Virus record (IMG/VR): IMGVR_UViG_3300035698_007355
Coordinates: 1-64,000 of that record
DNA from: a virus
Strand: one strand, 5' to 3'
Length of the DNA stretch: 64,000 nucleotides
Part shown: in pieces, positions 1-64,000 of the stretch
How positions within the stretch are numbered: position 1 is the stretch's first letter
How the letters are laid out: each line of letters starts with the position of its first letter
The notes under the pieces: generated by a model
The model's database searches: none
Seen by the model: only the letters and a program-made list of their open reading frames with translations
Told to the model about the DNA's origin: nothing
Translations under genes and position numbers: made by a program

Positions 1-1
1 A

Positions 2-124
2 GATAGTAGACATTTTGATACCATTAAGTCTGTAAAGTTGTCTAATATTAAAGAAGACGTTTGGGATATTACAGTGTATGATGACACACATTGTTTTCAA
101 TGTGATTATGTTATAACTGGAAAC
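2..124 (+). other. C-terminal end of intein 1 in the ribonucleotide reductase
   Basis: The first 41 codons do not resemble reductase. They end in a typical intein C-terminal block (VYDDTHCF, then VITGN) directly before the catalytic cysteine of the extein (nt 125-127). The splice residue is Asn and the +1 residue is the radical-forming Cys itself. The penultimate residue is Gly rather than the usual His. The rest of this intein, including any endonuclease domain, is outside the window. Confidence 0.85.
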
Positions 125-2023
125 TGTCTCGAACAAACTTTAGAACCATATGAATTGTGCTGTGTAACAGGAGATACTAGAATACAAACGAGAAATGGAA
201 TTCCTAAAATTGAAGATACTCTTGGAAAAGAAGTAGAAATATGGAACGGAGACAATTGGTCAAAAGTAAAACCATTTCATACTGGAATGAGACCAATATA
301 TAGAGTAGAATTAAGTGATGGAAGTCATTTAGATGTAACCAGTAACCATGAATGGTCTGTTAAAAAACCAACAGAAAGAACATTTAAAAAGAAAACAACT
401 ATGGAATTAGAACCTGGTATGTATCTTCCAGAATTTGAATTGAAATTAGATAACAATGGTATAGATGAATTAAATGCTTATTCGATAGGATGGTTCACTG
501 GAGATGGTTATATGGATAAGAATAGACCTTTAGTAGTCGTTCAACAACCAGAGTATGAAAAAGTATTGCCAGTACTTAAAGGAATACAATATAAAGAACA
601 ACATCCTTGGAATTATAAGAAACCATTTAGAAGAGTTTCTATGGTTGGTATAGTTAGTGAAAAGTTAGGAAAAGAACTTAGAAATTATGATATTGGTTTA
701 CCAGAAGAAATATTTAAATATAATAGAGAAAGTATTAAGGATTTCTTTGGTGGTTGGATAGATGCGGATGGTCATTTAGGTAGACAAGAAAATACGGATA
801 GTTATAGATTGTTTGGTTCAGAAAAAAAACTTAGAGACGCACAATTGCTTATGAGAAAAATTGGAATTAATCATTCTACTCTATCATTGATGTCTCCAAA
901 AGGATTTAAAACAAATAAAGGAATTAGAAATCACGACCTATATTGTTTATTAATACCTAGTTACGAATCTCAATTCATAAATACCGAATTAAAAGTTGCT
1001 GAAAGATTTGGAAGTAGATATAGAAGAAACAACGCACATAAACAAAGTGAAATGATAGATTCTGCTAGAAAACAAAAAATAGTTAGAGTGTTAATAACAC
1101 CAAGAATGGAAGAAACATATTGTTTTGAAGAACCAAAAAAACATATGGGCGTATTTGGAAACGTATTAACTTATCAATGTTTAGTTGAGACTTATCCAAG
1201 TAAACACGAATCATTAGAAGAATGGCAAGAAACATTGAAGTATGCATATTTATATGCTAAAACAATAACTCTTATGTCAACTCATAATTCCTTAACTAAT
1301 GCGGTGATGTTACGTAATAAGCGTATCGGATGCAGTATTAGTGGAATAACACAAGCATTTACTAAGTTCGGTCGCAGGGACTTTCTAGATGCTTGTGAAG
1401 TTGGCTACGATAAGATACAAAATTGGGATAAAGTATATTCAGATTGGTTATGTGTGCCTCGTAGTATTAAAACTACAAGTATTAAACCATCAGGAACTGT
1501 TAGTCTATTAGGCGGAGTTACTCCTGGAATACATTATCCTATAAGTGAATATTATATTAGAAACGTTAGATTTCAAGAAGGTAGTCCATTGCTTGTTAAA
1601 TTAAAAGACGCTGGTTACAAGATTGAAAAAGATAAATATTCCTTACATACGTTTGTTGTGAGTTTCCCTGTCAAGGAAGAATACTTTGATAGAGGAATAA
1701 ATGATGTGACTATGTGGGAACAACTTGAAAACACTGCACAAGTTCAAAAGTCTTGGGCAGATAATCAAGTAAGTGTTACTATTAGTTTCGATGAAACTGA
1801 AGGTAAACAAATTGTAAAAGCATTGGAATTGTATGAGACTCGATTAAAGGGTGTATCTTTCTTACCAAAGAGAGACCATGGTTATAAACAAGCACCATAT
1901 ATTCCAATAACAAAAGAACAGTATGAAAAAGAAAGTGCTAAAGTAACAACATTGAAATTAAAAGAAGACGTTCACGACCAAACAGAAAAGTTCTGTGATG
2001 GAACTAGTTGTGAAATTAAATAA
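2..2023 (+). CDS. nrdJ: Adenosylcobalamin-dependent ribonucleotide reductase (class II), 5' partial, with inteins
   Basis: This is the C-terminal part of a class II ribonucleotide reductase, which makes deoxynucleotides using adenosylcobalamin. The frame is open from the left window edge, so the N-terminal part lies outside. The exteins resemble the monomeric Lactobacillus-type enzyme: a Cys-Leu-Glu followed eleven residues later by Cys (nt 125-160) matches the C408/E410/C419 active-site loop, then comes the block RIGCSISGI, the KPSGTVSLLGG loop near nt 1487, and a C-terminal redox pair CDGTSC (nt 1993-2010). Two inteins interrupt it, one ending at nt 124 and one at nt 161-1177. The gene heads a plus-strand run of small genes. 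Viral reductases supply dNTPs for replication. The family is clear; the substrate level (NTP rather than NDP) is inferred from family resemblance. Confidence 0.93.
   Translation, partial: DSRHFDTIKSVKLSNIKEDVWDITVYDDTHCFQCDYVITGNCLEQTLEPYELCCVTGDTRIQTRNGIPKIEDTLGKEVEIWNGDNWSKVKPFHTGMRPIYRVELSDGSHLDVTSNHEWSVKKPTERTFKKKTTMELEPGMYLPEFELKLDNNGIDELNAYSIGWFTGDGYMDKNRPLVVVQQPEYEKVLPVLKGIQYKEQHPWNYKKPFRRVSMVGIVSEKLGKELRNYDIGLPEEIFKYNRESIKDFFGGWIDADGHLGRQENTDSYRLFGSEKKLRDAQLLMRKIGINHSTLSLMSPKGFKTNKGIRNHDLYCLLIPSYESQFINTELKVAERFGSRYRRNNAHKQSEMIDSARKQKIVRVLITPRMEETYCFEEPKKHMGVFGNVLTYQCLVETYPSKHESLEEWQETLKYAYLYAKTITLMSTHNSLTNAVMLRNKRIGCSISGITQAFTKFGRRDFLDACEVGYDKIQNWDKVYSDWLCVPRSIKTTSIKPSGTVSLLGGVTPGIHYPISEYYIRNVRFQEGSPLLVKLKDAGYKIEKDKYSLHTFVVSFPVKEEYFDRGINDVTMWEQLENTAQVQKSWADNQVSVTISFDETEGKQIVKALELYETRLKGVSFLPKRDHGYKQAPYIPITKEQYEKESAKVTTLKLKEDVHDQTEKFCDGTSCEIK
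161..1177 (+). other. Intein 2 in the ribonucleotide reductase, with LAGLIDADG endonuclease
   Basis: This is a 339-residue in-frame insertion that begins with Cys (CVTGDTRIQT, splicing block A), has a block B TSNHEW near residue 60, and carries two dodecapeptide endonuclease motifs (GWFTGDGYMD near nt 490 and GGWIDADGHLG near nt 750). It ends in VLTYQ before a +1 Cys that resumes the extein at CLVETYP. The last two residues are Tyr-Gln instead of His-Asn, a non-canonical but known type of splice end. It sits right after the C419-equivalent cysteine, so it should have to splice out for activity. The acidic residues of both dodecapeptides are present, suggesting the homing endonuclease could be active. 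Confidence 0.93.
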
Positions 2024-2036
2024 TGAGGTAAAAAAA

Positions 2037-2357
2037 ATGAAGAATGAAGAATTAGTAAAATATAATAAGAAACAAGCTGAAACAATTAATACTATAGCTG
2101 ATAATCAAAGAATTTTAATTGATAGAATTGCAAAGCTTGAAAGTAGAGATGCTTCAGTAGATACTGAGTTAGCTATTAATAAAGCAGTTGATAAAATTGT
2201 TACAAGTGTAACACAACAAACAACGCCTGCTCCTGTAGAACCTACTCCAGTAGCACAACCTACACCAGTAGAAACACCAGTGGCAGCCCCTACACCAGTA
2301 GTGCCAAAAGTAGAAACAGTACCAGAAGCTCCAGCAACAGAAAAAACAACACAATAG
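2037..2357 (+). CDS. Coiled-coil protein with Pro/Thr-rich tail
   Basis: This 106-residue protein is not recognised. Residues 1-65 are polar and predicted helical, with the heptad-like stretch NTIADNQRILIDRIAKLE; the C-terminal 45 residues are a Pro/Ala/Val/Thr-rich tail with PTPV repeats. The start at 2037 is chosen over an upstream ATG at 1995 because GAGGTA lies eight bases before it and it follows the reductase stop by 13 bases. It is likely a linker-type or structural accessory protein, but no function can be assigned. Confidence 0.7.
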   Translation: MKNEELVKYNKKQAETINTIADNQRILIDRIAKLESRDASVDTELAINKAVDKIVTSVTQQTTPAPVEPTPVAQPTPVETPVAAPTPVVPKVETVPEAPATEKTTQ

Positions 2358-2367
2358 AGGTTAAAAG

Positions 2368-2601
2368 ATGGCTATGATAGAAACACTAGTAATAGTGTTA
2401 TTAATTATTAATTTTTCACTTGTTTTTATAATTGGTGGACTTAATATTAGAATAAAACAAGTAGAAAGAATGACTAAAGAAATGATAACATTAGTCGGTA
2501 AATCTGCTATGACAAGTATGGGATTAGGAGTATTACCAGGAACATCAGGCGGACCTAAAGCAAACATAAAGAATGAAAAAACTAATCCACTAGTTGGATA
2601 G
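2368..2601 (+). CDS. Small single-pass membrane protein
   Basis: This 77-residue protein has one strongly hydrophobic N-terminal segment (about residues 4-26, TLVIVLLIINFSLVFIIGG), then a basic and polar C-terminal part. GAGGT precedes the ATG. It is co-directional with neighbours at 10-base spacing, so it is part of the same transcript. Its role is unknown; lysis or envelope association would be typical for such a viral membrane peptide but is not shown. Confidence 0.75.
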   Translation: MAMIETLVIVLLIINFSLVFIIGGLNIRIKQVERMTKEMITLVGKSAMTSMGLGVLPGTSGGPKANIKNEKTNPLVG

Positions 2602-2610
2602 AGGTATAAA

Positions 2611-3444
2611 ATGAATTTAAAAATATGGCTAAAAAGCCTATATGTAAACATACAAAAAAGCGATAATGCACCTTTTGTAGAATCAATAAAAGACTATAAA
2701 GAACTTATAAAAGTTATGACAGAAGATAGTGAAATTCTTTGGGGATTTAATGAAGACCTACACAAAGAAGTAGATATGTTAAATTCCCAACTTATATCTA
2801 ATGACAAACATAATACATTAATAAGTTATAGATGTTGGTTAAAGAATAACATAGTACCTAAATCAAGATACTATGATTTTGGGCATGGTAGAAAACAAGT
2901 CCATACAATCTTCGCTGATAGTCTAAAAGACGAAGAACTGATTAGGGACTTTATTGTTAGTGATTTAGAATTCGATGCTACTGTATATGATACTGCTGAT
3001 AAATTAGTTTATTGGTTTAATAGAAAGCTTAGTCAGAAATACCCTACAAGTAAATACTATGCTTATGATACTGTACTATATGGTAAAAGAGAATATTGGG
3101 CTACAGCTAAAGAAACTATCGCTTTACTTAGAAAAGGTGGAAAGAGTTTTGATTGTGATGATAGTATGACACTTAGATATAGTTGTTTATATTATTTGTT
3201 AGAAGATTATTTTCCAGACGATAAAGACAGACTTAGAGGATTCATTGTAGATATGTGGGTTGGTGGAGGACACGCTTTACTTGCTTGGATTAAAGAAGGA
3301 CCTAACGATTGGATTCCAATTGAAACAACTTTCTTAGATGATAAAGAAGGTGTAATCTGGAATGGTAATTATAAGATTAGAGACCAATTATTATATCAAA
3401 TAAGATATAGTTTTGACAATGAATCTGAATATGAGAGAATTTAA
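2611..3444 (+). CDS. Transglutaminase-like cysteine protease-fold protein
   Basis: This 277-residue protein contains the papain/transglutaminase-like catalytic arrangement: Cys182 in FDCDDSM, His221 in GGGHALLAW and an acidic residue at 233 or 238 in the segment around WIPIETT. Short transglutaminase-like proteins of this sort are common in tailed viruses and may act as peptidases or as peptide/protein-binding domains. The N-terminal 130 residues are unassigned. It has a good GAGGT site and lies in the plus-strand run after the reductase. Fold assignment is fairly confident; the substrate is unknown. Confidence 0.75.
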   Translation: MNLKIWLKSLYVNIQKSDNAPFVESIKDYKELIKVMTEDSEILWGFNEDLHKEVDMLNSQLISNDKHNTLISYRCWLKNNIVPKSRYYDFGHGRKQVHTIFADSLKDEELIRDFIVSDLEFDATVYDTADKLVYWFNRKLSQKYPTSKYYAYDTVLYGKREYWATAKETIALLRKGGKSFDCDDSMTLRYSCLYYLLEDYFPDDKDRLRGFIVDMWVGGGHALLAWIKEGPNDWIPIETTFLDDKEGVIWNGNYKIRDQLLYQIRYSFDNESEYERI

Positions 3445-3445
3445 A

Positions 3446-3685
3446 ATGACTTTTGAAGAAGAATTTCCGAATTTATGTATAAAAGAAGATGTTAATGCAC
3501 AAGTTAAAGATTTAAGATATACTAGATTAACAATGGAAAAATTACTAGAAGATATACAAGCGCAATGTATTGATAAACAACGAGTGAAAGAAGCAATTGA
3601 AAAGGTATTAAGAACTATACACGAAGATGAATGGGGAGACTATAGACATTATTTTAGTGAATTAGAAGAGGAGTTGGGACTATGA
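3446..3685 (+). CDS. Small acidic helical protein, unknown
   Basis: This 79-residue protein has Glu- and Lys-rich predicted helices and no recognised motif. The ATG at 3446 follows the previous stop by one base and has GAGAGA upstream; in-frame ATGs at 3413 and 3431 lie inside the previous gene and are less likely. Its stop overlaps the next start (ATGA at 3682), indicating translational coupling. Confidence 0.65.
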   Translation: MTFEEEFPNLCIKEDVNAQVKDLRYTRLTMEKLLEDIQAQCIDKQRVKEAIEKVLRTIHEDEWGDYRHYFSELEEELGL

Positions 3686-3816
3686 TATCAACAGAAATAT
3701 TTATTATGATGCAATTATTTTTACCACAAGAAGTTAATTGGTGGTGGATATTGTTGTTTTTGTTCTTTGATGCAATGTCATTTGGTGGAGTAAAACAATT
3801 AATGAAAGAAAAATGA
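3682..3816 (+). CDS. Short membrane peptide, 44 aa
   Basis: This 44-residue ORF starts in an ATGA overlap with the preceding gene and has GAGGAG nine bases upstream. It encodes a central hydrophobic stretch rich in Trp, Leu and Phe (WWWILLFLFF) flanked by charged ends, so it is probably a small membrane protein. It overlaps the next start by four bases. Function unknown. Confidence 0.6.
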   Translation: MISTEIFIMMQLFLPQEVNWWWILLFLFFDAMSFGGVKQLMKEK

Positions 3817-4196
3817 TGTGGAAAAATATACCAAAAGATATTAGTGAATACCACGGATATGTTTATAAAATCATACATATCCCTACTGGTAGATACTATA
3901 TTGGTAAAAAATCATTTTGGTTCAAGAAAGTTAGACCACCTTTAAAAGGGCGTAAGAATAAAAGACATTACAGAGTTGAATCTGATTGGAAAACTTATTG
4001 GGGCTCATCTAAACAGTTCCAAGAATTTGTAGAATCAGAAGGTGAAGATAAATTCGAAAGAATTATTCTTAAATGTTGTTTCACTAAATTTGATTGGTCA
4101 TATTCAGAACTATTATTTCAGCTTAAAGCTGATGTATTATTCGATGATTTATCTTATAATGAGATGATAAACGTGAGATTAAGGAAAAGGAAATAA
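3813..4196 (+). CDS. GIY-YIG endonuclease-like protein
   Basis: This 127-residue protein opens with a GIY-YIG nuclease signature: GYVYKI at residues 15-20 and YYIGKK about ten residues later, with basic residues following. GIY-YIG proteins of this size in phages include free-standing homing endonucleases of the Seg type. The catalytic Glu is less certain; candidates lie near residue 85. No DNA-binding repeats are visible beyond a basic tail. It sits among unrelated small genes, as expected for a mobile endonuclease. Confidence 0.75.
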   Translation: MMWKNIPKDISEYHGYVYKIIHIPTGRYYIGKKSFWFKKVRPPLKGRKNKRHYRVESDWKTYWGSSKQFQEFVESEGEDKFERIILKCCFTKFDWSYSELLFQLKADVLFDDLSYNEMINVRLRKRK

Positions 4197-4239
4197 CTAT
4201 GAAAGAAATAAAAGACATAGAAAATTATGAGGTAAAAAA

Positions 4240-4473
4240 ATGAAAACATTAAAAGAAAGTTTTGCACTAGAAGAAATGGTACAAAAACAACTAGTTAAAG
4301 ACCATGGTATCATGAAAGCATCACAGATACGATATGAGTTCAATGATTTATACTATAAGAAGCATGTACACCCAGTAGTAGGGATAGACACTATAATGTT
4401 TCATAAAGCAGTTGCTTTGAAGGCTTACACTTACATGCGGTATGCAGAGCGACACTATGGACAACGAGATTAA
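4240..4473 (+). CDS. Small protein, unknown
   Basis: This 77-residue protein is not recognised. It is mixed helical and contains no Cys pairs or membrane segment. The start is supported by GAGGTA seven bases upstream. It follows the nuclease gene by 43 bases, in which only a 14-codon mini-ORF is seen. Confidence 0.6.
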   Translation: MKTLKESFALEEMVQKQLVKDHGIMKASQIRYEFNDLYYKKHVHPVVGIDTIMFHKAVALKAYTYMRYAERHYGQRD

Positions 4474-4482
4474 AAGATTAAA

Positions 4483-4659
4483 ATGGGAAGTCAAAATGCC
4501 AATTGGACCGAAGCTGTTCGTGAAGATGCTTTAGATGCACGTTGTATTTATTGTGGGTATATGTATAAATTAAACGAATCTTCCGCTGAAAATTATGCCG
4601 ATTATTGTACTCAAAATTGTGAAGATAACGAACAAGATGAATGGATAATGAAACAATAG
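4483..4659 (+). CDS. Small zinc-binding protein, 58 aa
   Basis: This short ORF encodes CIYCGYMY followed by YCTQNCED, two cysteine pairs spaced like a treble-clef or zinc-ribbon knuckle, with an acidic C-terminal end. It is too short for a catalytic domain and probably binds nucleic acid or protein. It is one of about ten such Cys-rich mini-proteins in the window. Confidence 0.6.
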   Translation: MGSQNANWTEAVREDALDARCIYCGYMYKLNESSAENYADYCTQNCEDNEQDEWIMKQ

Positions 4660-4669
4660 GTGAAAAAAG

Positions 4670-4801
4670 ATGAAATTAGAAGATATAGACGCTGAAACAA
4701 TTAAAAAAAACACTATTAAAAGTAATCCCTTTATAAAGGAAAGAACAGAAAAACAAGAAACAGAGGTAAATAATGCAATTTTACAGTATATAGATAGATG
4801 A
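4670..4801 (+). CDS. Small charged protein, 43 aa
   Basis: This 43-residue Lys/Glu-rich helical ORF has AGGTGA nine bases before its ATG. It is the last gene of the run that begins with the reductase; its stop abuts the promoter of the S-layer-like gene. Function unknown. Confidence 0.5.
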   Translation: MKLEDIDAETIKKNTIKSNPFIKERTEKQETEVNNAILQYIDR

Positions 4802-4804
4802 AAT

Positions 4805-4819
4805 CGAAACATTTATATA
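4805..4819 (+). promoter_or_regulatory. Archaeal BRE/TATA promoter
   Basis: CGAAACATTTATATA matches the motif found at 39750 and 49051 and, reversed, at 23499, 24498 and 39570. The expected start site is near 4842, leaving a leader of about 130 bases before the S-layer-like gene. Confidence 0.85.
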
Positions 4820-4928
4820 CTTAAACTTACATAAATACTCTATGGTGAATAAAAACCACTAAATAAACACTTCTATGCCCCAATTACATTAGTTTTACTC
4901 GGAGTATAGACGGTGCAATCAAATTTTT

Positions 4929-4941
4929 GACCAAAGTGGTC
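4929..4941 (+). promoter_or_regulatory. Hairpin in the 5' leader of the S-layer-like gene
   Basis: GACCA-AAG-TGGTC forms a perfect five-base-pair hairpin about 35 bases before the ATG, in a leader of about 130 bases between the 4805 promoter and the gene. A small open frame at 4843 (six codons) also lies in this leader. Confidence 0.4.
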
Positions 4942-4974
4942 GAAATATAGACAAAACCAATAGGTGATGCCAAA

Positions 4975-6501
4975 ATGGATATAAAAAAAATAGGAGTAAT
5001 CGGTGTTATTGCTATTTTAGCTATCGCACTTGTATTTGCATTAGTCGCAAACACAAACAAATTTAGCGAAGTTGAAGTAACAAATGCAGTCGACAGTGCT
5101 AACGCATTGAAGGATGTAAACATTGATGACTTAAATGGACAAATATCTGTACTAGAAACAGATAATAGTGCACTTGAATTAGAAGTGACAAATTTGGAAA
5201 CAACAGTAGCAGATAAAGACAACGAGATAGCAGAACTAAATGCAGCAGAAGAACCTATCGAAGCAGAACTAGAAGTACCGTCTTACTTAATGGACGATGT
5301 TAAACTTGAAGCAAACTACAAAGGAACTGTAGACAGCGACGACTTACAAACATTGTTATTCTATGAAGTAGATTATGATGGTGACGACTATGATGTAGAA
5401 GAAGTATTGAAATTTAATAAAGACTTTAAGAACATATTAAATGTAGAAGACTTCGGTTCAGATATTGCAATAGAAGTTGGCTCTGAAAGCCTAAGATATA
5501 CATTGGAATTTGACTCCCCAATCAAAATGATTGCAGACGAAGATTTAGACGTAACATTTTTAGGAAAAGATTTGACAATAGTTAGCTCTGGTAACAACGA
5601 AATCACTTACAGAACTTCAGAAAAGGTAAAATTATCTTTGAATGAAGAATTCACTTATCAAGACAACATAATCAAAGTTGTTGGATTCGATGATGAAGGT
5701 GACAACTCAGTTTTACTATTAGTAGGCGATGAGTTAGTTTCATTAGAAGAAAAAGACACTAAAAGAGTAAACGACATTAAAATTAACGTAGAGGATATTT
5801 TCTTATCTTCAATCGGTGATTATAATTCGGTGGTTCTTTATGTTGGTGAAGATATTGTGGAAACTGTAGACAGTGGTGACGAGTTTGAAGACGATGATAG
5901 ATATGATTGGTTTATTAAATCTAACTCTAATGGTATTTCTAAAATTGGTGTAATACTAGTTGAAGAATTAACAGAAGAAGACGAAGTAATGGCTCTTGGT
6001 GATTCACTAAGTTTACCATACGATTATAAAACAATTACATTTGATTCACTTAGAGAACTTGATGTTATTGACCTAACAGCTTCTGTAAGAACAGATGAAA
6101 TCAAAATTAGTTTCGATGGAACAATCGAGATTGACGGTAAGAAAATCGACGATAATAAATTTACATTTAACGGAACAGACGTTGAGTACGAATATAAAGA
6201 CGACAAAATGAATACTACTGACTTGACTAAAATTGTTATTTTTGTAGAAGACAGAGAACTTGGATTCGACTATAATGGAACAGACGAAGAATTTTTAATT
6301 GGTTCTTATGCGTTTGGTTATGACTTTGGTGTAAAAAATATTACTAGTGCACCTGAAGGAGACGAAGACGACGACTATAGATTTGCTTATGGAGACATTC
6401 TTTATGCATCAGACGCTAATAACGCTGACGACGAAGAAACTTCAATTAAACTAGGTCTTGTCAACGACGAAACTAAGGAAGTTGTTTTAAAAGTTGTGTG
6501 A
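4975..6501 (+). CDS. Secreted acidic S-layer-like protein with N-terminal anchor and coiled coil
   Basis: This 508-residue protein has an N-terminal membrane segment or signal (about residues 5-25, IGVIGVIAILAIALVFAL), a coiled-coil region (about 45-90) and then about 400 residues of very acidic beta-rich sequence. The pattern of strands with FLGKDLTIV and FTYQDNIIKVVGF resembles domains seen in archaeal S-layer proteins. It has its own strong-looking promoter, a long leader and a hairpin-plus-T-tract terminator, so it is a separate, probably abundant product. A viral S-layer mimic, or an envelope or cell-surface modifying protein, is plausible. The S-layer link is based on resemblance only. 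Confidence 0.6.
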   Translation: MDIKKIGVIGVIAILAIALVFALVANTNKFSEVEVTNAVDSANALKDVNIDDLNGQISVLETDNSALELEVTNLETTVADKDNEIAELNAAEEPIEAELEVPSYLMDDVKLEANYKGTVDSDDLQTLLFYEVDYDGDDYDVEEVLKFNKDFKNILNVEDFGSDIAIEVGSESLRYTLEFDSPIKMIADEDLDVTFLGKDLTIVSSGNNEITYRTSEKVKLSLNEEFTYQDNIIKVVGFDDEGDNSVLLLVGDELVSLEEKDTKRVNDIKINVEDIFLSSIGDYNSVVLYVGEDIVETVDSGDEFEDDDRYDWFIKSNSNGISKIGVILVEELTEEDEVMALGDSLSLPYDYKTITFDSLRELDVIDLTASVRTDEIKISFDGTIEIDGKKIDDNKFTFNGTDVEYEYKDDKMNTTDLTKIVIFVEDRELGFDYNGTDEEFLIGSYAFGYDFGVKNITSAPEGDEDDDYRFAYGDILYASDANNADDEETSIKLGLVNDETKEVVLKVV

Positions 6502-6536
6502 AAACGCAACTAATTTTTTTATTTTTTTTTATTTTT
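6493..6536 (+). terminator. Hairpin and T-tract terminator after the S-layer-like gene
   Basis: GTTGTG and CGCAAC pair around a TGAAAA loop at 6493-6510, overlapping the stop codon, and are followed by three runs of T (7, 9 and 5) up to 6536. Confidence 0.8.
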
Positions 6537-6564
6537 GAACTAATCTAACGTAGGAGGCAAAACA

Positions 6565-6714
6565 ATGAGAATCGGAATAGTACGATTTTGTAAAAGTTTA
6601 CTGCTCTTAAGTATAAGAATTATGATTCAAAAGTATATTAATAAATCTGATATCATAGTTATGGTAAGGAAAAAATATAGTGACAAAAAAGAGGCATTAA
6701 ACAATGACAGATGA
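6565..6714 (+). CDS. Small basic protein, 49 aa
   Basis: This 49-residue ORF has a strong GGAGG site eight bases before ATG. It has a hydrophobic stretch SLLLLSIRIMI and a basic C-terminal half. It overlaps the TRAM gene start by eleven bases. It could be a membrane-associated peptide or a leader; not recognised. Confidence 0.5.
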   Translation: MRIGIVRFCKSLLLLSIRIMIQKYINKSDIIVMVRKKYSDKKEALNNDR

Positions 6715-6931
6715 GAATGATATGACGCCACCAGTTAAAGTTGGAGAAGTTATAGAAGACCAAGAAGTGATAAATTTAGGAAAACACAATGATGGTGTTA
6801 TAAAATATCAAAATTATATTATATTTGTATCAGGTGATATGAAAATAGGTGATATCGTAACATTAACAATAGAGAAAGTTCTTCCCAAGTTTGGGATTGG
6901 AACAAAGATTAAAGAAGGTGAACAAGAATGA
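6704..6931 (+). CDS. Stand-alone TRAM-domain protein
   Basis: This 75-residue protein is essentially one TRAM domain: VKVGEVIEDQEVINLG, then GVIKYQNYIIFVSG, then MKIGDIVTLTIEKVLPKFGI. TRAM is an OB-fold-like RNA-binding module, and single-domain TRAM proteins are typical of archaea, where they can act as RNA chaperones. Its presence supports an archaeal host and may reflect capture from it. It overlaps the next gene by ATGA. Confidence 0.85.
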   Translation: MTDENDMTPPVKVGEVIEDQEVINLGKHNDGVIKYQNYIIFVSGDMKIGDIVTLTIEKVLPKFGIGTKIKEGEQE

Positions 6932-7194
6932 ATGGAGATTTTATTATATTAGTAGGAGCGCCTCTAGCTAGAGCAATCGCAGGTTGGGCACAAAACGCAT
7001 TAACCGACGATAAAATATCTCAATTAGAGTGGAAAAAGCTAGTAGAAACAATATTTAGATTAGGAGTACCTGCATTTGCATTATACTTCGGAATGAATTT
7101 AAGCGTAGAAATATCAGCAGCTCTACCAATCTTAGCAGATTATGTATTTAATTATGCAGTTAAATTTATAAAAAAACAAAAAGAGAAAAAATAA
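6928..7194 (+). CDS. Small membrane protein, holin-like
   Basis: This 88-residue protein has two or three hydrophobic segments (about residues 4-18, 42-60 and 62-80), a charged loop and a Lys-rich C-terminal tail (KFIKKQKEKK). Length, topology and basic tail match a holin, but there is no sequence proof. It is coupled to the TRAM gene by an ATGA overlap and is the last plus-strand gene before the convergent structural module. Confidence 0.5.
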   Translation: MNGDFIILVGAPLARAIAGWAQNALTDDKISQLEWKKLVETIFRLGVPAFALYFGMNLSVEISAALPILADYVFNYAVKFIKKQKEKK

Positions 7195-7203
7195 TTTTTT
7201 AAT

Positions 7204-7232
7204 AGGTGGTTTATTCCACCTGTCTTTCTTTT
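7204..7232. terminator. Bidirectional terminator between convergent modules
   Basis: AGGTGG-TTTATT-CCACCT forms a six-base-pair hairpin followed on the plus strand by TGTCTTTCTTTT; on the minus strand the A-rich stretch 7183-7200 gives a T-tract. It separates the plus-strand early-type genes from the end of the minus-strand structural module. Confidence 0.8.
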
Positions 7233-7240
7233 AATTATTA

Positions 7241-7558
7241 TTAACGTGTAAGTAATAACTTAACGTCAGTCTTTATTTCTGAAACATCGTCTTCTATATT
7301 TTCAACTCGTTCTGTAATAACAGCTATGTTTACTTTATTATCTATAGCTGTATCTTCTAATCCTATAAGCGTTTCACCATTAGTTGAACTAATATCGTTA
7401 TTAGCATCTACTTTAGTTTGTAATACGCCCCACGCAACTGCTGCTGGTATCATTGCTAGGAATAGCATAATAACTATACTAATTATAGCTACAGAGTGCG
7501 AGACATTAAGCCCGCCGTTACCGTCACTTCGAAAATAATGTTTTTCTTTTTCTGCCAT
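7241..7558 (-). CDS. Membrane-anchored coiled-coil protein at end of tail module
   Basis: This 105-residue protein has one membrane segment (about residues 23-47, AIISIVIMLFLAMIPAAVAW) followed by a coiled-coil-like tail (ITERVENIEDDVSEIKTDV). The start has GGAGG upstream. This design, at the end of a tail module, recalls phage small membrane proteins with a coiled coil that assist lysis, but the role is not shown. Confidence 0.6.
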   Translation of the reverse strand: MAEKEKHYFRSDGNGGLNVSHSVAIISIVIMLFLAMIPAAVAWGVLQTKVDANNDISSTNGETLIGLEDTAIDNKVNIAVITERVENIEDDVSEIKTDVKLLLTR

Positions 7559-7615
7559 ACTGCATGCCTCCTTTTCTTCTGTACTTCGATTTACTTGATT
7601 TGAAGCGACTTTATT

Positions 7616-7643
7616 GTAGTAAGCATAAACTATGCTTTACTAC
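7616..7643. repeat. Inverted repeat between tail genes
   Basis: GTAGTAAGCATA and TATGCTTTACTAC pair with a single bulged base around a three-base loop in the 133-base gap between the tail hub and the membrane protein genes. It could be a processing or termination structure. Confidence 0.5.
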
Positions 7644-7691
7644 TAAACGTTGCTTAAACAAGACTTATGCGCTCTTAAACGCGATGTGTGC

Positions 7692-9302
7692 TTACTTGTA
7701 TAGTAAACATACGCTTTCATATGATGGACTTGTAGATGATGTTGATGCTCTATCTAATGTTATTTTAAACTTCAAATTTCTACCAGGTATAGTAAACGTA
7801 TGTTCTAAAGCATTTTTAACTTTAGTTGTTATATCGTCCCATGTACCTGTAGCTCCACCTTGATTTGATACTTCGTACTTATCTCCATAAATATAATCAT
7901 TATGATATCTTCTAAATGAACAACTAGTTACATCATAATCAGCTACTAAATTAATACTTGTAGCTACTCCAACTGTTTTACTAATTGCTAAAATTAATCT
8001 ACCATCTGTTTCTGTTGTTCCTAAATGTTCCATCTTAGATGGGTCTTCTGTAAAATAAACGGTATAACTATCTTTCATACCAAATGGATTGTCAAGTCCT
8101 GATAATACTGTAGAGTTATTTACTGCTGACATAAGATAATCTGATATTACTTTTCTAGTATTATTGAAATTCACTGATGTAGTGCTTTTAGTAAAATTAT
8201 GTACAAATTCTTTTATTCTATACATACCATGTATTCCAGTATAAGGTATTGATACATCTATCCTTTCTCCTGGTCTTAATGAATGTAATAATACTGAAGT
8301 TACTTTTCCATCAGGATTACTAGACGTATTGACATCTAATTCAACATTTGCCTTTTCTTGTACTTCATCCATAGTATCTAAATCATCTGCATTAACTATT
8401 TTATCTTTTATCCATAAATCCGATTGAGAAGATGAATTTTCTTCTGTTTTTAATAATAATATATTTGAACTTTCTGTTTTACCATATACACTTACTCTAT
8501 TATAAATATTATTGTTATTTATACCATAATCTGACACGCCTAATAAATTAACACCAAACGCAATATTAGATACTGTATTTGTTATAGCATTAACAACAAA
8601 AGACCTAAGATACCATTGTGATGCTGTTATATCATAATATATATAACTATCCATAACAACTCTATCACATATATCTCCTATAATAGATATACCTGTCTGA
8701 TTTGCATATGTTGCACTTAGAACTGTAGATGGAAGATTAGTTACAGATATGTCCCATGTTACAGTATTATCACTTTGTAATGTCGCAGTTGCCCACGCAG
8801 AACCATTCCAAAATTGTAATTTAACATCTGAATAATTGTTTGATAATAACATAGCAAGCGCTTCAGCACCAGTTGCTGCCGCATATAATATACTAACAAT
8901 TTGGTCTGAAAATCCTGGATATTCTCTTCCAGTTATATTAACTGTCCATCCATTATTACTAGAAAGCCCATATGTAACATTATCTATTCTACCTGTAAAA
9001 ATATGTGTTGTAGCATCTGTTGAATCTGCATAAATATGAACATATTCTCCACCATCAAATTTATCTAAAAATCTACCTTGTATATTGGCTAAAGATATTC
9101 TAAAATTTGCTAACTTATTAGTAGCTGGTCTATTTAGAGTAGCATCAATAGTCCAATTATTAGCATCTGCTCCTCCATAAGAATCTAAAACTGTATATGT
9201 AACATCAGAATCGTCTATTATTTGAATTCTGGTATAAGTTATAGCAGTAGTTGGAATATGTACTGCACCGCTTGGATTACTTCTTAAATTTCTAACTGGC
9301 AT
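7692..9302 (-). CDS. Tail hub / baseplate-like protein
   Basis: This 536-residue protein lies downstream of the tape measure and a small tail protein, where tail tip proteins are found. It shows features of gpD/gp27-like tail hub proteins: an N-terminal part with strands and an IFTGRIDNVTYG segment (about 100-115), a central region with IYNRVSVYGKTE, and a GERIDVSIPYTGIHGMYRIKEFVH segment (about 345-370) typical of hubs. The C-terminal 120 residues look like an added beta domain. It has no signal peptide. Assignment is from position and motif style. Confidence 0.65.
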   Translation of the reverse strand: MPVRNLRSNPSGAVHIPTTAITYTRIQIIDDSDVTYTVLDSYGGADANNWTIDATLNRPATNKLANFRISLANIQGRFLDKFDGGEYVHIYADSTDATTHIFTGRIDNVTYGLSSNNGWTVNITGREYPGFSDQIVSILYAAATGAEALAMLLSNNYSDVKLQFWNGSAWATATLQSDNTVTWDISVTNLPSTVLSATYANQTGISIIGDICDRVVMDSYIYYDITASQWYLRSFVVNAITNTVSNIAFGVNLLGVSDYGINNNNIYNRVSVYGKTESSNILLLKTEENSSSQSDLWIKDKIVNADDLDTMDEVQEKANVELDVNTSSNPDGKVTSVLLHSLRPGERIDVSIPYTGIHGMYRIKEFVHNFTKSTTSVNFNNTRKVISDYLMSAVNNSTVLSGLDNPFGMKDSYTVYFTEDPSKMEHLGTTETDGRLILAISKTVGVATSINLVADYDVTSCSFRRYHNDYIYGDKYEVSNQGGATGTWDDITTKVKNALEHTFTIPGRNLKFKITLDRASTSSTSPSYESVCLLYK

Positions 9303-9303
9303 T

Positions 9304-12300
9304 TTAACTTATTTCCTCACTACAATAATCTATATTATTACCACAAGACCTGAAGTAATAATCTGGTTGCCAATATTGCCAATTACTATATGAACAACTT
9401 AAATCAGCCCACATCCATACTTCTCCTGTGCCTTCATAATCTATATCTGTTAATACTTCGTACCAAGTGTCGTTAATCTGTATTGCTTGTGATGCATTGT
9501 TCGAATTAGCTATTTTAATTGTAGCACACTTACTACCTTGATTAGCTACATACATAGACCAATTCATAGCTGTACTACCATATCCTTGATTTTCTATCGT
9601 TAATATTGGTGTATTAGCATCTTGTCCAAATGGAGTTACATTCTTAGCTGTAGGACTCCAAGGATACCAATCTATATATTGTATTCCAGATGGCATTGTA
9701 TAATCCCATCCTGTGTAATAAAATATCATATCTCTTGTATAATTTATAGTATAATCTGATGTGTGTGCTCTTATATAAAATGATGTACTATTACCACCAA
9801 GATAATCATATTGAATATCATTTATTGTTAAATTTCCAGCATAAGCACTTTTAATAGTTATAGGATAATTAACACTTCCAGTTGAAGTATTAATAAATGC
9901 TGATATTGATGATAATGTTATAGTATATTGTTGTTGACTATATGTATAATTAACATCTAAACTAGTAATATTTATTGTTCCACCACCATAATTTCTAAAT
10001 GATAATGGGATATTACAATATCCATTTGAATCTGCTACGCAATCATTTATATAATCATTCATCTCAGATTCGAAACCACTAACCGTTTGCGAGCTAGTTA
10101 AATATCCGGATACATTCATTATTTGTGTTGTATTACTTCCAACATACATTTCAACATTTAATGGATAAGCATTTCCAATTAATATAAAATACATATCATA
10201 TCCTGGAAATGCATTATAATTTCCTACACTAGCTAAATAGAATAATTCACCATCTATATAACTACCATCTGATGCTCCAAGTTGTAAAATAAATGGAGAA
10301 GTATAATTAGCATATATTTCTACATATACATCATTTGTTGAATTTATTGTTCCAGTTAAATTACATACAATATCTTCAACATTGTTTGTTAACGTTACTG
10401 CACAATTTCCAAAATCAGGTGATACTGTTGATGGTAAAGATGCTCCAACTCTGATAACTCCTGTAATATTACTAGTGATATTACTAATTGCACTTTTTAT
10501 AGTTATATTTTTAAGTGTTGCATTTAAATCTATACTTGTAATATTTTGTACATATCCATAATGTGATATAGGAGATGCATCTCCATATCCAAGTAAAACT
10601 CCATCATTTCTATTTTGTTGTTCTAATATAATATCGGTATTTACTCCAATAAAATCTATAGCAGTATCTGTAACTACTGCGTTTTTCGGTATCTTAACAT
10701 AAACAGCACCATAAGTATCTATTTTATCATACACTATTTCGGCATATGATTCTCCACCATAGAACGTTGTTAATTCTTTTGTTCCACTTAAAGCTGTATT
10801 ATTTATTAAAATATTATTTCCATAAATATCTACATCTAATAATCCAGATGTTCCTGTCATATTAAATGTTAAATTCAAGGGTACATCGTACTGATGTGTA
10901 GTAATATAAAAAGTATAATTGTCCCCTCCAGTATAATTTAATTGGAATGTTGATTCACTATTACTGTTTGTTGTTTTAGTGAAATATTCGTCTGTAATTG
11001 TAATATTAACTGATGTTGTATTTGTTCCACAAGATAAGTTAATATCTTCTGTTGTATGTACATAATCTATACATACTGTTTGTCCTGTTATACTTGCTGT
11101 GACTTCAAACGTATAATCACCATTATTAGCTATTTCTATTTTTGGCGAATCTACAGAACCATTGATTGTTATACTACCATTAACTAACACATATTCTGAT
11201 GAATTAAGTGGTGTGCCTACATCTTCTCCAAATCTACTATCCCAACCATTACATTCTAATTTCCAAGCACCAATATCGTCTATTGGTGTTGTTAAATTGT
11301 TAACATTAGCTTCTACGCCTTGTGGATACGTAACCGCTATAGTATTATTTAACGCTATTTCTCTAGTATAAGTATCTATAGTTAAATTTGTTATTCTAAC
11401 ATATTCACGTCCATTATAACAATTTAAATCTAATACGTTCGAATATCCTGTATGGTTTACAATAACACTTATTTCTGAACTTGTTAAACATGAATCTAAT
11501 AATGAGAATCTTTTTACATTTGTTCCTTGTCCAGTACCAATTGTAAATTCACTGGAAATAATTCCAGTTGGATTAGTCCAGTTTGCTCTTATCTTTACAC
11601 TCGGACAATTTGGATTTGTGTTACAACTTGACCAATCAGTCCATATTCCATTACGCATTGGAAGATTAGTAGTAATATAGCCTGAAATATCGTAACTAAC
11701 TAACTCATCTCCGCTTACAAGTATTATATTAGTTGAATTTCCACTTGAATATAGTACATCATCTTTAAACCATTTATATTGATATTGTACATTAGTGTCT
11801 TCTACATTTGTAGCGTTACAATATCCATTTATAACAGATATATCATCATATATACCTAATCCAGCTGGGTCAGTTCTAGCTGATTGAGTTACTATTGGAT
11901 AAGCGTCTAGTGTTATTGGTGTACTATTTATCCATAAAACACTATATGTAGTTCCATTATAAGCTCTACAACCAAATTTCCAAGTATCTCCAACATTAAC
12001 AGACGCATTATTAATAGTATTTACATTATATAATATTCCTGAAGTTGTTGTTGATGTGTTTCCACCAGAATGTTCTGTATCATTTAAATACCAAATATAC
12101 TCATAAACTACATCATTATCATCTATATTTGTAGCATTACAGTATCCTAGTAAATTATTATCAGCATATTCATCACCATAACTTGTTGTTATATTAGAAC
12201 TTCTCATTACAGTAGCTGCCTCTAGAAAAAAATAACTTGAACTATAAACGAATGTAGTATTTTCTGCGCCATCTGTAGTTGACCAGTTAGTTGCGTTTAT

Positions 12301-15300
12301 TTTAATGTAATAAAAATTTGCTGCTAATTCTGTAATGTTCCAAGTATAATTACAATTAGCACCAGAACATAAATTAGCAACTGTGTCGCTAACTATTAAA
12401 TTAGTTGCTGTAGCTTGTGTTGCGCCATAGTAAATAGAAAAGTTACCATTTGTCTTTCCAGACGTAAACCAATATAAGTTCTCACTACTATAAGGAGGTT
12501 GAATTCTCGTTACTGCTCTTGGTGTTGGTAAAAAAGCCCACCAGAATTGGTCATCTGTTGAATAACCAACTGTCCATCCTTCTTCCCAATTTGTAGCATC
12601 AATTGTTCCAATTGTTACATTTATATATCCACTAAATGCTGTATTTTGTAAACTATAATTATTATTTGATGATACTGGAATTGCAAATACGTACGCATAT
12701 CCACAATGTTCTTTATCTGAACAAGTTCCTGTTCCTGTAGCATTTCCACCACCAGTTATATCTCCAACTACTGTATTATAAGAACCATAAGATGCCCCAG
12801 TTGCAAAATCTATCTGTGCATGTCCACTATCTCCGTCTGTATAACCATCAACATTACAATAACCTATTCCGCCTGTTCCTGCTGTAATATTATTTACGTT
12901 AATATTATTACTTCCTACTAATGGATATAAATTTATTTGTAAATAACTAACATTTCCACCAGCCGCTTGATATCCTGTATCTGAACCACCATCTAATCCA
13001 CTAGGTTGAGTAATATTATAAACATTAATATTATTTAATATTCCTGCAAATTCTATTAATATATTCTCGGTTCCTCCTGTTTTAACACAAGTTGCTCCAT
13101 TATTTGTGTCTGCACCACCAGTTCCTCCTTGTCCACTATAAATATTATATATTGTTAAATTGTTAACATTACCAGTATTAGATGTTCCAGTAACTTCAAA
13201 ACTTATTTTTCCACCATCTCTTCCACTCATTGACATTCCATCAAAAGATGTAAGGTCAGCATTTCCACCATCTCCAGCATTTATATTATATATTGTTAAA
13301 TTATTTATATTTGTTGATAACCCATATACTTCTACATTTATATCTGCTCCCGAACCACCCCATGCAGAATCTCCAGGGTCATAATTATCACAAATAGCGT
13401 CCTCTCCTCTTTCTCCTGTATAATCGTGAATTAACACATTTTCTATTACATCGTATGTACCATACAATAAATTTGTGCTTCCTTTATTATCTCCAGCTAC
13501 GCAATCATCATTACAATCAGTAGTACCATCTGTACCAAGTGTATTTCCATGTAAATTTATATTATAAATTTTAGTACCAGTTCCTCCTATAGACAATATA
13601 TATTTCACTGTACCGCCCATGCCCCCCTCTGAACATATATCAGTAGCACCACTTCTATCACCATCTCCACCACTACATCCTATAATAGAATTATCTCCAT
13701 AATTAGAAAATCCATTTATTGTTAAAAAACTTCCAGTTGAATATAATATCTTTGTCTCTCCACCATCTCCCCCATCATTATTTGAACCACCAAATCCACC
13801 ATCACTTCCATTTCCACATTGTGAATAATTAAAACTCACATCTCTAATAGTTGTATTAGATGATGTTCCATAATAAATATACGAATCTCCACCCCGTGTT
13901 CCTCTGTCATCAGATGCAAAATATCCATCTCCACCTCTAACACCTTGTAAAACTATATTTTTAAATAAGTTATTCATTCCTCCAGTATCAATAATACCAT
14001 ATGCGTTTCCTCTAAAATCATCTACATATTGACTACCAGGTGATATTATATCTTCTGTGAAATTAATATATATTAAAGTAGTATTTGAACCCGTTAATAC
14101 AATACCTGCTTTATCATTAGTTATTGGATAATTTACTCTTCCTCCTGCTATATATACTCGCTCTACATAAACATTAGATGTATCTATAAATAATGAAGTC
14201 ATATTTTCATAATTATTTCCTAAAATACAAACGCTTTTATTAACATGTAAATCTGTATCTACTGTTGATTGATTTACATAAATTATATCTCCTGTTGTTG
14301 TTCCACTATCATCTATAGCTAATTGAACTGTAGCAAAATCATCTTGAACTACTATTACATCTCCATTGCACATATCTGGTAAAACAATATTATCATCTGA
14401 AGATGTTGCATTACCAGCATCATTAGATAAAAAACATGATACTCTTATTACGTCACTTACACTAGTTAATGAATTAGATATGTTTAAAACGTTATTATTA
14501 CCATCATTAATATTTGAATAATATGTTGAAGAACTATAAACGTTATTAATATATAACGAACAATTAGCACTATAAAAACCTCCTCCAACTACCGTTGTTG
14601 AATTTAAATAAATTTTTATATCTGTAGATGAATTAACAACAATTGGTGTAAATACTATGTCATTAATTATAGGAGCTCCACTAGGTATATTTAATTCGTT
14701 ATAGTCATAAAGATTTTGTACTTGTGTTGCATTAGCTTCTAATCCTTTATAAATTTTAATTTCATCGAATAGTCCACATCCATATTTATTTATTGTATCA
14801 CTATCACGAGTGTCTAGTCTTGCTCCCAAATACATATTACCATTAAAAGTAGTTATTCCTGCTCTTGATGCGTTATTACAAAAAGCACCATCATAATAAA
14901 CGTTTAAATTTGAAGGACTTGCAGTTGCAACGAAATGATGCCAATTTCCATCCATAATGTCAACACTACCATTATCCGGGTCACAAATAACACCATTAGT
15001 ATGGTAACCATATTGATAAGTAAATCCATAATCGATTGTTGCCCCAGAACCAGTTATTCTATATTCCATATTATTAGTCCATCCACCATCTTTAGCTATA
15101 GACCAAAATCCTGAACATCCTGTAGTATTTTTCCACCAAAAACTGATAGTTTGTTTATCAGAAGCTGGAGTAAAATCATAGTTAGTTGCTCCAAAATCAA
15201 TGTAACTTGTACCATAAGTACTTAAATTATAAGAATAACTACCACCATCTCCACTTATATTAAAAGTAGGAACATCTGTTGAGAAAGGAGTAGTATACAT

Positions 15301-16140
15301 TGTTCCGTTATAACCATTCCAATTATCGACTGCTACTGAACCGCTACCTTCTTCTGCGTTCATATAACCTACCCTATAAGCAGTATCATCAAACCATGGG
15401 TCAACAAGTATAATATTTAAATTCTGTTCCCCTCGTATATTTATAAAATGAAAATAAATTTTAGTATTATCTATTACTTCAGCATAATCCAAATTACTAC
15501 ATTCATCTTTTAAGTCTATTTTTATTCTCCCAAATGTATAATCACAATCATTATAAATACCATCTGGTATATTTATTTCTTTAAGATTTTCTATTCTCCA
15601 AGTAAGTTTATAATTTCTAGTATCTTTAGGATTCCAATTTACATTATAATCATATGGGAATTGTTCTTCGTCTGTTGATAATGGATAAAAGTCCATTGTT
15701 TCTATAAGCGAACCAGCGTAACTTCCCCTTGTACCATATTTATAATTAGGTGAATCTTTAGTTACTGAGAAGTAGGATGATGTTATATATTCTGTACCAT
15801 TTATTGTATCGGTACTTGTATGATTAATAAAGTCTATTTTAGTATTGATTAAGCTTCTACTTAACTGTTCATAATAATCGTCTGGATAATAACAACGCGT
15901 AGCAGTTTCATAACCACCATTAGCTATAACCTTTGGACATTTGATATTGATATCATAATAACTATCTAATTTAAAATAAGTTCTTTCTGCTTCTACTACC
16001 CACTTTTCTTTTGCAATGATTGTATCATCTAAAGAAAGGGTTGTCCAATCTTTGTCGAATTGCCATTTAAGTGTGCCTCCTGCGAAGGCTGCTAATACTA
16101 TAATAACTATTCCAATTATAACTGTAACATTGTTCTTCAT
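9304..16140 (-). CDS. Giant LamG / beta-helix surface protein, 2278 aa
   Basis: This is the largest gene in the window. The product has an N-terminal membrane segment (about residues 3-25), a LamG/concanavalin-like domain (about 325-480, with SFWWKNTT, WHHFVATASP and LFDEIKIYKG), a long Gly/Asp-rich right-handed beta-helix-like region (about 600-1150, many GGDGG and INNLTIYNI repeats), and Ig-like or other beta segments up to the C-terminus. It has very many N-x-S/T sequons, as in archaeal N-glycosylated surface proteins. Lying between the tail hub and a small tail protein, it may be a virion spike or fibre; a host-surface protein is the alternative. The membrane anchor is unusual for a virion fibre. 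Confidence 0.7.
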   Translation of the reverse strand: MKNNVTVIIGIVIIVLAAFAGGTLKWQFDKDWTTLSLDDTIIAKEKWVVEAERTYFKLDSYYDINIKCPKVIANGGYETATRCYYPDDYYEQLSRSLINTKIDFINHTSTDTINGTEYITSSYFSVTKDSPNYKYGTRGSYAGSLIETMDFYPLSTDEEQFPYDYNVNWNPKDTRNYKLTWRIENLKEINIPDGIYNDCDYTFGRIKIDLKDECSNLDYAEVIDNTKIYFHFINIRGEQNLNIILVDPWFDDTAYRVGYMNAEEGSGSVAVDNWNGYNGTMYTTPFSTDVPTFNISGDGGSYSYNLSTYGTSYIDFGATNYDFTPASDKQTISFWWKNTTGCSGFWSIAKDGGWTNNMEYRITGSGATIDYGFTYQYGYHTNGVICDPDNGSVDIMDGNWHHFVATASPSNLNVYYDGAFCNNASRAGITTFNGNMYLGARLDTRDSDTINKYGCGLFDEIKIYKGLEANATQVQNLYDYNELNIPSGAPIINDIVFTPIVVNSSTDIKIYLNSTTVVGGGFYSANCSLYINNVYSSSTYYSNINDGNNNVLNISNSLTSVSDVIRVSCFLSNDAGNATSSDDNIVLPDMCNGDVIVVQDDFATVQLAIDDSGTTTGDIIYVNQSTVDTDLHVNKSVCILGNNYENMTSLFIDTSNVYVERVYIAGGRVNYPITNDKAGIVLTGSNTTLIYINFTEDIISPGSQYVDDFRGNAYGIIDTGGMNNLFKNIVLQGVRGGDGYFASDDRGTRGGDSYIYYGTSSNTTIRDVSFNYSQCGNGSDGGFGGSNNDGGDGGETKILYSTGSFLTINGFSNYGDNSIIGCSGGDGDRSGATDICSEGGMGGTVKYILSIGGTGTKIYNINLHGNTLGTDGTTDCNDDCVAGDNKGSTNLLYGTYDVIENVLIHDYTGERGEDAICDNYDPGDSAWGGSGADINVEVYGLSTNINNLTIYNINAGDGGNADLTSFDGMSMSGRDGGKISFEVTGTSNTGNVNNLTIYNIYSGQGGTGGADTNNGATCVKTGGTENILIEFAGILNNINVYNITQPSGLDGGSDTGYQAAGGNVSYLQINLYPLVGSNNINVNNITAGTGGIGYCNVDGYTDGDSGHAQIDFATGASYGSYNTVVGDITGGGNATGTGTCSDKEHCGYAYVFAIPVSSNNNYSLQNTAFSGYINVTIGTIDATNWEEGWTVGYSTDDQFWWAFLPTPRAVTRIQPPYSSENLYWFTSGKTNGNFSIYYGATQATATNLIVSDTVANLCSGANCNYTWNITELAANFYYIKINATNWSTTDGAENTTFVYSSSYFFLEAATVMRSSNITTSYGDEYADNNLLGYCNATNIDDNDVVYEYIWYLNDTEHSGGNTSTTTSGILYNVNTINNASVNVGDTWKFGCRAYNGTTYSVLWINSTPITLDAYPIVTQSARTDPAGLGIYDDISVINGYCNATNVEDTNVQYQYKWFKDDVLYSSGNSTNIILVSGDELVSYDISGYITTNLPMRNGIWTDWSSCNTNPNCPSVKIRANWTNPTGIISSEFTIGTGQGTNVKRFSLLDSCLTSSEISVIVNHTGYSNVLDLNCYNGREYVRITNLTIDTYTREIALNNTIAVTYPQGVEANVNNLTTPIDDIGAWKLECNGWDSRFGEDVGTPLNSSEYVLVNGSITINGSVDSPKIEIANNGDYTFEVTASITGQTVCIDYVHTTEDINLSCGTNTTSVNITITDEYFTKTTNSNSESTFQLNYTGGDNYTFYITTHQYDVPLNLTFNMTGTSGLLDVDIYGNNILINNTALSGTKELTTFYGGESYAEIVYDKIDTYGAVYVKIPKNAVVTDTAIDFIGVNTDIILEQQNRNDGVLLGYGDASPISHYGYVQNITSIDLNATLKNITIKSAISNITSNITGVIRVGASLPSTVSPDFGNCAVTLTNNVEDIVCNLTGTINSTNDVYVEIYANYTSPFILQLGASDGSYIDGELFYLASVGNYNAFPGYDMYFILIGNAYPLNVEMYVGSNTTQIMNVSGYLTSSQTVSGFESEMNDYINDCVADSNGYCNIPLSFRNYGGGTINITSLDVNYTYSQQQYTITLSSISAFINTSTGSVNYPITIKSAYAGNLTINDIQYDYLGGNSTSFYIRAHTSDYTINYTRDMIFYYTGWDYTMPSGIQYIDWYPWSPTAKNVTPFGQDANTPILTIENQGYGSTAMNWSMYVANQGSKCATIKIANSNNASQAIQINDTWYEVLTDIDYEGTGEVWMWADLSCSYSNWQYWQPDYYFRSCGNNIDYCSEEIS

Positions 16141-16141
16141 T

Positions 16142-16510
16142 TTATTCCTCTATAAGTGTGAATTTATAAACATAAGATAAATTTCCTCTTTTTCCAGAAT
16201 CATTAAATCGTAATGTTCCTGGTTTTAGATAATAATTTCCATCATGTAATCCATCTACATATGCATGTACTGTAACATCATCAAATGCTTCTATTTGTGC
16301 ACGTTTAGTCCCCAATTCTGTAAGAGTAGCGCCTATTACAACACCAGATACAGCTAGTTCCCATTGTTGCGCATTTAATCCTATAATATTAACTTGTGAT
16401 AATGATTTTCCTAATACTACCTTTCTAGTCTTTTGTTTTCTCATAGGTGTAAGAGTTTCAACATCTAGAGTTATTGAATTATATACTAATGTTTCATTAT
16501 AATTTGCCAT
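16142..16510 (-). CDS. Small tail protein, distal-tail-like
   Basis: This 122-residue beta-rich protein lies one base downstream of the tape measure gene. The pattern ETLTPMRKQKTRKVVLGKS with the C-terminal GNLSYVYKFTLIEE resembles short distal-tail or tube-like proteins that link tube and tip. Its position supports a tail tip role; the sequence alone is not decisive. Confidence 0.5.
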   Translation of the reverse strand: MANYNETLVYNSITLDVETLTPMRKQKTRKVVLGKSLSQVNIIGLNAQQWELAVSGVVIGATLTELGTKRAQIEAFDDVTVHAYVDGLHDGNYYLKPGTLRFNDSGKRGNLSYVYKFTLIEE

Positions 16511-16511
16511 T

Positions 16512-19500
16512 TTATTTTACCTTTAATTGTTCTTCTAATCTTGAATATAATAATTCTATCGCGTCAGCATCATCTGTAGAATTATTTCCATCTATGTTAA
16601 TAGTGCCAATATTTATATCTGACGAACTTGAACTTGAACTATCCCCATTTTGAATAGGTGAAGTAGGCGCATATGACATTCCATTATTTACTAATTCTGT
16701 ATATAATACTGGATTTTGTGATTGATACGGATTAACATCTTTATTTAATATCTCGTTTGCTATTTGTTCATATGGTGATAATACTCTTTCATCATTAGGT
16801 TCTATACCTAGCCCATAAGACATACCATTAGGGTCTAGTAATTCCGCATCTTTTAAATAAATATAATCTCGATATTCGGATATTAAGCTTTTAACTTTAC
16901 TAATTTGAGCATCAAGTGATAAATTAATAAGGTCAGCATCAGATAAGAATCCAGCAGCATAAAGTTCTTCTGCTGTTTTAGCATCTTCCCATGTTGTTTC
17001 AAGGTCTATTTGTTGAAGTATTTGAGCATCTAATTCTGCTTGAACTAATTTCATAGCTGCTATAGTTGCCTCTGCTGTCTCAAATTCTACTTGTCCAAGT
17101 CTAGCAACAGCGTCCCTATATTCGTTTACCTTATAATGTTTTTCATCATAATCTATATCGTGTTCTAATTGCGCAATATCATATTCTCTATTCATATCGT
17201 CTAATGTACTATTATCATCAGCAGACCCATCGGAAAATCTAGATGAAGATAATAATAATGCTTGATATTGTGTTACTGAACTAGAAACATTTTTTCCTAA
17301 TTCTGTTCCAGACGCAACTGTACTTTTAATAAATTGTTGTACTGTTTCAACCCATGCTGTATATGAATCTTGTTGTGATGCTAATTCATCATTAGTTCCT
17401 TTTACAGAATCTGTAAGTTTTAATTGTGCTAATCGTTCTTTGTCTATTGCTAAACTCATATCGTGAAGATGTTGTAATGATTCTGTTTCTCCAGTAAATC
17501 TAGCATCCCCATATTCACTTAATAACTCTTTTTTAATTTCTATTTGTGATTTTAAAATATTATTTACATATTTAAACGCTACTCCAGCTTTTTTAGATAT
17601 TGATGCAAACTTTTCTGTAGAATCAGTAGCATCATCAGTAATATTTTTTGTAATTTCCATATTTGCATTATATCGTTCTTGATATGATATTGAATCAGAA
17701 TATTCGGTTTTTAAGTTTTCGACTTCCACTCGGAACTCAGCCGTTGATGCTTTATCTAGTGCAAAAAGTCTTGCTTGTTCTTCTAATGCTACCTTAAATT
17801 CATCATATCCCTGTATAGTGTTTATTATTGATTCATCTAATGTACCATATTGTTTTTCTAGAGTAGCTAAATCTTGTCCTTCATTATCTATTCTTTCTTG
17901 AACAGATTGTGATGCATCTCCATATTTCATTAGTTCATTAGTCAAATTAACCATAGCATCTGCTCTTCCTTGTTTTCCTTCTGCATCTCCTAATGCAATA
18001 TTTAATTCTTTTACTTTTTGTATAGCAATGTTTATTTCACTTTCAGACATCTGCCTAGTAGTTGCCCTTTCTACATCTTTAGCATATTGTATTCTAGCAT
18101 CTCGTACCCCTTTAAAAGCTTCTTGTTGTTCTTTTGGAGTACCATCAGCATAATCATAATAAATTTTTAATTCAATTTCTTGTAACTCTGTAGCAGTATC
18201 TACACCTAAAGTGTCTAACACATTTTCTCTATACTCTTTATATGAATCGCCTACTTTTTTAACATTAGCTGCTTCTTTCAACATAAGAGCTTCACCACTA
18301 TTCCATCTATCTCCAGTTTCTGGCATAAACCTCATACTACCTAAACTACTAGCATCTTCTTCACCAAATACTTCTTGTCTACCCTTAGCCATATTATTAA
18401 ATTCACGACTAAGTGTATTCAAATCATTAATTGTTTTTAATGCTCCTGTTACATCTATATTCATACTTGTAGCGAAATTTGCCCATCCAGAACCAATATT
18501 TCCCCAATAAATCTTCCATTGATTAGCAGTTGTACTCATTTGAATATCAAACTCTGCTTGTAGGGACATAGCGTTTTCAAATTCATCAGACGCCATAACT
18601 ATATTTTTAACTAAATCTAAATAATTAGATGCTAATCCTAATACAGCACTTCCACCTACTCTACCAAAAATATCTGTAGCTATACGAAGTTTTTCAGTTT
18701 TATCTGAAGTATTAGCTATAGTTCCAATTAATCTTAGAAATGCTTCATTAGCATCATCATTTATAGCTTTCGAAACATCGGATGCAAATTCTCCTTTATA
18801 AAGGGCTGCAATTTTCTCAGTTTCAGTAGCCATTCTAGTGAATACTGTTTTCATACGAGTACCAGCTCTCTCAGCTTTCATACCCATATCAACTAATGTA
18901 GCACCTATTGCTGCGCTTACATCTAATGTAACACCTAATTGGTGAGCTGATGTAGCCATTTTAAGCATAGCACGACTTATTTCTGAAGAATTAGCGGCAG
19001 TATTATTGGATAATTCATTAACAACACTAGCCATATTTTCAGCTTTTACAATTGGTTCATCATATGCTGCTGATAATTTAGCCAAAGCCAAACCAGCTTC
19101 TTCTGTTGTAAGAACTGTAGCAGCTCCCATCATAGCTGTTACTCTTGTAAACTCTGTAATATTTGTAGCACCACGAATACCTAACTGACCAGCAATTCCT
19201 GCTATTTTAGCTAGTTCTGATGCTGATTCGGGTAAAGTTCTAGATAAATTTATAAGTTCCCCACGTAAATTTTTAAGGTCATCCCCTGTCATCTTTGTTC
19301 TTTTCTGAACGACAGCCATCTCAGTTTCTAAATCAATTAATGGTTGGCCTATTGCTTTAAATGCTAACTTAGCAGTCATAGCAACTAATGCTACATTTAC
19401 TAATGCCCATCTAACATTGGTCATTCCTTTAAGAAATCCTTTAACGCCACCAGCAGACTTTGTGGCTGTTGCGCCAAGTTGCATCATAGAAGCGCTTGCT

Positions 19501-19622
19501 CTATTAACAGCCTTTTGAACCTGAACAAATTGAGCTTCTAATTTCAACAAAGCTGCTTTATCACCAACTCTTATAACTGCAACTGGTATTACAATTCCGC
19601 CGACGCTCGTAATTCCTGACAT
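16512..19622 (-). CDS. Tail tape measure protein
   Basis: This 1036-residue protein has the TP901-type tape measure core at about residues 90-370 (FKAIGQPLIDLETEMAVVQ, SRTLPESASELAKIAGIAGQ, ANSSEISRAMLKMATSAHQLG and VDMGMKAERAGTRMKTVFTRM), a hydrophobic segment at 70-90 and long helical stretches afterwards. It sets tail length and is ejected with DNA. It lies downstream of the gpG/gpGT chaperone genes, as in other long-tailed viruses. At about 1.5 angstrom per residue the tail would be roughly 150 nm long. Confidence 0.92.
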   Translation of the reverse strand: MSGITSVGGIVIPVAVIRVGDKAALLKLEAQFVQVQKAVNRASASMMQLGATATKSAGGVKGFLKGMTNVRWALVNVALVAMTAKLAFKAIGQPLIDLETEMAVVQKRTKMTGDDLKNLRGELINLSRTLPESASELAKIAGIAGQLGIRGATNITEFTRVTAMMGAATVLTTEEAGLALAKLSAAYDEPIVKAENMASVVNELSNNTAANSSEISRAMLKMATSAHQLGVTLDVSAAIGATLVDMGMKAERAGTRMKTVFTRMATETEKIAALYKGEFASDVSKAINDDANEAFLRLIGTIANTSDKTEKLRIATDIFGRVGGSAVLGLASNYLDLVKNIVMASDEFENAMSLQAEFDIQMSTTANQWKIYWGNIGSGWANFATSMNIDVTGALKTINDLNTLSREFNNMAKGRQEVFGEEDASSLGSMRFMPETGDRWNSGEALMLKEAANVKKVGDSYKEYRENVLDTLGVDTATELQEIELKIYYDYADGTPKEQQEAFKGVRDARIQYAKDVERATTRQMSESEINIAIQKVKELNIALGDAEGKQGRADAMVNLTNELMKYGDASQSVQERIDNEGQDLATLEKQYGTLDESIINTIQGYDEFKVALEEQARLFALDKASTAEFRVEVENLKTEYSDSISYQERYNANMEITKNITDDATDSTEKFASISKKAGVAFKYVNNILKSQIEIKKELLSEYGDARFTGETESLQHLHDMSLAIDKERLAQLKLTDSVKGTNDELASQQDSYTAWVETVQQFIKSTVASGTELGKNVSSSVTQYQALLLSSSRFSDGSADDNSTLDDMNREYDIAQLEHDIDYDEKHYKVNEYRDAVARLGQVEFETAEATIAAMKLVQAELDAQILQQIDLETTWEDAKTAEELYAAGFLSDADLINLSLDAQISKVKSLISEYRDYIYLKDAELLDPNGMSYGLGIEPNDERVLSPYEQIANEILNKDVNPYQSQNPVLYTELVNNGMSYAPTSPIQNGDSSSSSSSDINIGTINIDGNNSTDDADAIELLYSRLEEQLKVK

Positions 19623-19828
19623 TATACTCTTACCCCATAATCTGGTGTTATTTTATGACATTCAATACAAAGTGTTACGCCATTATCAATGTTCCAAAAT
19701 TCTTCAAATTTCTCTGATAAGTATAATAATTCATATTTACCTTTCGCTAAATAGAAAGGTTTTCTTCTGAATTCTATTCCACATACCAAACATTTACAAT
19801 TATTAGGTTTACGTTTTCCGCCTGCCAT
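19622..19828 (-). CDS. Truncated HNH-type protein
   Basis: This 68-residue protein has CKCLVCGIEFRRKP at its N-terminus and NGVTLCIECHK at its C-terminus. These are the first and last zinc-binding elements of phage HNH endonucleases, but the middle with the catalytic His-His/Asn core is missing. It looks like an internally deleted homing-type HNH gene, or a minimal zinc protein derived from one. It lies between the tail chaperone and the tape measure genes, a favoured spot for such elements. Confidence 0.6.
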   Translation of the reverse strand: MAGGKRKPNNCKCLVCGIEFRRKPFYLAKGKYELLYLSEKFEEFWNIDNGVTLCIECHKITPDYGVRV

Positions 19829-19852
19829 TTTATTTTATTATTTTTTATTATT

Positions 19853-20400
19853 TCTAGCTTTATCTTTCTCTCTTTGATTGAAGGCTTCTACAAGGTAATT
19901 ACATTCAGCGAATGTTAGCTGATTTATTGTGAAAAATGTATAACCTATGTCGTGTAAAAATAAGACTAAACCACCCTCTCGTTTCTTTTGCTTAGTCTTT
20001 AGGAGTTTTTTCCAAATTCATCGTTATACTTTTTAGTACCAGTATCGCCATCTAATTGAATACCTGATTCTGCAAATATAGTTTTTACAATAGACCTTAC
20101 AATTATAGGTTTAGCATATGCTAATTCTTCTATAGTATATTGTGGTTCTTTGCAAAATTCTACAATCATTTCACCATCTTCATCTTTAGTTGTATCTGGT
20201 TTTGTATCTTTTTCTGTTCCCATTAACCCAAACATCTTTTTAATCTTTCCTCTAGTCATAGGAATCACTTTAATTGTCTCTTTAGCTAATTCAGGATATT
20301 GTTCTAAATCTGCTTTAGATACCAATAAAGGTACTTCTTGTGCGATTAATTCGTTTTTTTCATCTCTTTCATATAAACTTAGTTCTTTTTTCATTACCAT
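19853..20400 (-). CDS. Tail assembly chaperone gpGT-type frameshift fusion
   Basis: A -1 shift at the slippery heptamer A AAA AAC (20011-20005) near the end of the upstream frame joins the first 132 residues of the gpG-like protein to a 50-codon extension (from LLKTKQKKREGG to QREKDKS, stop 19853-19855). The extension contains NQLTFAECNYLVEAFNQ, the style of helical T domains. In lambda and many tailed phages, gpG and gpGT made by this shift chaperone the tape measure during tail assembly. Position between tail tube and tape measure fits exactly. Confidence 0.85.
19999..20400 (-). CDS. Tail assembly chaperone gpG-like
   Basis: This 133-residue helical protein lies between the major tail tube gene and the tape measure gene, where gpG-like chaperones are encoded. 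AGGTGA precedes the ATG. The last codons carry the slippery sequence, and termination two codons later gives the short form. No enzymatic motif is present. Confidence 0.75.
   Translation of the reverse strand: MVMKKELSLYERDEKNELIAQEVPLLVSKADLEQYPELAKETIKVIPMTRGKIKKMFGLMGTEKDTKPDTTKDEDGEMIVEFCKEPQYTIEELAYAKPIIVRSIVKTIFAESGIQLDGDTGTKKYNDEFGKNS
20005..20011 (-). promoter_or_regulatory. Slippery heptamer A AAA AAC for -1 frameshift
   Basis: On the minus strand the last codons of the gpG-like frame read GGA AAA AAC TCC TAA. The heptamer A AAA AAC is one of the best known -1 slippery sequences and leads directly into a 50-codon open frame. Confidence 0.85.
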
Positions 20401-20424
20401 TTTCTTCTTCTCACCTTTTCTTTA

Positions 20425-20455
20425 TTTAAAAAAATTGTGCCCGCATAAAGCGGGT
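20425..20455 (-). terminator. Terminator between tail tube and tail chaperone genes
   Basis: On the minus strand ACCCGC-TTTAT-GCGGGC forms a strong hairpin followed by ACAATTTTTTT. It should reduce transcription after the abundant tail tube gene. Confidence 0.8.
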
Positions 20456-20466
20456 AAAAAAATTAT

Positions 20467-21561
20467 TTATTTGTATGAAGTTACATTATCAACAAAGAAA
20501 CATTTTACGCTTTTTCCGAAAACTGTTACATCATTGTTTACAATATCTTCTGGTGCTCCATTAATTGCAATATCATCAAAAGTTGCACTTGCAACTACTA
20601 ATCTCATATAATGGTCGCCTGATGCTATTGTTCCTGGAGTTCCACTTTTAATCATATCTAATACAACTTGGTTTTTACCTAATATTTTTTGGTCAGTTGT
20701 AGCTGTTGCAGAACCTAAAAATCTTTGATACATTGCCTTATCTTGATAATGTAGTCCTAATTTTAAGTCATAATCTCTTCCTTTTGGAATGATATACTTT
20801 GCTGCTCTTGCTGAATCTGTTGCTCCACAAGTACCTGCAATATACCAACCTGCTTCTAGGTTGTTATTAACTGAAAAGTCGAAACTTGTTACTTGACATA
20901 ATGCATCACTTTTTAAGCTAGCTTGTGTTGTTATACTTGTAACATTAGCACTTGTTAAATATACGAATCCATCATAAAATACGAATGGGTCTGTTGTATA
21001 TTCTGTAATTGATGATGGTGCTCCTGTTCCAGCTAATACTGTTTTGGCCATCCAATCTACTGAACATTTAACTGGGTCATCAATTGCTCCTGAAATTCCT
21101 AATGAATTTACTCTGCAACCTTTATACGTTCTCTTCAAGTTATTTGTACCTGAAGCTCCAGCGTCTTCATAATCTGTAAATTCAAGTGTAAAACTTGGAA
21201 AGTCATTTACTCCTGGACTATTTGCACTACCCATTACGTGTCTATAAACGGAACTTCCTGCACTTAAAATTTTTGGTCCTTGGTCAGTTGTTGACGTAGT
21301 TCCACTATCTTCTCCCCAAGCTTGTCTTAAAAATGCTCCACCTTGTAAATAATAATCCATTGAACCACTTATTTCAAACTTACCTGGTATTACTGTTTTA
21401 TAATCTCTATTACCACTAAGAGTTCTAATCTTAATTAAATTATTCTTTTCTCCTGGTGATATTGATTGTACTGCTCCTAAATCTCTGTCTGCTGTAGTTT
21501 GTGAACCATATTCGGTTTCATTACCCCATCTGACATATTGTGAATATCCTGCTGATACCAT
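20467..21561 (-). CDS. Major tail tube protein
   Basis: This 364-residue beta-rich protein precedes the chaperone and tape measure genes and is followed by a strong terminator, as expected for the abundant tail tube. Its start, SAGYSQYVRWGNETEYG, and the segment FEISGSMDYYLQGG (about 60-75) are typical of tail tube proteins of long-tailed viruses. The region EVTSFDFSV-like strand near 225-235 and the extended length suggest one inserted domain. Confidence 0.75.
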   Translation of the reverse strand: MVSAGYSQYVRWGNETEYGSQTTADRDLGAVQSISPGEKNNLIKIRTLSGNRDYKTVIPGKFEISGSMDYYLQGGAFLRQAWGEDSGTTSTTDQGPKILSAGSSVYRHVMGSANSPGVNDFPSFTLEFTDYEDAGASGTNNLKRTYKGCRVNSLGISGAIDDPVKCSVDWMAKTVLAGTGAPSSITEYTTDPFVFYDGFVYLTSANVTSITTQASLKSDALCQVTSFDFSVNNNLEAGWYIAGTCGATDSARAAKYIIPKGRDYDLKLGLHYQDKAMYQRFLGSATATTDQKILGKNQVVLDMIKSGTPGTIASGDHYMRLVVASATFDDIAINGAPEDIVNNDVTVFGKSVKCFFVDNVTSYK

Positions 21562-21563
21562 TT

Positions 21564-21815
21564 TTATTCTACCTCCTCTTTGTATTCGTCATACAAATTT
21601 TCTTCTTCGATTTCCTCAATTACTTCAACTTTTTCTTTCTTCTTTGTTTTTTTTTCTTTATAATCACTCACTTTAACCCAATCCTTCGACTTAAGAAAGT
21701 GTTTTGATGCTGTTAAAGGAATGTCATATTCTTTATTTCTTTCTACTACTATTTTATAATTAACACAAACTGCTAAACCTTTAGCCATTGTACCAATATA
21801 TCTTAATTTTACCAT
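21564..21815 (-). CDS. Small charged protein between neck and tail tube genes
   Basis: This 83-residue protein has an N-terminal half with beta-like segments (KLRYIGTMAKGLAV, TASKHFLKSKDWVKV) and a Lys/Glu-rich C-terminal tail. The first half resembles small phage proteins of head-tail regions with a short SH3-like fold. Its role is unknown. Confidence 0.55.
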   Translation of the reverse strand: MVKLRYIGTMAKGLAVCVNYKIVVERNKEYDIPLTASKHFLKSKDWVKVSDYKEKKTKKKEKVEVIEEIEEENLYDEYKEEVE

Positions 21816-21833
21816 TGTTTTACCTCACTTTTA

Positions 21834-22313
21834 TTATCCTTTTACTAAATTCCCTGCTCTATATGGACTTGATACTACTATGAAAATAGCATTAAGAACT
21901 AACTTCGATGCTATTCTTCCAGTTTTTTTCATTGCACCACTTAAATAATGATATCCTGGAAACTGTGAATTATGATAATTTCTAGTATCATCGTTTTTAT
22001 ATGGAATGTTTGCTGCAAATCTACCTAATTCTACCCATTCTGCATATGGGACTCTGTTAGTATCTATAGTCACTACTGCTTGAGCATAATATGCTAATCC
22101 TGTAGTTGAAGGAATATATGTTATTGACTTACCTAATGTACCTTTTGAATTACTATTAGGATTTGCATCTATTGCTTCTTGTAATATTAATTGCGCTTCA
22201 TCTCTCATTGTCCGTGCTACTTCGTTAGCGCCAAATTCCATTCCTAAATTTATAAGTTTGTCTAAATGGAATAATATTGGGTCGATATTGAATTTTGCTG
22301 ATATTTGTATCAT
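21834..22313 (-). CDS. HK97 gp10-like neck / tail completion protein
   Basis: This 159-residue protein has features of the HK97 gp10 family: an N-terminal helix with ANEVARTMRDEAQ, a central YAEWVELGRF segment and FPGYHYLSGAMKKT near the C-terminus. These proteins sit at the head-tail junction. The ATG at 22313 follows the previous stop by one base and is preferred over an in-frame ATG at 22334 inside the neighbour. Confidence 0.75.
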   Translation of the reverse strand: MIQISAKFNIDPILFHLDKLINLGMEFGANEVARTMRDEAQLILQEAIDANPNSNSKGTLGKSITYIPSTTGLAYYAQAVVTIDTNRVPYAEWVELGRFAANIPYKNDDTRNYHNSQFPGYHYLSGAMKKTGRIASKLVLNAIFIVVSSPYRAGNLVKG

Positions 22314-22314
22314 T

Positions 22315-22797
22315 TTAACAAGTCCCCGACACAAAATACCAAAACCTTACTGATACTGTAGCAGTATATAGTTGTGTATCTGGTTCCATATAAGGTTCAT
22401 TATTATTTACTAATTTTAAACCTGTTATACCATAACTAGCATATGTTGTTTGTTGATTGCCTTTAAGTGCTAACCAAATCTTATCTTGCCATTCTTTAAG
22501 CAATTCTTCATCTTGTAAATATATATTGTCTGTTCCTTTCCATTTAAAAGGTGCTTTAGACCACATCTGAACATCTAAAAATAATACTCGTTGCTCTTTA
22601 AAATCCCAACCAATACCAATTATCTCGCCTATTGATGGTTGTCCTTTTCTAATTTGTATTCTAGGGAATGTAGCTTGTGCTAAAGGTTCATCTGTATGAA
22701 TCCAATTTCTATCTGTATTTGTATACTGCTCACGCGGGTCTTCAAGATTTGCTTGAAGTACAGTTTTAATAGCATTTATAGCAGTTCTATCATTCAT
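22315..22797 (-). CDS. Tail completion / neck protein
   Basis: This 160-residue protein precedes the gp10-like gene. It begins with a helix (TAINAIKTVLQANL), has a conserved-looking FPRIQIRKG segment and ends in beta strands (YTATVSVRFWYFV), typical of tail terminator proteins that cap the tail tube. Assignment is from pattern and position. Confidence 0.6.
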   Translation of the reverse strand: MNDRTAINAIKTVLQANLEDPREQYTNTDRNWIHTDEPLAQATFPRIQIRKGQPSIGEIIGIGWDFKEQRVLFLDVQMWSKAPFKWKGTDNIYLQDEELLKEWQDKIWLALKGNQQTTYASYGITGLKLVNNNEPYMEPDTQLYTATVSVRFWYFVSGTC

Positions 22798-22798
22798 T

Positions 22799-22987
22799 TT
22801 ATTCCTCTAAAATTCTAACTTTTCCTTTAATATTGACATCTTCTACTTTGTTACTATCACACATACTCCAGTCCAATTTATGATACTCAGTATATTGTTC
22901 AGCTTTAGATTTTAAACTACCATCTTTATTTTTCTTTACTTGTAATCGTTCATTTTTATGAACGCCATTCTTATTTTCTATTGACAT
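22799..22987 (-). CDS. Small basic protein, unknown
   Basis: This 62-residue Lys-rich protein of the head-tail junction region is not recognised. It has a good AGAGGAAAT site upstream and a one-base gap to the next gene. Confidence 0.55.
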   Translation of the reverse strand: MSIENKNGVHKNERLQVKKNKDGSLKSKAEQYTEYHKLDWSMCDSNKVEDVNIKGKVRILEE

Positions 22988-23004
22988 TTTATTTCCTCTA
23001 ATTC

Positions 23005-23388
23005 TTATAATTTTGTTTCTACTTTAGCTCCTGCACCAACTCTTAAATATAATAAGCCAGATAGGTCATCATTAATTGTAAGTGTCATCTTATCTTCATC
23101 TTGTAAATTCTGAATATCTACTGGAAATATTGCTCCATCTCTTATTTCAGAAACAACATCTATTGACGGTACTTTAATATTAAATAATATTCTCATTGCG
23201 CCATAGAAAATTTCATTTGAGAAGAATCTTTCGTAACTATCTATATCTCTCTTAAAAACTCTAGATTTGATTATACGACCCTCTGATAGAAAGTGAAAAT
23301 CAAAGTACATTGTGCCTTCATAATAGTATATTCTATTATTTTGTAAGAGAGTTGTAAAATCGTTAAATTTTAAAACTATCGGTTCCAT
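23005..23388 (-). CDS. Head-tail region protein, unknown
   Basis: This 127-residue protein has beta-rich sequence (MEPIVLKFNDFTTLLQ, YEGTMYFDFHF) and no catalytic motif. The ATG at 23388 is chosen because GAGGTA lies ten bases upstream; the ATG at 23424 has no comparable site. It is the first gene after the internal promoter at 23485. Confidence 0.55.
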   Translation of the reverse strand: MEPIVLKFNDFTTLLQNNRIYYYEGTMYFDFHFLSEGRIIKSRVFKRDIDSYERFFSNEIFYGAMRILFNIKVPSIDVVSEIRDGAIFPVDIQNLQDEDKMTLTINDDLSGLLYLRVGAGAKVETKL

Positions 23389-23484
23389 TTTATAATACCT
23401 CTTATTATCGTTCGCCTTGAACATCTAAAGAACAGGCTCCTTGCCCGTTTAGTTTTACCTATATTACTATAATATAAGTTCACC

Positions 23485-23499
23485 TATTTAAATGTTTCG
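23485..23499 (-). promoter_or_regulatory. Archaeal BRE/TATA promoter (minus strand)
   Basis: On the minus strand CGAAACATTTAAATA; the predicted start near 23460 gives a leader that can form a seven-base-pair stem from AACGGGC and GCCTGTT. Confidence 0.85.
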
Positions 23500-23512
23500 G
23501 TTTTTGACTACT

Positions 23513-24418
23513 TTACCAACCATAATTACCCATATAAAGGTTCTGTTTGAATTTTTGAGTAAGTTTCTTTAAATTTTGTCCATATATACCATCATAGTGT
23601 TTATAATCTGAACTCATTACAATTCCTAAATGGTCTCCTAACACTTGTTCAATATTTGCAAGTTTATTATTTACAGTTTCTAATTCTTTACTTGATGTTC
23701 CACCTGAAATTGTATCAATTTTTTCTAATAGGAATTTAACAGTTCTATATATACATAATCTATTATATATTTTAGGAACAAAATGTATTTCTACTGTTTG
23801 TCCTCTACTAAATACAAAATTAGAAGATGCATAAGGTAATATTCTAGTCATACCATATTTAAGGTTTGTTTTATAACCATCATCTATAAACAATTCTGTC
23901 ATAGTTCCTGTTCCAACAAAAAATCTATCAATTCTATAAATATCTTGTTGTCCTACAAAAAATGTTTTAAAAGTCGTAGATGTTGTAGTATCATAAGCAG
24001 CATCTGAGGATATTGCATTAATAGGAGTTCCCATTTCTGCATAAACATTCTCGTCTACTTCATCTATTGCAGAGAATATTTCATCATCTGTCCATCTACC
24101 TACAGTATCAACTGCTTCTTTAACATCTGATACTGTACAAAGTTTAACTTTTTCATTATCAGTTATAGGTTCTGAATAATCAGACCAATATGTTGTATCA
24201 CTATCATAAAATCTTACTTTATACCAATTATTCTTTGTACCTGAACCATCTGTATATGTTGTTACCCACGTATTCGCGGCTGTCTTTGCTGCCCCATCAC
24301 TTGTTGCATTTATTGTATCTAGTACTGAATAAGTGCCATAAATAGTAGTTGCTTTGCTAATTTCTGTTGATGTAACTGTATCTTGTTCTGGGTTTTTCCA
24401 ATTTATTTTTTGGGCCAT
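23513..24418 (-). CDS. Head-tail connector with N-terminal beta domain
   Basis: This 301-residue protein has an N-terminal fibronectin-III-like beta region (about residues 5-90, ending in SDYSEPI) and a helical part that begins CTVSDVKEAVDTVGRWTDDEIFSAIDEVDE, a form typical of gp6/gp15-like head-tail connectors. A coiled coil follows near 245-265. It has its own promoter 66 bases upstream and GAGGTGG before ATG. The added N-terminal domain is unusual for this family and could be exposed on the virion neck. Confidence 0.6.
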   Translation of the reverse strand: MAQKINWKNPEQDTVTSTEISKATTIYGTYSVLDTINATSDGAAKTAANTWVTTYTDGSGTKNNWYKVRFYDSDTTYWSDYSEPITDNEKVKLCTVSDVKEAVDTVGRWTDDEIFSAIDEVDENVYAEMGTPINAISSDAAYDTTTSTTFKTFFVGQQDIYRIDRFFVGTGTMTELFIDDGYKTNLKYGMTRILPYASSNFVFSRGQTVEIHFVPKIYNRLCIYRTVKFLLEKIDTISGGTSSKELETVNNKLANIEQVLGDHLGIVMSSDYKHYDGIYGQNLKKLTQKFKQNLYMGNYGW

Positions 24419-24483
24419 TTTTCCACCTCATTGTTTTCTTTATTTATAAATTTTTCGATATAATATTATTATACGACTTTAAG

Positions 24484-24498
24484 TATTTAAATGTTTCG
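24484..24498 (-). promoter_or_regulatory. Archaeal BRE/TATA promoter (minus strand)
   Basis: On the minus strand CGAAACATTTAAATA, 66 bases before the connector ATG. A second, weaker TATA-like site (CGAAAAATTTATAAATA) lies at 24441-24457, nearer the gene. Confidence 0.85.
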
Positions 24499-24505
24499 AT
24501 TATTA

Positions 24506-25669
24506 CTAACGTTCCTTAGTTAATATAGGTTTTGTATAAATATTTGTAGACTTATCTATTATTGGAACTGTTAATGTATTTTCTAATATTGATAAAATAG
24601 GTTTACTATTTATTTCCTCTACATCCATTATTATTGGTTGTCCAGGCATATCATATCCTAATGATAATATTAATGCGTCCGATTGAATAGTCTCATTAAC
24701 AATTATTTTAATGTAAGCATCTGACTCTATACTCTTTATTGGGCATCCCTCTATATAAGCATTTGAATTAATAGTATTTGTATTGAAAATCTTAATATAA
24801 CTATCTGAATCTAAAGCCTCTGTATTATCAATTACTTTAATAAATGCATTACTTATTAAATCATTTTCATATTCTATTATAACATATGCATCTGAATCTA
24901 TTGTTTCTGTATTATCTAATTTTTTGATATAAGCGTCTGAATCTAAAATTTTATTATAACTTGTTTTAATTTGAGCATCTGAATTAATAGTTGAATCATA
25001 TGTATCTTTAATATATGAATCACTATCTATTATTTCTTCATACGCCAAATGTTTAATTTGAGCATCTGAAATAAGGGTCTCAACATTTAATGTTTTAACA
25101 TATGCATCTGAATCTAAAGTTTCTTCATTATTCAACACCTTAATAAATGCTATACTATTTATACTTCCTTCGTATCCACTTTTCTTAATATATGCATCAG
25201 AATCTAAAGTTTCTTCATAAGTTATTTTAACATAACTATCTGAATCAATAGTCTCATCATAAGTTGTTTTAATGTAAGAATCACTATCTATAATTTCTTC
25301 ATTATTCAATGTTTTAATGTAAGAATCACTATCTATAATTTCTTCGTATGCTAAATGTTTAATAATAGCATCAGAATCTAAAGTTTCTTCATAAGTTATT
25401 TTAACATAACTATCTGAATCAATAGTTTCAATATAAGTTGTTTTAATTTGAGCATCTGAATCTAAAGTTTCTTCATTATCAATTACTTTAATAAATGCAC
25501 TAGAATTAATACTAACTTCATAACCTTCTTTCTTTATGTAAGCATTAGATTGAATTGTCTTTTCATTATCTAACTTTTTAATATGAGCATCGCTATCTAA
25601 AATATTTTCTACTAAACTATAGTAGGATTCTCCATATTTTGCAACGCCGTAATAAGCTGAATAAACCAT
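24506..25669 (-). CDS. Protein of 22 tandem SDAYIK repeats
   Basis: This 387-residue protein has a short aromatic start (VYSAYYGVAKYGESYY) and then about 22 units of roughly 15 residues with the core [TI][LI]xSDA[YQ][IV]K, ending in a 50-residue unique tail. Blocks of units recur almost unchanged (for example HLAYEEIIDSDSYIK twice), which shows recent duplication. Such short beta-repeat arrays occur in phage fibre and head-decoration proteins, and a fibre or neck whisker is a fair guess. It has its own promoter at 25773. Confidence 0.7.
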   Translation of the reverse strand: MVYSAYYGVAKYGESYYSLVENILDSDAHIKKLDNEKTIQSNAYIKKEGYEVSINSSAFIKVIDNEETLDSDAQIKTTYIETIDSDSYVKITYEETLDSDAIIKHLAYEEIIDSDSYIKTLNNEEIIDSDSYIKTTYDETIDSDSYVKITYEETLDSDAYIKKSGYEGSINSIAFIKVLNNEETLDSDAYVKTLNVETLISDAQIKHLAYEEIIDSDSYIKDTYDSTINSDAQIKTSYNKILDSDAYIKKLDNTETIDSDAYVIIEYENDLISNAFIKVIDNTEALDSDSYIKIFNTNTINSNAYIEGCPIKSIESDAYIKIIVNETIQSDALILSLGYDMPGQPIIMDVEEINSKPILSILENTLTVPIIDKSTNIYTKPILTKER

Positions 25670-25772
25670 CTTCTATATTATATTATAAAAGCTTATTATT
25701 CTTCTACGACATCTGCCCTATAGAAGTCAAATCTGCCAGTATTGTATTACCTTATTATTATGTATGTTCTCT

Positions 25773-25787
25773 TATTTAAATGTTTTG
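25773..25787 (-). promoter_or_regulatory. Archaeal BRE/TATA promoter (minus strand)
   Basis: On the minus strand CAAAACATTTAAATA, overlapping the 3' flank of the LamG gene and about 100 bases before the repeat-protein ATG. Confidence 0.75.
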
Positions 25788-25788
25788 A

Positions 25789-27171
25789 TTATGTTAATTT
25801 TATTATTGCTGCACAATTATTTGTAATTCTCGCTATACAACTATCTCCGACAACATTAATACAAGTAACTAATCCACTCCCACCGCCACTTCCAGCAGTC
25901 ATATTAATACTCATAGCTGAACTTGTTTCAGCACTTGAATCATCAAAATCACAACTAAAATATAAATTGCTAAGGTCATACACTAATCTGTCTGCAAAAG
26001 TAAGTGTGCATATATGGCTTTTTAATCCTGTAGTGCTACAAGCATATGTTGAATTATAATCATGCCTAATTTTTCTCACACTGCAAGTAGCATTTTTGTT
26101 TGTAGTAAAAACTGTTGTTGGTGTTCCGTCAGTCGTGTTACATTGGTTAGTGTTACTATCTCTCCAAGCAGTACATCCTCCATCACTTGTCATATTCCAG
26201 TCAAAAGCGAAGTTAAACACTTGAAGTTCAGCTTCTAAGTTAACGCTTGCATTGTAATTAAGATATGTTGAGCTTGTAAAGTTTGTTGCTCGAACAGTGA
26301 TGTTAAAGATTAATGCTTGACTCTGATTATAATTTGTGTTAATCGTACCATTTGTTGTATCATAAAATGTTCCATTAATAGTAGCATTAAAAATTGTTAA
26401 AGCAGCAGCAGTATAATTGTTTAAAGCTGTTACTTCAAAAAAAGTTGAACCACCACTTGAAAAAGGATATGCTAAACCATCACCATCATTCCATAAATCG
26501 TCTATTTCAGTAGTGTTTAAAACTTTATCAAAAACTGCTATTTCATCACCTGTTTTTGTTGTAGAATAAGAATTATTCCATTGAGTAGTTAATATTGAAA
26601 ATCTAGAATTTGCTTCCTCAACATAAGCATTAGTATTAGTTCCTATACTAACATTATCAGCATACAAAATCATAGCATTAGTAGTTCCGTCATAAGTAAC
26701 TGTTATCATATGAAAACTTCCATCATTTATATCTGTATCCGCAGAATTAATAGCTATATTCCCCCCACCATACATTAAACACATTACACCTGTTCCATCA
26801 TTATTTGTAGTTCTACAAAACCAACCGTCTACTCCTGCTGCTTCCATATCACCCCATAAAAGAATATAATTTCCTGTTTGAGTACTATTAAACCAACCAT
26901 TAACACTCCAATCAGCATTATTTACTAAATTAATACCCGTATTAAATATTTGATTATCATCACCTTCATAACTAGCAGTACCAAGTTTAAAACTATTAGT
27001 TCGTTGGTCTGCGTCAGTAGTAGCAGTATTGCTTGCGTGACTATCAGTAGTTCCTGCACCACTATCCATTTTATAGTATGATACTAAGTCATCAGTTGTA
27101 ATAGCATTAACACTTAAAGGTATTAAGCTAATGATTATACAAGCAATGATTAATAATAGTAATTTGTTCAT
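25789..27171 (-). CDS. Secreted LamG-domain glycoprotein
   Basis: This 460-residue protein has a clear signal peptide (about residues 1-23, LLLLIIACIIISLIPLSVNA), a LamG/concanavalin-like domain (about 25-230, with LVSYYKMD, WSVNGWFNST, FHMITVTYDG and EIAVFDKVLN), a beta region with many N-x-S/T sites, and a Cys-containing C-terminal part. LamG domains bind glycans, so it is probably exported and surface exposed. Its ATG overlaps the previous stop. It may be a viral receptor-binding or host-surface-modifying protein. Confidence 0.75.
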   Translation of the reverse strand: MNKLLLLIIACIIISLIPLSVNAITTDDLVSYYKMDSGAGTTDSHASNTATTDADQRTNSFKLGTASYEGDDNQIFNTGINLVNNADWSVNGWFNSTQTGNYILLWGDMEAAGVDGWFCRTTNNDGTGVMCLMYGGGNIAINSADTDINDGSFHMITVTYDGTTNAMILYADNVSIGTNTNAYVEEANSRFSILTTQWNNSYSTTKTGDEIAVFDKVLNTTEIDDLWNDGDGLAYPFSSGGSTFFEVTALNNYTAAALTIFNATINGTFYDTTNGTINTNYNQSQALIFNITVRATNFTSSTYLNYNASVNLEAELQVFNFAFDWNMTSDGGCTAWRDSNTNQCNTTDGTPTTVFTTNKNATCSVRKIRHDYNSTYACSTTGLKSHICTLTFADRLVYDLSNLYFSCDFDDSSAETSSAMSINMTAGSGGGSGLVTCINVVGDSCIARITNNCAAIIKLT

Positions 27172-27995
27172 TTGACAACCTCTAAAGATTCTTTAACTTG
27201 ATACTTAACTTTCATCTCTGAAATTTTAACATCGTAATTTTCAATGTAAGGATATTGACCAACCAATACTGGTTTAACACTTTCTTTACCAATAATATAA
27301 ATTCTTCCTACTTGGTCGAACTCTGTAGAATCTTTACTGGTTTGTTGAAGTATAGGATTACACTCACCAAGGAATGCTTGTCCACAACTAATAAGTCTGG
27401 AACCAAGGTATTGTTTGTAAGGACTCTTTTCATAGTAACCACAACAAGCTCCTGTGATAGTATAATTCATTTTAGGATATACAACTTTGAATCCTAAAGG
27501 TGTACAAACAGTTCGATTAAAAGTTTTCACCACGTCTTTATGTCCACACTTATAATAAACTGTTTCGTTCTTCCACTTACAAGTAGAGTTGTCTTTTGGG
27601 TCTTTACAATCATAAGGAACTAAATGAGTATAGTTACAAGTAATGTTTACTCTCACAGTCTCGTTAAAATATTCTATTTCACAATCTTGTAAGCTTTCAA
27701 CGTGTGGAGTTGTTTTAATTGATAAGTTTAAGTGTTCACTAAGTGGTGTCCAAGCAGCATATGTTCTTCCTTCTTGACATCTAACACTTGCCCTGTTTGG
27801 TTCTGGATAAGTAAGTTTACAAACAGAATCTGCAATTCCATACTTTGATAAGCTAGTACACTCTTTAATAATATTATCTAGTGGACAATAGTATAAGTCT
27901 TCAACGTTATCATTAGTCAAAACTATACCCATTGAAACTATTAAAATAAGTATAACACTACCATAAATCGTGTCTTTAGCTTTAATCTTAACCAT
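27168..27995 (-). CDS. Membrane-anchored Cys-rich glycoprotein
   Basis: This 275-residue protein has an N-terminal membrane segment (about residues 10-28, TIYGSVILILIVSMGIVL) and an exterior part with about 16 cysteines, including ACCGYY, and several N-x-S/T sequons (NVTC-like NITCNYT). The Cys content suggests a disulphide-stabilised ectodomain. It is translationally coupled to the LamG gene. No homologue recognised. Confidence 0.65.
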   Translation of the reverse strand: MVKIKAKDTIYGSVILILIVSMGIVLTNDNVEDLYYCPLDNIIKECTSLSKYGIADSVCKLTYPEPNRASVRCQEGRTYAAWTPLSEHLNLSIKTTPHVESLQDCEIEYFNETVRVNITCNYTHLVPYDCKDPKDNSTCKWKNETVYYKCGHKDVVKTFNRTVCTPLGFKVVYPKMNYTITGACCGYYEKSPYKQYLGSRLISCGQAFLGECNPILQQTSKDSTEFDQVGRIYIIGKESVKPVLVGQYPYIENYDVKISEMKVKYQVKESLEVVK

Positions 27996-28247
27996 TTAAC
28001 AAGTCACCCCTGTGACATTATTAGTAATTATTATATCTGTACCATTTTGCATTATACACATATTAGCTGTTTTATTTATAATAACTTTTGGAACATCTAT
28101 AAATGTTGTTGCATTTATTTCTGAAATATTATAAATAGTATTTCCATTATAATTTGTATCATCAAATACTCCATTATCTGCGGCTACTAGCAATACTAAT
28201 AATAATATAATAAAAGTACTAAATATTAATTTATATCCTACTTCCAT
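27996..28247 (-). CDS. Small secreted or anchored protein with sequons
   Basis: This 83-residue protein has an N-terminal hydrophobic segment (LIFSTFIILLLVLLVAA) that looks like a signal peptide, followed by about 60 residues with several N-x-S/T sites and two cysteines. It adjoins the Cys-rich membrane protein with no gap, suggesting a joint surface complex. Confidence 0.6.
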   Translation of the reverse strand: MEVGYKLIFSTFIILLLVLLVAADNGVFDDTNYNGNTIYNISEINATTFIDVPKVIINKTANMCIMQNGTDIIITNNVTGVTC

Positions 28248-28249
28248 TT

Positions 28250-28354
28250 TTATTTACCCCACTCGGCTCTATTTTTTCTAAATTGTTTATATTCTTTTGA
28301 TATTTTTAATTTTACCTCTTCATGCATAATATTTGTAATTTTATTCCATCCCAT
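28250..28354 (-). CDS. Short basic peptide, 34 aa
   Basis: This 34-residue ORF (starts MGWNKITNIM, ends NRAEWGK) fills the gap between the fibre gene and the small secreted protein. It is helical and basic. There is only a weak ribosome site upstream, so it is a tentative gene. Confidence 0.4.
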   Translation of the reverse strand: MGWNKITNIMHEEVKLKISKEYKQFRKNRAEWGK

Positions 28355-28359
28355 TTTAA

Positions 28360-30489
28360 TTATCCCCAATTTGCCTTGAGTGTACCATTAACATAAAGCT
28401 CTACTTTTGAATTTGAACTATTATATTTAATATAAGTATCTCCTGCACTTCCTTCAAAATTTATTTTTTGGTCTTGAGCTACAGATATTGCACCTGTGGT
28501 AGTTAATGCTGTTGTAGTTAATAATCCTGTTCCAGCATTATATGTAAGTGTTGCGTCTGTTTGTGGTTCTAATGACCCTGAAGCACTTTCAAATATTCCA
28601 ACAAAACAAGTTGTATCTGTTGTTGTAGCATCTACTGTAACTGTTGCTGAATTTCCTGTACAACTTCCTGAACTTCCAGTACAATTTCCTGTAACATTTC
28701 CAGTTAAAGCTCCAGCAAAATTAGTATCAGCAGTAATAACACCGCCATCTATTGCTCCAGCTCCAACATCTATTGATGTGAATCCTGATGTGATTGAGCC
28801 TGCATTTAAAGCTCCAACTGTTGTTAAATTAGCACACGTTGTTATACTAGCTTGTGTAGCTTGTGTTGTTGCTGTATTAGGAGCAAGCCCAGCTATAGTT
28901 GCTACTGTAGCTGATTCTCCAGTACAACTTCCACTTGACCCTGTAACATCACCTGTTACATTACCTGCAAATCCAGTTGCAGTAAGAATACCTGTTGAAG
29001 AATTAAATGTCAAATTCGTGCCTGTTTTAGCACCTAAGTTTCCTGTTGCAGCAGTTCCAAATAATACATAACAACTTGTGTCTGTACTTTCATCCGCTAA
29101 AGTTATTGCTGTTGCTACTGCGGCAGTACCACCTATATTTAAAGATGATGCTGTACCATCACAATTAGTTAAAGTTCCCGCACTTGGTGTTCCTATATCA
29201 GGAGTTGTTAAAGTTAAACCTGCCAAAGTCAAAGCTGCACTTGCTCTATTTAATGCTACTTCTGTAGTTCCAATATACATTGTAGACGAATTTGCTGCGT
29301 TGTCTCCTGTATTAGCTCCTGAAACTGAAACTGCTCCGCCTCCTATAGTTAAAACAGAATCATCTCCTACATCTGCTGTTAAAGTAAGTGTTCCAGTATT
29401 AACTGTCAATGCTGTTGTAAGTGTTGCATTTGTTACTGTGTCGGCATTACCAGTTAAAGGACCTGTAAGTCCTGTTGCTGTTAACATTCCAGTTCCTGCG
29501 TTATAAGTTAAACCTAAGTCAGTTTGAGGCAATAAATCACCTGTTGCGGCTTCCCATAAACCAACAAAACAAGTAGTATCAGTTGTATCTGTAACTGCTA
29601 TTGTTGTAGGAACTATAGCCGCAGTTCCATCAAAATTTACTCCACCTATTGTTCTTGCTGTTGTAAGTTTAGGTGCTGAAACTATTGTTATTACTGGAGT
29701 AGTTGTAGTTGTAGCAATTGTAGCTGCTCCATTTGCAGAAGTTACACTTGTTACTGTACCTACTTCAGTTGAATATCCATAATCTTCAATCTTTTCTTTA
29801 ATAGCCTGAGAAGTCATTAAACTTGTATCATTATCAACGAACGTTGTACCAATAGTATTTATAGTTGCTCCTGCTCCTATTTGAACCCCCGAATCAGTAA
29901 TTGTAATTCTTTCTGTAGTATTAGTTAATATTTTAATTGTGCCACTTGTTAAAAAATCTATCCTATCCGTAGCACTTCCACCTGCAACATAATTAGTATA
30001 CAAATAATCAAATTTCTTTGCAGTAGAACCTAAATCGTAAGTGCTTATAGTATCAGGAATAATATCTGCATCAACATCGTCTGACCATAAATCACCAGAA
30101 GTTTTACCATTATTCACAACGTGTTCGTCATACATAGTTGTTGTCATTACTCCTGCATTAGTTCCATCTGCTGCCGCAATAGTATCATTAGTTCCATCAC
30201 TTGACTGAATATCTACATTTGTAGGAGCTTCAACTACTGTAATATTAGTAGATACATTAGTATTTTTTAATGTATTTGCGGCTACATCTGTTGCGATATC
30301 TATACCATCAACTGTACCAACGCTTGTAGTAATATTACCACTTAAATCTATAATTTCACCAACTCCTTGAATATTTAAAGATTTAGTATTTATTCTATAA
30401 GTACCATCTTCAATGTAATCTTTTACATCATTGTGGTCGCTTGCAGGTATAATATCTCCTGTTGAACGTTCAACTAATGGAGCTGACAT
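28360..30489 (-). CDS. Tail fibre protein
   Basis: This 709-residue Thr/Gly/Ala-rich protein has the repeated patterns of viral fibres: TDTTCFVGLWEAATGDL-type units three times (about residues 298, 480 and 640), YNAGTGMLTATGL-type units, and LTGNVTGNCTG-type loops. The N-terminal 40 residues (LVERSTGDIIPASDHNDVKDYIE) are a typical virion-attachment module. The C-terminus, after a NFEGSAGDTYIKYNS segment, is probably the tip. The DNA is rich in short direct repeats, so it is likely prone to recombination. Confidence 0.8.
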   Translation of the reverse strand: MSAPLVERSTGDIIPASDHNDVKDYIEDGTYRINTKSLNIQGVGEIIDLSGNITTSVGTVDGIDIATDVAANTLKNTNVSTNITVVEAPTNVDIQSSDGTNDTIAAADGTNAGVMTTTMYDEHVVNNGKTSGDLWSDDVDADIIPDTISTYDLGSTAKKFDYLYTNYVAGGSATDRIDFLTSGTIKILTNTTERITITDSGVQIGAGATINTIGTTFVDNDTSLMTSQAIKEKIEDYGYSTEVGTVTSVTSANGAATIATTTTTPVITIVSAPKLTTARTIGGVNFDGTAAIVPTTIAVTDTTDTTCFVGLWEAATGDLLPQTDLGLTYNAGTGMLTATGLTGPLTGNADTVTNATLTTALTVNTGTLTLTADVGDDSVLTIGGGAVSVSGANTGDNAANSSTMYIGTTEVALNRASAALTLAGLTLTTPDIGTPSAGTLTNCDGTASSLNIGGTAAVATAITLADESTDTSCYVLFGTAATGNLGAKTGTNLTFNSSTGILTATGFAGNVTGDVTGSSGSCTGESATVATIAGLAPNTATTQATQASITTCANLTTVGALNAGSITSGFTSIDVGAGAIDGGVITADTNFAGALTGNVTGNCTGSSGSCTGNSATVTVDATTTDTTCFVGIFESASGSLEPQTDATLTYNAGTGLLTTTALTTTGAISVAQDQKINFEGSAGDTYIKYNSSNSKVELYVNGTLKANWG

Positions 30490-30689
30490 TATAAATCACT
30501 CTCCTTATCAAACATAACTTCTAAAAATAATGATACATTATGTCCGCCTAAAGAAATCTTTTGGTCATTTAACGCCCATTTTTCAAAATCTTCGAGAGAA
30601 TACTTAGTACCTGATAGAATTTTCTGTGCTTGTACTGAAATAGTAATTTCAACTTCTTTTCTAAACGTTTTTTGTTTTATTTCGTTCAT
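30489..30689 (-). CDS. Small protein next to fibre gene
   Basis: This 66-residue protein is not recognised. It starts with basic residues (MNEIKQKTFRKEVEIT) and has mixed helix and strand character. It shares one base with the fibre gene start, so it is probably translated together with it; it could be a fibre accessory protein. Confidence 0.5.
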   Translation of the reverse strand: MNEIKQKTFRKEVEITISVQAQKILSGTKYSLEDFEKWALNDQKISLGGHNVSLFLEVMFDKESDL

Positions 30690-30701
30690 TGTATTGCACC
30701 T

Positions 30702-31085
30702 CTATTCAACGTGTATGTTAAATTTCTCCTTGTCCGTACTTATCATAACTTTTCTATTTTTACCATCTATAGTTATTTGATACCCTATAAAATGATTAAC
30801 AGTTTTATTTAATGAAATTTGTGTTGTCCCTATATTTACACGATTCCGTCTAAAATATATTAATCTATACTTTTCTTTTCTATTACTTAAATCGTCAAAT
30901 TCAAGGTCTACGTTATTTACTGTAAATATTCCTGTATCCATATTTACACTAATTTGTGAATGTGTACTATTAATATTAAATCTTTTTAACTTTTCTTGTT
31001 CAATATCTGAAAATAAATGTTCTTCTCCATTTACCTCATATTGATGAAGTTGTTCTCCATCTTTATAAAATGCTATCCACTTCAT
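30702..31085 (-). CDS. Virion-module protein, paralog of the 31169 gene
   Basis: This 127-residue protein starts WIAFYKDGEQLHQY and has a middle YRLIYFRRNRVNIGTTQ and a late HFIGYQITIDGK. These match in order the neighbouring gene at 31169 (WIAEFSDGTTLKQF, ILIYKRRNKVRMTVGGT, HIIGIDTDDED), so the two arose by duplication. Similar small proteins with WIAEYKDG starts are seen in other tailed viruses of unknown role. It lies between fibre and capsid genes. Confidence 0.6.
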   Translation of the reverse strand: MKWIAFYKDGEQLHQYEVNGEEHLFSDIEQEKLKRFNINSTHSQISVNMDTGIFTVNNVDLEFDDLSNRKEKYRLIYFRRNRVNIGTTQISLNKTVNHFIGYQITIDGKNRKVMISTDKEKFNIHVE

Positions 31086-31168
31086 AACTTCTCACCTGGG
31101 CCAATCCTGTGCGATTTGGGCGTACTTCTCAATGAAGTAGTACTATCTATCACATTAAATTAAATCGC

Positions 31169-31597
31169 TTATTTAGTCTTCTTTTCGTGTTTTTCTTGTT
31201 TAGGTCTTTTACCTTGTCCACCATCAACTTCAATCCATTGGTCTTCATCATCTGTATCAATACCAATAATATGAGTTACTTCTGGTGATAATATTGTAAG
31301 TTCTGTTCCACCAACAGTCATACGTACTTTATTACGTCTTTTATATATAAGTATGGCATCATTACCTTTAAGCTTATAATTTTTGTTAGGTGTTGTAAGT
31401 TTATTCTTTTTAATATCAGCTATATAGTATTCTTTATCATTAGTTATAGTAAAAACTTCTAATAAATTCATTTTAGCTATTACTTCTCCATAAGAAATCT
31501 CATCGTCATTCACACCATTAAACTGTTTAAGGGTAGTACCATCTGAAAATTCTGCTATCCAATAATATTCTAAATTATCTTTATCTTTTTTAGTCAT
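31169..31597 (-). CDS. Virion-module protein, paralog of the 30702 gene
   Basis: This 142-residue protein aligns along its length with the 127-residue product of the next gene (WIA..DG..L.Q, Y.RRN.V...GT, H.IG). It has a longer, Lys-rich C-terminus (GQGKRPKQEKHEKKTK). Function unknown; duplication beside a fibre gene could reflect two forms of a virion part. Confidence 0.6.
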   Translation of the reverse strand: MTKKDKDNLEYYWIAEFSDGTTLKQFNGVNDDEISYGEVIAKMNLLEVFTITNDKEYYIADIKKNKLTTPNKNYKLKGNDAILIYKRRNKVRMTVGGTELTILSPEVTHIIGIDTDDEDQWIEVDGGQGKRPKQEKHEKKTK

Positions 31598-31603
31598 TTT
31601 AAA

Positions 31604-31714
31604 TTATGCCCTATTACGGGAGGAAGTCTTACAATTTCCTGTTCGTCTTCCCATTTTTCTACCTTTTGGTCTAGGGCTTCTATTTCTAGGTCCTTTTCCA
31701 TCTTTTTCTGGCAT
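31604..31714 (-). CDS. Arg/Lys/Gly-rich peptide, 36 aa
   Basis: This 36-residue ORF has GAGGTGAAAT before its ATG. It begins PEKDGKGPRNRSP and contains GRKMGRRTGNCK. The pattern DGxGPxxxSP...GRxMGxxTG is reminiscent of the short Gly/Arg motif of DUF5320-type prokaryotic proteins, although the match is weak. It is strongly basic and may bind nucleic acid or capsid. Confidence 0.5.
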   Translation of the reverse strand: MPEKDGKGPRNRSPRPKGRKMGRRTGNCKTSSRNRA

Positions 31715-31738
31715 ATATTTCACCTCATTTAATTTCTA

Positions 31739-32227
31739 TTAAACTTCATCATATTGCAGAGTAAAAGTTTTTGTATTAACTGCTCCAGCTGCTGCTCCAC
31801 TACCAATTTGCATCTGCATTACAATATAGTCTGAAGTACCTGCACTTGTTAAAGTACCTGATAAACTTCCTGCTATCCATACATTTGCTGTTCCAGGGTC
31901 TGATGTTGGTAATACTGTAGTTGCTACTGAACTCTCTGACGCTGTTGGTGTTGCGTAAGATGCTAAAGCTGTTGTTCCGCTCCAATCAATACCTTCTTCT
32001 GATACATATGCTCCTGCACTTTTCCAAAATTGTATATTATCAATTACATTAAACGTTCCTGAAAAATCTGCTTTAATCCACTTCTCAAAAGAGTTTGTTC
32101 CTGCTGTTATTGGATACGTTAATGCTACTAAATCTTTTGCATCTGTACTTCCAAAATTAATATTTGTAGGTGTTGTTTCTGTTTCACCTGCTCCATTGGC
32201 TTCTAACCATCCGAATGTTGCTACCAT
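31739..32227 (-). CDS. Beta-rich virion protein
   Basis: This 162-residue Thr/Ala/Gly-rich protein has alternating strands and no catalytic motif. It begins VATFGWLEANGAGETETTPTN and resembles small virion proteins encoded near the capsid genes. A decoration or fibre-base role is inferred from composition and location only. Confidence 0.5.
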   Translation of the reverse strand: MVATFGWLEANGAGETETTPTNINFGSTDAKDLVALTYPITAGTNSFEKWIKADFSGTFNVIDNIQFWKSAGAYVSEEGIDWSGTTALASYATPTASESSVATTVLPTSDPGTANVWIAGSLSGTLTSAGTSDYIVMQMQIGSGAAAGAVNTKTFTLQYDEV

Positions 32228-32245
32228 TTTATTTTACCTCATTTT

Positions 32246-32410
32246 TTAATTATTAGAGTATACCGCAAAATATGCTGTGCCTGCATCATCTACTGCTAAT
32301 GCAACTACTTTTTCTTTGTGTATACCATCTGTACCTAACGAACCAACTATTTCAACTAGTGTTCCTGTTAAAGTTGTCCAATTTCCATAATTTATTTTTA
32401 TTACCGTCAT
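32246..32410 (-). CDS. Small beta-rich protein, 54 aa
   Basis: This 54-residue ORF lies between two virion-module genes with a GAGGA site in the end of its upstream neighbour. It starts TVIKINYGNWTTLTG and ends in strands (KVVALAVDDAGTAYFAVY). It could be a small tail or decoration component. Confidence 0.55.
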   Translation of the reverse strand: MTVIKINYGNWTTLTGTLVEIVGSLGTDGIHKEKVVALAVDDAGTAYFAVYSNN

Positions 32411-32412
32411 CT

Positions 32413-32694
32413 TTATTCATCCTCATATACTAAGCTTAATATTGTTTGAACTCTGTCTTTTTCATATCTTAATCTTTTTACTTCAGCTAAGTCTAATCCT
32501 AATTCAACTAAAAGTTCTATTTGTTCTGATTTATTAAGAGCATATAGTTTTTTTTCACTATATTTATCTTCTACTTCTACTGTTGCTTCAACTATTTCTA
32601 TAGTCTTTTCCTCAACTTTAGGGTCTTCTACTACAAGTTCTTCAGCAACTACGTTTTTTGTAAAGTAATTTTTATGATTTACGTTATATTTCAT
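32413..32694 (-). CDS. Small acidic protein, unknown
   Basis: This 93-residue protein has an acidic linker (about 18-45) and a C-terminal helical part (LNKSEQIELLVELGLDLAEVKRLRYE) that looks like a small three-helix domain seen in phage head-region proteins. Its start overlaps the stop of the glycosyltransferase gene by four bases. Confidence 0.55.
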   Translation of the reverse strand: MKYNVNHKNYFTKNVVAEELVVEDPKVEEKTIEIVEATVEVEDKYSEKKLYALNKSEQIELLVELGLDLAEVKRLRYEKDRVQTILSLVYEDE

Positions 32695-33677
32695 TTCACT
32701 TCCTCCTTGTCCTCTATTTTCGGCGAGCCTTCTTCTAAAGCTTTTAAATATTTTTCTATACTTTGTTCATATGAAACATATTCAACTGCGTTCTTAGCAT
32801 AATCAATAACTTCTTGTCTAAACTTATCATCAGTTAATACTTTCTTAACCATTTCTCTAGTTGCCTTCATATCTAATGGTGGAACTGCTGTCATAGGATA
32901 ACATTTCTGTATTGAGTAGTTTCTGTCCGAACCAACTACTGGTACTCCTAGTGCTGCACAATCCCAACCAGTTCTACCCTGGCTTGTAAGTGTGAATGGT
33001 TCTACAACTAATTTACTTTCCATTAGCTGTTCACAAAAATCCATATAATTTGTGCCTGGTATAATTTCATTATAACAAGTGTCTGTTGTGAATTTCTTTT
33101 TATCTGATGATTGGTCATAACCAATAAGTCTTGTCTTATAACCCAAATTATTTACTGCTAAACTTGGTATTATATTAAATTGGTCATATCTGTGTGATAT
33201 TACTGATATTATATCTTTTGTATTTCTTGTATTTAATGTTTTCAACCTTTTGGTAAAACAAGGATGAACTATTAAATGAACTTTCCTACCAGTTAAAACT
33301 TCTAGTGTTCCAACCTGATTAGGTTCTGTACCGAATAACATATCAGCATATTGTAATTCTCTTCTTAATGTTGGTAAATAATCAAATGATGCTTGCCACA
33401 ATTCTATTGTGTAATCATTGTTAACTACTATCTTTGTTTTTGAGTCATTACCGATTATGTCTCTAACTTCTCCAATCAAATGAATGTCTTGTGCAGACAT
33501 ATTGATATGAATAATGTCATAATCTTTCAACTCTTCTGGGTTAACATCTTTAAATCTTTTTACTTCGCCTTCAAGTGCTGGTATCCAGCTATATAAACCA
33601 GTCCTCAAACAATCTTCTTCAAGTAATTGTTTGTGAATATGATTAGTCACCATTAAATACTTTAACTTTTTCCCCAT
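32691..33677 (-). CDS. Glycosyltransferase-like protein in the structural module
   Basis: This 328-residue protein has GT-B-like features: an N-terminal alpha/beta part with DYDIIHINMS (about 54-63), then a C-terminal nucleotide-sugar half with SHRYDQFNIIPSLAV, LVVEPFTLTSQGRTGWDCAALGVPVVGSD (about 225-253), the common acceptor-to-donor motif region of family 4 enzymes. It would transfer a sugar to an unknown acceptor. Its place among capsid genes suggests glycosylation of a virion protein; many sequons in nearby surface proteins are a possible link but not proof. Confidence 0.75.
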   Translation of the reverse strand: MGKKLKYLMVTNHIHKQLLEEDCLRTGLYSWIPALEGEVKRFKDVNPEELKDYDIIHINMSAQDIHLIGEVRDIIGNDSKTKIVVNNDYTIELWQASFDYLPTLRRELQYADMLFGTEPNQVGTLEVLTGRKVHLIVHPCFTKRLKTLNTRNTKDIISVISHRYDQFNIIPSLAVNNLGYKTRLIGYDQSSDKKKFTTDTCYNEIIPGTNYMDFCEQLMESKLVVEPFTLTSQGRTGWDCAALGVPVVGSDRNYSIQKCYPMTAVPPLDMKATREMVKKVLTDDKFRQEVIDYAKNAVEYVSYEQSIEKYLKALEEGSPKIEDKEEVK

Positions 33678-33689
33678 TTATCTCACCTT

Positions 33690-34019
33690 TTAATTTTCTT
33701 TTAAATCTCTAACTTTAGTCATAAACTTTTTTGCAAAATTTTCATCTATAACATTGCCTTCTTTATCTAATTTTTCTACACTTAATTTACTTTTAATTAA
33801 TTTCTTTGCCTTTTTTTTAATCTCTTTATGTTTTTTATCAACTAATGTAGAAACTTTTTCTACTTCATTATTTTCTACAATAACAGGACTTCTTTCTGAT
33901 TTCCATCCTGTTGCAGTAAATGGTAAACTAGTTTTAGTCATATCACCTAATTTAGTTTTTAAAAAGGCTCTGGCATTAAAACCACCAGTAAATTTTATTG
34001 GTCCTTTTATTATTGGCAT
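33690..34019 (-). CDS. Small basic head-module protein
   Basis: This 109-residue protein begins PIIKGPIKFTGGFNARAFL, a start style shared with other small virion-region proteins, and has a Lys-rich helical C-terminal half. Function unknown. Confidence 0.5.
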   Translation of the reverse strand: MPIIKGPIKFTGGFNARAFLKTKLGDMTKTSLPFTATGWKSERSPVIVENNEVEKVSTLVDKKHKEIKKKAKKLIKSKLSVEKLDKEGNVIDENFAKKFMTKVRDLKEN

Positions 34020-34025
34020 TTGATT

Positions 34026-34334
34026 TCACTCTCCTATGAATTTTTTATAAACACTTATATGAAATTCTGTTAACTTATTTTCTTCATCTAATTTTTTAAG
34101 TGCTTCTTTTATAATATCTGTTGCTTTTTCCCCTAGTTCAATTTCTTTGTATATTCGTCCTTTTTCATTCCATGAAATATTTCCAGCATTTTCAACAATT
34201 TCAAATTCTTTAAATTCTTCTTCTGTTGGCGCTAAGGATTCTTTAAGTTTTTGAACAATATTTAATGTAATAAAATTTCCTTCTGTTGGTAATATTTGCA
34301 ATACTTTTAATCTTTCTATCAAATTTAATTTCAT
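34026..34334 (-). CDS. Conserved-type helical protein near capsid genes
   Basis: This 102-residue helical protein starts LNLIERLKVLQILPTEGNFITL and ends LTEFHISVYKKFIGE. This form (LIERL..L.ILP.EG...TL) recurs in proteins of many phages and hosts of unknown role. The gene follows the terminator after the 34417 gene, so it is probably made at a lower level than the upstream one. Confidence 0.55.
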   Translation of the reverse strand: MKLNLIERLKVLQILPTEGNFITLNIVQKLKESLAPTEEEFKEFEIVENAGNISWNEKGRIYKEIELGEKATDIIKEALKKLDEENKLTEFHISVYKKFIGE

Positions 34335-34353
34335 CTTTATCTCACCTTTTGTT

Positions 34354-34381
34354 TTTTAAAAAATAAAGGGGTTTACCCCTT
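34354..34381 (-). terminator. Terminator after the putative decoration gene
   Basis: On the minus strand AAGGGG-TAAA-CCCCTT is a perfect six-base-pair hairpin followed by TATTTTTT. Confidence 0.8.
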
Positions 34382-34416
34382 AAAATTATTCATTTTACTC
34401 ATTTTATTTCATCTCC

Positions 34417-35040
34417 TTATTGTGATTTTGTTTTAACTCTTGATAAATACCTTATATCAATTGTTTTTCCATCAGCCATTGTAGGTAATGTAAATGTATC
34501 ATATGTAGTATTTACTGTAAGTGCTGCTGTACCTGCATCTGCTGTAGAATAAGCTCCATCATATCCAATAGATATAATATCTGATTGATTTTCTAAATCA
34601 TATCTAAGACCAAATTCTTGTCCCCAACCTACATTAACATCAGTTGACTTATGAGATGTATCATCAGCTTTCATACCTGTAATTTTTGCAAATGCATGAT
34701 TACTATAATAACTACCTGCTGCTGTTCCTGCTACTGAAACTGCTTCTGTAACTAAATCTCCTTTAGCAGTATAACCAGTAATATTAATTTTATCTCCTGC
34801 TCCTGCGGTTCCTGCTGCTACTGCAAAAACTTGAATACATAAAGGATAAGGTGGTTGTGCTGAGAAGTCTGTATTATCTATTCCAACTGCTGCGGTTCCT
34901 GTTGTTAAATCCCAAGCTGTAATTATTCCTGTTGAGGATATATTTGCTGCATTTGGTATGATATCTTGTACCATTATTTTATCAGGGAATTCTATTTCCT
35001 GAACATTTACTTTATTATTTCTCCATCCGTATTTTGACAT
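34417..35040 (-). CDS. Putative capsid decoration or head protein
   Basis: This 207-residue beta-rich protein lies directly after the major capsid gene, flanked by terminators on both sides, which suggests independent, high expression. The sequence is Thr/Ala/Gly rich with a WGQEFGLRYDLE segment. Similar-sized proteins after the capsid gene in tailed viruses are decoration proteins. No direct family match is claimed. Confidence 0.55.
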   Translation of the reverse strand: MSKYGWRNNKVNVQEIEFPDKIMVQDIIPNAANISSTGIITAWDLTTGTAAVGIDNTDFSAQPPYPLCIQVFAVAAGTAGAGDKINITGYTAKGDLVTEAVSVAGTAAGSYYSNHAFAKITGMKADDTSHKSTDVNVGWGQEFGLRYDLENQSDIISIGYDGAYSTADAGTAALTVNTTYDTFTLPTMADGKTIDIRYLSRVKTKSQ

Positions 35041-35101
35041 TTTTGAAAACCTCCATTTTCATTACGTTTAAATCTCGAAAGCTTCACTCAAAGATTTAAA
35101 C

Positions 35102-35132
35102 AAAAAAAATTAAAAAAAAAGGGCAAAGCCCT
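35102..35132 (-). terminator. Terminator after the major capsid gene
   Basis: On the minus strand AGGGC-TTT-GCCCT followed by a run of ten T and another T-rich block. It directly follows the capsid stop codon. Confidence 0.85.
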
Positions 35133-35141
35133 AAATTATTT

Positions 35142-36140
35142 CTATGCGTCTGAGAAGTAACCTAAGCAAATTGCTTGTTGGTTAACTCTAGTCATTTTGT
35201 ACCAAGCATCTAAAAGAACCTTGTGGACTCTTTCGTCATCTTCAGTAACTACTTTTACTTTTGCTTTTTCTTTCCATACAATAGCTGCTGCTGCTGATGG
35301 GTCGATTAAGTAAGCATAGTGTCCTGCTAATGAGCCTGAACCCCAAGCTGATGCTGAAGTAACTAATGTTGATACTTCAATTATCAAACCTACATATTCT
35401 TCAATTGTACCTTTTGTAACAACTGAGCTTCCGCCGAATTCTGCTGCGTTAGTAAATTGACTTGATTTCAAAAGTTGCTTAAATTGCTCAGGATGTAAGA
35501 ATAATACTCCGTCTCTAGGCTTTTTAGCGAAATTTTTCTTTTGAACTTCAATTTTCATATCGATGATTTTATCAACTGTGATAACATCTCCTGTTGCAAG
35601 AGTTCCTGAAGTTGTTGCATCTCCACCAAATACTGCGCTTGCAAGTGATGAGCTAACTGTTGCTCCTTCCAAGATTGCGTTTGCATCTGTTTCGATAGTT
35701 TCTAGATATTGTCTTACAAGTTGTTTGTGAGCCATTTCTACGATTGAAACTCTAGTTGCACTTGCAGTTTCGAATGAAATTGCGCATCCACCTAATTTTA
35801 CATCGTATGATGATAAACTTAGTGTGATGTTATCTGCACCGTCGAATTCAGTCATAACCCTTGCAATTCCTTCTTGGTAAGCTGAACGGCTACCCATTAG
35901 GTCTACATCTCCAACTTTTGGAATAACTAATGTTACATCGTTGTTGCCCATTAAGTCTGTAAATTCTAAAAAATACTTAGAAAGTACTCTATCTGGTTGT
36001 GAATCAAAGATTATTTTTTGACTCCAAGTACTACCCATTACTGAGCCAATACCTGCTGTTTGACCGCCCCAACTTGAACTACCAATTACGGTTGTACCAG
36101 TTGTAAGCTGTTCTACTGTCTTAATTATATTATCTGACAT
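35142..36140 (-). CDS. Major capsid protein (HK97 fold)
   Basis: This 332-residue protein lies after the scaffold and protease genes and before a strong terminator. It has the layout of an HK97-type capsid: an N-terminal arm, the segment QPDRVLSKYFLEFTDLMGNND, central VLFLHPEQFKQLLKSSQF and a C-terminal KVKVVTEDDERVHKVLLDAWYKMTRVN strand-helix end. The ATG at 36140 with AGGAGG upstream is chosen over one at 36188. It self-assembles into the prohead shell. Confidence 0.88.
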   Translation of the reverse strand: MSDNIIKTVEQLTTGTTVIGSSSWGGQTAGIGSVMGSTWSQKIIFDSQPDRVLSKYFLEFTDLMGNNDVTLVIPKVGDVDLMGSRSAYQEGIARVMTEFDGADNITLSLSSYDVKLGGCAISFETASATRVSIVEMAHKQLVRQYLETIETDANAILEGATVSSSLASAVFGGDATTSGTLATGDVITVDKIIDMKIEVQKKNFAKKPRDGVLFLHPEQFKQLLKSSQFTNAAEFGGSSVVTKGTIEEYVGLIIEVSTLVTSASAWGSGSLAGHYAYLIDPSAAAAIVWKEKAKVKVVTEDDERVHKVLLDAWYKMTRVNQQAICLGYFSDA

Positions 36141-36159
36141 TTTTTGTATCCTCCTAACC

Positions 36160-36936
36160 TTACATCTGTAAGATTCTTTTTCCTTCATTACCTTTTTTGT
36201 CTTGTTGACTTGCTAAGGTATTTAGAACTCCTTTCATAAAGTCCTTGTCACTCAATTTTTCAGGCACTTTTTGTACCACTTTTGGCTGTACTCTTATAGC
36301 CTGTGTTGGCATCGTTACTGTATCTAACTTCTCTTCAGACTTGTGGTTTAGCGCCATCTCTGTGACTGACTCAAACTCTGTAATCACGTCTTCTGACAAA
36401 GCACTTAACTGTTCTATAGTTTTGTCCTGTCCAAGCTCACTAAAGTTACTTGACAATTGTTCTAGTCTCTTATTATAAGCAATGTTACCTGCTTCTTCCT
36501 CTCTTGCCTTGTAGCCGTCTAGTTCTTTTGAAAGCTTTTCTATTGTTTTAGTTGAATCTCCGAAGTTTCCTTCCAAAGATTTAACTTGTGACTGTAATTG
36601 CTCTATTGTTTTATTATTTTCTTTTTGAGTTGCATATGAATTAGCAAGTTCATTTCTAACCTCGGAAATTACTGATAATTGTTCTTCTATTTTCTTAACA
36701 TTATCATCTACTGGAACTTCTGGTTCTTCTGCTACAGGTTCTTCAATAACCTCTTCTACAACTGGCTCCTCTACAATAGGTTCTTCTACGTCCGGTTCTA
36801 CTTCCGGGGTTTCTTCAGCTTCCTCAGCTGGTTTTTCTGTAACTTCTTCTTCTTCTTCTACAACCTCTTCTGTTACAGGTTCTTCTACAATTTCTTCAGT
36901 AACATTAGGTTCTGGTTTAATTTCATTTTCAGTCAT
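36160..36936 (-). CDS. Scaffolding protein
   Basis: This 258-residue protein has an extremely Glu/Pro/Val-rich N-terminal third (repeats of EEPV and related), a long coiled coil (about 80-165, with EQLSVISEVRNEL and SQVKSLEGNFG) and a basic C-terminal segment (PKVVQKVPEKLSDKDF). Position between protease and capsid genes and this build fit a capsid scaffold. KTIEQL recurs three times, and also in the portal N-terminus. Confidence 0.7.
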   Translation of the reverse strand: MTENEIKPEPNVTEEIVEEPVTEEVVEEEEEVTEKPAEEAEETPEVEPDVEEPIVEEPVVEEVIEEPVAEEPEVPVDDNVKKIEEQLSVISEVRNELANSYATQKENNKTIEQLQSQVKSLEGNFGDSTKTIEKLSKELDGYKAREEEAGNIAYNKRLEQLSSNFSELGQDKTIEQLSALSEDVITEFESVTEMALNHKSEEKLDTVTMPTQAIRVQPKVVQKVPEKLSDKDFMKGVLNTLASQQDKKGNEGKRILQM

Positions 36937-36959
36937 TTTATATTTTCCTCCTTTAGATT

Positions 36960-37205
36960 CTATCCAGGTAATCTTCCTAGATATTTATCCACGAGATGAT
37001 TAAAAAAATCATTTCTTGTATTTTTCTCTAAAGATTTGTTTCCTGTAAATCTTTTTTTTAATATTGAGTTTGCTCCTTTAAATGCTCTTGTTTCACTTTT
37101 TGTTTTCTGATAAACAGTATTCCAAACATACATCCATTGTCTTTGCACTACTTTACTGTATTTCTTAATATTTGGGGGTACTTCTGAAATATTATTATAA
37201 GGCAT
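36960..37205 (-). CDS. ChaB-like small protein
   Basis: This 81-residue protein begins MPYNNISEVPPNIKKYSKV and continues WNTVYQKTKSETRAFKGANSILKKR, the pattern of the small ChaB fold (MPY..xxLP..V...LP.hAq.I...af). ChaB-like proteins occur in phage and viral head regions, where their role is unclear. The ATG at 37205, one base after the previous stop, is preferred over 37244. Confidence 0.65.
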   Translation of the reverse strand: MPYNNISEVPPNIKKYSKVVQRQWMYVWNTVYQKTKSETRAFKGANSILKKRFTGNKSLEKNTRNDFFNHLVDKYLGRLPG

Positions 37206-37206
37206 T

Positions 37207-37782
37207 TTATACCACTTGTATATTATTTTCTTTAAAAGCTCCACTTTCTACAAGTGACAACTCTTTATATTCTGGTTCAGTACCTCTGAGACCATATTGC
37301 TCGTCATATATATCAAATGAACTTATTGTAGCACTTACATCTGTTACAACACCATCTAATATGTTTAATGATTGAGTGATATCGTTGATATGCGCTCTAT
37401 ACATTACTGCTTGTAATTCGTCGTCCCAATAAATTTCATCAACTCTACCAATAGTAGCGCCAACTTCTTTATCTTTATGGTCAAACTTAACTGGGAATGT
37501 TTTTCCTTTATGAAATTTTACAGACCATATTAAATCTTCTTTAGTATAATATTTTTTCTTATGCCTTCCTATACCTAACATTTTACCAACAATTTTAAGT
37601 TGTTCGCCAACCTTAATCTTTGCTGATAATTGTTCTTCTGATTTAAGAGTGATTGAAAGCGTTTCTGAAGTTTTATTGTGTGTTAAAAATGAATCTGCTT
37701 TTTTTATAATTTCAACAGTTTTCATATCTCTAAGTACTCCTTCTGCTCTATTTAATTTTTCCATATTTTTATTGATTTCCAT
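37207..37782 (-). CDS. Prohead maturation protease
   Basis: This 191-residue protein lies between portal and scaffold. It has the features of herpesvirus-type prohead proteases: His102 in KFDHKDKEVG, a Ser150 in GVVTDVSATIS, and PEYKELSLVESGAF near the C-terminus. It would cleave scaffold and capsid during maturation. The first 14 bases overlap the upstream gene. Confidence 0.8.
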   Translation of the reverse strand: MEINKNMEKLNRAEGVLRDMKTVEIIKKADSFLTHNKTSETLSITLKSEEQLSAKIKVGEQLKIVGKMLGIGRHKKKYYTKEDLIWSVKFHKGKTFPVKFDHKDKEVGATIGRVDEIYWDDELQAVMYRAHINDITQSLNILDGVVTDVSATISSFDIYDEQYGLRGTEPEYKELSLVESGAFKENNIQVV

Positions 37783-38095
37783 TTTTATCTAGCCTATCGA
37801 ATTTTGAATGAGTCTTTAATAAAGGAACTATGTCTTTGTGTAGTTTCTTTATTGTGGATTTTGACAATCCTCTTCCGCTATTGTTCGCATTGAACAAATG
37901 AAGCATTGTATGAGCCAACTCAAGTTGGTTTTTAGGGATTTCGTCAACTATTGTATCTTTAGTGATTATAAGCCCAACAGAACGGGGATTATCTGCTGGG
38001 CTAGGAACTGGGTGAGAAACTTGAATTTTATATGAAGTCTCGTCTAGCTTATCCATTAATCGTTCGTAAGTCTTTTTATCTAACACTTTTAACAT
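37769..38095 (-). CDS. Small protein between portal and protease
   Basis: This 108-residue protein has a central segment SVGLIITKDTIVDEI and a basic C-terminal half; it is not recognised. Its start lies inside the portal gene's end (20-base overlap) and its stop inside the protease gene, so all three are translationally coupled. Confidence 0.55.
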   Translation of the reverse strand: MLKVLDKKTYERLMDKLDETSYKIQVSHPVPSPADNPRSVGLIITKDTIVDEIPKNQLELAHTMLHLFNANNSGRGLSKSTIKKLHKDIVPLLKTHSKFDRLDKNGNQ

Positions 38096-39497
38096 CTGGG
38101 TCTATCTTTTTTTGCTTTTTCTCATTTTTCTGAGAACCAGCAGGACTACCAGGTTCTGCGCCGTGCCAAACTTTTGCATCGTCTTTCTTGTTTTCTGCAT
38201 CTGGGTCAATACCAGATTTTATATTTTGCACTTCTTTTTCTTTTAATTCGTTTATAGCATCTTGATTAAACTCTAGTCCAATCATTTCTCTAGCTTCTTT
38301 TAACGTAACAATACCTGCTACATAAAGTTCTTGAGCACGTTGTCCGTTTCTGTCCGCATCTTCTGCAATATCGTTGAATTTAAGCATTGGGGCCTTAAAT
38401 CCTGCCATCATAGCATATTTTTGAAATATTTTATTAAATACGTCCTCTATGTATCGCTGATTTGCTCTGATAACACTATAAAAGTGTTTTGATAAATTTT
38501 GGGAAGTAGCTCGATTACTCCCACTACTTCCTCCTGACCCTGTAAGAATAGCTTTTGGTACTCCCAAAGCTGATATTACTGAATCTAGGAAATAATCTGA
38601 ATAATCGCTGAAATTCTGCGTTCCTGGTGATTCCATCTTTGTTTTCACACCATCTGGCAGGAAAACTACTTCTTTTGCTGAAACTCGCCCAAGACTATTA
38701 GCCCATCGAGCTAAGTCTGTTGGTGATTTTGATTTTGTTTCTACAACCCAAGTTGGGTTTGCAGTTTTAACAGCGGCTTCTGCTGCTGCTTGTTCCATAT
38801 TCATTAATCTTATTGCTGTGTTATAAACTGGTTGTAAACTTGATACTCCATTAAACTCATCAGCGAATGTATTAAATTTTAAATGTGATATTTTATCTTT
38901 AGGAACTTCTATGTATTCTTCTTTTCCATCTTCTGCATATACAGTTTGCATATAAGCTTTAGGAAGTCTTTCATCATTAAGAACTATTGTCTGAAAATCA
39001 TCTCGTGCTGTAAGAAATCCAAAGTTAATTGGGTTAACATGTCTTAGGTATGCTATTTTAGTTTTTGATTCATTAGTAACTTGCTCTAAATATCCATCTC
39101 CAGATACATCAGTATTAACTGAATATTGCCAAAATAAATTATCTCCACCGCTAACATCTATTAAATCTTGACAAGCTTTAGTTCCAACTTCATCACCATC
39201 GACTAATTTATAACCTCTAGTAACAGTCTCATCTGCTCTGATATTAACTCCCCTGAATATGAATTGGTTATTTAAATATAATAATTGTAATTCTTTGACA
39301 GAAACTCTCTTCTTCAACAAATTAGTTGCATCTTCGACCTTTTTAGCCTCTCTTGCTACAGAACTTGCTTTAGTTGTTGAGTTAGTTGCACTTTTTTCTA
39401 GTAAAACTTTCTGAGTTTCCAAATCATCCTGTAATTGTTCTATAGTTTTAGAATTAGCTATACCTAGAAAATTTTTTGTTTTATCCATAAACCCCAT
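38076..39497 (-). CDS. Portal protein
   Basis: This 473-residue protein starts the leftward module. It resembles portal proteins: FIFRGVNIRADETV (about 75-92), HVNPINFGF, KISHLKFNTFADEFNGVSSLQPVYNTAIRL (about 200-230) and a C-terminal helical crown with SQNLSKHFYSVIRANQRYIEDVFNK. It forms the dodecameric DNA gate of the capsid. Its promoter lies about 60 bases upstream. Confidence 0.88.
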   Translation of the reverse strand: MGFMDKTKNFLGIANSKTIEQLQDDLETQKVLLEKSATNSTTKASSVAREAKKVEDATNLLKKRVSVKELQLLYLNNQFIFRGVNIRADETVTRGYKLVDGDEVGTKACQDLIDVSGGDNLFWQYSVNTDVSGDGYLEQVTNESKTKIAYLRHVNPINFGFLTARDDFQTIVLNDERLPKAYMQTVYAEDGKEEYIEVPKDKISHLKFNTFADEFNGVSSLQPVYNTAIRLMNMEQAAAEAAVKTANPTWVVETKSKSPTDLARWANSLGRVSAKEVVFLPDGVKTKMESPGTQNFSDYSDYFLDSVISALGVPKAILTGSGGSSGSNRATSQNLSKHFYSVIRANQRYIEDVFNKIFQKYAMMAGFKAPMLKFNDIAEDADRNGQRAQELYVAGIVTLKEAREMIGLEFNQDAINELKEKEVQNIKSGIDPDAENKKDDAKVWHGAEPGSPAGSQKNEKKQKKIDPDVKSVR

Positions 39498-39555
39498 TGT
39501 ATGTTCCGAAAATTTTATAAATCTTTCACTATAATATGTCTTATGTAAGTTTAAC

Positions 39556-39570
39556 TATATAAATGTTTCG
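39556..39570 (-). promoter_or_regulatory. Archaeal BRE/TATA promoter for the structural module
   Basis: On the minus strand CGAAACATTTATATA, about 60 bases before the portal ATG; expected leader about 30 bases. Confidence 0.85.
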
Positions 39571-39749
39571 GTTTTTTGCTCTTTTTTCAGGGGGTGGACC
39601 ACCTAAAACACCTTTTTGATACCTTTACAACAGTTTAAGATATATCAGGATATATCTGATACATTTGTTAACATTGTTATAATAGTATACTACTAATATA
39701 CCGCGTACGACAAATATCAACATATCCTTTAAATAATTAGTGGAAGAAT
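39571..39749. promoter_or_regulatory. Divergent control region with palindromes
   Basis: The 286-base gap between the portal gene and the rightward operon carries two divergent promoters and two palindromes: GGTGG-A-CCACC (39593-39603) and AGATATATC-AG-GATATATCT (39638-39657). The second is a perfect nine-base inverted repeat, a good candidate operator. No gene is seen here. Confidence 0.6.
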
Positions 39750-39764
39750 CGAAACATTTATATA
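39750..39764 (+). promoter_or_regulatory. Archaeal BRE/TATA promoter, leaderless type
   Basis: CGAAACATTTATATA ends 22 bases before the ATG at 39787, so transcription should start at or very near the start codon. Confidence 0.88.
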
Positions 39765-39786
39765 GTTGAAGTTACTTTATATAATT

Positions 39787-39900
39787 ATGAAAGAAAAATA
39801 CGTATTTCACGGACACTGTTGGGATAAAGATGGCGACTATGGAGTATATGTTGATAAAAACGGAAAGAGAGTTATAGTAAGAGTAGGTGATGAAAAATGA
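39787..39900 (+). CDS. Small protein, 37 aa, first gene of rightward operon
   Basis: This 37-residue ORF begins at the predicted transcription start (leaderless). It encodes KEKYVFHGHCWDKDGDYGVYVDK, a beta-hairpin-like sequence, and overlaps the next gene by ATGA. Function unknown. Confidence 0.6.
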   Translation: MKEKYVFHGHCWDKDGDYGVYVDKNGKRVIVRVGDEK

Positions 39901-40250
39901 ACGGTATACAAGTCGATTATGAACTAAATCCAGGAATGAGTAGCAGATTCAATCAAAAGATGTTTGGACGTATTTCAACTGGTAAAAAAGGTATACACGG
40001 CAAATCATATTATATTCCAGGAGTATTAGATGATATTCCACATTATAGAATTTTTGAAGGCCGTGTATTTGTGAGTACAGCAAAAAAATTAGATTTTGAC
40101 CATGTTATTACATATTGTAAGAAATTTAATGTTTCAAGTGTTTCAAAAACAAATGAAGATATTTTTATGAAAACAGGAAAAGAGCGATGGGCATTCCACG
40201 CAGTAGAGAAGGGGTTTAAAATTGACTGGAAAAAAAGCTGGGATAGGTAG
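39897..40250 (+). CDS. Protein of unknown function, 117 aa
   Basis: This 117-residue protein is coupled to the previous gene by an ATGA overlap. It has basic, aromatic-rich sequence (SYYIPGVLDDIPHYRIFEGRVFVS) and a C-terminal basic end (FKIDWKKSWDR). It precedes the putative small terminase, so a packaging or DNA-binding role is possible. Not recognised. Confidence 0.6.
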   Translation: MNGIQVDYELNPGMSSRFNQKMFGRISTGKKGIHGKSYYIPGVLDDIPHYRIFEGRVFVSTAKKLDFDHVITYCKKFNVSSVSKTNEDIFMKTGKERWAFHAVEKGFKIDWKKSWDR

Positions 40251-40797
40251 AGGAAAAACACAACAGTTCGCTGTTGATAAGTTTGGAGTAGCTGATTTTG
40301 TATTAGAAAAATATAAAGATAATATCCCTGCTACAAAAATTAGTATAATGTTATTAGCAGAGAAAGAAGTTAAAATTTCTCCTGTTGGAATTAATAGATG
40401 GTTAACTAAATATAAAACAAAATCATTAGAAAAATCAAATATTATTAATAAAGAAAAATTTGATATTATGGTTATTAATTATAAAACTGAAATAACAAAT
40501 ATACTTGATGAAGTTAAAGAAATGAAAGATTTAGCTAAAGATAAAGGTGAATTAGAAACATACGTAAAACTTATTGGTAAGCTATATCAAGGTTTAGAAT
40601 TGTTAGCAAAACTTATGGGAGATATTAAACCATCAGGGTCTGTTGATATAAATGTAATTATCAAAGAAATAAACCAAAATGTATTTGATAATAATAAAGG
40701 AGGTAGACATAATCTGTTTAATACAGAAATTGTAGACGCTGAATTTGAAATAATTAAAGAAGATAAAGAAGAAATTGATAAACTTAACGAGGTTTAA
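40222..40797 (+). CDS. Putative terminase small subunit / HTH protein
   Basis: This 191-residue protein has an N-terminal helix-turn-helix-like region (about 15-65: DFVLEKYKDNIPATKISIMLLAEKEVKISPVGINRWLTKYK) followed by a long helical part (about 75-140), the typical build of small terminase subunits. It starts with TTG at 40222, with a GAGAAGGGG site upstream, and overlaps the previous gene by 29 bases. The large subunit lies 8 kb downstream on the same strand, so the link is by build only. Confidence 0.55.
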   Translation: MTGKKAGIGRGKTQQFAVDKFGVADFVLEKYKDNIPATKISIMLLAEKEVKISPVGINRWLTKYKTKSLEKSNIINKEKFDIMVINYKTEITNILDEVKEMKDLAKDKGELETYVKLIGKLYQGLELLAKLMGDIKPSGSVDINVIIKEINQNVFDNNKGGRHNLFNTEIVDAEFEIIKEDKEEIDKLNEV

Positions 40798-40798
40798 A

Positions 40799-41560
40799 AT
40801 GAAAAATATTATTATAGTTGGGTATGGGGAAGTAGGAAAAGCAATTTATAAAACAGAGAATAATATTGAGAGTAATATTAAAGTTTTTGATACTGATGGA
40901 ATAATACCAAGTTCAACATTAGATGAAAAGAGAGGAATAGATATAATGCATATATGTATACCATATTCTAATAAATTCACATCTATTGTAACAACATATG
41001 CTAAAGAATATAGCCCAACACTTATAATTATTAATTCAACTGTTAAAGTTGGAACAACACGAAAAATAAGAGAAGCTATTGATAAAGACCATGTGAAATT
41101 TATTGTGCATAGTCCAATTAGAGGAGTACATCCTAATTTACATGCTGGAGTAATGGTATTTATAAAATATGTTGGTGGGGATGAAGAATCTACAAAAATG
41201 GCATTAGGACATTTTAAAACATTAAACGTAGAAGCTAAGATGTTAGGAAATTATGAAACAACAGAGTTAGCAAAGATTATGTCAACTTCATATTATGGTT
41301 GGAATATATTATTTGCGAAAGAATGTAAAATAATGTGTAATCATTATGGTGTAGATTATGATAAAGTATATATAGAACCTAATAATACATATAACGACGG
41401 GTATAAGAAGCTGGGAATGAAAAATGTGGTGAGACCTGTACTAACTCCCCCAGAAGGAAAGATTGGGGGACATTGTATAGGACCTAATTATGAAATGTTA
41501 CCAAATGCTAACAACACATCAAGTTTGAGAAAAATATATAGAGAGTTAGATGAAAAATGA
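40799..41560 (+). CDS. UDP/GDP-sugar dehydrogenase-like protein, short form
   Basis: This 253-residue protein has an N-terminal Rossmann motif (IIIVGYGEVGKA, residues 4-15), CIPYSN, a substrate-domain stretch around ETTELAKIMSTSYYGWNILFAKE and a C-terminal GKIGGHCIGPNYE with the catalytic Cys (about 226). These are marks of the UDP-glucose/UDP-ManNAc 6-dehydrogenase family, but the protein is much shorter than the usual 400-450 residues and lacks the C-terminal UDP-binding domain. It may use another sugar nucleotide or be a redirected enzyme. ATG at 40799 has GAGG upstream. Confidence 0.7.
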   Translation: MKNIIIVGYGEVGKAIYKTENNIESNIKVFDTDGIIPSSTLDEKRGIDIMHICIPYSNKFTSIVTTYAKEYSPTLIIINSTVKVGTTRKIREAIDKDHVKFIVHSPIRGVHPNLHAGVMVFIKYVGGDEESTKMALGHFKTLNVEAKMLGNYETTELAKIMSTSYYGWNILFAKECKIMCNHYGVDYDKVYIEPNNTYNDGYKKLGMKNVVRPVLTPPEGKIGGHCIGPNYEMLPNANNTSSLRKIYRELDEK

Positions 41561-41796
41561 GTAATATGATACCAAAGTGGATTACAGAAGATTTAATAAG
41601 ATATACTTTTGTAAAAGATGCTAGAATTAAAGGAACATATTTATACATAGATTATATTGTTGATGGGGATATTAAAACAAAGAAAATTGCTAGAAGAACA
41701 ACACTTGGGTTGTTACAAAAGATTTTAGCAGATATGAAAGAAAAAGTAGGTGAGAAGAATGAAGAAGTATACAGAGGAAATTACTACGTCATCTAA
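41557..41796 (+). CDS. Small protein, unknown
   Basis: This 79-residue basic protein starts in an ATGA overlap with the dehydrogenase. It has beta-like KGTYLYIDYIVDGDIKTKKIARR and a helical end. Not recognised. Confidence 0.5.
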   Translation: MSNMIPKWITEDLIRYTFVKDARIKGTYLYIDYIVDGDIKTKKIARRTTLGLLQKILADMKEKVGEKNEEVYRGNYYVI

Positions 41797-42016
41797 GGAC
41801 GTTAAACTAATACATTGTAAGGTTATTGGCGGGACACAGGCAGACATTTATGAAATAGGAAATGCAATGAGTAAATTTAAAAATAGTTTACCATTTAGAC
41901 TAGAAGCAATCGTGACTAACGACACAGTAACATTACAAGATGTTGATACGCTTATAAAAGAACTATACAAGCTTAAAAAATCAATAGATATCGATAAAAG
42001 GCTAGGAAAGGAGTGA
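41759..42016 (+). CDS. Small protein, unknown
   Basis: This 85-residue protein starts at ATG 41759 inside the end of the previous gene, with AGGTGAG seven bases upstream. Helices predominate in the second half (VDTLIKELYKLKKSIDIDKR). Not recognised. Confidence 0.5.
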   Translation: MKKYTEEITTSSKDVKLIHCKVIGGTQADIYEIGNAMSKFKNSLPFRLEAIVTNDTVTLQDVDTLIKELYKLKKSIDIDKRLGKE

Positions 42017-42021
42017 GAAAA

Positions 42022-42432
42022 ATGAATAAAGAAAGTTGTCCAATTTGTGAACATACAATTTGTGAAGAATTTGTAGTAGATTTAATGATTTGTTCTAATT
42101 GTAGTCACGTATTTAAGAAAAAAACAGAATTAGAAAAGGATAAAAAAGAAGTAGGTCTTCACTTATATAATAATCCTATTGATACTGTTAGGGAAATTAC
42201 AGATAAAATGGAAGATTCACAAGTTATAGAATTTAATTTTCCTAGTATGAACTTTTATGCTTTGGACTTACATCCAACAGATTTTTATAAGTCAAGTATT
42301 AATCATTACTTTAATCAAATGAGTCTTATGATATTACTACGAAGATGTAGATTAAAACCAATTAAACAAGAAAATAAATGGAATAAAGACGAGACAATGT
42401 GTATAACAAATATTATTTGTCGGAGGATATAG
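42022..42432 (+). CDS. Zinc-ribbon protein
   Basis: This 136-residue protein starts with a zinc ribbon (CPICEHTICEEFVVDLMICSNCSHVF, Cys pairs spaced about 20 residues). This is the start seen in a class of methyltransferases of sugar biosynthesis clusters, but no SAM motif follows, so it may be a shortened remnant or a separate protein. AAGGAG precedes the ATG. It lies one base before the GDP-mannose dehydratase gene. Confidence 0.55.
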   Translation: MNKESCPICEHTICEEFVVDLMICSNCSHVFKKKTELEKDKKEVGLHLYNNPIDTVREITDKMEDSQVIEFNFPSMNFYALDLHPTDFYKSSINHYFNQMSLMILLRRCRLKPIKQENKWNKDETMCITNIICRRI

Positions 42433-42433
42433 A

Positions 42434-44497
42434 ATGGAGAATGTTATAATTACTGGTGTGGGTCAAGATGGTTATTATTTAAGTATTAAATTACTTGAGA
42501 AAGGTTATAAAGTTATTGGTATTGACCAATGGCAACATAAAGGTTATAATGATAACTACAAAGAATTAATGGAACATAAGAATTTCAAATTAATAGAAGG
42601 AAGTATTACTGATAGATATTTAATGAAACGAATTATAAAAGAATATCAACCTAAATATTTTTTTAATACAGCAGCTATTAGTCATGTAGCAGTATCATTT
42701 GATATTCCAGAATTAACTTTCGATACAAATACTATAGCACCTTTAAACATATTAGAAGAATTGAGACATAATAGTCCTCATACTAGTTTTCTTCAATGTT
42801 CTACAAGTGAACAATATGGAGATTTTGAAGAAACTCCTCAATCAGAAGAAACTAAAATGATGCCTAATAGTCCTTATGCGATTGCTAAAGCAGCTACTTT
42901 CTTTATGGTTAAACTTTATAGAAAATATGGATTAAAAACATATAATACAATATGCTTTAATCACGAATCAATACCAAAAGAATCATCTATAACATTAAAA
43001 CATAATAATAGATTACAAATAATACCAATTTGTGATTTATTTTATAAGCGCGGAGATAGATTTAGAGGATTTAATAAAAAATATATTGGGTCACAAGTAT
43101 GGGACGGTGATAAATGGACTAAAATAATTGATGGTACTTGTTATCAAAAGAAAAATAAACCTATGAAACTTATTCAAACCAGAGATGCTTGTTATGAGTC
43201 TACACTTGAACATAAAACATTTTTAAATGATAATTCAGAAATAAATACTGAAGATGTTAAAAAAGGCGATGTGGTATATGAAACATTTGACCCAATTATA
43301 AAAGAATATGAAACTATAGATAAAGATTTAGCATACGCTATTGGATTTATAGTAGGCGATGGATATGTTTCTAAATCTGGTTATATAAGATTAACTGGAT
43401 GTGATAAAAAAGAAATAACAAAAATTGCGAATATTATCAAAAATAAATTTGGATGGTCTTATAGAACTTATAATTCCGGACCAGGAAATTGGGAAAATTG
43501 TGTAAATGATGTATATCAAATCGATTTTAATAATGATGTAAATTTTGGATTATGGTTACGAAATTCAATATATTCAAAAAATACAAATAAAAAAATTGTT
43601 CCAGAATACATATTAAATGGAAATACCGATATTAAGTTAGGATTTTTTAAAGGGTATTATTTAGCAGATGGAAGAAAAACTGGTAATGAAACATATGAAT
43701 TTAAAGGATTTACTACAAATTCTCAAGCCCTATGTATGGGGTTAAATCACATTTGTAAATTAGTATTAAATCAAATACCAAAAACTAAATGTGTTATAAA
43801 AGGAGATAAAAGATATTATTATACACAATTAAGAAATACTAATACAAACCTAGGGAAAGGCGCTATTAAAAAACTAAATGAAGTAATATCTATAAAAAAT
43901 ACTAAAAATCCAGATAATTGGTTTTTTGATATTCAAACAGAATCAAAAGCATTTGTAACTGGACCAAATACTTTTAAAGTTCATAACAGTGAAATTAGAC
44001 CTGATAATTTTGTTACAAGAAAAATTACAAAGACTCTAGCTGAAATGATGGTTGGTAAAGCAGATAAACTAACTTTAGGAAATATGGATGCAAAAAGAGA
44101 TTGGGGATATGCTCCAGACTTTATCGATGGTATGATTACTATTATGGAGTCAGACGAGCCAGATGATTACGTTTTAGCTACAGGCGAGACACATACTGTT
44201 AGAGAATTTGTAGAAGCAGCTATTAAAGCACTTGGTCTAGATATTGTTTGGGAAGGAACTGGCGTTAATGAGAAGGGCTCGATTTTAGCAAGAGACCAAA
44301 ACGGAAATCCTATAATAATCAAGAAAGATGCAGTAGTTGTAAACAAAGATTTTTATAGACCAGCAGAAGTAAATGTCTTATTAGGAGACCCTACTAAGAT
44401 AAAAGAAAAATTAGGTTGGGAACCAACAACTAAATTTACAGAACTAGTTGCTAAAATGGTTAAGAATGACTTATTATTATGTGAGGAACAAAAATGA
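42434..44497 (+). CDS. GDP-mannose 4,6-dehydratase-like enzyme with intein
   Basis: This 687-residue precursor is a short-chain dehydrogenase of the GDP-mannose 4,6-dehydratase type, interrupted by a 340-residue intein. The host protein shows TGVGQDGYYL (residues 7-16), CSTSEQYG (122-129), the catalytic pair Tyr148/Lys152 in SPYAIAKAA and the substrate loop FNHES-EIRPDNFVTRKI across the splice junction, a hallmark of the GMD family. The enzyme would make GDP-4-keto-6-deoxymannose. The C-terminal segment with RDQNGNPIIIKKDAVVVNKDFYRPAEVNVLLGDP is GMD-like. It is part of a sugar-nucleotide cluster. Confidence 0.88.
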   Translation: MENVIITGVGQDGYYLSIKLLEKGYKVIGIDQWQHKGYNDNYKELMEHKNFKLIEGSITDRYLMKRIIKEYQPKYFFNTAAISHVAVSFDIPELTFDTNTIAPLNILEELRHNSPHTSFLQCSTSEQYGDFEETPQSEETKMMPNSPYAIAKAATFFMVKLYRKYGLKTYNTICFNHESIPKESSITLKHNNRLQIIPICDLFYKRGDRFRGFNKKYIGSQVWDGDKWTKIIDGTCYQKKNKPMKLIQTRDACYESTLEHKTFLNDNSEINTEDVKKGDVVYETFDPIIKEYETIDKDLAYAIGFIVGDGYVSKSGYIRLTGCDKKEITKIANIIKNKFGWSYRTYNSGPGNWENCVNDVYQIDFNNDVNFGLWLRNSIYSKNTNKKIVPEYILNGNTDIKLGFFKGYYLADGRKTGNETYEFKGFTTNSQALCMGLNHICKLVLNQIPKTKCVIKGDKRYYYTQLRNTNTNLGKGAIKKLNEVISIKNTKNPDNWFFDIQTESKAFVTGPNTFKVHNSEIRPDNFVTRKITKTLAEMMVGKADKLTLGNMDAKRDWGYAPDFIDGMITIMESDEPDDYVLATGETHTVREFVEAAIKALGLDIVWEGTGVNEKGSILARDQNGNPIIIKKDAVVVNKDFYRPAEVNVLLGDPTKIKEKLGWEPTTKFTELVAKMVKNDLLLCEEQK
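42968..43987 (+). other. Intein in the GDP-mannose dehydratase, LAGLIDADG type
   Basis: This 340-residue insertion (precursor residues 179-518) starts with Ser, just after FNHE, and ends FKVHN before a +1 Ser that resumes EIRPDNF. The endonuclease motifs are AYAIGFIVGDGYV (about 300-312) and LGFFKGYYLADGR (about 402-414), and both acidic residues are kept. Ser at position 1 is used instead of Cys. The insertion sits in the conserved substrate-binding loop, so splicing is required for activity. Confidence 0.92.
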
Positions 44498-45522
44498 ATA
44501 AATTAAAAATTGGATTTGCAGACAACCTCTATGGAACCCCAAAAGGCCATAGTTATGTTGTCAGAGATATGGTTAAAATATTTAAAGATGAAGGACATGA
44601 AACTCATATGTACAGAATAGGAGACAATCCTATAGATGTAGAATTTGATATCCCAGACACTATAAAATCTTTTACAGGTAGAAATTTACCAAAAGATGAA
44701 TTTATAGCTTGGATTAAAGAAAAAAAACTTGATTATTGTGTATTTATGGAATATCAACAATGGTGGAATGAAGATTATGATAAACTTCAAGTATGTAAAG
44801 ACCTTGGAGTTAAAACAGCAGGATTTTTAGTATGGGAAAAACTAGATTGGGATAAATTAGAGCATTATAAATTATATACTAAAATATTATGTCCTACAGG
44901 ATTTCAAACTAGATTATTAAGAGGAAAAGGGCTTATGAACGCAGTACATACTCCTTGGGGAGTATTTAAAGATGAAATAGATAAAGTATTTATGCCTGAA
45001 CGAGAAGATGATAACGTAGTATTTTATCATTGTGCAGGTAGTGGTGGAGTAGAAAATAGAAAAAATACAGATGCTGTAGTAGAAGCATATAATAAAATAA
45101 AAGATGGAAATACAAGATTACAAATGACACACTTAGGTAAAAAAGTATTTAATAGAAAAGAAATAATATCTTTTATGAAATACTCAGATGTATTAATAAA
45201 TACTGCTAAATGGGACACTATAGGATTAAATTCATTAGAAGCTAATATGTGTGGTAGTCCAGCAATAGTAGTTGATATGGACCCCATGAATGAATTGGTT
45301 AAGAATAATACTAATGGATTTACAGTCCCTGGAAAACTAGGAGAAAGTAGAATAGTTACTTGCCCTATTTATAATGTTGACGTTGATGAACTAGCTAAAA
45401 AAATGGAAATATGTAAAAATAAGATAGTTTTAGATACTCTTAAAAGTAGTTCAAGAAAATTTGCAGAAATTAACTTTGATTGGGATATTAATAAAGAATT
45501 TCTTTTAAAACATTTTAAATGA
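44494..45522 (+). CDS. GT-B glycosyltransferase
   Basis: This 342-residue protein resembles family 1/4 glycosyltransferases: an N-terminal KIGFADNLYGTPKGHSYVVRDMVKIF (loop after first strand), central NRKNTDAVVEAYNKIK, and a donor-site DTIGLNSLEANMCGSPAIVVD (about 232-252). It overlaps the dehydratase stop by four bases, suggesting it uses the sugar nucleotide made there. Acceptor unknown. Confidence 0.8.
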   Translation: MNKLKIGFADNLYGTPKGHSYVVRDMVKIFKDEGHETHMYRIGDNPIDVEFDIPDTIKSFTGRNLPKDEFIAWIKEKKLDYCVFMEYQQWWNEDYDKLQVCKDLGVKTAGFLVWEKLDWDKLEHYKLYTKILCPTGFQTRLLRGKGLMNAVHTPWGVFKDEIDKVFMPEREDDNVVFYHCAGSGGVENRKNTDAVVEAYNKIKDGNTRLQMTHLGKKVFNRKEIISFMKYSDVLINTAKWDTIGLNSLEANMCGSPAIVVDMDPMNELVKNNTNGFTVPGKLGESRIVTCPIYNVDVDELAKKMEICKNKIVLDTLKSSSRKFAEINFDWDINKEFLLKHFK

Positions 45523-45531
45523 GGTGTAATA

Positions 45532-45735
45532 ATGAAAAATAGTTGTCCTTTTAAGGACGAATTAATTGAGATAATACAAATGAAGACTGCTCCAATATGT
45601 TTTCATTGTGGTAATCCTTATATTAGGGATTTAATACATTGTGGGGCTTACCATAATACGTGGATGCCTAATTGTAAATGTCTCAGTAAAACAACAATAA
45701 GAATAGTAACTGGAAATGGATTTAGAATCGAATAG
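45532..45735 (+). CDS. Small zinc-binding protein
   Basis: This 67-residue protein has CFHCGNPY and later a His/Cys-rich part (HCGAYHNTW, NCKC), which suggests a bound zinc. It lies between the glycosyltransferase and aminotransferase-fold genes. Role unknown. Confidence 0.55.
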   Translation: MKNSCPFKDELIEIIQMKTAPICFHCGNPYIRDLIHCGAYHNTWMPNCKCLSKTTIRIVTGNGFRIE

Positions 45736-45743
45736 GTGAAAAA

Positions 45744-46823
45744 ATGATAAGAATAGGAGATTTCATTCCTGAGAAGAAACATATAGACGCAGTTCTAGAA
45801 GTTATTAAATCAGGACGTATAACAGAAGGCTCAAAAGTTAAAGAACTAGAGAAAGTTATGGCTAAATACCTAGATGTAAAACACGCAATACTTACAACAA
45901 ATGGAACAGTAGCTTTACAATTAGTAGCAACATATCTAAGACATAGAGACAAAGATAATGTTAATACAGCTATTCCAGCTATGACATTTCCAGCAACTAT
46001 AAATGCATTTGCTGTTGGTGGATTTCCAGTAGCTCTAGTAGATATTAAAGAAGATTTACAAATAGATATTGGTAAAATCACAGATGAAATGAAACCAAAT
46101 ATTGATATTATAGTACCTGTACATCTTATGGGGTATACAGCAGATATGGATAAAATTATGGCTGACGCTGAGAAATATGGTTGGACAGTTGTTGAAGACG
46201 CTTGTGAAGCGTTTGGGTCAGAATATAAAGGTAAAAAAGTAGGAACTATAGGACACTTTGGTTGTTTTAGTTTTTATGTATCACATAACATAACAGCAGG
46301 AGAACTTGGTATGGTTGTAACAAACGATGACGAAGCTGCTAAAATTATGAGAAGTATGAAGAATCACGGAAGAACAGGAGATTCAATGAAATTCCTACAC
46401 GGATATATTGGGTCTAATTATAAAACAACAGAATTCACAGCAGCTATAGGATTAGCTAATATGGAGAATGTTAATGATATTATATCTGAGAGAAAAGCAA
46501 ATTGTCAATACTTTTTAGATAATATCAAGAATGATAATTTAATATTATTTCCAGTACCAGAAGGGTTTAGTCCATTAGGATATCCTATAAAATGCTTAAC
46601 CCCTAAATATAGAACAAAGATTTGTAAAAAATTAAATGATAATAATATTGAAACAAGAGACATCTTTCCTTGTCTAGCTAACCAGGACGCGTATAGAGTG
46701 CATTTTAGAGACTCTAATCTCCCAGTAGCAGATACACTAGAAAAAACTGTTTTCTATATAGGATGTCACCAATTTTTGTCTGAGAGCGATAAGAAGAAAA
46801 TAATAGAGGTATTATCAGAATGA
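45744..46823 (+). CDS. DegT-family PLP enzyme with His in place of the lysine: probable sugar 3-dehydratase
   Basis: This 359-residue protein has the DegT/DnrJ/EryC1 fold: GRITEGSKVKELE (24-36), NGTVALQL (53-60), EDACEAFGSEYKGKKVGT (151-168) and the cofactor motif CFSFYVSHNITAGELGMVVT (174-193). In aminotransferases of the family this motif carries the Schiff-base Lys; here residue 181 is His (SHN). His at this place defines GDP-4-keto-6-deoxymannose 3-dehydratase (ColD) and the E1 3-dehydrases, which make 3-deoxysugars. Together with the upstream GDP-mannose dehydratase this predicts a GDP-3,6-dideoxyhexose route. No ColC-like reductase/epimerase is seen in the window. Confidence 0.8.
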   Translation: MIRIGDFIPEKKHIDAVLEVIKSGRITEGSKVKELEKVMAKYLDVKHAILTTNGTVALQLVATYLRHRDKDNVNTAIPAMTFPATINAFAVGGFPVALVDIKEDLQIDIGKITDEMKPNIDIIVPVHLMGYTADMDKIMADAEKYGWTVVEDACEAFGSEYKGKKVGTIGHFGCFSFYVSHNITAGELGMVVTNDDEAAKIMRSMKNHGRTGDSMKFLHGYIGSNYKTTEFTAAIGLANMENVNDIISERKANCQYFLDNIKNDNLILFPVPEGFSPLGYPIKCLTPKYRTKICKKLNDNNIETRDIFPCLANQDAYRVHFRDSNLPVADTLEKTVFYIGCHQFLSESDKKKIIEVLSE

Positions 46824-47896
46824 AATTATTATATATAGCATTAGACTCATTAAATCATTCAATAAGGATTTGTAACGAACTAGTTAAGAAAGGATATGAA
46901 ATAACCTTAGTTGCTATGGATGAAGATTATTATGATAATGAAAATATTCCAATTCCAGATAAAAAAATTAAATTAATTCAAGATACTTTAAAAAACATTG
47001 AAAATCCTGAAACATTTCCATATGATAAAGTTAAAGAAAAATACGATATGATATTTGGGTCAACAATGAGATGTGCTCCAATATGTTCAGTATTAAAAGG
47101 TAAAATGAAAATTCCTTGGTATAATATGGTATTAGATATACCAACTCATTTACTTATGAGATATAAAGCACGTAGAGAATTATGGGAGACAATATATTTA
47201 CCATCATTAGACTATGCAGATAAAATATTACTTAATACTAATATTGCTATGAGTGAATATAAACGAATAACTGGTAATAGAGCTAAACCTTGTGATGTAG
47301 TAACTTATCCAACACACTTACCAAGTAAGTTCTTTATGGAAGGACTTGGAAAAAGAGGTGACTATGTTATATCAGTTGGAAGATTAGTTGCTGAAAAAAA
47401 CTTTATTATTATTCCAATAGCATTATCAATGATTAAAGGAATTAATAAATATGTAGCGATAGGACCTGACAAAGGCCAATTACAAAAAATAAAAGATATG
47501 TGCAAGCAATATGGAGTAGAATTCGAACATTATACAAATGTATCAGGAGAAAAAAAGATGGAACTCATAAGTAAAAGCGCAATGATGATTTATCCACAAC
47601 ATACTGAATATATTGGTGGATTACCACCTTATGAAGGAATGTTTTGTGGAAAACCAGTAATTTGTTCAATGTATAAAATCTTAATAGATTTATATGGACC
47701 AAATGCATTATATTTTACACCAGGGGAAGTTTTAGAGCTTGCAAAGAATATTTCATTTGTTATGAGTTGTAAAGATGAACTTTATGAAAGGTTAGGACAA
47801 AATGCAGCAGAATTTGCTGAAATTGAAGCTGGATACGAGAAATTTGCAGATGGTCTGCATAATTTTTTAGAAAATAAAAAAGAGGAAGAAAAATGA
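46820..47896 (+). CDS. Family-4-like glycosyltransferase
   Basis: This 358-residue protein has a GT-B layout: N-terminal YIALDSLNHSIRICNELVKKGYEITLV, a hinge YVISVGRLVAEKNFIIIPIA (about 174-193), and donor motif YIGGLPPYEGMFCGKPVICS (about 253-272). SVGRLVAEKN is the classic start of the family 4 C-terminal domain. It overlaps both neighbours by ATGA, so it is strictly coupled with the dehydratase operon. Confidence 0.85.
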   Translation: MKLLYIALDSLNHSIRICNELVKKGYEITLVAMDEDYYDNENIPIPDKKIKLIQDTLKNIENPETFPYDKVKEKYDMIFGSTMRCAPICSVLKGKMKIPWYNMVLDIPTHLLMRYKARRELWETIYLPSLDYADKILLNTNIAMSEYKRITGNRAKPCDVVTYPTHLPSKFFMEGLGKRGDYVISVGRLVAEKNFIIIPIALSMIKGINKYVAIGPDKGQLQKIKDMCKQYGVEFEHYTNVSGEKKMELISKSAMMIYPQHTEYIGGLPPYEGMFCGKPVICSMYKILIDLYGPNALYFTPGEVLELAKNISFVMSCKDELYERLGQNAAEFAEIEAGYEKFADGLHNFLENKKEEEK

Positions 47897-48051
47897 ATAG
47901 TAATACAACAGATATTAAATATACATTTACATATGTACCACCATTCCGTTATTATGAAGAATGTGATTGTGATATATGTCCGTGTTGTGGTAAACGAAGA
48001 CGAAGAAGTCTAGATAAGCCTTGGATAGTAACTTGCGGAGGACAACAATGA
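47893..48051 (+). CDS. Cys-rich small protein, 52 aa
   Basis: This 52-residue ORF overlaps both neighbours by four bases. It has CDCDICPCCGKRRRR, a zinc knuckle followed by a basic run, and a lone C-terminal Cys. Possibly a nucleic-acid- or protein-binding zinc peptide. Confidence 0.6.
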   Translation: MNSNTTDIKYTFTYVPPFRYYEECDCDICPCCGKRRRRSLDKPWIVTCGGQQ

Positions 48052-49049
48052 GTGATATTTTATTAGCTTGTCCTATGGAGGATGGACAATCAGGAACATT
48101 TATACAAGAAGCTCTATTAGAGTTAGATTATAGAGTAGCAGTATTTGATTGGAGAAAATTCGGAAATACATATGGGCAAGAAGGATTAAATAAAGAATTT
48201 ATAGATGCTCACAAAAAACTTAAACCAGATTTAACAATTATAATTAAGGGTGGCGGGATAGAATCAACTACAATAGATAAAATTAAAAAATTCCATAAAG
48301 GAAAAATTGTTGGATGGATATTTGATGTTACTTTAGGAGGAATTTACATAAAAGATATACCACGATATGTAGATTTTTGTAAATCATTAGATATTTTTTT
48401 CACAATAGACGCAGAAGCAGTTCCAGAGTTAAATAAACTCGGAATTAATTGTAAATGGCTTCCACAAGGGTTTTTTGAACCACTATATAGAGAACAAGTG
48501 TTTAATTATGTTCAAAAAAAGAGATTTGGGTCAGATATAGCATTTATTGGTTCAGTTGGGTCATTTCATCCAGAAAGAGAGAAATTTTTAAAAAGATTAC
48601 ACCAAGAAGGGTTTTATTTCAAAATTTATGGCGAAGTTTTATATCCAGAAGGTAAAGAACCTGATTGGGTAGTAGAACATCATACAGGATTTGCTGTAAA
48701 GAATGATATACACTCAGTTGTAGTTGGGTCAAGTAAAATTATGATAGGATTAGATGGTTGGCCTCATAGAGACAAGTCGTATTCACTTAGACTTTATAAA
48801 ACATTAGGAGCAGGCGGATTTTATTTAATGAATCATACAAAAAATGTTGAAGAAATATTTACACCAGGAGTTCACCTTGATACTTTCAAAGATGAAGATG
48901 AAATGGTTGAAAAAATCATAGAATATTTAAATGATGATGATTTGAGAGAAAAAATAGCAAAGGATGGGCAAGAAGAGGTATTAAAAAATCACACACAGGA
49001 GGTTGTAATGAAAAAACTATTAAAGGGAGTGTTAGAATTAACGGAATAA
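48048..49049 (+). CDS. CgeB-like glycosyltransferase
   Basis: This 333-residue protein begins at ATG 48048 (ATGA overlap, GGAGGA upstream), not at the in-frame ATG 48021. It has a GT-B form: KPDLTIIIKGGG (about 55-66), GWIFDVT, TIDAEAVPELNKLGINCKWLPQGF (about 125-148), IAFIGSVGSFHPERE (about 166-180) and YSLRLYKTLGAGGFYLMN (about 235-252). This is the pattern of CgeB/spore-maturation-type glycosyltransferases often found in viral and surface-glycan clusters. Confidence 0.75.
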   Translation: MSDILLACPMEDGQSGTFIQEALLELDYRVAVFDWRKFGNTYGQEGLNKEFIDAHKKLKPDLTIIIKGGGIESTTIDKIKKFHKGKIVGWIFDVTLGGIYIKDIPRYVDFCKSLDIFFTIDAEAVPELNKLGINCKWLPQGFFEPLYREQVFNYVQKKRFGSDIAFIGSVGSFHPEREKFLKRLHQEGFYFKIYGEVLYPEGKEPDWVVEHHTGFAVKNDIHSVVVGSSKIMIGLDGWPHRDKSYSLRLYKTLGAGGFYLMNHTKNVEEIFTPGVHLDTFKDEDEMVEKIIEYLNDDDLREKIAKDGQEEVLKNHTQEVVMKKLLKGVLELTE

Positions 49050-49050
49050 C

Positions 49051-49065
49051 CGAAACATTTATATA
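49051..49065 (+). promoter_or_regulatory. Archaeal BRE/TATA promoter, leaderless type
   Basis: CGAAACATTTATATA, 24 bases before the terminase ATG; the next five bases (GTTGA) equal those after the 39750 promoter. Confidence 0.88.
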
Positions 49066-49089
49066 GTTGATATTACATAACATAATAAT

Positions 49090-50745
49090 ATGCGAACATA
49101 TAAGGAAATGATTAAGGATTACTTAATCTGGTTCAATCAACGACAAAAGGAACAGGGAACACCCGAAGAAAACTTAGATGATTATTTTAGAGAAGAATCA
49201 CAAGAAGCTACAGTAAAAAAAGGTAAAGTTTGGGCAGAAATATTAAGATTGTCTTATTTACCAGAAGAAGGGATATTTTGGTTCACAAAATTCATTTTAG
49301 GAGACTTAATGTATGCAGGATATCCAAATCCAATACGATTTAACCATTTATGGTGGAAATGGACTAAAATAGCCAATTCCGGTGACCATATTTCAATAAA
49401 ATGTTCAAGACAGCATGGAAAATCAACATATTGGACTGTTTTACAATCGATTTATAGGACAAGTATGTTTGAACATTATAATGTACTAATAGAATCAGCT
49501 TCAGAAGACCAAGCAGTAATGCTTATGGGATATATTGTTAATATAATTAATAATAATGAATTCCTGCAAAATAAAAAAGCTAAAAGTGCTAAATGGAGTA
49601 CAACAGAGATTAGTTTTAATGGTGGAAAAATAGTTGGTAAGGGTGTAGGGTCAGAAGTTAGAGGTGGAACTTATGATTATATAGTTGCTGACGATATTTT
49701 ACGTTCAGATAATAAATTAGGTGATGATGACATAGAAAAATTCGTTGGAGAAGAGCTAGAAGCTATGATTTTCGTCCGAAAAGGACAAATGGTGCTTGTA
49801 GGGACTCCAAAATCAGAATCAGACATATTTTCAACGATTGATGAACGAATTTACAATGGGTCATCAGGTTGGAAACAATATACTTATCCAGCAATATTAA
49901 ATTGGGACACTAAAGAAATATTATGTCCTGATAGGTTTACTTGGGACCAATTAATGCGAAAAAGACAAATTATGGGTAATATGAAATTCGATAAAGAATT
50001 TATGTGTCAAACTTATAGCAGTGGGTCACAATTATTTCCTAATGAGTTGCGTAAACTAGCAATGGATAAAGGAAAACAATATAAATTATATTCAAAGGCG
50101 AAGCCTGAAGAAATTAGTAAAATAGCATATTATATTGGGGTAGACGTTGCACGAGCTGGTACAGCTAGCGCAGATTATACAGTAGCAACTGTAATAGCTT
50201 ATAACACAGAAGACCAAACCAAACGAGTTGTATGGTTATGGAGAAAAAAAGGTTTAAAAATAAATGAACAAGTAAGTCAAATAGCTGAAATATCAAAACA
50301 ATTTAATAATCCAGTAATTTTAGTAGAACAGAATAATATTGGACAAGACTTTATAGATGAGATGGTAGATAACTACAATTTAAATGTAGAAGCATTTCTC
50401 ACAACTAAAGGTAGTAAATATGAAGATTTGATTAGATATTTAGTAGCAGCGTTTGAAAATGAGAAAATCATATTACCAACAGGTAACGATTTTAGTAAAG
50501 AAGTCATTAAAGATTTAGATAGGGAATTGGAAAGATTTGTAGTTGAAATCACAAAAGCTGGCAACGAAGTATTTAAAGGGTCAGGACATTCACATGATGA
50601 TATGGTGATAAGTCTTGCATTAGCTAATAGGTGTACTCAAAGTTATGGGTATTCACCATTTTCAAGTTCGTTGTCAACTAAAAAATCATCTGCTTTAGAG
50701 AATTTTGCAGCAACCGGGGATTTAAGAGAAGTACTTAGATTTTAG
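49090..50745 (+). CDS. Terminase large subunit
   Basis: This 551-residue protein has the ATPase core with Walker A SRQHGKST (residues 106-113) and Walker B YIVADD (197-202), a coupling motif VGTPKS (237-242), and an RNase H-like nuclease with Asp352 (YIGVDVARAGTASADYT), Glu413 (ILVEQNN) and Asp503/504 (GHSHDDMVISLA). It pumps and cuts viral DNA at the portal. It has its own leaderless promoter. The Walker A has Gln-His in place of the more common Arg-Gly-type spacing but keeps GKST. Confidence 0.93.
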   Translation: MRTYKEMIKDYLIWFNQRQKEQGTPEENLDDYFREESQEATVKKGKVWAEILRLSYLPEEGIFWFTKFILGDLMYAGYPNPIRFNHLWWKWTKIANSGDHISIKCSRQHGKSTYWTVLQSIYRTSMFEHYNVLIESASEDQAVMLMGYIVNIINNNEFLQNKKAKSAKWSTTEISFNGGKIVGKGVGSEVRGGTYDYIVADDILRSDNKLGDDDIEKFVGEELEAMIFVRKGQMVLVGTPKSESDIFSTIDERIYNGSSGWKQYTYPAILNWDTKEILCPDRFTWDQLMRKRQIMGNMKFDKEFMCQTYSSGSQLFPNELRKLAMDKGKQYKLYSKAKPEEISKIAYYIGVDVARAGTASADYTVATVIAYNTEDQTKRVVWLWRKKGLKINEQVSQIAEISKQFNNPVILVEQNNIGQDFIDEMVDNYNLNVEAFLTTKGSKYEDLIRYLVAAFENEKIILPTGNDFSKEVIKDLDRELERFVVEITKAGNEVFKGSGHSHDDMVISLALANRCTQSYGYSPFSSSLSTKKSSALENFAATGDLREVLRF

Positions 50746-50755
50746 GAGGCAATAA

Positions 50756-51574
50756 ATGGCTAAAAAACAAGAGAAGACATTAATAGAGTTATTAGGAGAA
50801 AATTTAGACAAACGACATGCACGAGAAGTAAATTTAATAAAAGTAGAACTTAAAGATGAAAGACCTATAATAGTACCATTAAGCGATGTGCATTTAGGAA
50901 GTCCTGAATGTAATGAAGAACTATTTATGAATAATATGCAATGGGTATATGAAAATAAAAATACACATTTAATATTGAATGGTGATTTATTAGAAGCAAG
51001 CACAAGAACAAGTGTAGGCGCAGGTGTTTATGAACAAAAGCAACACGCTGGTAGCCAACTAGAAAGAATGTTAGACATCCTTAAACCATTTGCGGATGAA
51101 GGACGAATAATAGGTATAACAAACGGAAACCATGAAGATAGGATATATCAGATGTCTGGTGTGGATATTACTCGTTTAATGGCTAATAACCTGAACGTTC
51201 CATACTTTAAGAATGGTGGATTTTTTAAAATCAAAGTAGGACCACAAAATTATCATATGTATTTCACACATGGAAGTAGTGGCGCAAGTTTACCATACAC
51301 AAAAATTAAGAAAACATTGGATTTAGCAAGATTTATAAATGTAGATTTATATGGTAATGGACATGTACACGATAGTCAAGTACATACACAAGAATATTTC
51401 GGTATAGATAATAGAAGTGGAACAGTAATGAAACAAACAAGATATTTCGTAATAACAGGACATTACCTTAATTGGGAAGGATATGCACAAATGAAAAGTC
51501 TTGTACCAAGTAAACAAGGAACACCTAAAATTAAGTTACACTCAGATGAAAAGATGATTCGTGTAAGTTTATAA
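50756..51574 (+). CDS. Metallophosphoesterase (calcineurin-like)
   Basis: This 272-residue protein has all five motifs of the family: SDVHLGS (43-49), NGDLLE (75-80), NGNHEDR (123-129), THGSS (171-175) and GNGHVHD (200-206). It therefore probably binds two metals and cleaves phosphoesters. The substrate could be DNA ends (as in SbcD/Mre11) or a small nucleotide. AGGAGG precedes the ATG. It lies just after the terminase gene, so a DNA-end-processing role in packaging or recombination is possible. Confidence 0.85.
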   Translation: MAKKQEKTLIELLGENLDKRHAREVNLIKVELKDERPIIVPLSDVHLGSPECNEELFMNNMQWVYENKNTHLILNGDLLEASTRTSVGAGVYEQKQHAGSQLERMLDILKPFADEGRIIGITNGNHEDRIYQMSGVDITRLMANNLNVPYFKNGGFFKIKVGPQNYHMYFTHGSSGASLPYTKIKKTLDLARFINVDLYGNGHVHDSQVHTQEYFGIDNRSGTVMKQTRYFVITGHYLNWEGYAQMKSLVPSKQGTPKIKLHSDEKMIRVSL

Positions 51575-51575
51575 G

Positions 51576-51707
51576 ATGGTTGAAATATGTGAACCTGAAT
51601 GTCCATATTGTTATAGTGGAAAAATAGTAATGGACACTAATGTTCCAAGTATATTATTTTGTAATAGATGTTTTAAAGAAGTTAAATTAAAGAAATTTGA
51701 GAGGTGA
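51576..51707 (+). CDS. Zinc-ribbon peptide, 43 aa
   Basis: This ORF starts one base after the phosphoesterase stop and encodes CEPECPYCYSG and CNRCFKEV, a two-knuckle zinc ribbon. It is one of two adjacent ribbons. Possible transcription or translation modulator. Confidence 0.6.
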   Translation: MVEICEPECPYCYSGKIVMDTNVPSILFCNRCFKEVKLKKFER

Positions 51708-51713
51708 AAGACA

Positions 51714-51827
51714 ATGAATTGTCCAGCATGTGGAATAGGAGAAAAATACCAAATACCAACTAAAACAGAGAACAAAGTTCAGTGTAGAGGGTGTGGTACA
51801 ATATTTTTTGATAAAACAAAATTATAG
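51714..51827 (+). CDS. Zinc-ribbon peptide, 37 aa
   Basis: This 37-residue ORF encodes NCPACGIGEKYQIPTKTENK and CRGCGTIFF, a classic CPxCG...CxxCG zinc ribbon, with GAGGTGAAAG upstream. Such minimal ribbons are common in archaea. Confidence 0.65.
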   Translation: MNCPACGIGEKYQIPTKTENKVQCRGCGTIFFDKTKL

Positions 51828-51835
51828 AGGTTAAA

Positions 51836-52045
51836 ATGAGTGAGAAAAAAGAAAGAGTAGGAATAGTTCAAGCAATCACAAATATTGAAGAGTATTTTGT
51901 TAAAGAAAAGTTAACAGCTCACGAAATACTTATAATATTAAGAGATTTAGAGAATACAGCGATAGTGGCATTAGTTTTAGGTGCACACGAAGAAAGACAA
52001 AAAACAAAAGCTAAAGAATTGAAAGATGAAGCGCCAACTAAATAA
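51836..52045 (+). CDS. Small helical protein, unknown
   Basis: This 69-residue protein has amphipathic helices (AHEILIILRDLENTAIVALVLGAHEE) and a Lys/Glu tail. GAGG precedes the ATG. Its last 20 bases overlap the methyltransferase gene. Confidence 0.55.
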   Translation: MSEKKERVGIVQAITNIEEYFVKEKLTAHEILIILRDLENTAIVALVLGAHEERQKTKAKELKDEAPTK

Positions 52046-52763
52046 ATTTGATGTCCAAGCTATAAGTGATGGAGTTTTAAATACATTTTTAGTAACTTTT
52101 ACTAAAGATTCTAAAACACTACAAGCTCACGACTATATGATTATAGAAGATGAGGACTTTAAAGGAAAAATACTTGATGTAGGGTGTGGTCCAGGGAAGT
52201 TAGCTATAATGGCTAAATTACTCAATGAGGACTTAGATATTACTATATTTGATGGCAGTGTTGTTAATTTACAAATAGCTATGTCACTAATATATAATGC
52301 AGGGCTTAATGAATATTTTAATAAAAGTATAAAAGCTGAATTAGGTCTAATTGGAAAGAAATTAGAGCATAGATATGATACTATAGTACTAAATCACATT
52401 TTAGAACATTTAGATAGCTTAGATGAAGCGTTTGACTGGTTAAATGAAATATTAGAGCCTGGTGGAACAATTTTTATAGCAGTTCCTTATAAAGACTTTC
52501 ATTACAGTCAAAATCACACAAGATTTTTTAAAGTATCAAGTGATACTAATAATAATGGAATATTAGACCCAGACCATAAGTGTTTTGATATAGATACTTA
52601 TTTAGATGGTTTAGGAATAGATGCAGAAATAACAATATTTGATGAAAGTCAAGTAGACATAAGACAGCCATATAATAGTCGTGGACAATTAGATATGTTA
52701 ATCAAAATCAAAAAACCTGGTAACGAAGTAGTATCATCAGACACAATATTAAGCAAACACTGA
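52026..52763 (+). CDS. SAM-dependent methyltransferase
   Basis: This 245-residue class I methyltransferase has motif I KILDVGCGPGKLA (48-60), an acidic motif II region (DITIFDGS) and a post-motif NHILEHLDSLDEAFDWL (about 119-135), then EPGGTIFIAVP. This is the form of small-molecule or sugar methyltransferases (type 11). It could modify the deoxysugar made upstream or a DNA/tRNA base; the motif EHLDS favours a small molecule. Confidence 0.85.
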   Translation: MKRQLNKFDVQAISDGVLNTFLVTFTKDSKTLQAHDYMIIEDEDFKGKILDVGCGPGKLAIMAKLLNEDLDITIFDGSVVNLQIAMSLIYNAGLNEYFNKSIKAELGLIGKKLEHRYDTIVLNHILEHLDSLDEAFDWLNEILEPGGTIFIAVPYKDFHYSQNHTRFFKVSSDTNNNGILDPDHKCFDIDTYLDGLGIDAEITIFDESQVDIRQPYNSRGQLDMLIKIKKPGNEVVSSDTILSKH

Positions 52764-52862
52764 TACCTTTACATACGTTACTCAACCTGACAGAACAAAG
52801 TTATACGTAACACACTTACGTACATTAAATCCTTACCATCATAATTATGCCCTGTAGCATAT

Positions 52863-52936
52863 GCCCTTGTAGCATAATTGGCTAGTGCAGTTGGTTTGTA
52901 ACCAACAGGTTGTCGGTTCGACTCCGACCAAGGGCT
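52863..52936 (+). tRNA. tRNA-Thr (TGT)
   Basis: Acceptor halves GCCCTTG and CAAGGGC pair fully. The anticodon stem TTGGT/ACCAA carries the loop TTTGTAA region with anticodon TGT, and the T arm is TCGG-TTCGACT-CCGA. No CCA is encoded. A partial copy of its 5' end (TGCCCTGTAGCAT) lies just upstream at about 52849. Confidence 0.88.
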
Positions 52937-52945
52937 TTTAGTATT

Positions 52946-53020
52946 GGGGCTGTAGCATAATCCGGTTAATGTGCCTGGCTGTTGACCAGAGGATTACAGG
53001 TTCAAATCCTGTCGGCTCCG
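52946..53020 (+). tRNA. tRNA-Asn (GTT)
   Basis: The acceptor stem GGGGCTG/CGGCTCC is closed with two G-T pairs; the loop CTGTTGA has anticodon GTT; the T arm is ACAGG-TTCAAAT-CCTGT. It is nine bases after the tRNA-Thr. No CCA is encoded. Confidence 0.88.
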
Positions 53021-53026
53021 CTTTTA

Positions 53027-53100
53027 TGCGTCATTGGTGTTAACGGTAGCATCTCTGGCTTCCAACCAGATGGAGTGAGTTCAAATCTTGCATGGCGCAT
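53027..53100 (+). tRNA. tRNA-Gly (TCC)
   Basis: The acceptor stem TGCGTCA/TGGCGCA starts with a T-A pair, which is unusual for tRNA; the anticodon stem TCTGG/CCAGA holds the loop CTTCCAA with anticodon TCC. T arm has TTCAAAT. It lies six bases after the tRNA-Asn. Confidence 0.85.
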
Positions 53101-53102
53101 AT

Positions 53103-53174
53103 GCCTCTATAGTGTAGTAGTTATCATCCGACGTTGTCTGCGTTGGGACGAGGGTGCAAGTCCCGTAAACTCCA
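53103..53174 (+). pseudogene. tRNA-Asp-like sequence (GTC) with broken acceptor stem
   Basis: D arm GTGTAG...ATCAT, anticodon stem CGACG/CGTTG with loop TTGTCTG (anticodon GTC) and a TGCAAGT T-loop give a tRNA-Asp shape. But the predicted acceptor halves GCCTCTA and AAACTCC form only two of seven pairs, and the T stem has a mismatch. It is either a decayed copy, or it is repaired by editing or trans-assembly; decay is the simplest view. Confidence 0.65.
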
Positions 53175-53196
53175 TTTTTATTAAACAGGTGAGAAA

Positions 53197-53571
53197 ATGA
53201 AATTAACTAAAAGACAAATAGATAAATATCTGATTTTTTTAAACGAATACAAAGTCTATGTGGGATTACACGATTGGAAAATCATGTTAGACATTGAATT
53301 GCTGAAAGGCGACAGTTTAGCACATACACAGCCAGATAATATGGAAAAAGAGATGATAGTAACTTTATCAGAAGAATTTCTTGATAAGTCTGAAACGGTG
53401 CAGTGTAATATACTATTCCACGAATTAATGCATGGTAAAGTATGTATTCATAACAATATGATTAGAGCACATGTAGCTATACTTGAAGAACACTTTGTTA
53501 ATGATATAACAAGAGGGTTTGAAAAAGCTCTCGAAAAAGAATGGGTTAGCCTTAAAGAGGAGAAAAATTGA
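53197..53571 (+). CDS. Small HExxH metallopeptidase-like protein
   Basis: This 124-residue protein has NILFHELMHGKV, a zinc-protease HExxH with His75, Glu76 and His79. It begins with a helical segment KLTKRQIDKYLIFLNEYKVYV and resembles compact phage/viral metallopeptidases related to SprT-type proteins. A third zinc ligand may be an Asp/Glu or His near residue 91-98. AGGTGA lies upstream. Substrate unknown. Confidence 0.7.
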   Translation: MKLTKRQIDKYLIFLNEYKVYVGLHDWKIMLDIELLKGDSLAHTQPDNMEKEMIVTLSEEFLDKSETVQCNILFHELMHGKVCIHNNMIRAHVAILEEHFVNDITRGFEKALEKEWVSLKEEKN

Positions 53572-53572
53572 A

Positions 53573-53695
53573 ATGAAAACAATGAACGATATGTATGGAG
53601 ATGGAAGCAAACACGAAGTTTGTGAAAAATGTGGTATGTGTATCACTTGCAAGGATTGTAAATGTCCAAAATATAAATACGAGATACGAAAATGA
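53573..53695 (+). CDS. Cys-rich zinc peptide, 40 aa
   Basis: This 40-residue ORF has CEKCGMCITCKDCKCP, seven Cys in sixteen residues, so it could bind a metal cluster or two zinc ions. It overlaps the next gene by ATGA. Confidence 0.6.
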   Translation: MKTMNDMYGDGSKHEVCEKCGMCITCKDCKCPKYKYEIRK

Positions 53696-53841
53696 AGACA
53701 ATAAAAGAATATAACAGTTGTAAAGAACGATGGAAGAGAGCTAAAGCTAATTGGAAGAACTATGATAAAAACTTCCACACAGTAAGTAGAATAAGACTGT
53801 CAATCAATGGATTCTTAGATTATCAGAGGGATATAAAATGA
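53692..53841 (+). CDS. Small basic protein, 49 aa
   Basis: This 49-residue Lys/Arg-rich helical protein (starts KTIKEYNSCKERWKRAKANWK) is coupled to both neighbours by ATGA overlaps. Likely nucleic-acid associated; not recognised. Confidence 0.55.
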   Translation: MKTIKEYNSCKERWKRAKANWKNYDKNFHTVSRIRLSINGFLDYQRDIK

Positions 53842-53981
53842 GAGGCAAAACATGTATGAAGTGTGGGTCAACACGAATCGAAATGCTACAATCAGATGAA
53901 TATGCTTGTAAGGCATGCAGAACATATTATTCCTTGAGAGATATAACAGACGAAGAAATGATAGAGTGGTTTGTAAATTAA
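53838..53981 (+). CDS. Zinc-ribbon peptide, 47 aa
   Basis: This 47-residue ORF has CMKCGSTRIEM and CKACRTYYS, a two-knuckle zinc ribbon, and an acidic helical end. It is the last gene of the run that starts at the terminase. Confidence 0.6.
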   Translation: MRGKTCMKCGSTRIEMLQSDEYACKACRTYYSLRDITDEEMIEWFVN

Positions 53982-54010
53982 TTCTAAAGAAAAAATGCAA
54001 TGAAGACTAT

Positions 54011-54108
54011 AGAAAATCGTTGTGAGCGTAAGCGAGGGGATATTCTATCTCGATGGGACGGTTACGGGATAACAAATAAGATTTGTTACGTGTAGTAATA
54101 GGTTTTCT
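54011..54108 (+). ncRNA. Candidate structured RNA
   Basis: This is a GC-richer island in very AT-rich DNA. Its ends close in an eight-base-pair stem (AGAAAATC with GGTTTTCT). Inside is a perfect eight-base-pair hairpin (TAACAAAT-AAG-ATTTGTTA, 54070-54088) and a possible GC-GTAA-GC tetraloop. No known archaeal RNA signature (SRP, RNase P) is seen. It precedes a terminator hairpin at 54147. Confidence 0.45.
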
Positions 54109-54146
54109 AAAATTTTAAAAAATTTTTCCGGAGGTACAGTATACAC

Positions 54147-54181
54147 GTCTTATTAAATAAGACAGTAACTATTCTTTTTTA
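54147..54181 (+). terminator. Terminator after the terminase-to-tRNA transcription unit
   Basis: GTCTTAT-TAA-ATAAGAC forms a perfect seven-base-pair hairpin, followed after 11 bases by a T6 run. Confidence 0.65.
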
Positions 54182-54297
54182 AGCTTATTTTTCATTGTTA
54201 CTACTCTTTAGTAACGTCATTTTGAAAATAAGTCAAATTCAAAAATCTAAAAGTAACTCGAACTTTTTCAAATCGAAACTTTTTTTCTCATAGTCGA

Positions 54298-54311
54298 TTA
54301 ACGATAGTTAA
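54298..54311 (+). repeat. TTAACGATAGTTAA element, copy 1
   Basis: First of four copies; others at 55839, 56615 and 57487, each at the start of a new intergenic region. Confidence 0.75.
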
Positions 54312-54357
54312 GTCACTACTCTTCAAGGGCAACACTCGCACTAACGTCGCATCACAT

Positions 54358-54381
54358 TGTCGCCCCTTCGCAGTAGTAACA
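54358..54381 (+). repeat. 24-bp element TGTCGCCCCT-N3-CAGTAGTAACA, copy 1
   Basis: Exact form with a three-base spacer; further copies at 55884, 56044, 56081, 56108, 56162 and 56646. Confidence 0.75.
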
Positions 54382-54858
54382 CTGTGTTGTTATTCTTTAG
54401 TAGTATATTGTTGTTGTTACTTAATAGTAATAATAATATTGTTATTCAATAGTAGTAACAAAAATGTTGTTTTAATGATTTAAAGCTTGTTTTAAGCTTC
54501 TTTAGTCATTTAAAGCTTGTTTTAGTCGAATGAACAAAAACAAAAACAATTTAAGCACTTTTTCTTTATTTAAAGACTAATTTAATCTATGATTATAGTA
54601 AAAAAGCTGTTTGCTTAAAACTTTTAATCATATCTTACAATCTTAATAAAAAAAGTCTTATAAACAAAACCTTTATAAAGAGTACTTCACATAATAATAA
54701 TATAAACAATCAAAAAAAAGTGTCTTAACAGAAGATACACGCATAACGAAAAAAGCATTTATAAGTAAAACTTTAAAATGCTAAATCTGAAACTTAGAAA
54801 TGAATAAAAGCATTTCGATTTATACTTTTCTTTTATAGTTAATGACGAATATTTAAGA

Positions 54859-54876
54859 GCAAAAAAAGTTTATAAT
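54859..54876 (+). promoter_or_regulatory. TATA-like promoter of the 54919 gene
   Basis: GCAAAAAAAGTTTATAAT lies 43 bases before the ATG; the predicted start is near 54895, before the GAGAGTG ribosome site. Confidence 0.45.
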
Positions 54877-54918
54877 CTTTTCTTTACGAAAGTTAAAAAA
54901 GATTTGAGAGTGTGAAAA

Positions 54919-55266
54919 ATGTCTAAAACAAAAATCGTTTTAAGTGAAATTAGTTTAAGTGAACAATTAAAGACTGCAAAAGCTTTAGTTTTAGAGCAAA
55001 ATGCAAAAATCGCAGAACAAACAAAAGCTATTGAAGAGCAAAAAATTAAACTTGCGAATTCAAAAGTGATTAAAACAGAATCTGAATTTTTCAGAAATAA
55101 AGATGTCGAAACTGCGAAAGTCTTTAAAAATATGTCAGAAACAATAAAGTTTTTTGAAGTCAAATTTCCCGATTTTGTAAAACAGATTTGTGAAGATGAA
55201 AAAAAAGTTTTAATAACTGCAAACGAATTTCATTATGTAATAGCAAGAAAGCTAAATCTTAAATAA
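54919..55266 (+). CDS. Coiled-coil protein, paralog of the 56303 gene
   Basis: This 115-residue protein has an N-terminal coiled coil (about 12-50, QLKTAKALVLEQNAKIAEQ) and a C-terminal domain with NMSETIKFFEVKFPDFVKQICEDEKK and NEFHYVIARKL. The C-terminal part aligns with the 56303 product (NVSETKKFFEINRPEVLVELCKTLK, AQFHQYLFGL), so the two are paralogs with different coiled coils. Neither is recognised. It could be a DNA-binding or cell-cycle-type regulator; this is a guess from build only. A T-tract terminator follows. Confidence 0.65.
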   Translation: MSKTKIVLSEISLSEQLKTAKALVLEQNAKIAEQTKAIEEQKIKLANSKVIKTESEFFRNKDVETAKVFKNMSETIKFFEVKFPDFVKQICEDEKKVLITANEFHYVIARKLNLK

Positions 55267-55288
55267 TTTTTTTTATTTTTTTTCTTTT
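55267..55288 (+). terminator. T-tract terminator
   Basis: TTTTTTTTATTTTTTTTCTTTT directly follows the stop of the 54919 gene, a typical archaeal oligo-T terminator. Confidence 0.65.
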
Positions 55289-55315
55289 CAAATAAAAAAA
55301 TAAGAGTGTGATATT

Positions 55316-55578
55316 ATGACTAAAAAATTACAAATAGATTATATAAAATATGTTGATAACGTAATTATATTTAAAGACGTAAGAAAAAAAGACGAGTTGA
55401 TGAAAAAAAGAATATAAAACAACAAATCGAGAAAAACACAAAAGAAATCGAAAATAAACTATATGTTGAAATTTGCGAAATTATCACGAATGAAAATTTA
55501 AAAGATAGTGAAAAGACAAAACAAATAATAAACGTCTTTAAAGATTTCGATTTTTTTAATAATTTAGAACAATATTAA
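55316..55578 (+). CDS. Helical protein read through a -1 frameshift (or broken gene)
   Basis: The frame starting at ATG 55316 (GAGTGTG upstream) stops at 55417 after 33 codons. The -1 frame from the A7 run at 55384-55390 stays open to 55578 and reads RRVDEKNIKQQIEK...INVFKDFDFFNNLEQY, with normal composition for this region. It has no start codon of its own between its last stop and that point. The run fits the slippery site A AAA AAA. So either a programmed -1 shift makes an 87-residue protein, or an indel in the A-run broke the gene. Product unknown, helical and Lys/Glu rich. Confidence 0.5.
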
Positions 55579-55628
55579 TAATTTTTTCTTTTCTTTTTTA
55601 GTAAAATAAAATAATGTGAGATGAAAAA

Positions 55629-55811
55629 ATGACAGATAAAATAAAAGAATTAATAGAAAATATTGAACAATTAAACGAAACAATACGAGAAACACAACAA
55701 AAACGAAAAGAACTAAAACAAGAATTAATTTATAATTTAGTTTCGGAAAGTGATTTTTTTAGTATTAATGTAAATCTTAAATCATTAACAAACAGATATT
55801 TAAGAAATTAA
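55629..55811 (+). CDS. Small coiled-coil protein, 60 aa
   Basis: This 60-residue protein is helical, with ELIENIEQLNETIRETQQKRKELKQELI as a heptad-rich coiled coil. GTGAGATGA lies upstream. It could partner the neighbouring helical proteins. A T-rich tract after the stop (55812-55831) is a likely terminator. Confidence 0.6.
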   Translation: MTDKIKELIENIEQLNETIRETQQKRKELKQELIYNLVSESDFFSINVNLKSLTNRYLRN

Positions 55812-55838
55812 TTTTTTTCTTTTTTTTTGTCTTTCTAA

Positions 55839-55852
55839 TTAACGATAGTGAA
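55839..55852 (+). repeat. TTAACGATAGTGAA element, copy 2
   Basis: It matches copy 1 at 12 or 13 of 14 positions and directly follows the terminator of the previous cassette. Confidence 0.75.
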
Positions 55853-55883
55853 TTATATAGTCGAGCTGACGTCGATGTGCGCC

Positions 55884-55907
55884 TGTCGCCCCTCGCCAAT
55901 AGTAACA
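55884..55907 (+). repeat. 24-bp element, copy 2
   Basis: TGTCGCCCCT, spacer CGC, then CAATAGTAACA: one mismatch in the second half. Confidence 0.7.
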
Positions 55908-55922
55908 CGACTTTATTCATAC

Positions 55923-56042
55923 GGCGCTTATGTGACCTAATTACAACTGCAAAAAGGTGGCCGACTGTGTTCTTCTGGCGTTAATGCGGCCTAATTCTAA
56001 CTACAAAAAGTTGACGGGCTTTCTGAACAGGTGTTAGTGTGG
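55923..56042 (+). repeat. 54-bp tandem repeats, two and a part copies
   Basis: Units begin GGCG at 55923 and 55977 and a partial third at 56030. Shared blocks are GGCGYTWATGYGRCCTAATT and CAAAAAGKTGRCSG. The unit length is 54 bases, the same as for the pairs at 57512 and 59275. Confidence 0.65.
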
Positions 56043-56043
56043 A

Positions 56044-56131
56044 TTTCGCCTCTGGCCAGTAGTAACAACGCCTCTCGCATTGTCGCCCCTTGGCAGTAGT
56101 AACACGGTGCCGCCCCTGAACAGTGATAACA
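56044..56131 (+). repeat. 24-bp elements, copies 3 to 5
   Basis: Three copies at 56044-56067, 56081-56104 and 56108-56131, each with a three-base spacer between the CGCCYCT half and the CAGTRRTAACA half. Confidence 0.7.
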
Positions 56132-56161
56132 GGTTGTTACTACTCTTGAGTGGTACCACAT

Positions 56162-56185
56162 TGTCGCCCCTCTCCAGTAGTAACA
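56162..56185 (+). repeat. 24-bp element, copy 6
   Basis: TGTCGCCCCT, spacer CTC, CAGTAGTAACA. It is preceded by TGTTACTACT at 56135 in reverse orientation, so the pair can fold into a large hairpin. A partial copy follows at 56187-56209. Confidence 0.7.
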
Positions 56186-56257
56186 AGGCGTTGCCACTGT
56201 CCAGTAACAAAAAAAGTGTTACTACTATATAGTGGATATTGTTGTTCATTTTTGGCC

Positions 56258-56281
56258 AGTGAAAAACGAAACCTTTATATA
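56258..56281 (+). promoter_or_regulatory. Extended archaeal promoter, leaderless type
   Basis: AGTGAAAAACGAAACC-TTTATATA with ATG 22 bases later. The extended GTGAAAA part is shared with the promoters at 56853 and 58077. Confidence 0.85.
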
Positions 56282-56302
56282 CTAGTCTTCATTACTAATA
56301 TT

Positions 56303-56590
56303 ATGGCAAAAGAAAAAAGTGTCGAGGCAAACGACCAAAAAGAACTTGCGGCTCTTAGAGCAGAAAATGAGGCTTTGAAAATCGCCTTATCAAAAACAGG
56401 CAAAAAAGAAGTTTCGGACTTTTTCTTTGTTGAGAAAACAGGCCTACCAATGAAATGGACTAACGTTTCGGAAACAAAAAAGTTTTTCGAGATTAACAGG
56501 CCTGAAGTTTTGGTTGAACTTTGCAAAACTTTGAAAGTGGAAATGCTTTCGTCAGCACAATTTCACCAATATCTTTTCGGACTCAAATGA
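56303..56590 (+). CDS. Coiled-coil protein, paralog of the 54919 gene
   Basis: This 95-residue protein has a short coiled coil (about 8-33, KELAALRAENEALKIALSKTG) and a C-terminal domain SDFFFVEKTGLPMKWTNVSETKKFFEIN. The ATG at 56303 fits the leaderless promoter; an upstream ATG at 56150 lies in the repeats. Unlike its paralog it uses more GC-rich codons, which hints at a different history. Function unknown. Confidence 0.65.
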   Translation: MAKEKSVEANDQKELAALRAENEALKIALSKTGKKEVSDFFFVEKTGLPMKWTNVSETKKFFEINRPEVLVELCKTLKVEMLSSAQFHQYLFGLK

Positions 56591-56604
56591 GTCCATTTTT
56601 TTTT
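56581..56604 (+). terminator. Terminator overlapping the stop codon
   Basis: ACTCA-AA-TGAGT spans the stop codon at 56588-56590 and is followed by CCATTTTTTTTT. Confidence 0.75.
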
Positions 56605-56614
56605 GATTTTCAAC

Positions 56615-56628
56615 TTAACGATAGTGAA
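56615..56628 (+). repeat. TTAACGATAGTGAA element, copy 3
   Basis: It is identical to copy 2 and starts ten bases after the T-tract. Confidence 0.75.
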
Positions 56629-56645
56629 GTGATGTTGATGTAGCC

Positions 56646-56669
56646 TTTTGCCTCTAGCCAGTAGTAACA
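56646..56669 (+). repeat. 24-bp element, copy 7 (variant first half)
   Basis: TTTTGCCTCT, spacer AGC, CAGTAGTAACA. Confidence 0.65.
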
Positions 56670-56684
56670 CACATAGTATGAAAT

Positions 56685-56738
56685 GGCGCTAATGCGGCCT
56701 ATTTGTCTCTCCTAAAAGGTGGCCGAACTTATCAGGGC
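56685..56738 (+). repeat. 54-bp repeat unit, single copy
   Basis: GGCGCTAATGCGGCCTA, then CCTAAAAGGTGGCCGA, matching the first units at 55923 and 55977. Confidence 0.6.
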
Positions 56739-56852
56739 TATCACATTAGCCACAGACCGATTGCCTTATACCATACATATTGTTATTTAAGGATGTGTGT
56801 AACACTAATTGCTGCCTAAAAAAGTTGACCGAGTCACTATACACTAATGAAT

Positions 56853-56877
56853 CGTGAAAAACGATAAGTTTATAAAG
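56853..56877 (+). promoter_or_regulatory. Extended archaeal promoter
   Basis: CGTGAAAAACGATAAGTTTATAAAG; 18 bases after the TATA start lies AATACTATATTAGG (56887), which recurs at the same distance in the 58077 promoter and marks the probable start site. Confidence 0.75.
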
Positions 56878-56897
56878 ATTAGAATTAATACTATATT

Positions 56898-56946
56898 AGG
56901 CGCAAGAAAACTTGCTGTCTCGCCTTAGCGTTGTGTCGTAAACAAC
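56898..56946 (+). promoter_or_regulatory. Structured 5' leader RNA
   Basis: AGGCG/CGCCT encloses CAAG-AAAA-CTTG, and a second hairpin forms from GTTGT/ACAAC. It begins at the predicted transcript start and ends 12 bases before ATG 56958. Confidence 0.5.
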
Positions 56947-56957
56947 TGCCACAAAAA

Positions 56958-57095
56958 ATGAGTATATTAAACCTGTTTAAGAAGAAAGCCACAGTATATG
57001 TGGATTGGAATGCATTTCAAGACTTTATGGACTTCCACTCTACACACCAATTTCAACAAGACGTGCGGAAATCTAACTTGGAGGCTAAAAAATGA
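56958..57095 (+). CDS. Small protein, 45 aa
   Basis: This 45-residue ORF (starts SILNLFKKKATVYVDWNAF) follows a structured leader and overlaps the next gene by ATGA. The aromatic/His-rich middle (FQDFMDFHSTHQFQQ) is not recognised. First gene of a four-gene mini-operon. Confidence 0.55.
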   Translation: MSILNLFKKKATVYVDWNAFQDFMDFHSTHQFQQDVRKSNLEAKK

Positions 57096-57187
57096 AACAA
57101 AATACAAAGGATATAAAAAATACCATACTAGTGTTAATTCTCTATATGGTAATTATAGTAGGATTTTTCTTACTAGGAGGGCTTTAA
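57092..57187 (+). CDS. Single-pass membrane peptide, 31 aa
   Basis: This 31-residue ORF has a hydrophobic stretch TILVLILYMVIIVGFFLLGG, probably one membrane helix. Its start overlaps the previous stop; GGAGG precedes the next gene. Function unknown. Confidence 0.55.
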   Translation: MKQNTKDIKNTILVLILYMVIIVGFFLLGGL

Positions 57188-57188
57188 A

Positions 57189-57329
57189 ATGATAATTGAG
57201 ATAGCCATAATAAGTCTGGCAAGAAGAAATGGTGGTTATAAAATTCCCACCGACCCATTTAATCCAATGTTTGATGCAAGATATCCATTAACTCTAGGAT
57301 ATAATATGGAGGTGGATTTAAATGTGTAA
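57189..57329 (+). CDS. Small protein, 46 aa
   Basis: This 46-residue ORF begins IIEIAIISLARRNGGYKIPTD and ends just inside the next gene. GGAGG lies upstream. Not recognised. Confidence 0.5.
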   Translation: MIIEIAIISLARRNGGYKIPTDPFNPMFDARYPLTLGYNMEVDLNV

Positions 57330-57459
57330 ACACAAATGGTACCGAGAACTTAAAGCACCTTGCATTAGAGGAGGATGGCTAATGGTATATAGATGTCATT
57401 GGTGTAGAATTGTGGATTTCAAATACGACCACGATAAAGAATATATTAAGCCCCTATAG
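57322..57459 (+). CDS. Small Cys/His protein, 45 aa
   Basis: This 45-residue ORF has CKHKW, CIRGG and CHWCR, enough Cys/His for one zinc site. It overlaps the previous gene by eight bases with GGAGGTGG upstream. Its stop codon is in the loop of the terminator hairpin. Confidence 0.55.
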   Translation: MCKHKWYRELKAPCIRGGWLMVYRCHWCRIVDFKYDHDKEYIKPL

Positions 57460-57475
57460 GGGCTCCTTTTTTTTT
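57449..57475 (+). terminator. Strong terminator
   Basis: AGCCCC-TATA-GGGGCT hairpin followed by CCTTTTTTTTT; the stop codon of the last gene is in the loop. Confidence 0.85.
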
Positions 57476-57486
57476 GTTGCTGAAAC

Positions 57487-57500
57487 TTAACGATAGTTAA
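57487..57500 (+). repeat. TTAACGATAGTTAA element, copy 4
   Basis: Identical to copy 1, twelve bases after the preceding terminator. Confidence 0.75.
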
Positions 57501-57511
57501 TTGGTTCAATT

Positions 57512-57616
57512 GGCGTTGCTGTGGCCTAATTCCTTATGGAAAAAGGCACCCGAGTTATTTGAACAGGCGTGTGTGTGGCCTAATTCCCTCTCCTTAAAAA
57601 ACCTGGGGAAAAACAA
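57512..57616 (+). repeat. 54-bp tandem repeats, two copies
   Basis: Units at 57512 and 57566, spaced 54 bases, share GGCGTKNNTGTGGCCTAATTCC and an A-rich block before a C/G-rich block. Confidence 0.65.
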
Positions 57617-57834
57617 CCTATAGTAAGGGGGTTTTGTGCTTGGAATGCAAAATCTCCCCTAGTAAGGGTATTTAGTTAGGCCTTCAACCAGACGGACAGT
57701 CTCCACATAGCCACCAGACCGAAGGCGTAGGCCACAGTCCATCAGGATTTGTGCTTAAAAACGAGCCACAACAATATATACCTATATAGAGAGTAGAAGT
57801 TTTTCAGGAATCTAATGAGAGGCGAGGGAGGAAT

Positions 57835-57918
57835 ACTATACTTGAGCCTATACCTCCAGCTATACTTGAGCCTATACTTGAGCCTATACTTTCCTATACC
57901 TCCAGCTATACCTAAGCC
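57835..57918 (+). repeat. 12-bp tandem array TATACTTGAGCC
   Basis: About seven units of 10-12 bases (TATACTTGAGCC three times, TATACCTCCAGC twice, plus degenerate ones), a local slippage array. Confidence 0.75.
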
Positions 57919-58047
57919 TTCTCAACAGCTTCCAAACCTTTCAGGATATTGTCTCTTACCAATGGTATTACTTACTAGGATATCTTGTAGCGGTTTTTGT
58001 TGCGGAGTGTTACTACTTGGATATAGTGAAACGTATTCTCTACTGGA

Positions 58048-58073
58048 CAGTAGTTACAAAAGTGTTACTACTG
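58048..58073. repeat. Palindrome CAGTAGTTACA / TGTTACTACTG
   Basis: Inverted arms around AAAAG, next to the 58077 promoter; same family as the GTTACTACT arms further left. It could be an operator. Confidence 0.65.
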
Positions 58074-58076
58074 GCT

Positions 58077-58100
58077 CGTGAAAATGACAACATTTATATA
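58077..58100 (+). promoter_or_regulatory. Extended archaeal promoter
   Basis: CGTGAAAATGACAACA-TTTATATA; AATACTATACTAGG follows at the same distance as in the 56853 promoter. Confidence 0.8.
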
Positions 58101-58132
58101 CTCACGAATCAATACTATACTAGGTTGAAAAT

Positions 58133-58211
58133 CTATGATGAACCACTTCCACTAGCTATTGGTAAACTTTTTTTATTATAGTGGTGGAAAGTCTCCAAGG
58201 AGAGTTCATAG
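58133..58211 (+). promoter_or_regulatory. Structured 5' leader RNA of the 58227 gene
   Basis: CTATGATGAAC pairs with GTTCATAG (with a bulge), CCACTTCCAC can pair with GTGGTGG, and TCTCC-AA-GGAGA forms a perfect hairpin. GAGAGG for ribosome binding lies just after. Confidence 0.5.
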
Positions 58212-58226
58212 AGAGGTAAACTAAAA

Positions 58227-58685
58227 ATGGCAAAAAAAGATAAACAAGTGGAAGTATTGGACAACGACGCGGAAGTATTTACTACCAAGGTCGGTTGGAA
58301 CAGTGAAGATATGAAAGGCTTACCAGCACAGGCAGCAGGTTGGAAGGAAGGAGCAGCGCCCCATTTCTCAGTAGGACTTGGTATGTTAAAGGCAGTTGCT
58401 GAATCACCGAACACAAAGGAATTTGTAGTTGGAAACTATGTAGTTGGTGATGAAATAATTCCAATTATTGATGCTCCAGCTCTAACGCAGGACATTCTTA
58501 AAACCTACGCTGAATCTAAGGAACTTGAAATTCAAACCTTCAGACTAGCTGGAAGTAGAACTGGTGCCAGAAAAGAACTGGATGAGATTAAATCCACATT
58601 TGCTGGAATTGATGATGCGGCTATGAAAATTTTGGAAGAAACAAATCCAGAAGTCTATGCCAAAATTATGGGTTTCCAAGCGTAA
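58227..58685 (+). CDS. Protein of unknown function, 152 aa, probably well expressed
   Basis: This 152-residue protein has an N-terminal KKDKQVEVLDNDAEVFTTKVGW and a helical C-terminal half (ILKTYAESKELEIQTF, DDAAMKILEETNPEVYAKIMG). It has a strong extended promoter, a structured leader, a ribosome site GAGAGG and a T-tract terminator, so it is probably abundant, as for a DNA-binding or accessory protein. No family recognised. Confidence 0.65.
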   Translation: MAKKDKQVEVLDNDAEVFTTKVGWNSEDMKGLPAQAAGWKEGAAPHFSVGLGMLKAVAESPNTKEFVVGNYVVGDEIIPIIDAPALTQDILKTYAESKELEIQTFRLAGSRTGARKELDEIKSTFAGIDDAAMKILEETNPEVYAKIMGFQA

Positions 58686-58711
58686 TTCTGGAATCCAAAG
58701 CACCCCACTAA

Positions 58712-58731
58712 TTTTTTTTCTTTTTATTTTT
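58712..58731 (+). terminator. T-tract terminator
   Basis: TTTTTTTTCTTTTTATTTTT follows the stop of the 58227 gene by 26 bases, without a clear hairpin. Confidence 0.65.
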
Positions 58732-58767
58732 CCATATATCAAAGCATATCTATAACGGAGGAAAACA

Positions 58768-59253
58768 ATGCCTATACGAATAAATCCAGATACTGATAAG
58801 TCCACATTACAAAGACGGGCTACTCAAGCCACAATAAAATTTCTAAGTAAATATCCAAAGTTCATTTACAGCACAAATAATCCTATTTCTATACTCCAAC
58901 AAGACAATCCAAAGCTAGATTTATCCATATTTAATAATTCTCCAGAACTACTGGCATCATTTGTGTCCGATTTAGTTGAAGGAACTCATATTGAATGGAC
59001 TGTATATAAAATCCAATACTCCGAACTTGTGATGGAACAGAGTAAAGGAAGACCAGAACCGAACAGAAAAAGCGGTGGTGTTCCCGTCCATAAAACAGAA
59101 CGCCAAGCACAAATGTATCAAAGATGGGGACAAACTCATACACCAAATCTAAATCTAGGAAAGTATAAAACCGATAAAGAAAGGATAAAAGCTATCCTTA
59201 AAAGTGATTGTGCGCCACAAATAAAGGCAGAACTACTAGGGGTTTACAAATGA
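58768..59253 (+). CDS. Protein of unknown function, 161 aa
   Basis: This 161-residue protein has basic and polar sequence with LQRRATQATIKFLSKYPKFIY near the start, a Gly/Arg-rich middle (SKGRPEPNRKSGGVPVHKTERQ) and a helical end (DKERIKAILKSDCAPQIKAELLGVYK). GGAGG precedes the ATG. It might bind nucleic acid; not recognised. Confidence 0.6.
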   Translation: MPIRINPDTDKSTLQRRATQATIKFLSKYPKFIYSTNNPISILQQDNPKLDLSIFNNSPELLASFVSDLVEGTHIEWTVYKIQYSELVMEQSKGRPEPNRKSGGVPVHKTERQAQMYQRWGQTHTPNLNLGKYKTDKERIKAILKSDCAPQIKAELLGVYK

Positions 59254-59274
59254 ACCAAAGTTTTTTTGGCAGAG

Positions 59275-59381
59275 CCACATTAACACCAATTGGCGCCCTA
59301 AAAAGAACACCGGACATTTTTGGCTAACCCACATTCGCGCCAATTGGCACACCTAAAAGTAAACCGGGCTTTTTCACAATA
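59275..59381 (+). repeat. 54-bp tandem repeats, two copies
   Basis: Units start CCACATT at 59275 and 59329, spaced 54 bases, with CCAATTGGC and CCTAAAARNAAMCCGG blocks. They share the CTAAAAA...CCG core with units further left. The region 59254-59501 has no gene. Confidence 0.6.
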
Positions 59382-59501
59382 CCCATACCAAAAAACATCA
59401 AAAAGGCATCGAATCATATACCTAAACCTATGGTTAGATACCATCACCTATATACTATTTACTAAATTGGACGGGTAAAAAGCATACCGGAGGTATCAAA
59501 A

Positions 59502-59702
59502 ATGAAATTATTGACCAAGAAAATTATAGAACAATTACCAATAACTTCACTTATAAGGTATATTTCATTAATCCAAAATTATATGTATGAGGTATTTCCT
59601 ACTATGTGTGATATGGATAAACAAAAAGAATGGACACGATTAATGAAACATAGAGCATTTGTGGCTACAGCATTGGTTAAACAAACAGAGGTAGAAAAAT
59701 GA
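59502..59702 (+). CDS. Small helical protein, first of the right-end operon
   Basis: This 66-residue helical protein (TKKIIEQLPITSLIRYISLIQNYMYEVFPT) has GGAGG upstream and overlaps the next gene by ATGA. It lacks the W-K-x-R-Y tail of its neighbours. Not recognised. Confidence 0.6.
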   Translation: MKLLTKKIIEQLPITSLIRYISLIQNYMYEVFPTMCDMDKQKEWTRLMKHRAFVATALVKQTEVEK

Positions 59703-59914
59703 GCAAATTCAAGGTTGGTGATAGAGTAGAAAGGACTTTAAATCCAGTCAACGAAAATATACAAGTAGGCGATATATCAGAAATAACAGAAATACACGAT
59801 AACAAAATATCTTTAAAAGATTTTACCCCCCTTCAGGACTGTTGTTATGTTAGAGATAATTTTGAACTGGTTAAATACACAACTTGGAAGGAACGATACG
59901 AGACCAAAGAATGA
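59699..59914 (+). CDS. W-K-x-R-Y family protein 1
   Basis: This 71-residue protein opens SKFKVGDRVER, has GDISEITEIHDNKISLKDF and ends YTTWKERYETKE. The KxGDxV start, small beta-barrel pattern and W-K-E-R-Y tail define a family of at least eleven paralogs in this operon. The fold resembles SH3/KOW-type barrels. Function unknown. It overlaps its neighbours by ATGA. Confidence 0.7.
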   Translation: MSKFKVGDRVERTLNPVNENIQVGDISEITEIHDNKISLKDFTPLQDCCYVRDNFELVKYTTWKERYETKE

Positions 59915-60114
59915 CATTCAAAAAAGGAGATAAGGTAGAAGTTATCGGAGAATATAATGGTTATAATGCAGGCACTATCTTAACTGTTGAAAATACTATC
60001 CAAAATGTTTGTTGGTTCGAAGAACCTAACACAAAAGGTTCTACAGATTGGGGAATTCGTAACAGTAATTTAAAATTACCATTTAAAACCTGGAGAAAGA
60101 GGTATAATAAATGA
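59911..60114 (+). CDS. W-K-x-R-Y family protein 2
   Basis: This 67-residue protein opens TFKKGDKVEVIGEYNGYNAGTI and ends FKTWRKRYNK. ATG 59911 (ATGA overlap) is preferred to 59884. It has the KKGDKV barrel start and the family tail. Confidence 0.7.
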   Translation: MTFKKGDKVEVIGEYNGYNAGTILTVENTIQNVCWFEEPNTKGSTDWGIRNSNLKLPFKTWRKRYNK

Positions 60115-60350
60115 AATTTAAAGTAGGAGATAAGGTATTAATCATTTCTAATGCAGACGATGGAATATGGAACCAATATATAGGTACTATACACATTATA
60201 ACAGCCGTTATAAATAACACCATTTCAGACCGTAAATATTATTTACCAATAAATCCATATTCAGAAGAAGAAGAAAGTGTATGGTCAGAAAAAGAACTGA
60301 AATTGGTAAAAAATCTTACTTGGAAAGAACGATATGAGGCGACTATATAA
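60111..60350 (+). CDS. W-K-x-R-Y family protein 3
   Basis: This 79-residue protein opens KFKVGDKVLII, has GTIHIITAVINNT and VWSEKELKLV, and ends LTWKERYEATI. It overlaps the previous gene by ATGA and shares its last base with the next start. WSEKELKLV looks like the last strand of an SH3-like barrel. Confidence 0.72.
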   Translation: MKFKVGDKVLIISNADDGIWNQYIGTIHIITAVINNTISDRKYYLPINPYSEEEESVWSEKELKLVKNLTWKERYEATI

Positions 60351-60607
60351 TGGAACAAAAAAACATTAAGATAGGTAAGGCTTACAAGATTGTTGGAAAC
60401 AATGGTGGATGTTCTAGAACTAACCGTTGTAAAGATTGTATTCCTTTTATAAAAGGTATAGTTGTTACAAGCCTTTTGGATGAGGATGACGAACCTAATA
60501 GAACAGTTTCAGGAGATTCTTTAAATGGTTTAAGGCATTGTGGTTTTGACCCAAGAGATTTAATTCTGATACCAACTAATTGGAGGGAGAGATATGCTAA
60601 CAAATGA
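60350..60607 (+). CDS. W-K-x-R-Y family protein 4, Cys-containing variant
   Basis: This 85-residue variant begins KIGKAYKIVGNNGGCS and includes CKDCIP in place of the first hairpin, and ends IPTNWRERYANK. The Cys cluster may bind zinc. The ATG of the next gene lies inside its R-Y-A codons. Confidence 0.68.
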   Translation: MEQKNIKIGKAYKIVGNNGGCSRTNRCKDCIPFIKGIVVTSLLDEDDEPNRTVSGDSLNGLRHCGFDPRDLILIPTNWRERYANK

Positions 60608-60677
60608 GGATAAATTACACAATATAATGATGGGTAGTTTGAAATCCTTTGGAAAAGAATATTGGAGGAAAAAATGA
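60594..60677 (+). CDS. Small peptide, 27 aa
   Basis: This 27-residue ORF starts inside the R-Y tail codons of family protein 4, which supply its GGAGG site. It is followed at an overlap by another mini-ORF. Tentative. Confidence 0.4.
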   Translation: MLTNEDKLHNIMMGSLKSFGKEYWRKK

Positions 60678-60754
60678 AAAAAGAAAAAGAATGGATTGTG
60701 AAAAATGAGCTTGAGGAAAGCGATGATATAGCAAGTGTGGAGATAATAAAATGA
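60674..60754 (+). CDS. Small acidic peptide, 26 aa
   Basis: This 26-residue ORF has GGAGGAAAAA upstream, an ATGA overlap on both sides and a Lys/Glu sequence (KKEKEWIVKNELEES). Tentative small gene. Confidence 0.4.
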   Translation: MKKEKEWIVKNELEESDDIASVEIIK

Positions 60755-60873
60755 ACCTAAAATTTTTACTACCAAATAATCCTTCCGATTGGATATGTAT
60801 TGGTTTTGTAATAGGAGTAATATTTTTCCTATTTATGACTATGCTAACAATAGGTATGATGGAGATATTATAA
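60751..60873 (+). CDS. Small membrane protein, 40 aa
   Basis: This 40-residue ORF overlaps the previous stop and has a hydrophobic helix WICIGFVIGVIFFLFMTMLT. GTGGAG precedes it. Single-pass membrane protein. Confidence 0.55.
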   Translation: MNLKFLLPNNPSDWICIGFVIGVIFFLFMTMLTIGMMEIL

Positions 60874-60977
60874 TGAAATGTTTCAAATGCTCGGCTACAT
60901 TAACGCCTAATCAACAGGACGAATACAATACCACAATATACACTTGTAATTGTGGCGCTATAAATTCAGTGAGGTAA
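60873..60977 (+). CDS. Zinc-ribbon peptide, 34 aa
   Basis: This 34-residue ORF encodes CFKCSATLTPNQQ and YTCNCGAINS, a minimal CxxC...CxC zinc ribbon; it shares one base with the previous stop and has GGAG upstream. Confidence 0.55.
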   Translation: MKCFKCSATLTPNQQDEYNTTIYTCNCGAINSVR

Positions 60978-60983
60978 ATAAAA

Positions 60984-61244
60984 ATGGGACTATTTGATGA
61001 TTATTTAAAAAAGGAAAAATCTTTACAATATCATAAATACCAATTAAAATTATGGTTGGAAGAATGGTATGAATTTGTTGATGGTAATGGTGATAGTGGT
61101 TATACACTACTTAAACATATATCTTCCAAGTTAAATAAAATTGAGAAACAGGTTGATATTCATATCAAAGCGGTCAATCGTTTGGACAACAAATCTTTTC
61201 AGACCTTTGAAGACGGATATGTTCCTAGTGGAACTTTAATGTGA
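60984..61244 (+). CDS. Small helical protein, 86 aa
   Basis: This 86-residue helical protein (LFDDYLKKEKSLQYHKYQLKL, SSKLNKIEKQVDIHIKAVNR) has GAGGT upstream. It lacks the family tail. Unknown. Confidence 0.6.
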   Translation: MGLFDDYLKKEKSLQYHKYQLKLWLEEWYEFVDGNGDSGYTLLKHISSKLNKIEKQVDIHIKAVNRLDNKSFQTFEDGYVPSGTLM

Positions 61245-61248
61245 AAAT

Positions 61249-61347
61249 ATGATGATACCAATACTATCCTACATTAGAAGAAACTTTTGGGGTATAGTTT
61301 TTGTAATATTTATGATAGGAATATCGATAATAGGAGGATTACAATGA
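61249..61347 (+). CDS. Small membrane protein, 32 aa
   Basis: This 32-residue ORF has a hydrophobic helix FWGIVFVIFMIGISIIGG and overlaps the next gene by four bases. GTGAAA upstream is a weak ribosome site. Confidence 0.5.
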   Translation: MMIPILSYIRRNFWGIVFVIFMIGISIIGGLQ

Positions 61348-61616
61348 AATTAAATAAAGGATGTTATAAAATAGATACAATTGACCAATCTACCAATGCA
61401 AAAATACAGGCGTCGCTACTTGAAAAAGGTTGTAGTTGGGGTAGGTCAGAAAATACGATACAATATACAGAAAAAAGGTATTTATTTTTAGATGATGGAT
61501 GCTTTACATATGCCGAACATAAAGATTATTTTGATAACCATACTTATAAGGAAGTAAGTGTTAAAATTATTCTAGGTAAATTCAGTTGGAAAGAAAACTA
61601 TGAGGCTAAAAAATGA
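61344..61616 (+). CDS. W-K-x-R-Y family protein 5 (N variant)
   Basis: This 90-residue protein starts at ATG 61344, with AGGAGG seven bases upstream (an ATG at 61287 lies in the membrane peptide gene). It opens KLNKGCYKIDTIDQS and ends LGKFSWKENYEAKK, the family tail with Asn for Arg. The barrel part is more diverged than in the other members. Confidence 0.65.
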   Translation: MKLNKGCYKIDTIDQSTNAKIQASLLEKGCSWGRSENTIQYTEKRYLFLDDGCFTYAEHKDYFDNHTYKEVSVKIILGKFSWKENYEAKK

Positions 61617-61684
61617 ATTTAGCGGATGAATTACTAACGGAAGAGGAATTGTCCCGTATAGTAGAGGAAGACAATGAAATTTAA
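61613..61684 (+). CDS. Short acidic peptide, 23 aa
   Basis: This 23-residue acidic ORF overlaps both neighbours and uses the GAGG inside the tail codons of protein 5 as its ribosome site. Tentative; it may only serve translational coupling. Confidence 0.35.
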   Translation: MNLADELLTEEELSRIVEEDNEI

Positions 61685-61925
61685 AAAAGGACAAAAAGTT
61701 CTAATCAGAAAAGACCTGGAAGCAAGTAAACAATATGATAATTGTACGGTTACAATTGCAATGAAACAATATAAAGGACAAATTGCTATAATAACAAGAA
61801 CTAAAAAATATGGGATATTTGAAAGGTATGAATTAAATATTGATGGAGGACGATGGTCCTGGGCAAGTGAAATGTTAATACCAACAAATATAAGTTGGAG
61901 AGAAAGATATAAGATTATGCCATAA
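61674..61925 (+). CDS. W-K-x-R-Y family protein 6
   Basis: This 83-residue protein opens KFKKGQKVLIRKDLEASK, has QIAIITRTKKYGIFERYEL and ends NISWRERYKIMP. The next gene is 67 bases away, so here the tail is not needed for a downstream start, supporting a role for the peptide itself. Confidence 0.7.
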   Translation: MKFKKGQKVLIRKDLEASKQYDNCTVTIAMKQYKGQIAIITRTKKYGIFERYELNIDGGRWSWASEMLIPTNISWRERYKIMP

Positions 61926-61946
61926 AGCGAACCACAACGCCAAAAC

Positions 61947-61970
61947 GGTAGCCCTGGCGACAGGGCTGCC
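61947..61970 (+). promoter_or_regulatory. Ten-base-pair hairpin with GCGA tetraloop
   Basis: GGTAGCCCTG-GCGA-CAGGGCTGCC is a stable stem capped by a GNRA-type loop in the only sizeable gap of the operon. It could be an RNA processing or stabilising element; no T-tract follows, so termination is unlikely. Confidence 0.65.
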
Positions 61971-61992
61971 ATTATAATTATGAGGTAAACAA

Positions 61993-62193
61993 ATGATTTG
62001 GAAAGTAGGAGATAGCGTAATATCTAATTTAGGAATAGATAAAGAAAAACATTTAACCATTACAGAAATATCATACCGTGAAGGTAATCCAACATTATGG
62101 TTCAGTGATGGTGGATGTACTAGAGTAGAAGAAATTATGGAAGGAGATTTAAGACATTCATCGTGGAAAGAACGATATGGAGGTAAAAAATGA
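61993..62193 (+). CDS. W-K-x-R-Y family protein 7
   Basis: This 66-residue protein opens IWKVGDSVISNLGID, has LTITEISYREGNPTLWFSDG and ends SSWKERYGGKK. GAGGTAAAC precedes the ATG. The tail codons include GGAGG for the next gene. Confidence 0.7.
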   Translation: MIWKVGDSVISNLGIDKEKHLTITEISYREGNPTLWFSDGGCTRVEEIMEGDLRHSSWKERYGGKK

Positions 62194-62336
62194 AAAAATT
62201 AAGGACACATAATACAACTTGTTTACCACCACATTTAAGAACAAAAAAGAAACCAATCAGTATTGCGGTAAGTAGAACTAAATCCAATAAAGATAAATTA
62301 GCATTTATGAAGAAATTTGGCGAGGTAATAAGATGA
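62190..62336 (+). CDS. Small basic protein, 48 aa
   Basis: This 48-residue Lys/Arg-rich ORF (KKLRTHNTTCLPPHLRTKKKP) overlaps both neighbours by ATGA. It precedes the primase-like gene; nucleic acid binding is plausible. Confidence 0.55.
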   Translation: MKKLRTHNTTCLPPHLRTKKKPISIAVSRTKSNKDKLAFMKKFGEVIR

Positions 62337-62869
62337 GACAAACCACAATAACGGCGGCTCAACTCAAGAAGTTCGTAGGTAGAAAAAATACCTTTGCTAT
62401 ACAAACAAATAAAGGCTCCTATGTACCAGTAAGACGAGATATAACAACCAAAGACTTACAGGACCATTTAAAAGGTGATAAAACATTAGGCTCATATGTA
62501 ATTCAAGAAGATGGACTAATTTCGTTTGCCTGTATAGATATTGATACAGAACCAGGAAATGATTTAGAACCTTACAAAAGATTAGCCTATATAGTGTATG
62601 ACCTATTTGTGGACTTTCAAGCAGTCCTTGAATTCTCAGGTAGAAGAGGATACCACATATGGTTATTTCCAGAAAAACCAGAACATCCAAGATTCCTTAG
62701 GGAATTAATAAAATCACGATTAAAAACATACGGTATTAGAAACATAGAAATATATCCTAAACAAGATACCATCAATGAATTAGAGAAAAAGTTAGGCAAC
62801 TTAATTAAATTACCTTGTGGAAAGCACAAAAAAGGTGGATGGTCCGAAATTATGAGGTGGAGAAAGTGA
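62333..62869 (+). CDS. Archaeo-eukaryotic primase-like protein
   Basis: This 178-residue protein carries the AEP motifs in order: FACIDIDTEPG with Asp69/Asp71, LEFSGRRGYHIWLF (about 100-113), NIEIYPKQ (137-144) and GNLIKLPCGKHKKGG (155-169). These are the catalytic acid pair, the SGRRGYH motif and nucleotide-binding motif of small primase-polymerases and TOTE-type primases. At 178 residues it is near the minimal catalytic core and lacks a zinc or helicase domain. It would synthesise primers for viral DNA. It is coupled to its neighbours. Confidence 0.85.
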   Translation: MRQTTITAAQLKKFVGRKNTFAIQTNKGSYVPVRRDITTKDLQDHLKGDKTLGSYVIQEDGLISFACIDIDTEPGNDLEPYKRLAYIVYDLFVDFQAVLEFSGRRGYHIWLFPEKPEHPRFLRELIKSRLKTYGIRNIEIYPKQDTINELEKKLGNLIKLPCGKHKKGGWSEIMRWRK

Positions 62870-63084
62870 ACCCCAAAGACTTTAAGATTGGACAAACAGT
62901 TAAACGTACCGGGGATGAATATAACGGTATGGTAATAGGAGATATTGATGTTATAACGGATGTTGGTAATAATATCGAATTAAAGAAATTTGGACCAGGA
63001 CATTCAAAACGTAGCCTTAGTGTAATAAATTTCAGTTGGAAAGGTAGATATGAGGTAAAAAATGAAATTCAAAGTTGGGGATAA
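62866..63084 (+). CDS. W-K-x-R-Y family protein 8
   Basis: This 72-residue protein starts with GTG at 62866 (GTGA overlap with the primase stop, GGTGGAG upstream). It opens NPKDFKIGQTVKRTGDEYNG, has GDIDVITDVGNNIELKKF and has the tail NFSWKGRYEVKNEIQSWG, extended by a few residues over the next start. Confidence 0.68.
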   Translation: MNPKDFKIGQTVKRTGDEYNGMVIGDIDVITDVGNNIELKKFGPGHSKRSLSVINFSWKGRYEVKNEIQSWG

Positions 63085-63283
63085 AGTAAAAGTGATAGAT
63101 GGAGATTTCCATAAAAATAATTCTCCAGAACTAAAGACTGGATATATAGGTATAATTACCGAAATTAAGGAAATATCAGCTATTTTTCCTGGAAATCATT
63201 GGATAGATATAGACGGATACGGTGGTATTATAGAAAGCCAATTAATGCTAGTATATACAAGTTGGAGGGATAGATATGAGTAA
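63062..63283 (+). CDS. W-K-x-R-Y family protein 9
   Basis: This 73-residue protein opens KFKVGDKVKVIDGDFH, has GYIGIITEIKEISAI and ends YTSWRDRYE exactly at the stop. The ATG of the next gene lies within its R-Y-E codons, with GGAGG eight bases before it. Confidence 0.75.
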   Translation: MKFKVGDKVKVIDGDFHKNNSPELKTGYIGIITEIKEISAIFPGNHWIDIDGYGGIIESQLMLVYTSWRDRYE

Positions 63284-63515
63284 GTTCAAAAAAGGAGACA
63301 AAGTAAGGTTCAAATCACCTGATAGCCGTAACGCTACCTATTTTTCATCAGGATTAAGAAACCTAGAAATAGTAGAAAGTCTTGGTATTAGTGAATATAG
63401 TGTTAGGGAAGCAGATAATTCCATATCTTGGTGTGTAGAGGAATATGAATTGGAGTTAGAAACCCCTAAATTTAAAAGTTGGAGGAAAAGATATGACCAC
63501 TTACAGACACAGTAA
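63276..63515 (+). CDS. W-K-x-R-Y family protein 10
   Basis: This 79-residue protein opens SKFKKGDKVRFKSPDSRN and ends FKSWRKRYDHLQTQ. Its start lies in the tail codons of protein 9, and it carries the next start in its own R-Y-D codons. Confidence 0.75.
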   Translation: MSKFKKGDKVRFKSPDSRNATYFSSGLRNLEIVESLGISEYSVREADNSISWCVEEYELELETPKFKSWRKRYDHLQTQ

Positions 63516-63834
63516 AGAACTAAAGGGTAACACTTTAGAACTAGGTGATACTTTAAAATTTACAAAAGGTGCAAATAAAGGGTCCTTTAAAGTTACAGCA
63601 ACCTTTTTAGATAATACAATATCCATTGGTAATAATCACGTACCTTTAGATATGATTGGTCTAACATCAGAAAGAGAAAGAAGGGACTTTTGCACTAAAA
63701 ATTATGGGTATAGTGCTGGTAAAGGAAGTTGGCCTATTTATAGTAATAATGATATGGACGCAATTACTAGAACGGTAATAGTTATATTTTTAATATTGGA
63801 AAAAGGATTTAGTTGGAGGTATAGATATGAATAA
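63493..63834 (+). CDS. W-K-x-R-Y family protein 11, longer variant
   Basis: This 113-residue protein has LELGDTLKFTKGANKGSFKVTATFLDN as the barrel core, an insertion of about 40 residues, and ends GFSWRYRYE at the stop. Its own start lies in protein 10's tail codons and it provides the next start at 63827. Confidence 0.72.
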   Translation: MTTYRHSKELKGNTLELGDTLKFTKGANKGSFKVTATFLDNTISIGNNHVPLDMIGLTSERERRDFCTKNYGYSAGKGSWPIYSNNDMDAITRTVIVIFLILEKGFSWRYRYE

Positions 63835-64000
63835 ATTTAAAGGCTTTGGCGAGAAAGATACAAAAATGGCGTTATCTAAGGTAAAAAAGTCTAAAAAGAA
63901 AATTCAGGATAATGTGGCTAAAAAAGAAATTAACAATACCTTAGCTGAAATGGGATTAAAGAGTAAACAAGCAATCATTTTAGACGGTTCTGCTATGAAA
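63827..64000 (+). CDS. Basic protein, 3' partial
   Basis: This frame starts inside the tail codons of protein 11 and is open to the right edge. The visible 58 residues are Lys-rich and helical (KVKKSKKKIQDNVAKKEIN), followed by ALLIL-like QAIILDGSAMK. The last piece could be the start of a nucleotide-binding or ligase-type domain, but too little is present to assign it. Confidence 0.6.
   Translation, partial: MNKFKGFGEKDTKMALSKVKKSKKKIQDNVAKKEINNTLAEMGLKSKQAIILDGSAMK

Follow-up and report, generated by a model that had tools for sequence, protein, structure and literature searches.

Two LAGLIDADG inteins flank a 12-residue active-site extein in the B12-dependent ribonucleotide reductase of an uncultured virus

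A viral gene for an adenosylcobalamin-dependent ribonucleoside-triphosphate reductase (RTPR) carries two inteins, inserted only 36 bp apart at the active site of the enzyme. It is highly probable that LAGLIDADG inteins of two lineages invaded this gene independently and stepwise, and that each of them splices. The downstream element (intein 2) would have been resident first, and the upstream element (intein 1) would have come very recently by homing, its donor being a virus similar to the relative L005 or a donor shared with it. We infer both the splicing and the order of arrival of the pair. The stepwise account is supported by the empty site of the relative L010, the open reading frame (ORF) of L005, genes occupied at a single site, a further pair in L044, the separate clades of the inteins and the conservation of splicing and LAGLIDADG residues.

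The window, the 64,000 nt stretch of DNA analysed here, comprises nt 1-64000 of a linear virus record of 96,731 bp (IMGVR_UViG_3300035698_007355). Because genes of the record match portal, tape-measure, terminase and major head proteins and include archaeal-type replication genes (RadA, sliding clamp, family B polymerase and primase large subunit), this uncultured virus is a tailed one and probably has an archaeal host. Read in frame 2, nt 2-2023 form one open stretch that closes with a stop codon at 2021-2023 and encodes the C-terminal half of a class II (B12-dependent) ribonucleotide reductase. The C-terminal part matches TIGR02505, the profile for adenosylcobalamin-dependent ribonucleoside-triphosphate reductases, as well as the Lactobacillus leichmannii structure 1l1l. 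TIGR02505 matches both RTPR halves, each of which, being partial, scores under the curated whole-protein cut-off. The observation lies far beyond chance, with significant matches to both the RTPR profile and the intein N-terminal profile. The profile match, together with Cys119, Cys408 and Cys419 as placed by the 1l1l alignment of L010, marks the enzyme as a monomeric class II reductase. The virus also encodes a PduO-type cobalamin adenosyltransferase (contig 88433-88951; L003:5433-5951), which is supportive of the predicted B12 dependence of its RTPR.

The tail of intein 1 (...CDYVITGN) is followed in frame 2 by the extein CLEQTLEPYELC, which spans exactly the interval from the radical Cys408 to the redox Cys419 (L. 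leichmannii numbering, by alignment to 1l1l), and then by intein 2 (Table 1; slashes mark splice points). The intein-free relative L010 reads GGNP CLEQTLEPYELC CLVETYP, an exact empty site, and because it runs uninterrupted across both insertion points, these points and the 12-residue extein are exact. The RTPR sequences of L004 and L007 are likewise uninterrupted. An earlier note on this DNA had proposed that two inteins bracket a 12-residue active-site extein, intein 1 ending before the radical cysteine and intein 2 starting after the second redox cysteine. The empty site and the mapping onto 1l1l confirm its coordinates, with Cys408 as the first and Cys419 as the last extein residue. That reading did not register that the gene holds four or more inteins, that intein 1 was transferred recently, or that the invasion would have been sequential and not joint.

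Table 1. Coordinates of the reductase features (window positions unless another contig is named)
Feature	Position	Strand	Remarks
Tract 100% identical to L005, 127 nt	1..127		last codon is the +1 Cys, directly after the splice junction
Intein 1 tail (site C, NP/C408), C-terminal 41 residues, blocks F and G, ends VITGN	2..124	+	100% DNA-identical to the L005 intein end
12-residue extein CLEQTLEPYELC	125..160	+	1l1l numbering; identical peptide unbroken in L010
Cys408 codon: radical Cys and +1 nucleophile of intein 1	125-127	+	
Cys419 codon: redox Cys and -1 residue of intein 2	158-160	+	
Intein 2 (site D, C419/C), 339 aa, Cys1 to C-terminal Gln (CVTGDTRIQ...VLTYQ)	161..1177	+	TIGR01445 above cut-off; alignment with three other site-D inteins; fold matches
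First LAGLIDADG motif of intein 2, SIGWFTGDGY	482..511	+	sequence; Asp115 invariant in four site-D inteins
Second LAGLIDADG motif of intein 2, FFGGWIDADG	743..772	+	PF14528 match under gathering score; Asp203 invariant in four site-D inteins
Downstream splice junction VLTYQ/C	1163..1180	+	C-terminal Gln invariant in four site-D inteins
RTPR C-extein, cysteine-bearing C-terminal tail (CDGTSC) and stop	1178..2023	+	TIGR02505, 1l1l
Site-A intein, window virus	contig 95273-96160		directly before Cys119
Further intein, first 121 nt only			after NVRR; contig stops inside
Complete copy of intein 1, 353 aa	L005:3880-4938		

Nucleotides 161-1177 match the intein N-terminal profile above cut-off and the LAGLIDADG profile under its gathering score. 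Two LAGLIDADG motifs with acidic residues occur in intein 2 (GWFTGDG and GGWIDADG) and in the L005 copy of intein 1 (GWLTGDG and GLFSADG), and for both inteins we infer endonuclease activity. AlphaFold gave a weak model for intein 2 (pLDDT 55.5); in Foldseek, this model best matches the TliVMA and PI-SceI inteins and I-DmoI, and a sequence search of the PDB gave a marginal match only. A pattern scan of viral contigs seeded on intein 2 alone found no relatives.

The window contig holds only the last 41 residues of intein 1, and a full copy was seen only in L005 (IMGVR_UViG_3300025661_000373). There, the RTPR lies in a single 2020-aa ORF with four inteins at sites A, B, C and D (321, 355, 353 and 342 aa), of which C and D constitute the pair of the window. 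The exteins amount to about 650 residues in pieces of 119, 181, 56, 12 and 281, and 68% of the precursor is intein. Intein C begins NP/SLRAGTKIL, and the Pfam Intein_splicing model matches it over positions 15 to 149 of 155. Since most of intein 1 is absent from the window contig, its state in that genome is read from L005. The possibility that upstream sequence would reveal a split or degenerate intein 1, named earlier as what would undo the two-intein reading, is thus answered by proxy: the L005 intein with the DNA-identical tail is intact and has both LAGLIDADG motifs, so that the nearest copy is neither split nor degenerate. The site-A intein of L005 (L005:1141-2103) starts with Pro and carries a W-C-T pattern, while that of the window virus starts with Cys; judged by these residues, the L005 copy at the Cys119 site may genuinely belong to class 3.

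Beyond the identical tract, from nt 128 on, the window and L005 share 70.5% identity over 1893 aligned bases. By part, the agreement is 124/124 in the intein 1 tail, 23/33 in the extein after Cys408, 70.2% in intein 2 and 70.8% in the C-extein. The next longest identical run measures 47 nt, and the chance of 127 consecutive matches at the identity of the flank is near 5e-20, as a naive independent-site figure. Because 127 identical nucleotides give way to roughly 70% identity just past the splice junction, intein 1 appears, from sequence divergence, to have moved very recently, and intein 2 to be older. The profile is that of a recently homed intein with almost no 3' co-conversion, and a DNA-identical intein 1 tail beside an intein 2 and an extein of about 70% identity argues for a stepwise build in which intein 1 came last. 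The 47-nt run (window 350-396) lies inside intein 2, amid 70% identity, and may reflect local recombination or constraint.

The figure of 127 also equals a maximum k that is often set in metagenome assembly, and the tract sits at the very end of the contig. An assembly chimera could account for both, the first 127 nt deriving from an L005-like virus and the window virus holding only intein 2, but we regard this as improbable. The change in identity sits just past the intein/extein junction, where a chimera formed at random would not be expected to break; an overlap of k between a de Bruijn contig end and its neighbour requires reads that cross the junction; and L005 shows this architecture without interruption, its contig extending further in both directions. 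Under the preferred reading of a genuine, recently homed intein 1, the tract is probably an assembly-break overlap, and an intein shared between viruses may break the assembly graph k bases in, which would explain the contig end. The L044 contig likewise ends inside its site-D intein, 64 nt in.

At the opposite end of the contig, nt 94892-96730 encode the N-terminal half of the RTPR, and the gene of the window virus contains at least four inteins. Given the intein tail at nt 2-124 and the intein start at the 3' end, both contig ends fall inside RTPR inteins. Direct joining of the ends was rejected, for it would create an intein of about 82 aa and lose about 90 conserved extein residues; a gap must therefore exist between them. 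A within-genome repeat was likewise rejected as the cause of the break, the 3' intein start having no second copy in the genome, and a partner for this 3' intein was not found in viral contigs. Other inteins occur in the same record. A GDP-mannose 4,6-dehydratase gene (window 42434-44497, + strand), an unusual host gene for an intein, contains a LAGLIDADG intein whose bounds are probably NHE/SIPKES...FKVHN/SEIRP. The family B DNA polymerase gene (contig 89148-92648; L003:6148-9648) carries another Gln-ended intein (CFSTDTDIM...MCWTGQ/S), at a site differing from that of the polymerase intein in the relative L004. Three neighbouring tRNA genes (Thr, Asn and Gly) lie at window 52863-53100.

Among relatives, all four states of occupancy exist at sites C and D. 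Neither site is occupied in L004, L007 and L010. Site D alone is occupied in the viral L043 and in two genes from Lokiarchaeota metagenome-assembled genomes (L046 and L048), and site C alone in MW202615 and Thermus phage G20c; L029 is likewise a single-C gene, and in L011, which is a piece of another reductase, the equivalent site holds a related intein. Both sites are filled in the window, L005 and L044. The last two were the only further cases in degenerate DNA scans of 2.9 million viral contigs, which bears out the earlier description of the arrangement as uncommon, although these matches are a lower bound because the pattern for the two-intein architecture was strict. Four genome-scan matches (L045, L047, L049 and L050) were dismissed as chance matches. 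The site-D intein of L046 is complete and 50% identical to the viral one, and a cellular-type carbon-nitrogen hydrolase gene lies nearby on its contig; an exchange of site-D inteins between virus and host is possible.

That the pair occurs together in the window, L005 and L044 might suggest that both inteins and the 12-residue extein move as a single unit. Such co-homing is extremely improbable and largely contradicted, for the intein 1 tail is identical in the window and L005 but identity is 70% in intein 2 and in the 33 nt of extein that follow Cys408, each intein is found alone, and site C of L044 holds a different lineage. A tree of 25 inteins places those of site D, four in number, in a single clade (100/100) that groups with phage NrdA inteins located before the radical cysteine (93/94), whereas L005 intein 1 groups with MW202615 (100/99), apart from the site-D clade. 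By this grouping, intein 2 is closest to neighbouring-site inteins in another enzyme class, and an origin by a 12-codon shift of target site is possible. The site-C intein of L044 belongs to the phage NrdA lineage (41% identity to PhAER-4), outside the intein 1 lineage, which indicates that at least two C/D pairs were assembled independently. The extein tree joins L005 and the intein-free L010 as sisters (80% identity, starred branch), pointing to rapid gain and loss of inteins. As this tree leaves the branching place of the window unresolved, the order of arrival is read from sequence divergence alone.

With independent, stepwise invasion as the preferred reading, both inteins would excise by class 1 protein splicing. 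The class 1 nucleophile is present as Cys1 in intein 2 and as Ser1 in the L005 copy of intein 1, residue 1 of the window's own copy lying outside the contig, and the C-terminal junctions are N/C and Q/C, respectively. Intein 1 would use Ser1, Cys408 as +1 nucleophile and Asn cyclization; intein 2 would use Cys1, Cys+1 and Gln cyclization. The two excisions would ligate GGNP to CLEQTLEPYELC and this in turn to CLVET, so that the radical and redox cysteines are restored, Cys408 serving first as +1 nucleophile and later as radical cysteine. A class 3 (WCT) mechanism was rejected for intein 2: W-C-T is present, but so is Cys1, and the Trp is Phe in L043.

In place of the penultimate His (G:6), intein 1 has Gly and intein 2 has Tyr. 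The earlier note had called both splice ends non-canonical; this holds for the penultimate Gly of intein 1, whose terminal Asn is nevertheless canonical. That both ends are exceptional is not supported, since phage reductase inteins commonly end TGN/C or TGQ/C and such endings have precedents that function (PMC4031507, PMC5050341). The penultimate His is usual but inessential, about 5% of functional inteins differing (PMC4031507). The Gly of intein 1 is common to its relatives, those of L011 and L029 also ending TGN/C, and a mycobacteriophage intein with penultimate Gly splices, its change to His leading to precursor accumulation (PMC5050341). The reductase intein of Chilo iridescent virus splices better with Gln than with Asn (PMC4031507). 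Both the GN and the Q ending are traits of the intein families, for which functional precedents exist.

C-terminal Gln and the lack of the penultimate His do slow some inteins (PMC4031507), and the intein share of the L005 precursor is large. One or both inteins might accordingly be decaying and no longer splice, the viral reductase being non-functional or replaced by that of the host. We consider this unlikely: the reading frame stays open through every intein and extein, neither the catalytic cysteines nor the C-terminal tail has been lost, site-D inteins share the C-terminal Gln, a cellular copy from Lokiarchaeota among them, and the virus has the cobalamin adenosyltransferase gene. Functional splicing remains the favoured interpretation. 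All three catalytic cysteines sit at splice junctions, Cys119 as +1 residue of intein A, Cys408 as +1 of intein C and Cys419 as -1 of intein D. It is conceivable, if speculative and rather doubtful, that these junctions gate maturation by redox state, an inactive precursor accumulating until thiol reduction activates it, so that the inteins would act as a post-translational timer of dNTP synthesis rather than as mere parasites.

The 12-residue middle extein bears two of the three catalytic cysteines; as a free peptide it would have a monoisotopic mass of 1439.63 Da. A natural two-by-two set of occupancy states, along with an intein whose visible tail is DNA-identical in two viruses with flanking DNA of about 70% identity, renders directly testable in viruses whether neighbouring inteins help or hinder each other in homing. 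The case also suggests that metagenome assemblies can break where inteins have been exchanged very recently, so that viral intein loads may be under-counted.

Very few phage reductase inteins had been reported by 2013 (PMC3653736). The class I NrdA inteins of Vibrio phage ICP1, Aeromonas PhAER-4, Rheinheimera Barba and Corynebacterium Cruella are full-length relatives of intein 2 at 24-30% identity and share with it LAGLIDADG motifs, Cys1 and a Cys at F:4, most of them ending TGQ/C or TGN/C. They are inserted at SNL/C before the radical cysteine, whereas intein 2 follows the redox cysteine, 12 residues further downstream, and its enzyme belongs to class II. The RTPR intein of MW202615 (Caudoviricetes sp., Manatee Spring) has the same NP/C site, Ser1 and TGN/C end as intein 1 and is 37% identical to it over the full length, but it is a single intein, unaccompanied at site D. 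Haloarchaeal MCM likewise holds two LAGLIDADG inteins, MCM-a and MCM-d, in one essential gene; these neighbouring active inteins home singly, without evidence of co-homing (PMC10643990). That pair differs in its gene, its cellular host and its sites in the MCM helicase domain, yet the window fits the same single-homing rule, as intein 1 moved without taking intein 2 along. Four inteins in one gene are also known from the Trichodesmium reductase (Liu 2003, cited in PMC1635734), which is bacterial and has group II introns. Documented close pairs in Thermococcus kodakarensis DNA polymerase and Pyrococcus abyssi CDC21 also have short middle exteins, but of 85 and 48 aa (PMC8966425) against 12 aa here, and among the pairs whose spacing was compared, the one in the window is the tightest that we found.

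Follow-up and report, generated by a model that had tools for sequence, protein, structure and literature searches.

What does a virus gain by ending many small proteins, whose bodies differ, in the same short peptide? We considered this question for a gene cluster in the first 64,000 bases (the window) of a 96,731-base virus record, and the analysis was extended to the whole record. An earlier note, made from the letters of the window, had described eleven small ORFs that share a W-[KR]-x-[RN]-Y tail. All eleven are present, 62866 via a GTG start, and in 11/11 a C-terminal [S/T/N]-W-[KR]-x-[RN]-Y motif, which we refer to as the tag, lies inside the last 16 residues. The tag is short (about 6-8 residues) and approximates SWKERY. 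The primase-like gene said to be packed with the array is indeed there, with a match to AEP-TOTE. The array and the further copies in the record are as follows.

59699..59914, + strand: tagged SH3-like ORF 1; tail TTWKERYETKE, tag codons 59885-59899
59911..60114, + strand: tagged SH3-like ORF 2; tail KTWRKRYNK, tag codons 60091-60105
60111..60350, + strand: tagged SH3-like ORF 3; tail LTWKERYEATI, tag codons 60321-60335; AlphaFold model
60350..60607, + strand: tagged divergent SH3-like ORF 4, Cys-containing; tail TNWRERYANK, tag codons 60581-60595
61344..61616, + strand: tagged ORF 5, non-barrel body (phrog_17589); tail FSWKENYEAKK, tag codons 61587-61601
61674..61925, + strand: tagged SH3-like ORF 6 (phrog_7488); tail ISWRERYKIMP, tag codons 61896-61910
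61993..62193, + strand: tagged SH3-like ORF 7; tail SSWKERYGGKK, tag codons 62164-62178
62333..62869, + strand: untagged archaeo-eukaryotic primase domain (AEP-TOTE) within the array, E 7e-20
62866..63084, + strand: tagged SH3-like ORF 8, GTG start; tail FSWKGRYEVKNEIQSWG, tag codons 63037-63051
63062..63283, + strand: tagged SH3-like ORF 9; tail TSWRDRYE, tag codons 63263-63277
63276..63515, + strand: tagged SH3-like ORF 10; tail KSWRKRYDHLQTQ, tag codons 63480-63494
63493..63834, + strand: tagged ORF 11, longer body, no barrel-profile match; tail FSWRYRYE, tag codons 63814-63828
64673-64981, + strand, beyond the window: N-terminally tagged ORF, NWKERY, profile score >18
69356-69658, + strand, beyond the window: tagged ORF, C-terminal tag, profile score >18
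69684-69929, + strand, beyond the window: tagged ORF, C-terminal tag, profile score >18
64458: weaker copy, MWKEHY, N-terminal
70259: weaker copy, NWKETY, candidate tag behind a long acidic stretch
75246: weaker copy, DWKQYY
84247: weaker copy, WKERF

An alignment of twelve tagged proteins revealed that the W and Y are invariant and that the R is present in at least 90% of the sequences. Across the whole record, a non-overlapping gene set, from which 61674 is missing because an overlapping antisense ORF displaces it, contains 18 copies of the motif. Since only 1.6 copies are expected from shuffled proteins, with a maximum of 6 in 300 shuffles, the tag copies are not a product of chance. A first scan found twelve C-terminal copies on the + strand and 0 on the - strand. 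A position profile derived from the tails of all eleven array ORFs (leave-one-out scores 17.6-24.1) showed that 14 ORFs in the 96.7-kb record score at least 18, all of them on the + strand, and that the next ORF scores 12. Three of the ORFs above 18 are additional to the eleven: 69341/69356, 69684 (listed as 69570) and 64652/64673. The earlier count of eleven therefore holds within the window and is too low for the record, while the description of the tail as terminal is accurate for the C-terminus in 13 of the 14 and has to be widened to either end for 64673, where the tag is N-terminal. The idea of a fixed tag on variable bodies is borne out by these 14 ORFs, whose bodies include both barrel and non-barrel types. 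The four weaker copies (64458, 70259, 75246 and 84247) score within the range of chance matches, although the score of the N-terminal copy in 64458 (8.4) is lowered partly by two profile columns that precede its start. The tag array is strongly non-random and biologically unusual; the bodies that carry it are ordinary.

Nine of the array ORFs form one barrel family by profile. This profile was made from the same nine ORFs, and its independent matches are only 64458 (E 1.8e-4) and 69570 (E 0.1). The K-[FV]-K-x-G-D-x-V start previously ascribed to most of the array is found in about 8 of the 11; the barrel of 60350 is divergent, and the barrel profile does not match the bodies of 61344 and 63493. 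An AlphaFold model of 60111 (mean pLDDT 64.8) contains strands at residues 8-14, 20-26, 29-34, 37-48, 51-58 and 63-65, followed by coil and by a helix at residues 71-78 whose first residue is the tag W. Foldseek groups this model with phage SH3-like, Tudor and chromo-barrel proteins, with no match below E 0.001; MSL3 chromo-barrel domains are among the closest solved folds, with alignments of 77-79 columns. These comparisons give moderate support to a predicted small barrel of five to six strands as the fold of the bodies. In sequence searches, 61674 matches phrog_7488 (E 1.7e-11) and the other barrel ORFs match phrogs weakly. In tblastn, Enterococcus and Bacillus phages yielded relatives of 61674 (36-47% identity, E about 3e-3) whose alignments stay within residues 1-72, and the tag W is residue 75. 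ORF 61344 belongs to a different phage family (phrog_17589, E 1.1e-8), again with matches that end ahead of the tag, by residue 74. Its single-sequence AlphaFold model, of low confidence (mean pLDDT 50.5), mixes helix and strand, and a helix at residues 82-88 opens at the tag W. The barrel-like pattern noted earlier is thus recovered in the six-stranded model of 60111, with its helix at the tag W, and is not recovered in that of 61344, both models being of low confidence.

An assignment to a known housekeeping SH3/KOW family, which the earlier note had thought adverse to a novel family, did not materialize: the curated Pfam cut-offs were not reached for SH3_13 (16.7 vs 41 bits) or for KOW (12.3 vs 22.3 bits). 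About ten of the bodies are instead ordinary phage SH3-like barrels. They are like the small SH3-like phage proteins (phrog_7488, phrog_4317, phrog_13152; T4-type Gp30.5) by sequence or fold, but alignments with these relatives stop short of the tag, and none of the other records searched contained a tagged tandem array. As most of the tagged bodies are barrels homologous to each other, common descent may account for part of the conservation of the tag.

Could the tag serve the fold itself, as a structural helix capping or completing the SH3-like (chromo-barrel-like) domain of one expanded family, with a spread that reflects common descent only? Nine ORFs are clearly one barrel family, and the MSL3 chromo-barrel match spans nearly the full model, as this explanation would predict. 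However, the tag is also found on bodies without a barrel-profile match (61344, 69356 and 63493), a secure N-terminal copy is present in 64673, and the barrel homologues of 61674 elsewhere align only up to the tag; we therefore consider a purely structural role unlikely. When the barrel alignment was compared with 61344, 69356 and 63493 by profile, only the tag and a few preceding residues aligned, and in the comparison with 64673 it was the N-terminal tag copy that aligned. ORF 64458 has a barrel body without a C-terminal tag and carries the weak N-terminal MWKEHY.

A second explanation places the conservation in the nucleic acid, the tag arising incidentally from an RNA element where genes meet, one that acts as a ribosome-binding site or in translational coupling. 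Three junctions (63263, 63480 and 63814) read TGGAGGnnnAGATATGA, in which the W-R codons give GGAGG and the Y-E codons give the ATG of the next gene. Among the junctions, however, the purine-rich stretch shifts between tag codons (W-R, K-R-Y or after Y), lying in other tag codons at 60091, 60321, 62164 and 63037. Because this stretch moves, because 60581 and 61896 retain the tag without a nearby downstream start, and because the tag of 64673 sits just after its own start codon, an account based on RNA alone is extremely improbable. The tag codons also vary synonymously (R = CGA, AGA or AGG; Y = TAT or TAC), which points to selection acting on the peptide.

Since the tag sits on non-barrel bodies and also occurs at the N-terminus, it is a movable module at the protein level, going beyond a mere part of the barrel or a ribosome-binding site. 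One tag, several bodies and one clear N-terminal case are securely established. The proteins that provide the either-end and non-barrel observations are few. The PIP box, the motif for PCNA interaction, has a conserved Q and a second aromatic residue; the spacing of the tag fits this motif, both of these residues are missing from it, and the candidate was rejected on inspection.

Similar arrays in other genomes, which the earlier note had hoped for, did not appear. Two-tag DNA patterns with spacings of 159-282 gave 22 matches in four scans of IMG/VR and no tag array: the first nine matches checked were all out of frame, and the remainder held no paired tagged ORFs and one single C-terminal copy (L231). 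A tag-ATG-tag pattern gave 19 matches in 84,980 prokaryote genomes, 0 of them with tagged ORF ends. In 47 further virus records, almost all related to this one by TerL, the tag pattern has 0-1 copies per record, versus 9 here, all on one strand. Among 10,135 ORFs of related-virus loci the top profile score was 17.2, for a match internal to its ORF, and only one of the twelve best-scoring matches was C-terminal (score 13.8). Loosely matching ORF ends in 2.0 Mb of related loci amounted to two, below the reversed control. Within the collections searched (IMG/VR, from which records close to this one may have been left out, and the 84,980 genomes, at the spacings tested), the array thus appears to be restricted to this virus. 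A literature search for common C-terminal motifs in phage proteins yielded no fitting report. The statement that no described system has this form is therefore sustained, within these collections, for the array itself and needs correcting in two respects, as the bodies are of a common phage SH3-like kind and T4 internal proteins offer a precedent (PMC3012670).

The record contains portal, TerL, capsid and tape measure genes. It also has a PolB that carries an intein, a Hus1/PCNA-like ORF, a match to a primase large subunit and a RadA-type recombinase that among phages best matches haloarchaeal tailed viruses. With head-tail genes and archaeal replication genes both present, it falls by gene content among the archaeal-type tailed viruses. 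The nearest TerL relatives in IMG/VR are 30-34% identical, with no close relative found, and a RadA scan of IMG/VR gave no matches. A search for the host with TerL found none: matches in sampled genomes of two archaeal groups (the phyla of one Heimdallarchaeota and one Pacearchaeota genome) are 22-27% identical over the longer alignments, and tags are absent from the 248 kb around them. The tagged genes sit amid the replication genes, and the head and tail genes are on the opposite strand.

This arrangement bears on the possibility that the tag is a capsid-cargo signal, which would bind the prohead scaffold or the inner capsid face so that the proteins enter the capsid along with the genome and reach the next host cell by ejection. 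T4 internal proteins behave in this way, and the small size of the tagged proteins (none exceeds 119 aa, 13.5 kDa, a size surpassed by 13 of the 31 untagged neighbours on the + strand) would suit passage through the tail. However, the location of the tagged genes, amid replication genes and on the other strand from the head and tail genes, speaks against it, as does the median pI of their products (7.8, not strongly basic). Near portal and capsid, the head genes scanned gave no match to a prohead protease of the kind that would cut off such a sequence, although an absent match need not mean absence of the protein. Packaging into the virion is thus, in our judgement, improbable. The capsid targeting sequence of T4 is N-terminal. 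It leads to the scaffold core, whereas the present tag is mostly C-terminal, has another sequence and belongs to genes among the replication genes. The likeness is that T4-type internal proteins are several small, very diverse viral proteins, with diverse bodies and only one short, conserved terminal targeting sequence in common (PMC3012670); a short terminal sequence shared by diverse bodies is found here as well. Encapsulin cargo also favours a packaging signal, as its targeting peptides, like the tag, occur on different proteins at either terminus, being C-terminal and, in ferredoxins, N-terminal (PMC8346489). Encapsulin differs in its peptide sequence, the tag by inspection not resembling the consensus SDGSLGIGSLKRS (PMC8346489), in its cargo of metabolic enzymes and in having a shell that is not a virion.

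Near the array, at record positions 65479-69344, lies a candidate ubiquitin-like cassette. An E1-like (ThiF) gene (Pfam 1.7e-13; PRTRC ThiF 3.8e-8) is neighboured by ORFs in which inspection revealed a JAMM-like HKHPGS..GDEDD, an E2-like HPHANSDGSPCLG and a beta-grasp-like (Ubl-like) protein of 128 aa; judged by family models, the E1-like member is the only one supported. Since the tagged ORF 69341/69356 overlaps or directly succeeds the E1-like gene, the tag might be an adaptor or substrate signal of this cassette, the bodies choosing targets and the tag recruiting E1/E2-like enzymes, much as poxvirus Ank/PRANC proteins recruit host SCF. This is highly unlikely: family models gave no significant match for the E2-, JAB- and Ubl-like ORFs, and proximity is the sole link to the tag. 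The poxvirus proteins resemble the array in forming a large viral paralogue set with variable bodies and a conserved C-terminal docking element; Fowlpox has 20 Ank/PRANC proteins, and one reported PRANC is just 13 residues long (PMC3185573). They differ in their ankyrin bodies, F-box-like tag and eukaryotic hosts, whereas the array has SH3-like bodies of about 70 aa and a tag of about 6-8 residues that is sometimes N-terminal. No Pfam match to ankyrin repeats or an F-box-like domain was found in ten array proteins. Membership is established for none of the T4 internal-protein, Ank/PRANC and encapsulin systems.

Docking to a single partner best accounts for a short, movable peptide that recurs at the chain ends of many small viral proteins, and docking to a hub inside the cell ranks first because the genes lie amid replication genes and away from the head genes. 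We tentatively favour the tag as a transferable docking label that would bring many small proteins to a common partner in the infected cell. Each protein would combine a variable body with a short terminal peptide that is probably helical. Judged from the sequence and from the AlphaFold models of 60111 and 61344, this helix would open with an S/T/N N-cap, followed by W, a basic residue, often E, then R and Y, with the W and Y one turn apart on the same face. The helix may lie exposed on the protein surface, a reading limited by the low mean pLDDT of the two models (64.8 and 50.5). All tags would bind one shared partner, and the bodies would differ in function, which could include the binding or blockade of host factors, possibly defence proteins. 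The adaptor, anti-defence and decoy functions suggested earlier are candidate roles.

The docking label may, more specifically, be a virus-specific address code that evolved independently in this lineage, in which an either-end helix on at least 14 small proteins of different folds directs effectors to one hub; we offer this as a possibility, somewhat guardedly. Viral protein sets with a common targeting element are known already, and what is new is a tag absent elsewhere in the collections searched. The array offers a clear example from nature of a single short motif that has spread across different proteins of the same genome. If the tag is a docking label, it would flag effectors among otherwise unannotated genes, a pull-down with a single peptide would reveal the point on which many viral proteins converge, and the tag would provide a direct handle on the take-over of an archaeal-type cell.

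Outside the window, the viral record carries a candidate ubiquitin-like cassette (record 65479-69344; L003:8479-12344 on piece L003 of the same record), in which family support was found for the ThiF/E1-like ORF only. The candidate members beside it are a beta-grasp-like ORF of 128 aa, an E2-like ORF of 546 aa containing HPHANSDGSPCLG, and a 343-aa ORF with a JAMM-like HKHPGS..GDEDD motif.

Intein/LAGLIDADG sequences were observed in three genes of this one virus:

window 38-2023, ribonucleotide reductase (LAGLIDADG E 0.0012, the weakest of the three)
window 42434-44497, GDP-mannose dehydratase
record 89148-92648 (L004:12148-15648 on piece L004), family B DNA polymerase

The dehydratase belongs to a sugar-gene run (window 42434-49049) that also holds glycosyltransferase-like ORFs and an aminotransferase-like ORF, the latter assigned by eye (window 45744-46823); these genes possibly serve to decorate the virion or DNA. 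Three tandem tRNA genes, Thr-TGT, Asn-GTT and Gly-TCC, lie at window 52863-53100. Since one ORF runs past the record end (record 94892-96731), the reductase ORF starts at the record start (record 1-2023), and a search of the record for a direct terminal repeat found none, the record may represent an incomplete or permuted genome.

At window 63263, 63480 and 63814, the codons of the W-[KR]-x-[RN]-Y tag, TGGAGGnnnAGATATGA, also supply the following gene with its ribosome-binding site and its start codon. Looser C-terminal variants of the tag were also found:

window 39897-40250, IDWKKSWDR
record 70259-70618, NWKETYLRRRKE
record 75246-75557, DWKQYYGERR

These three variants suggest that the tag family may extend past the strict motif.
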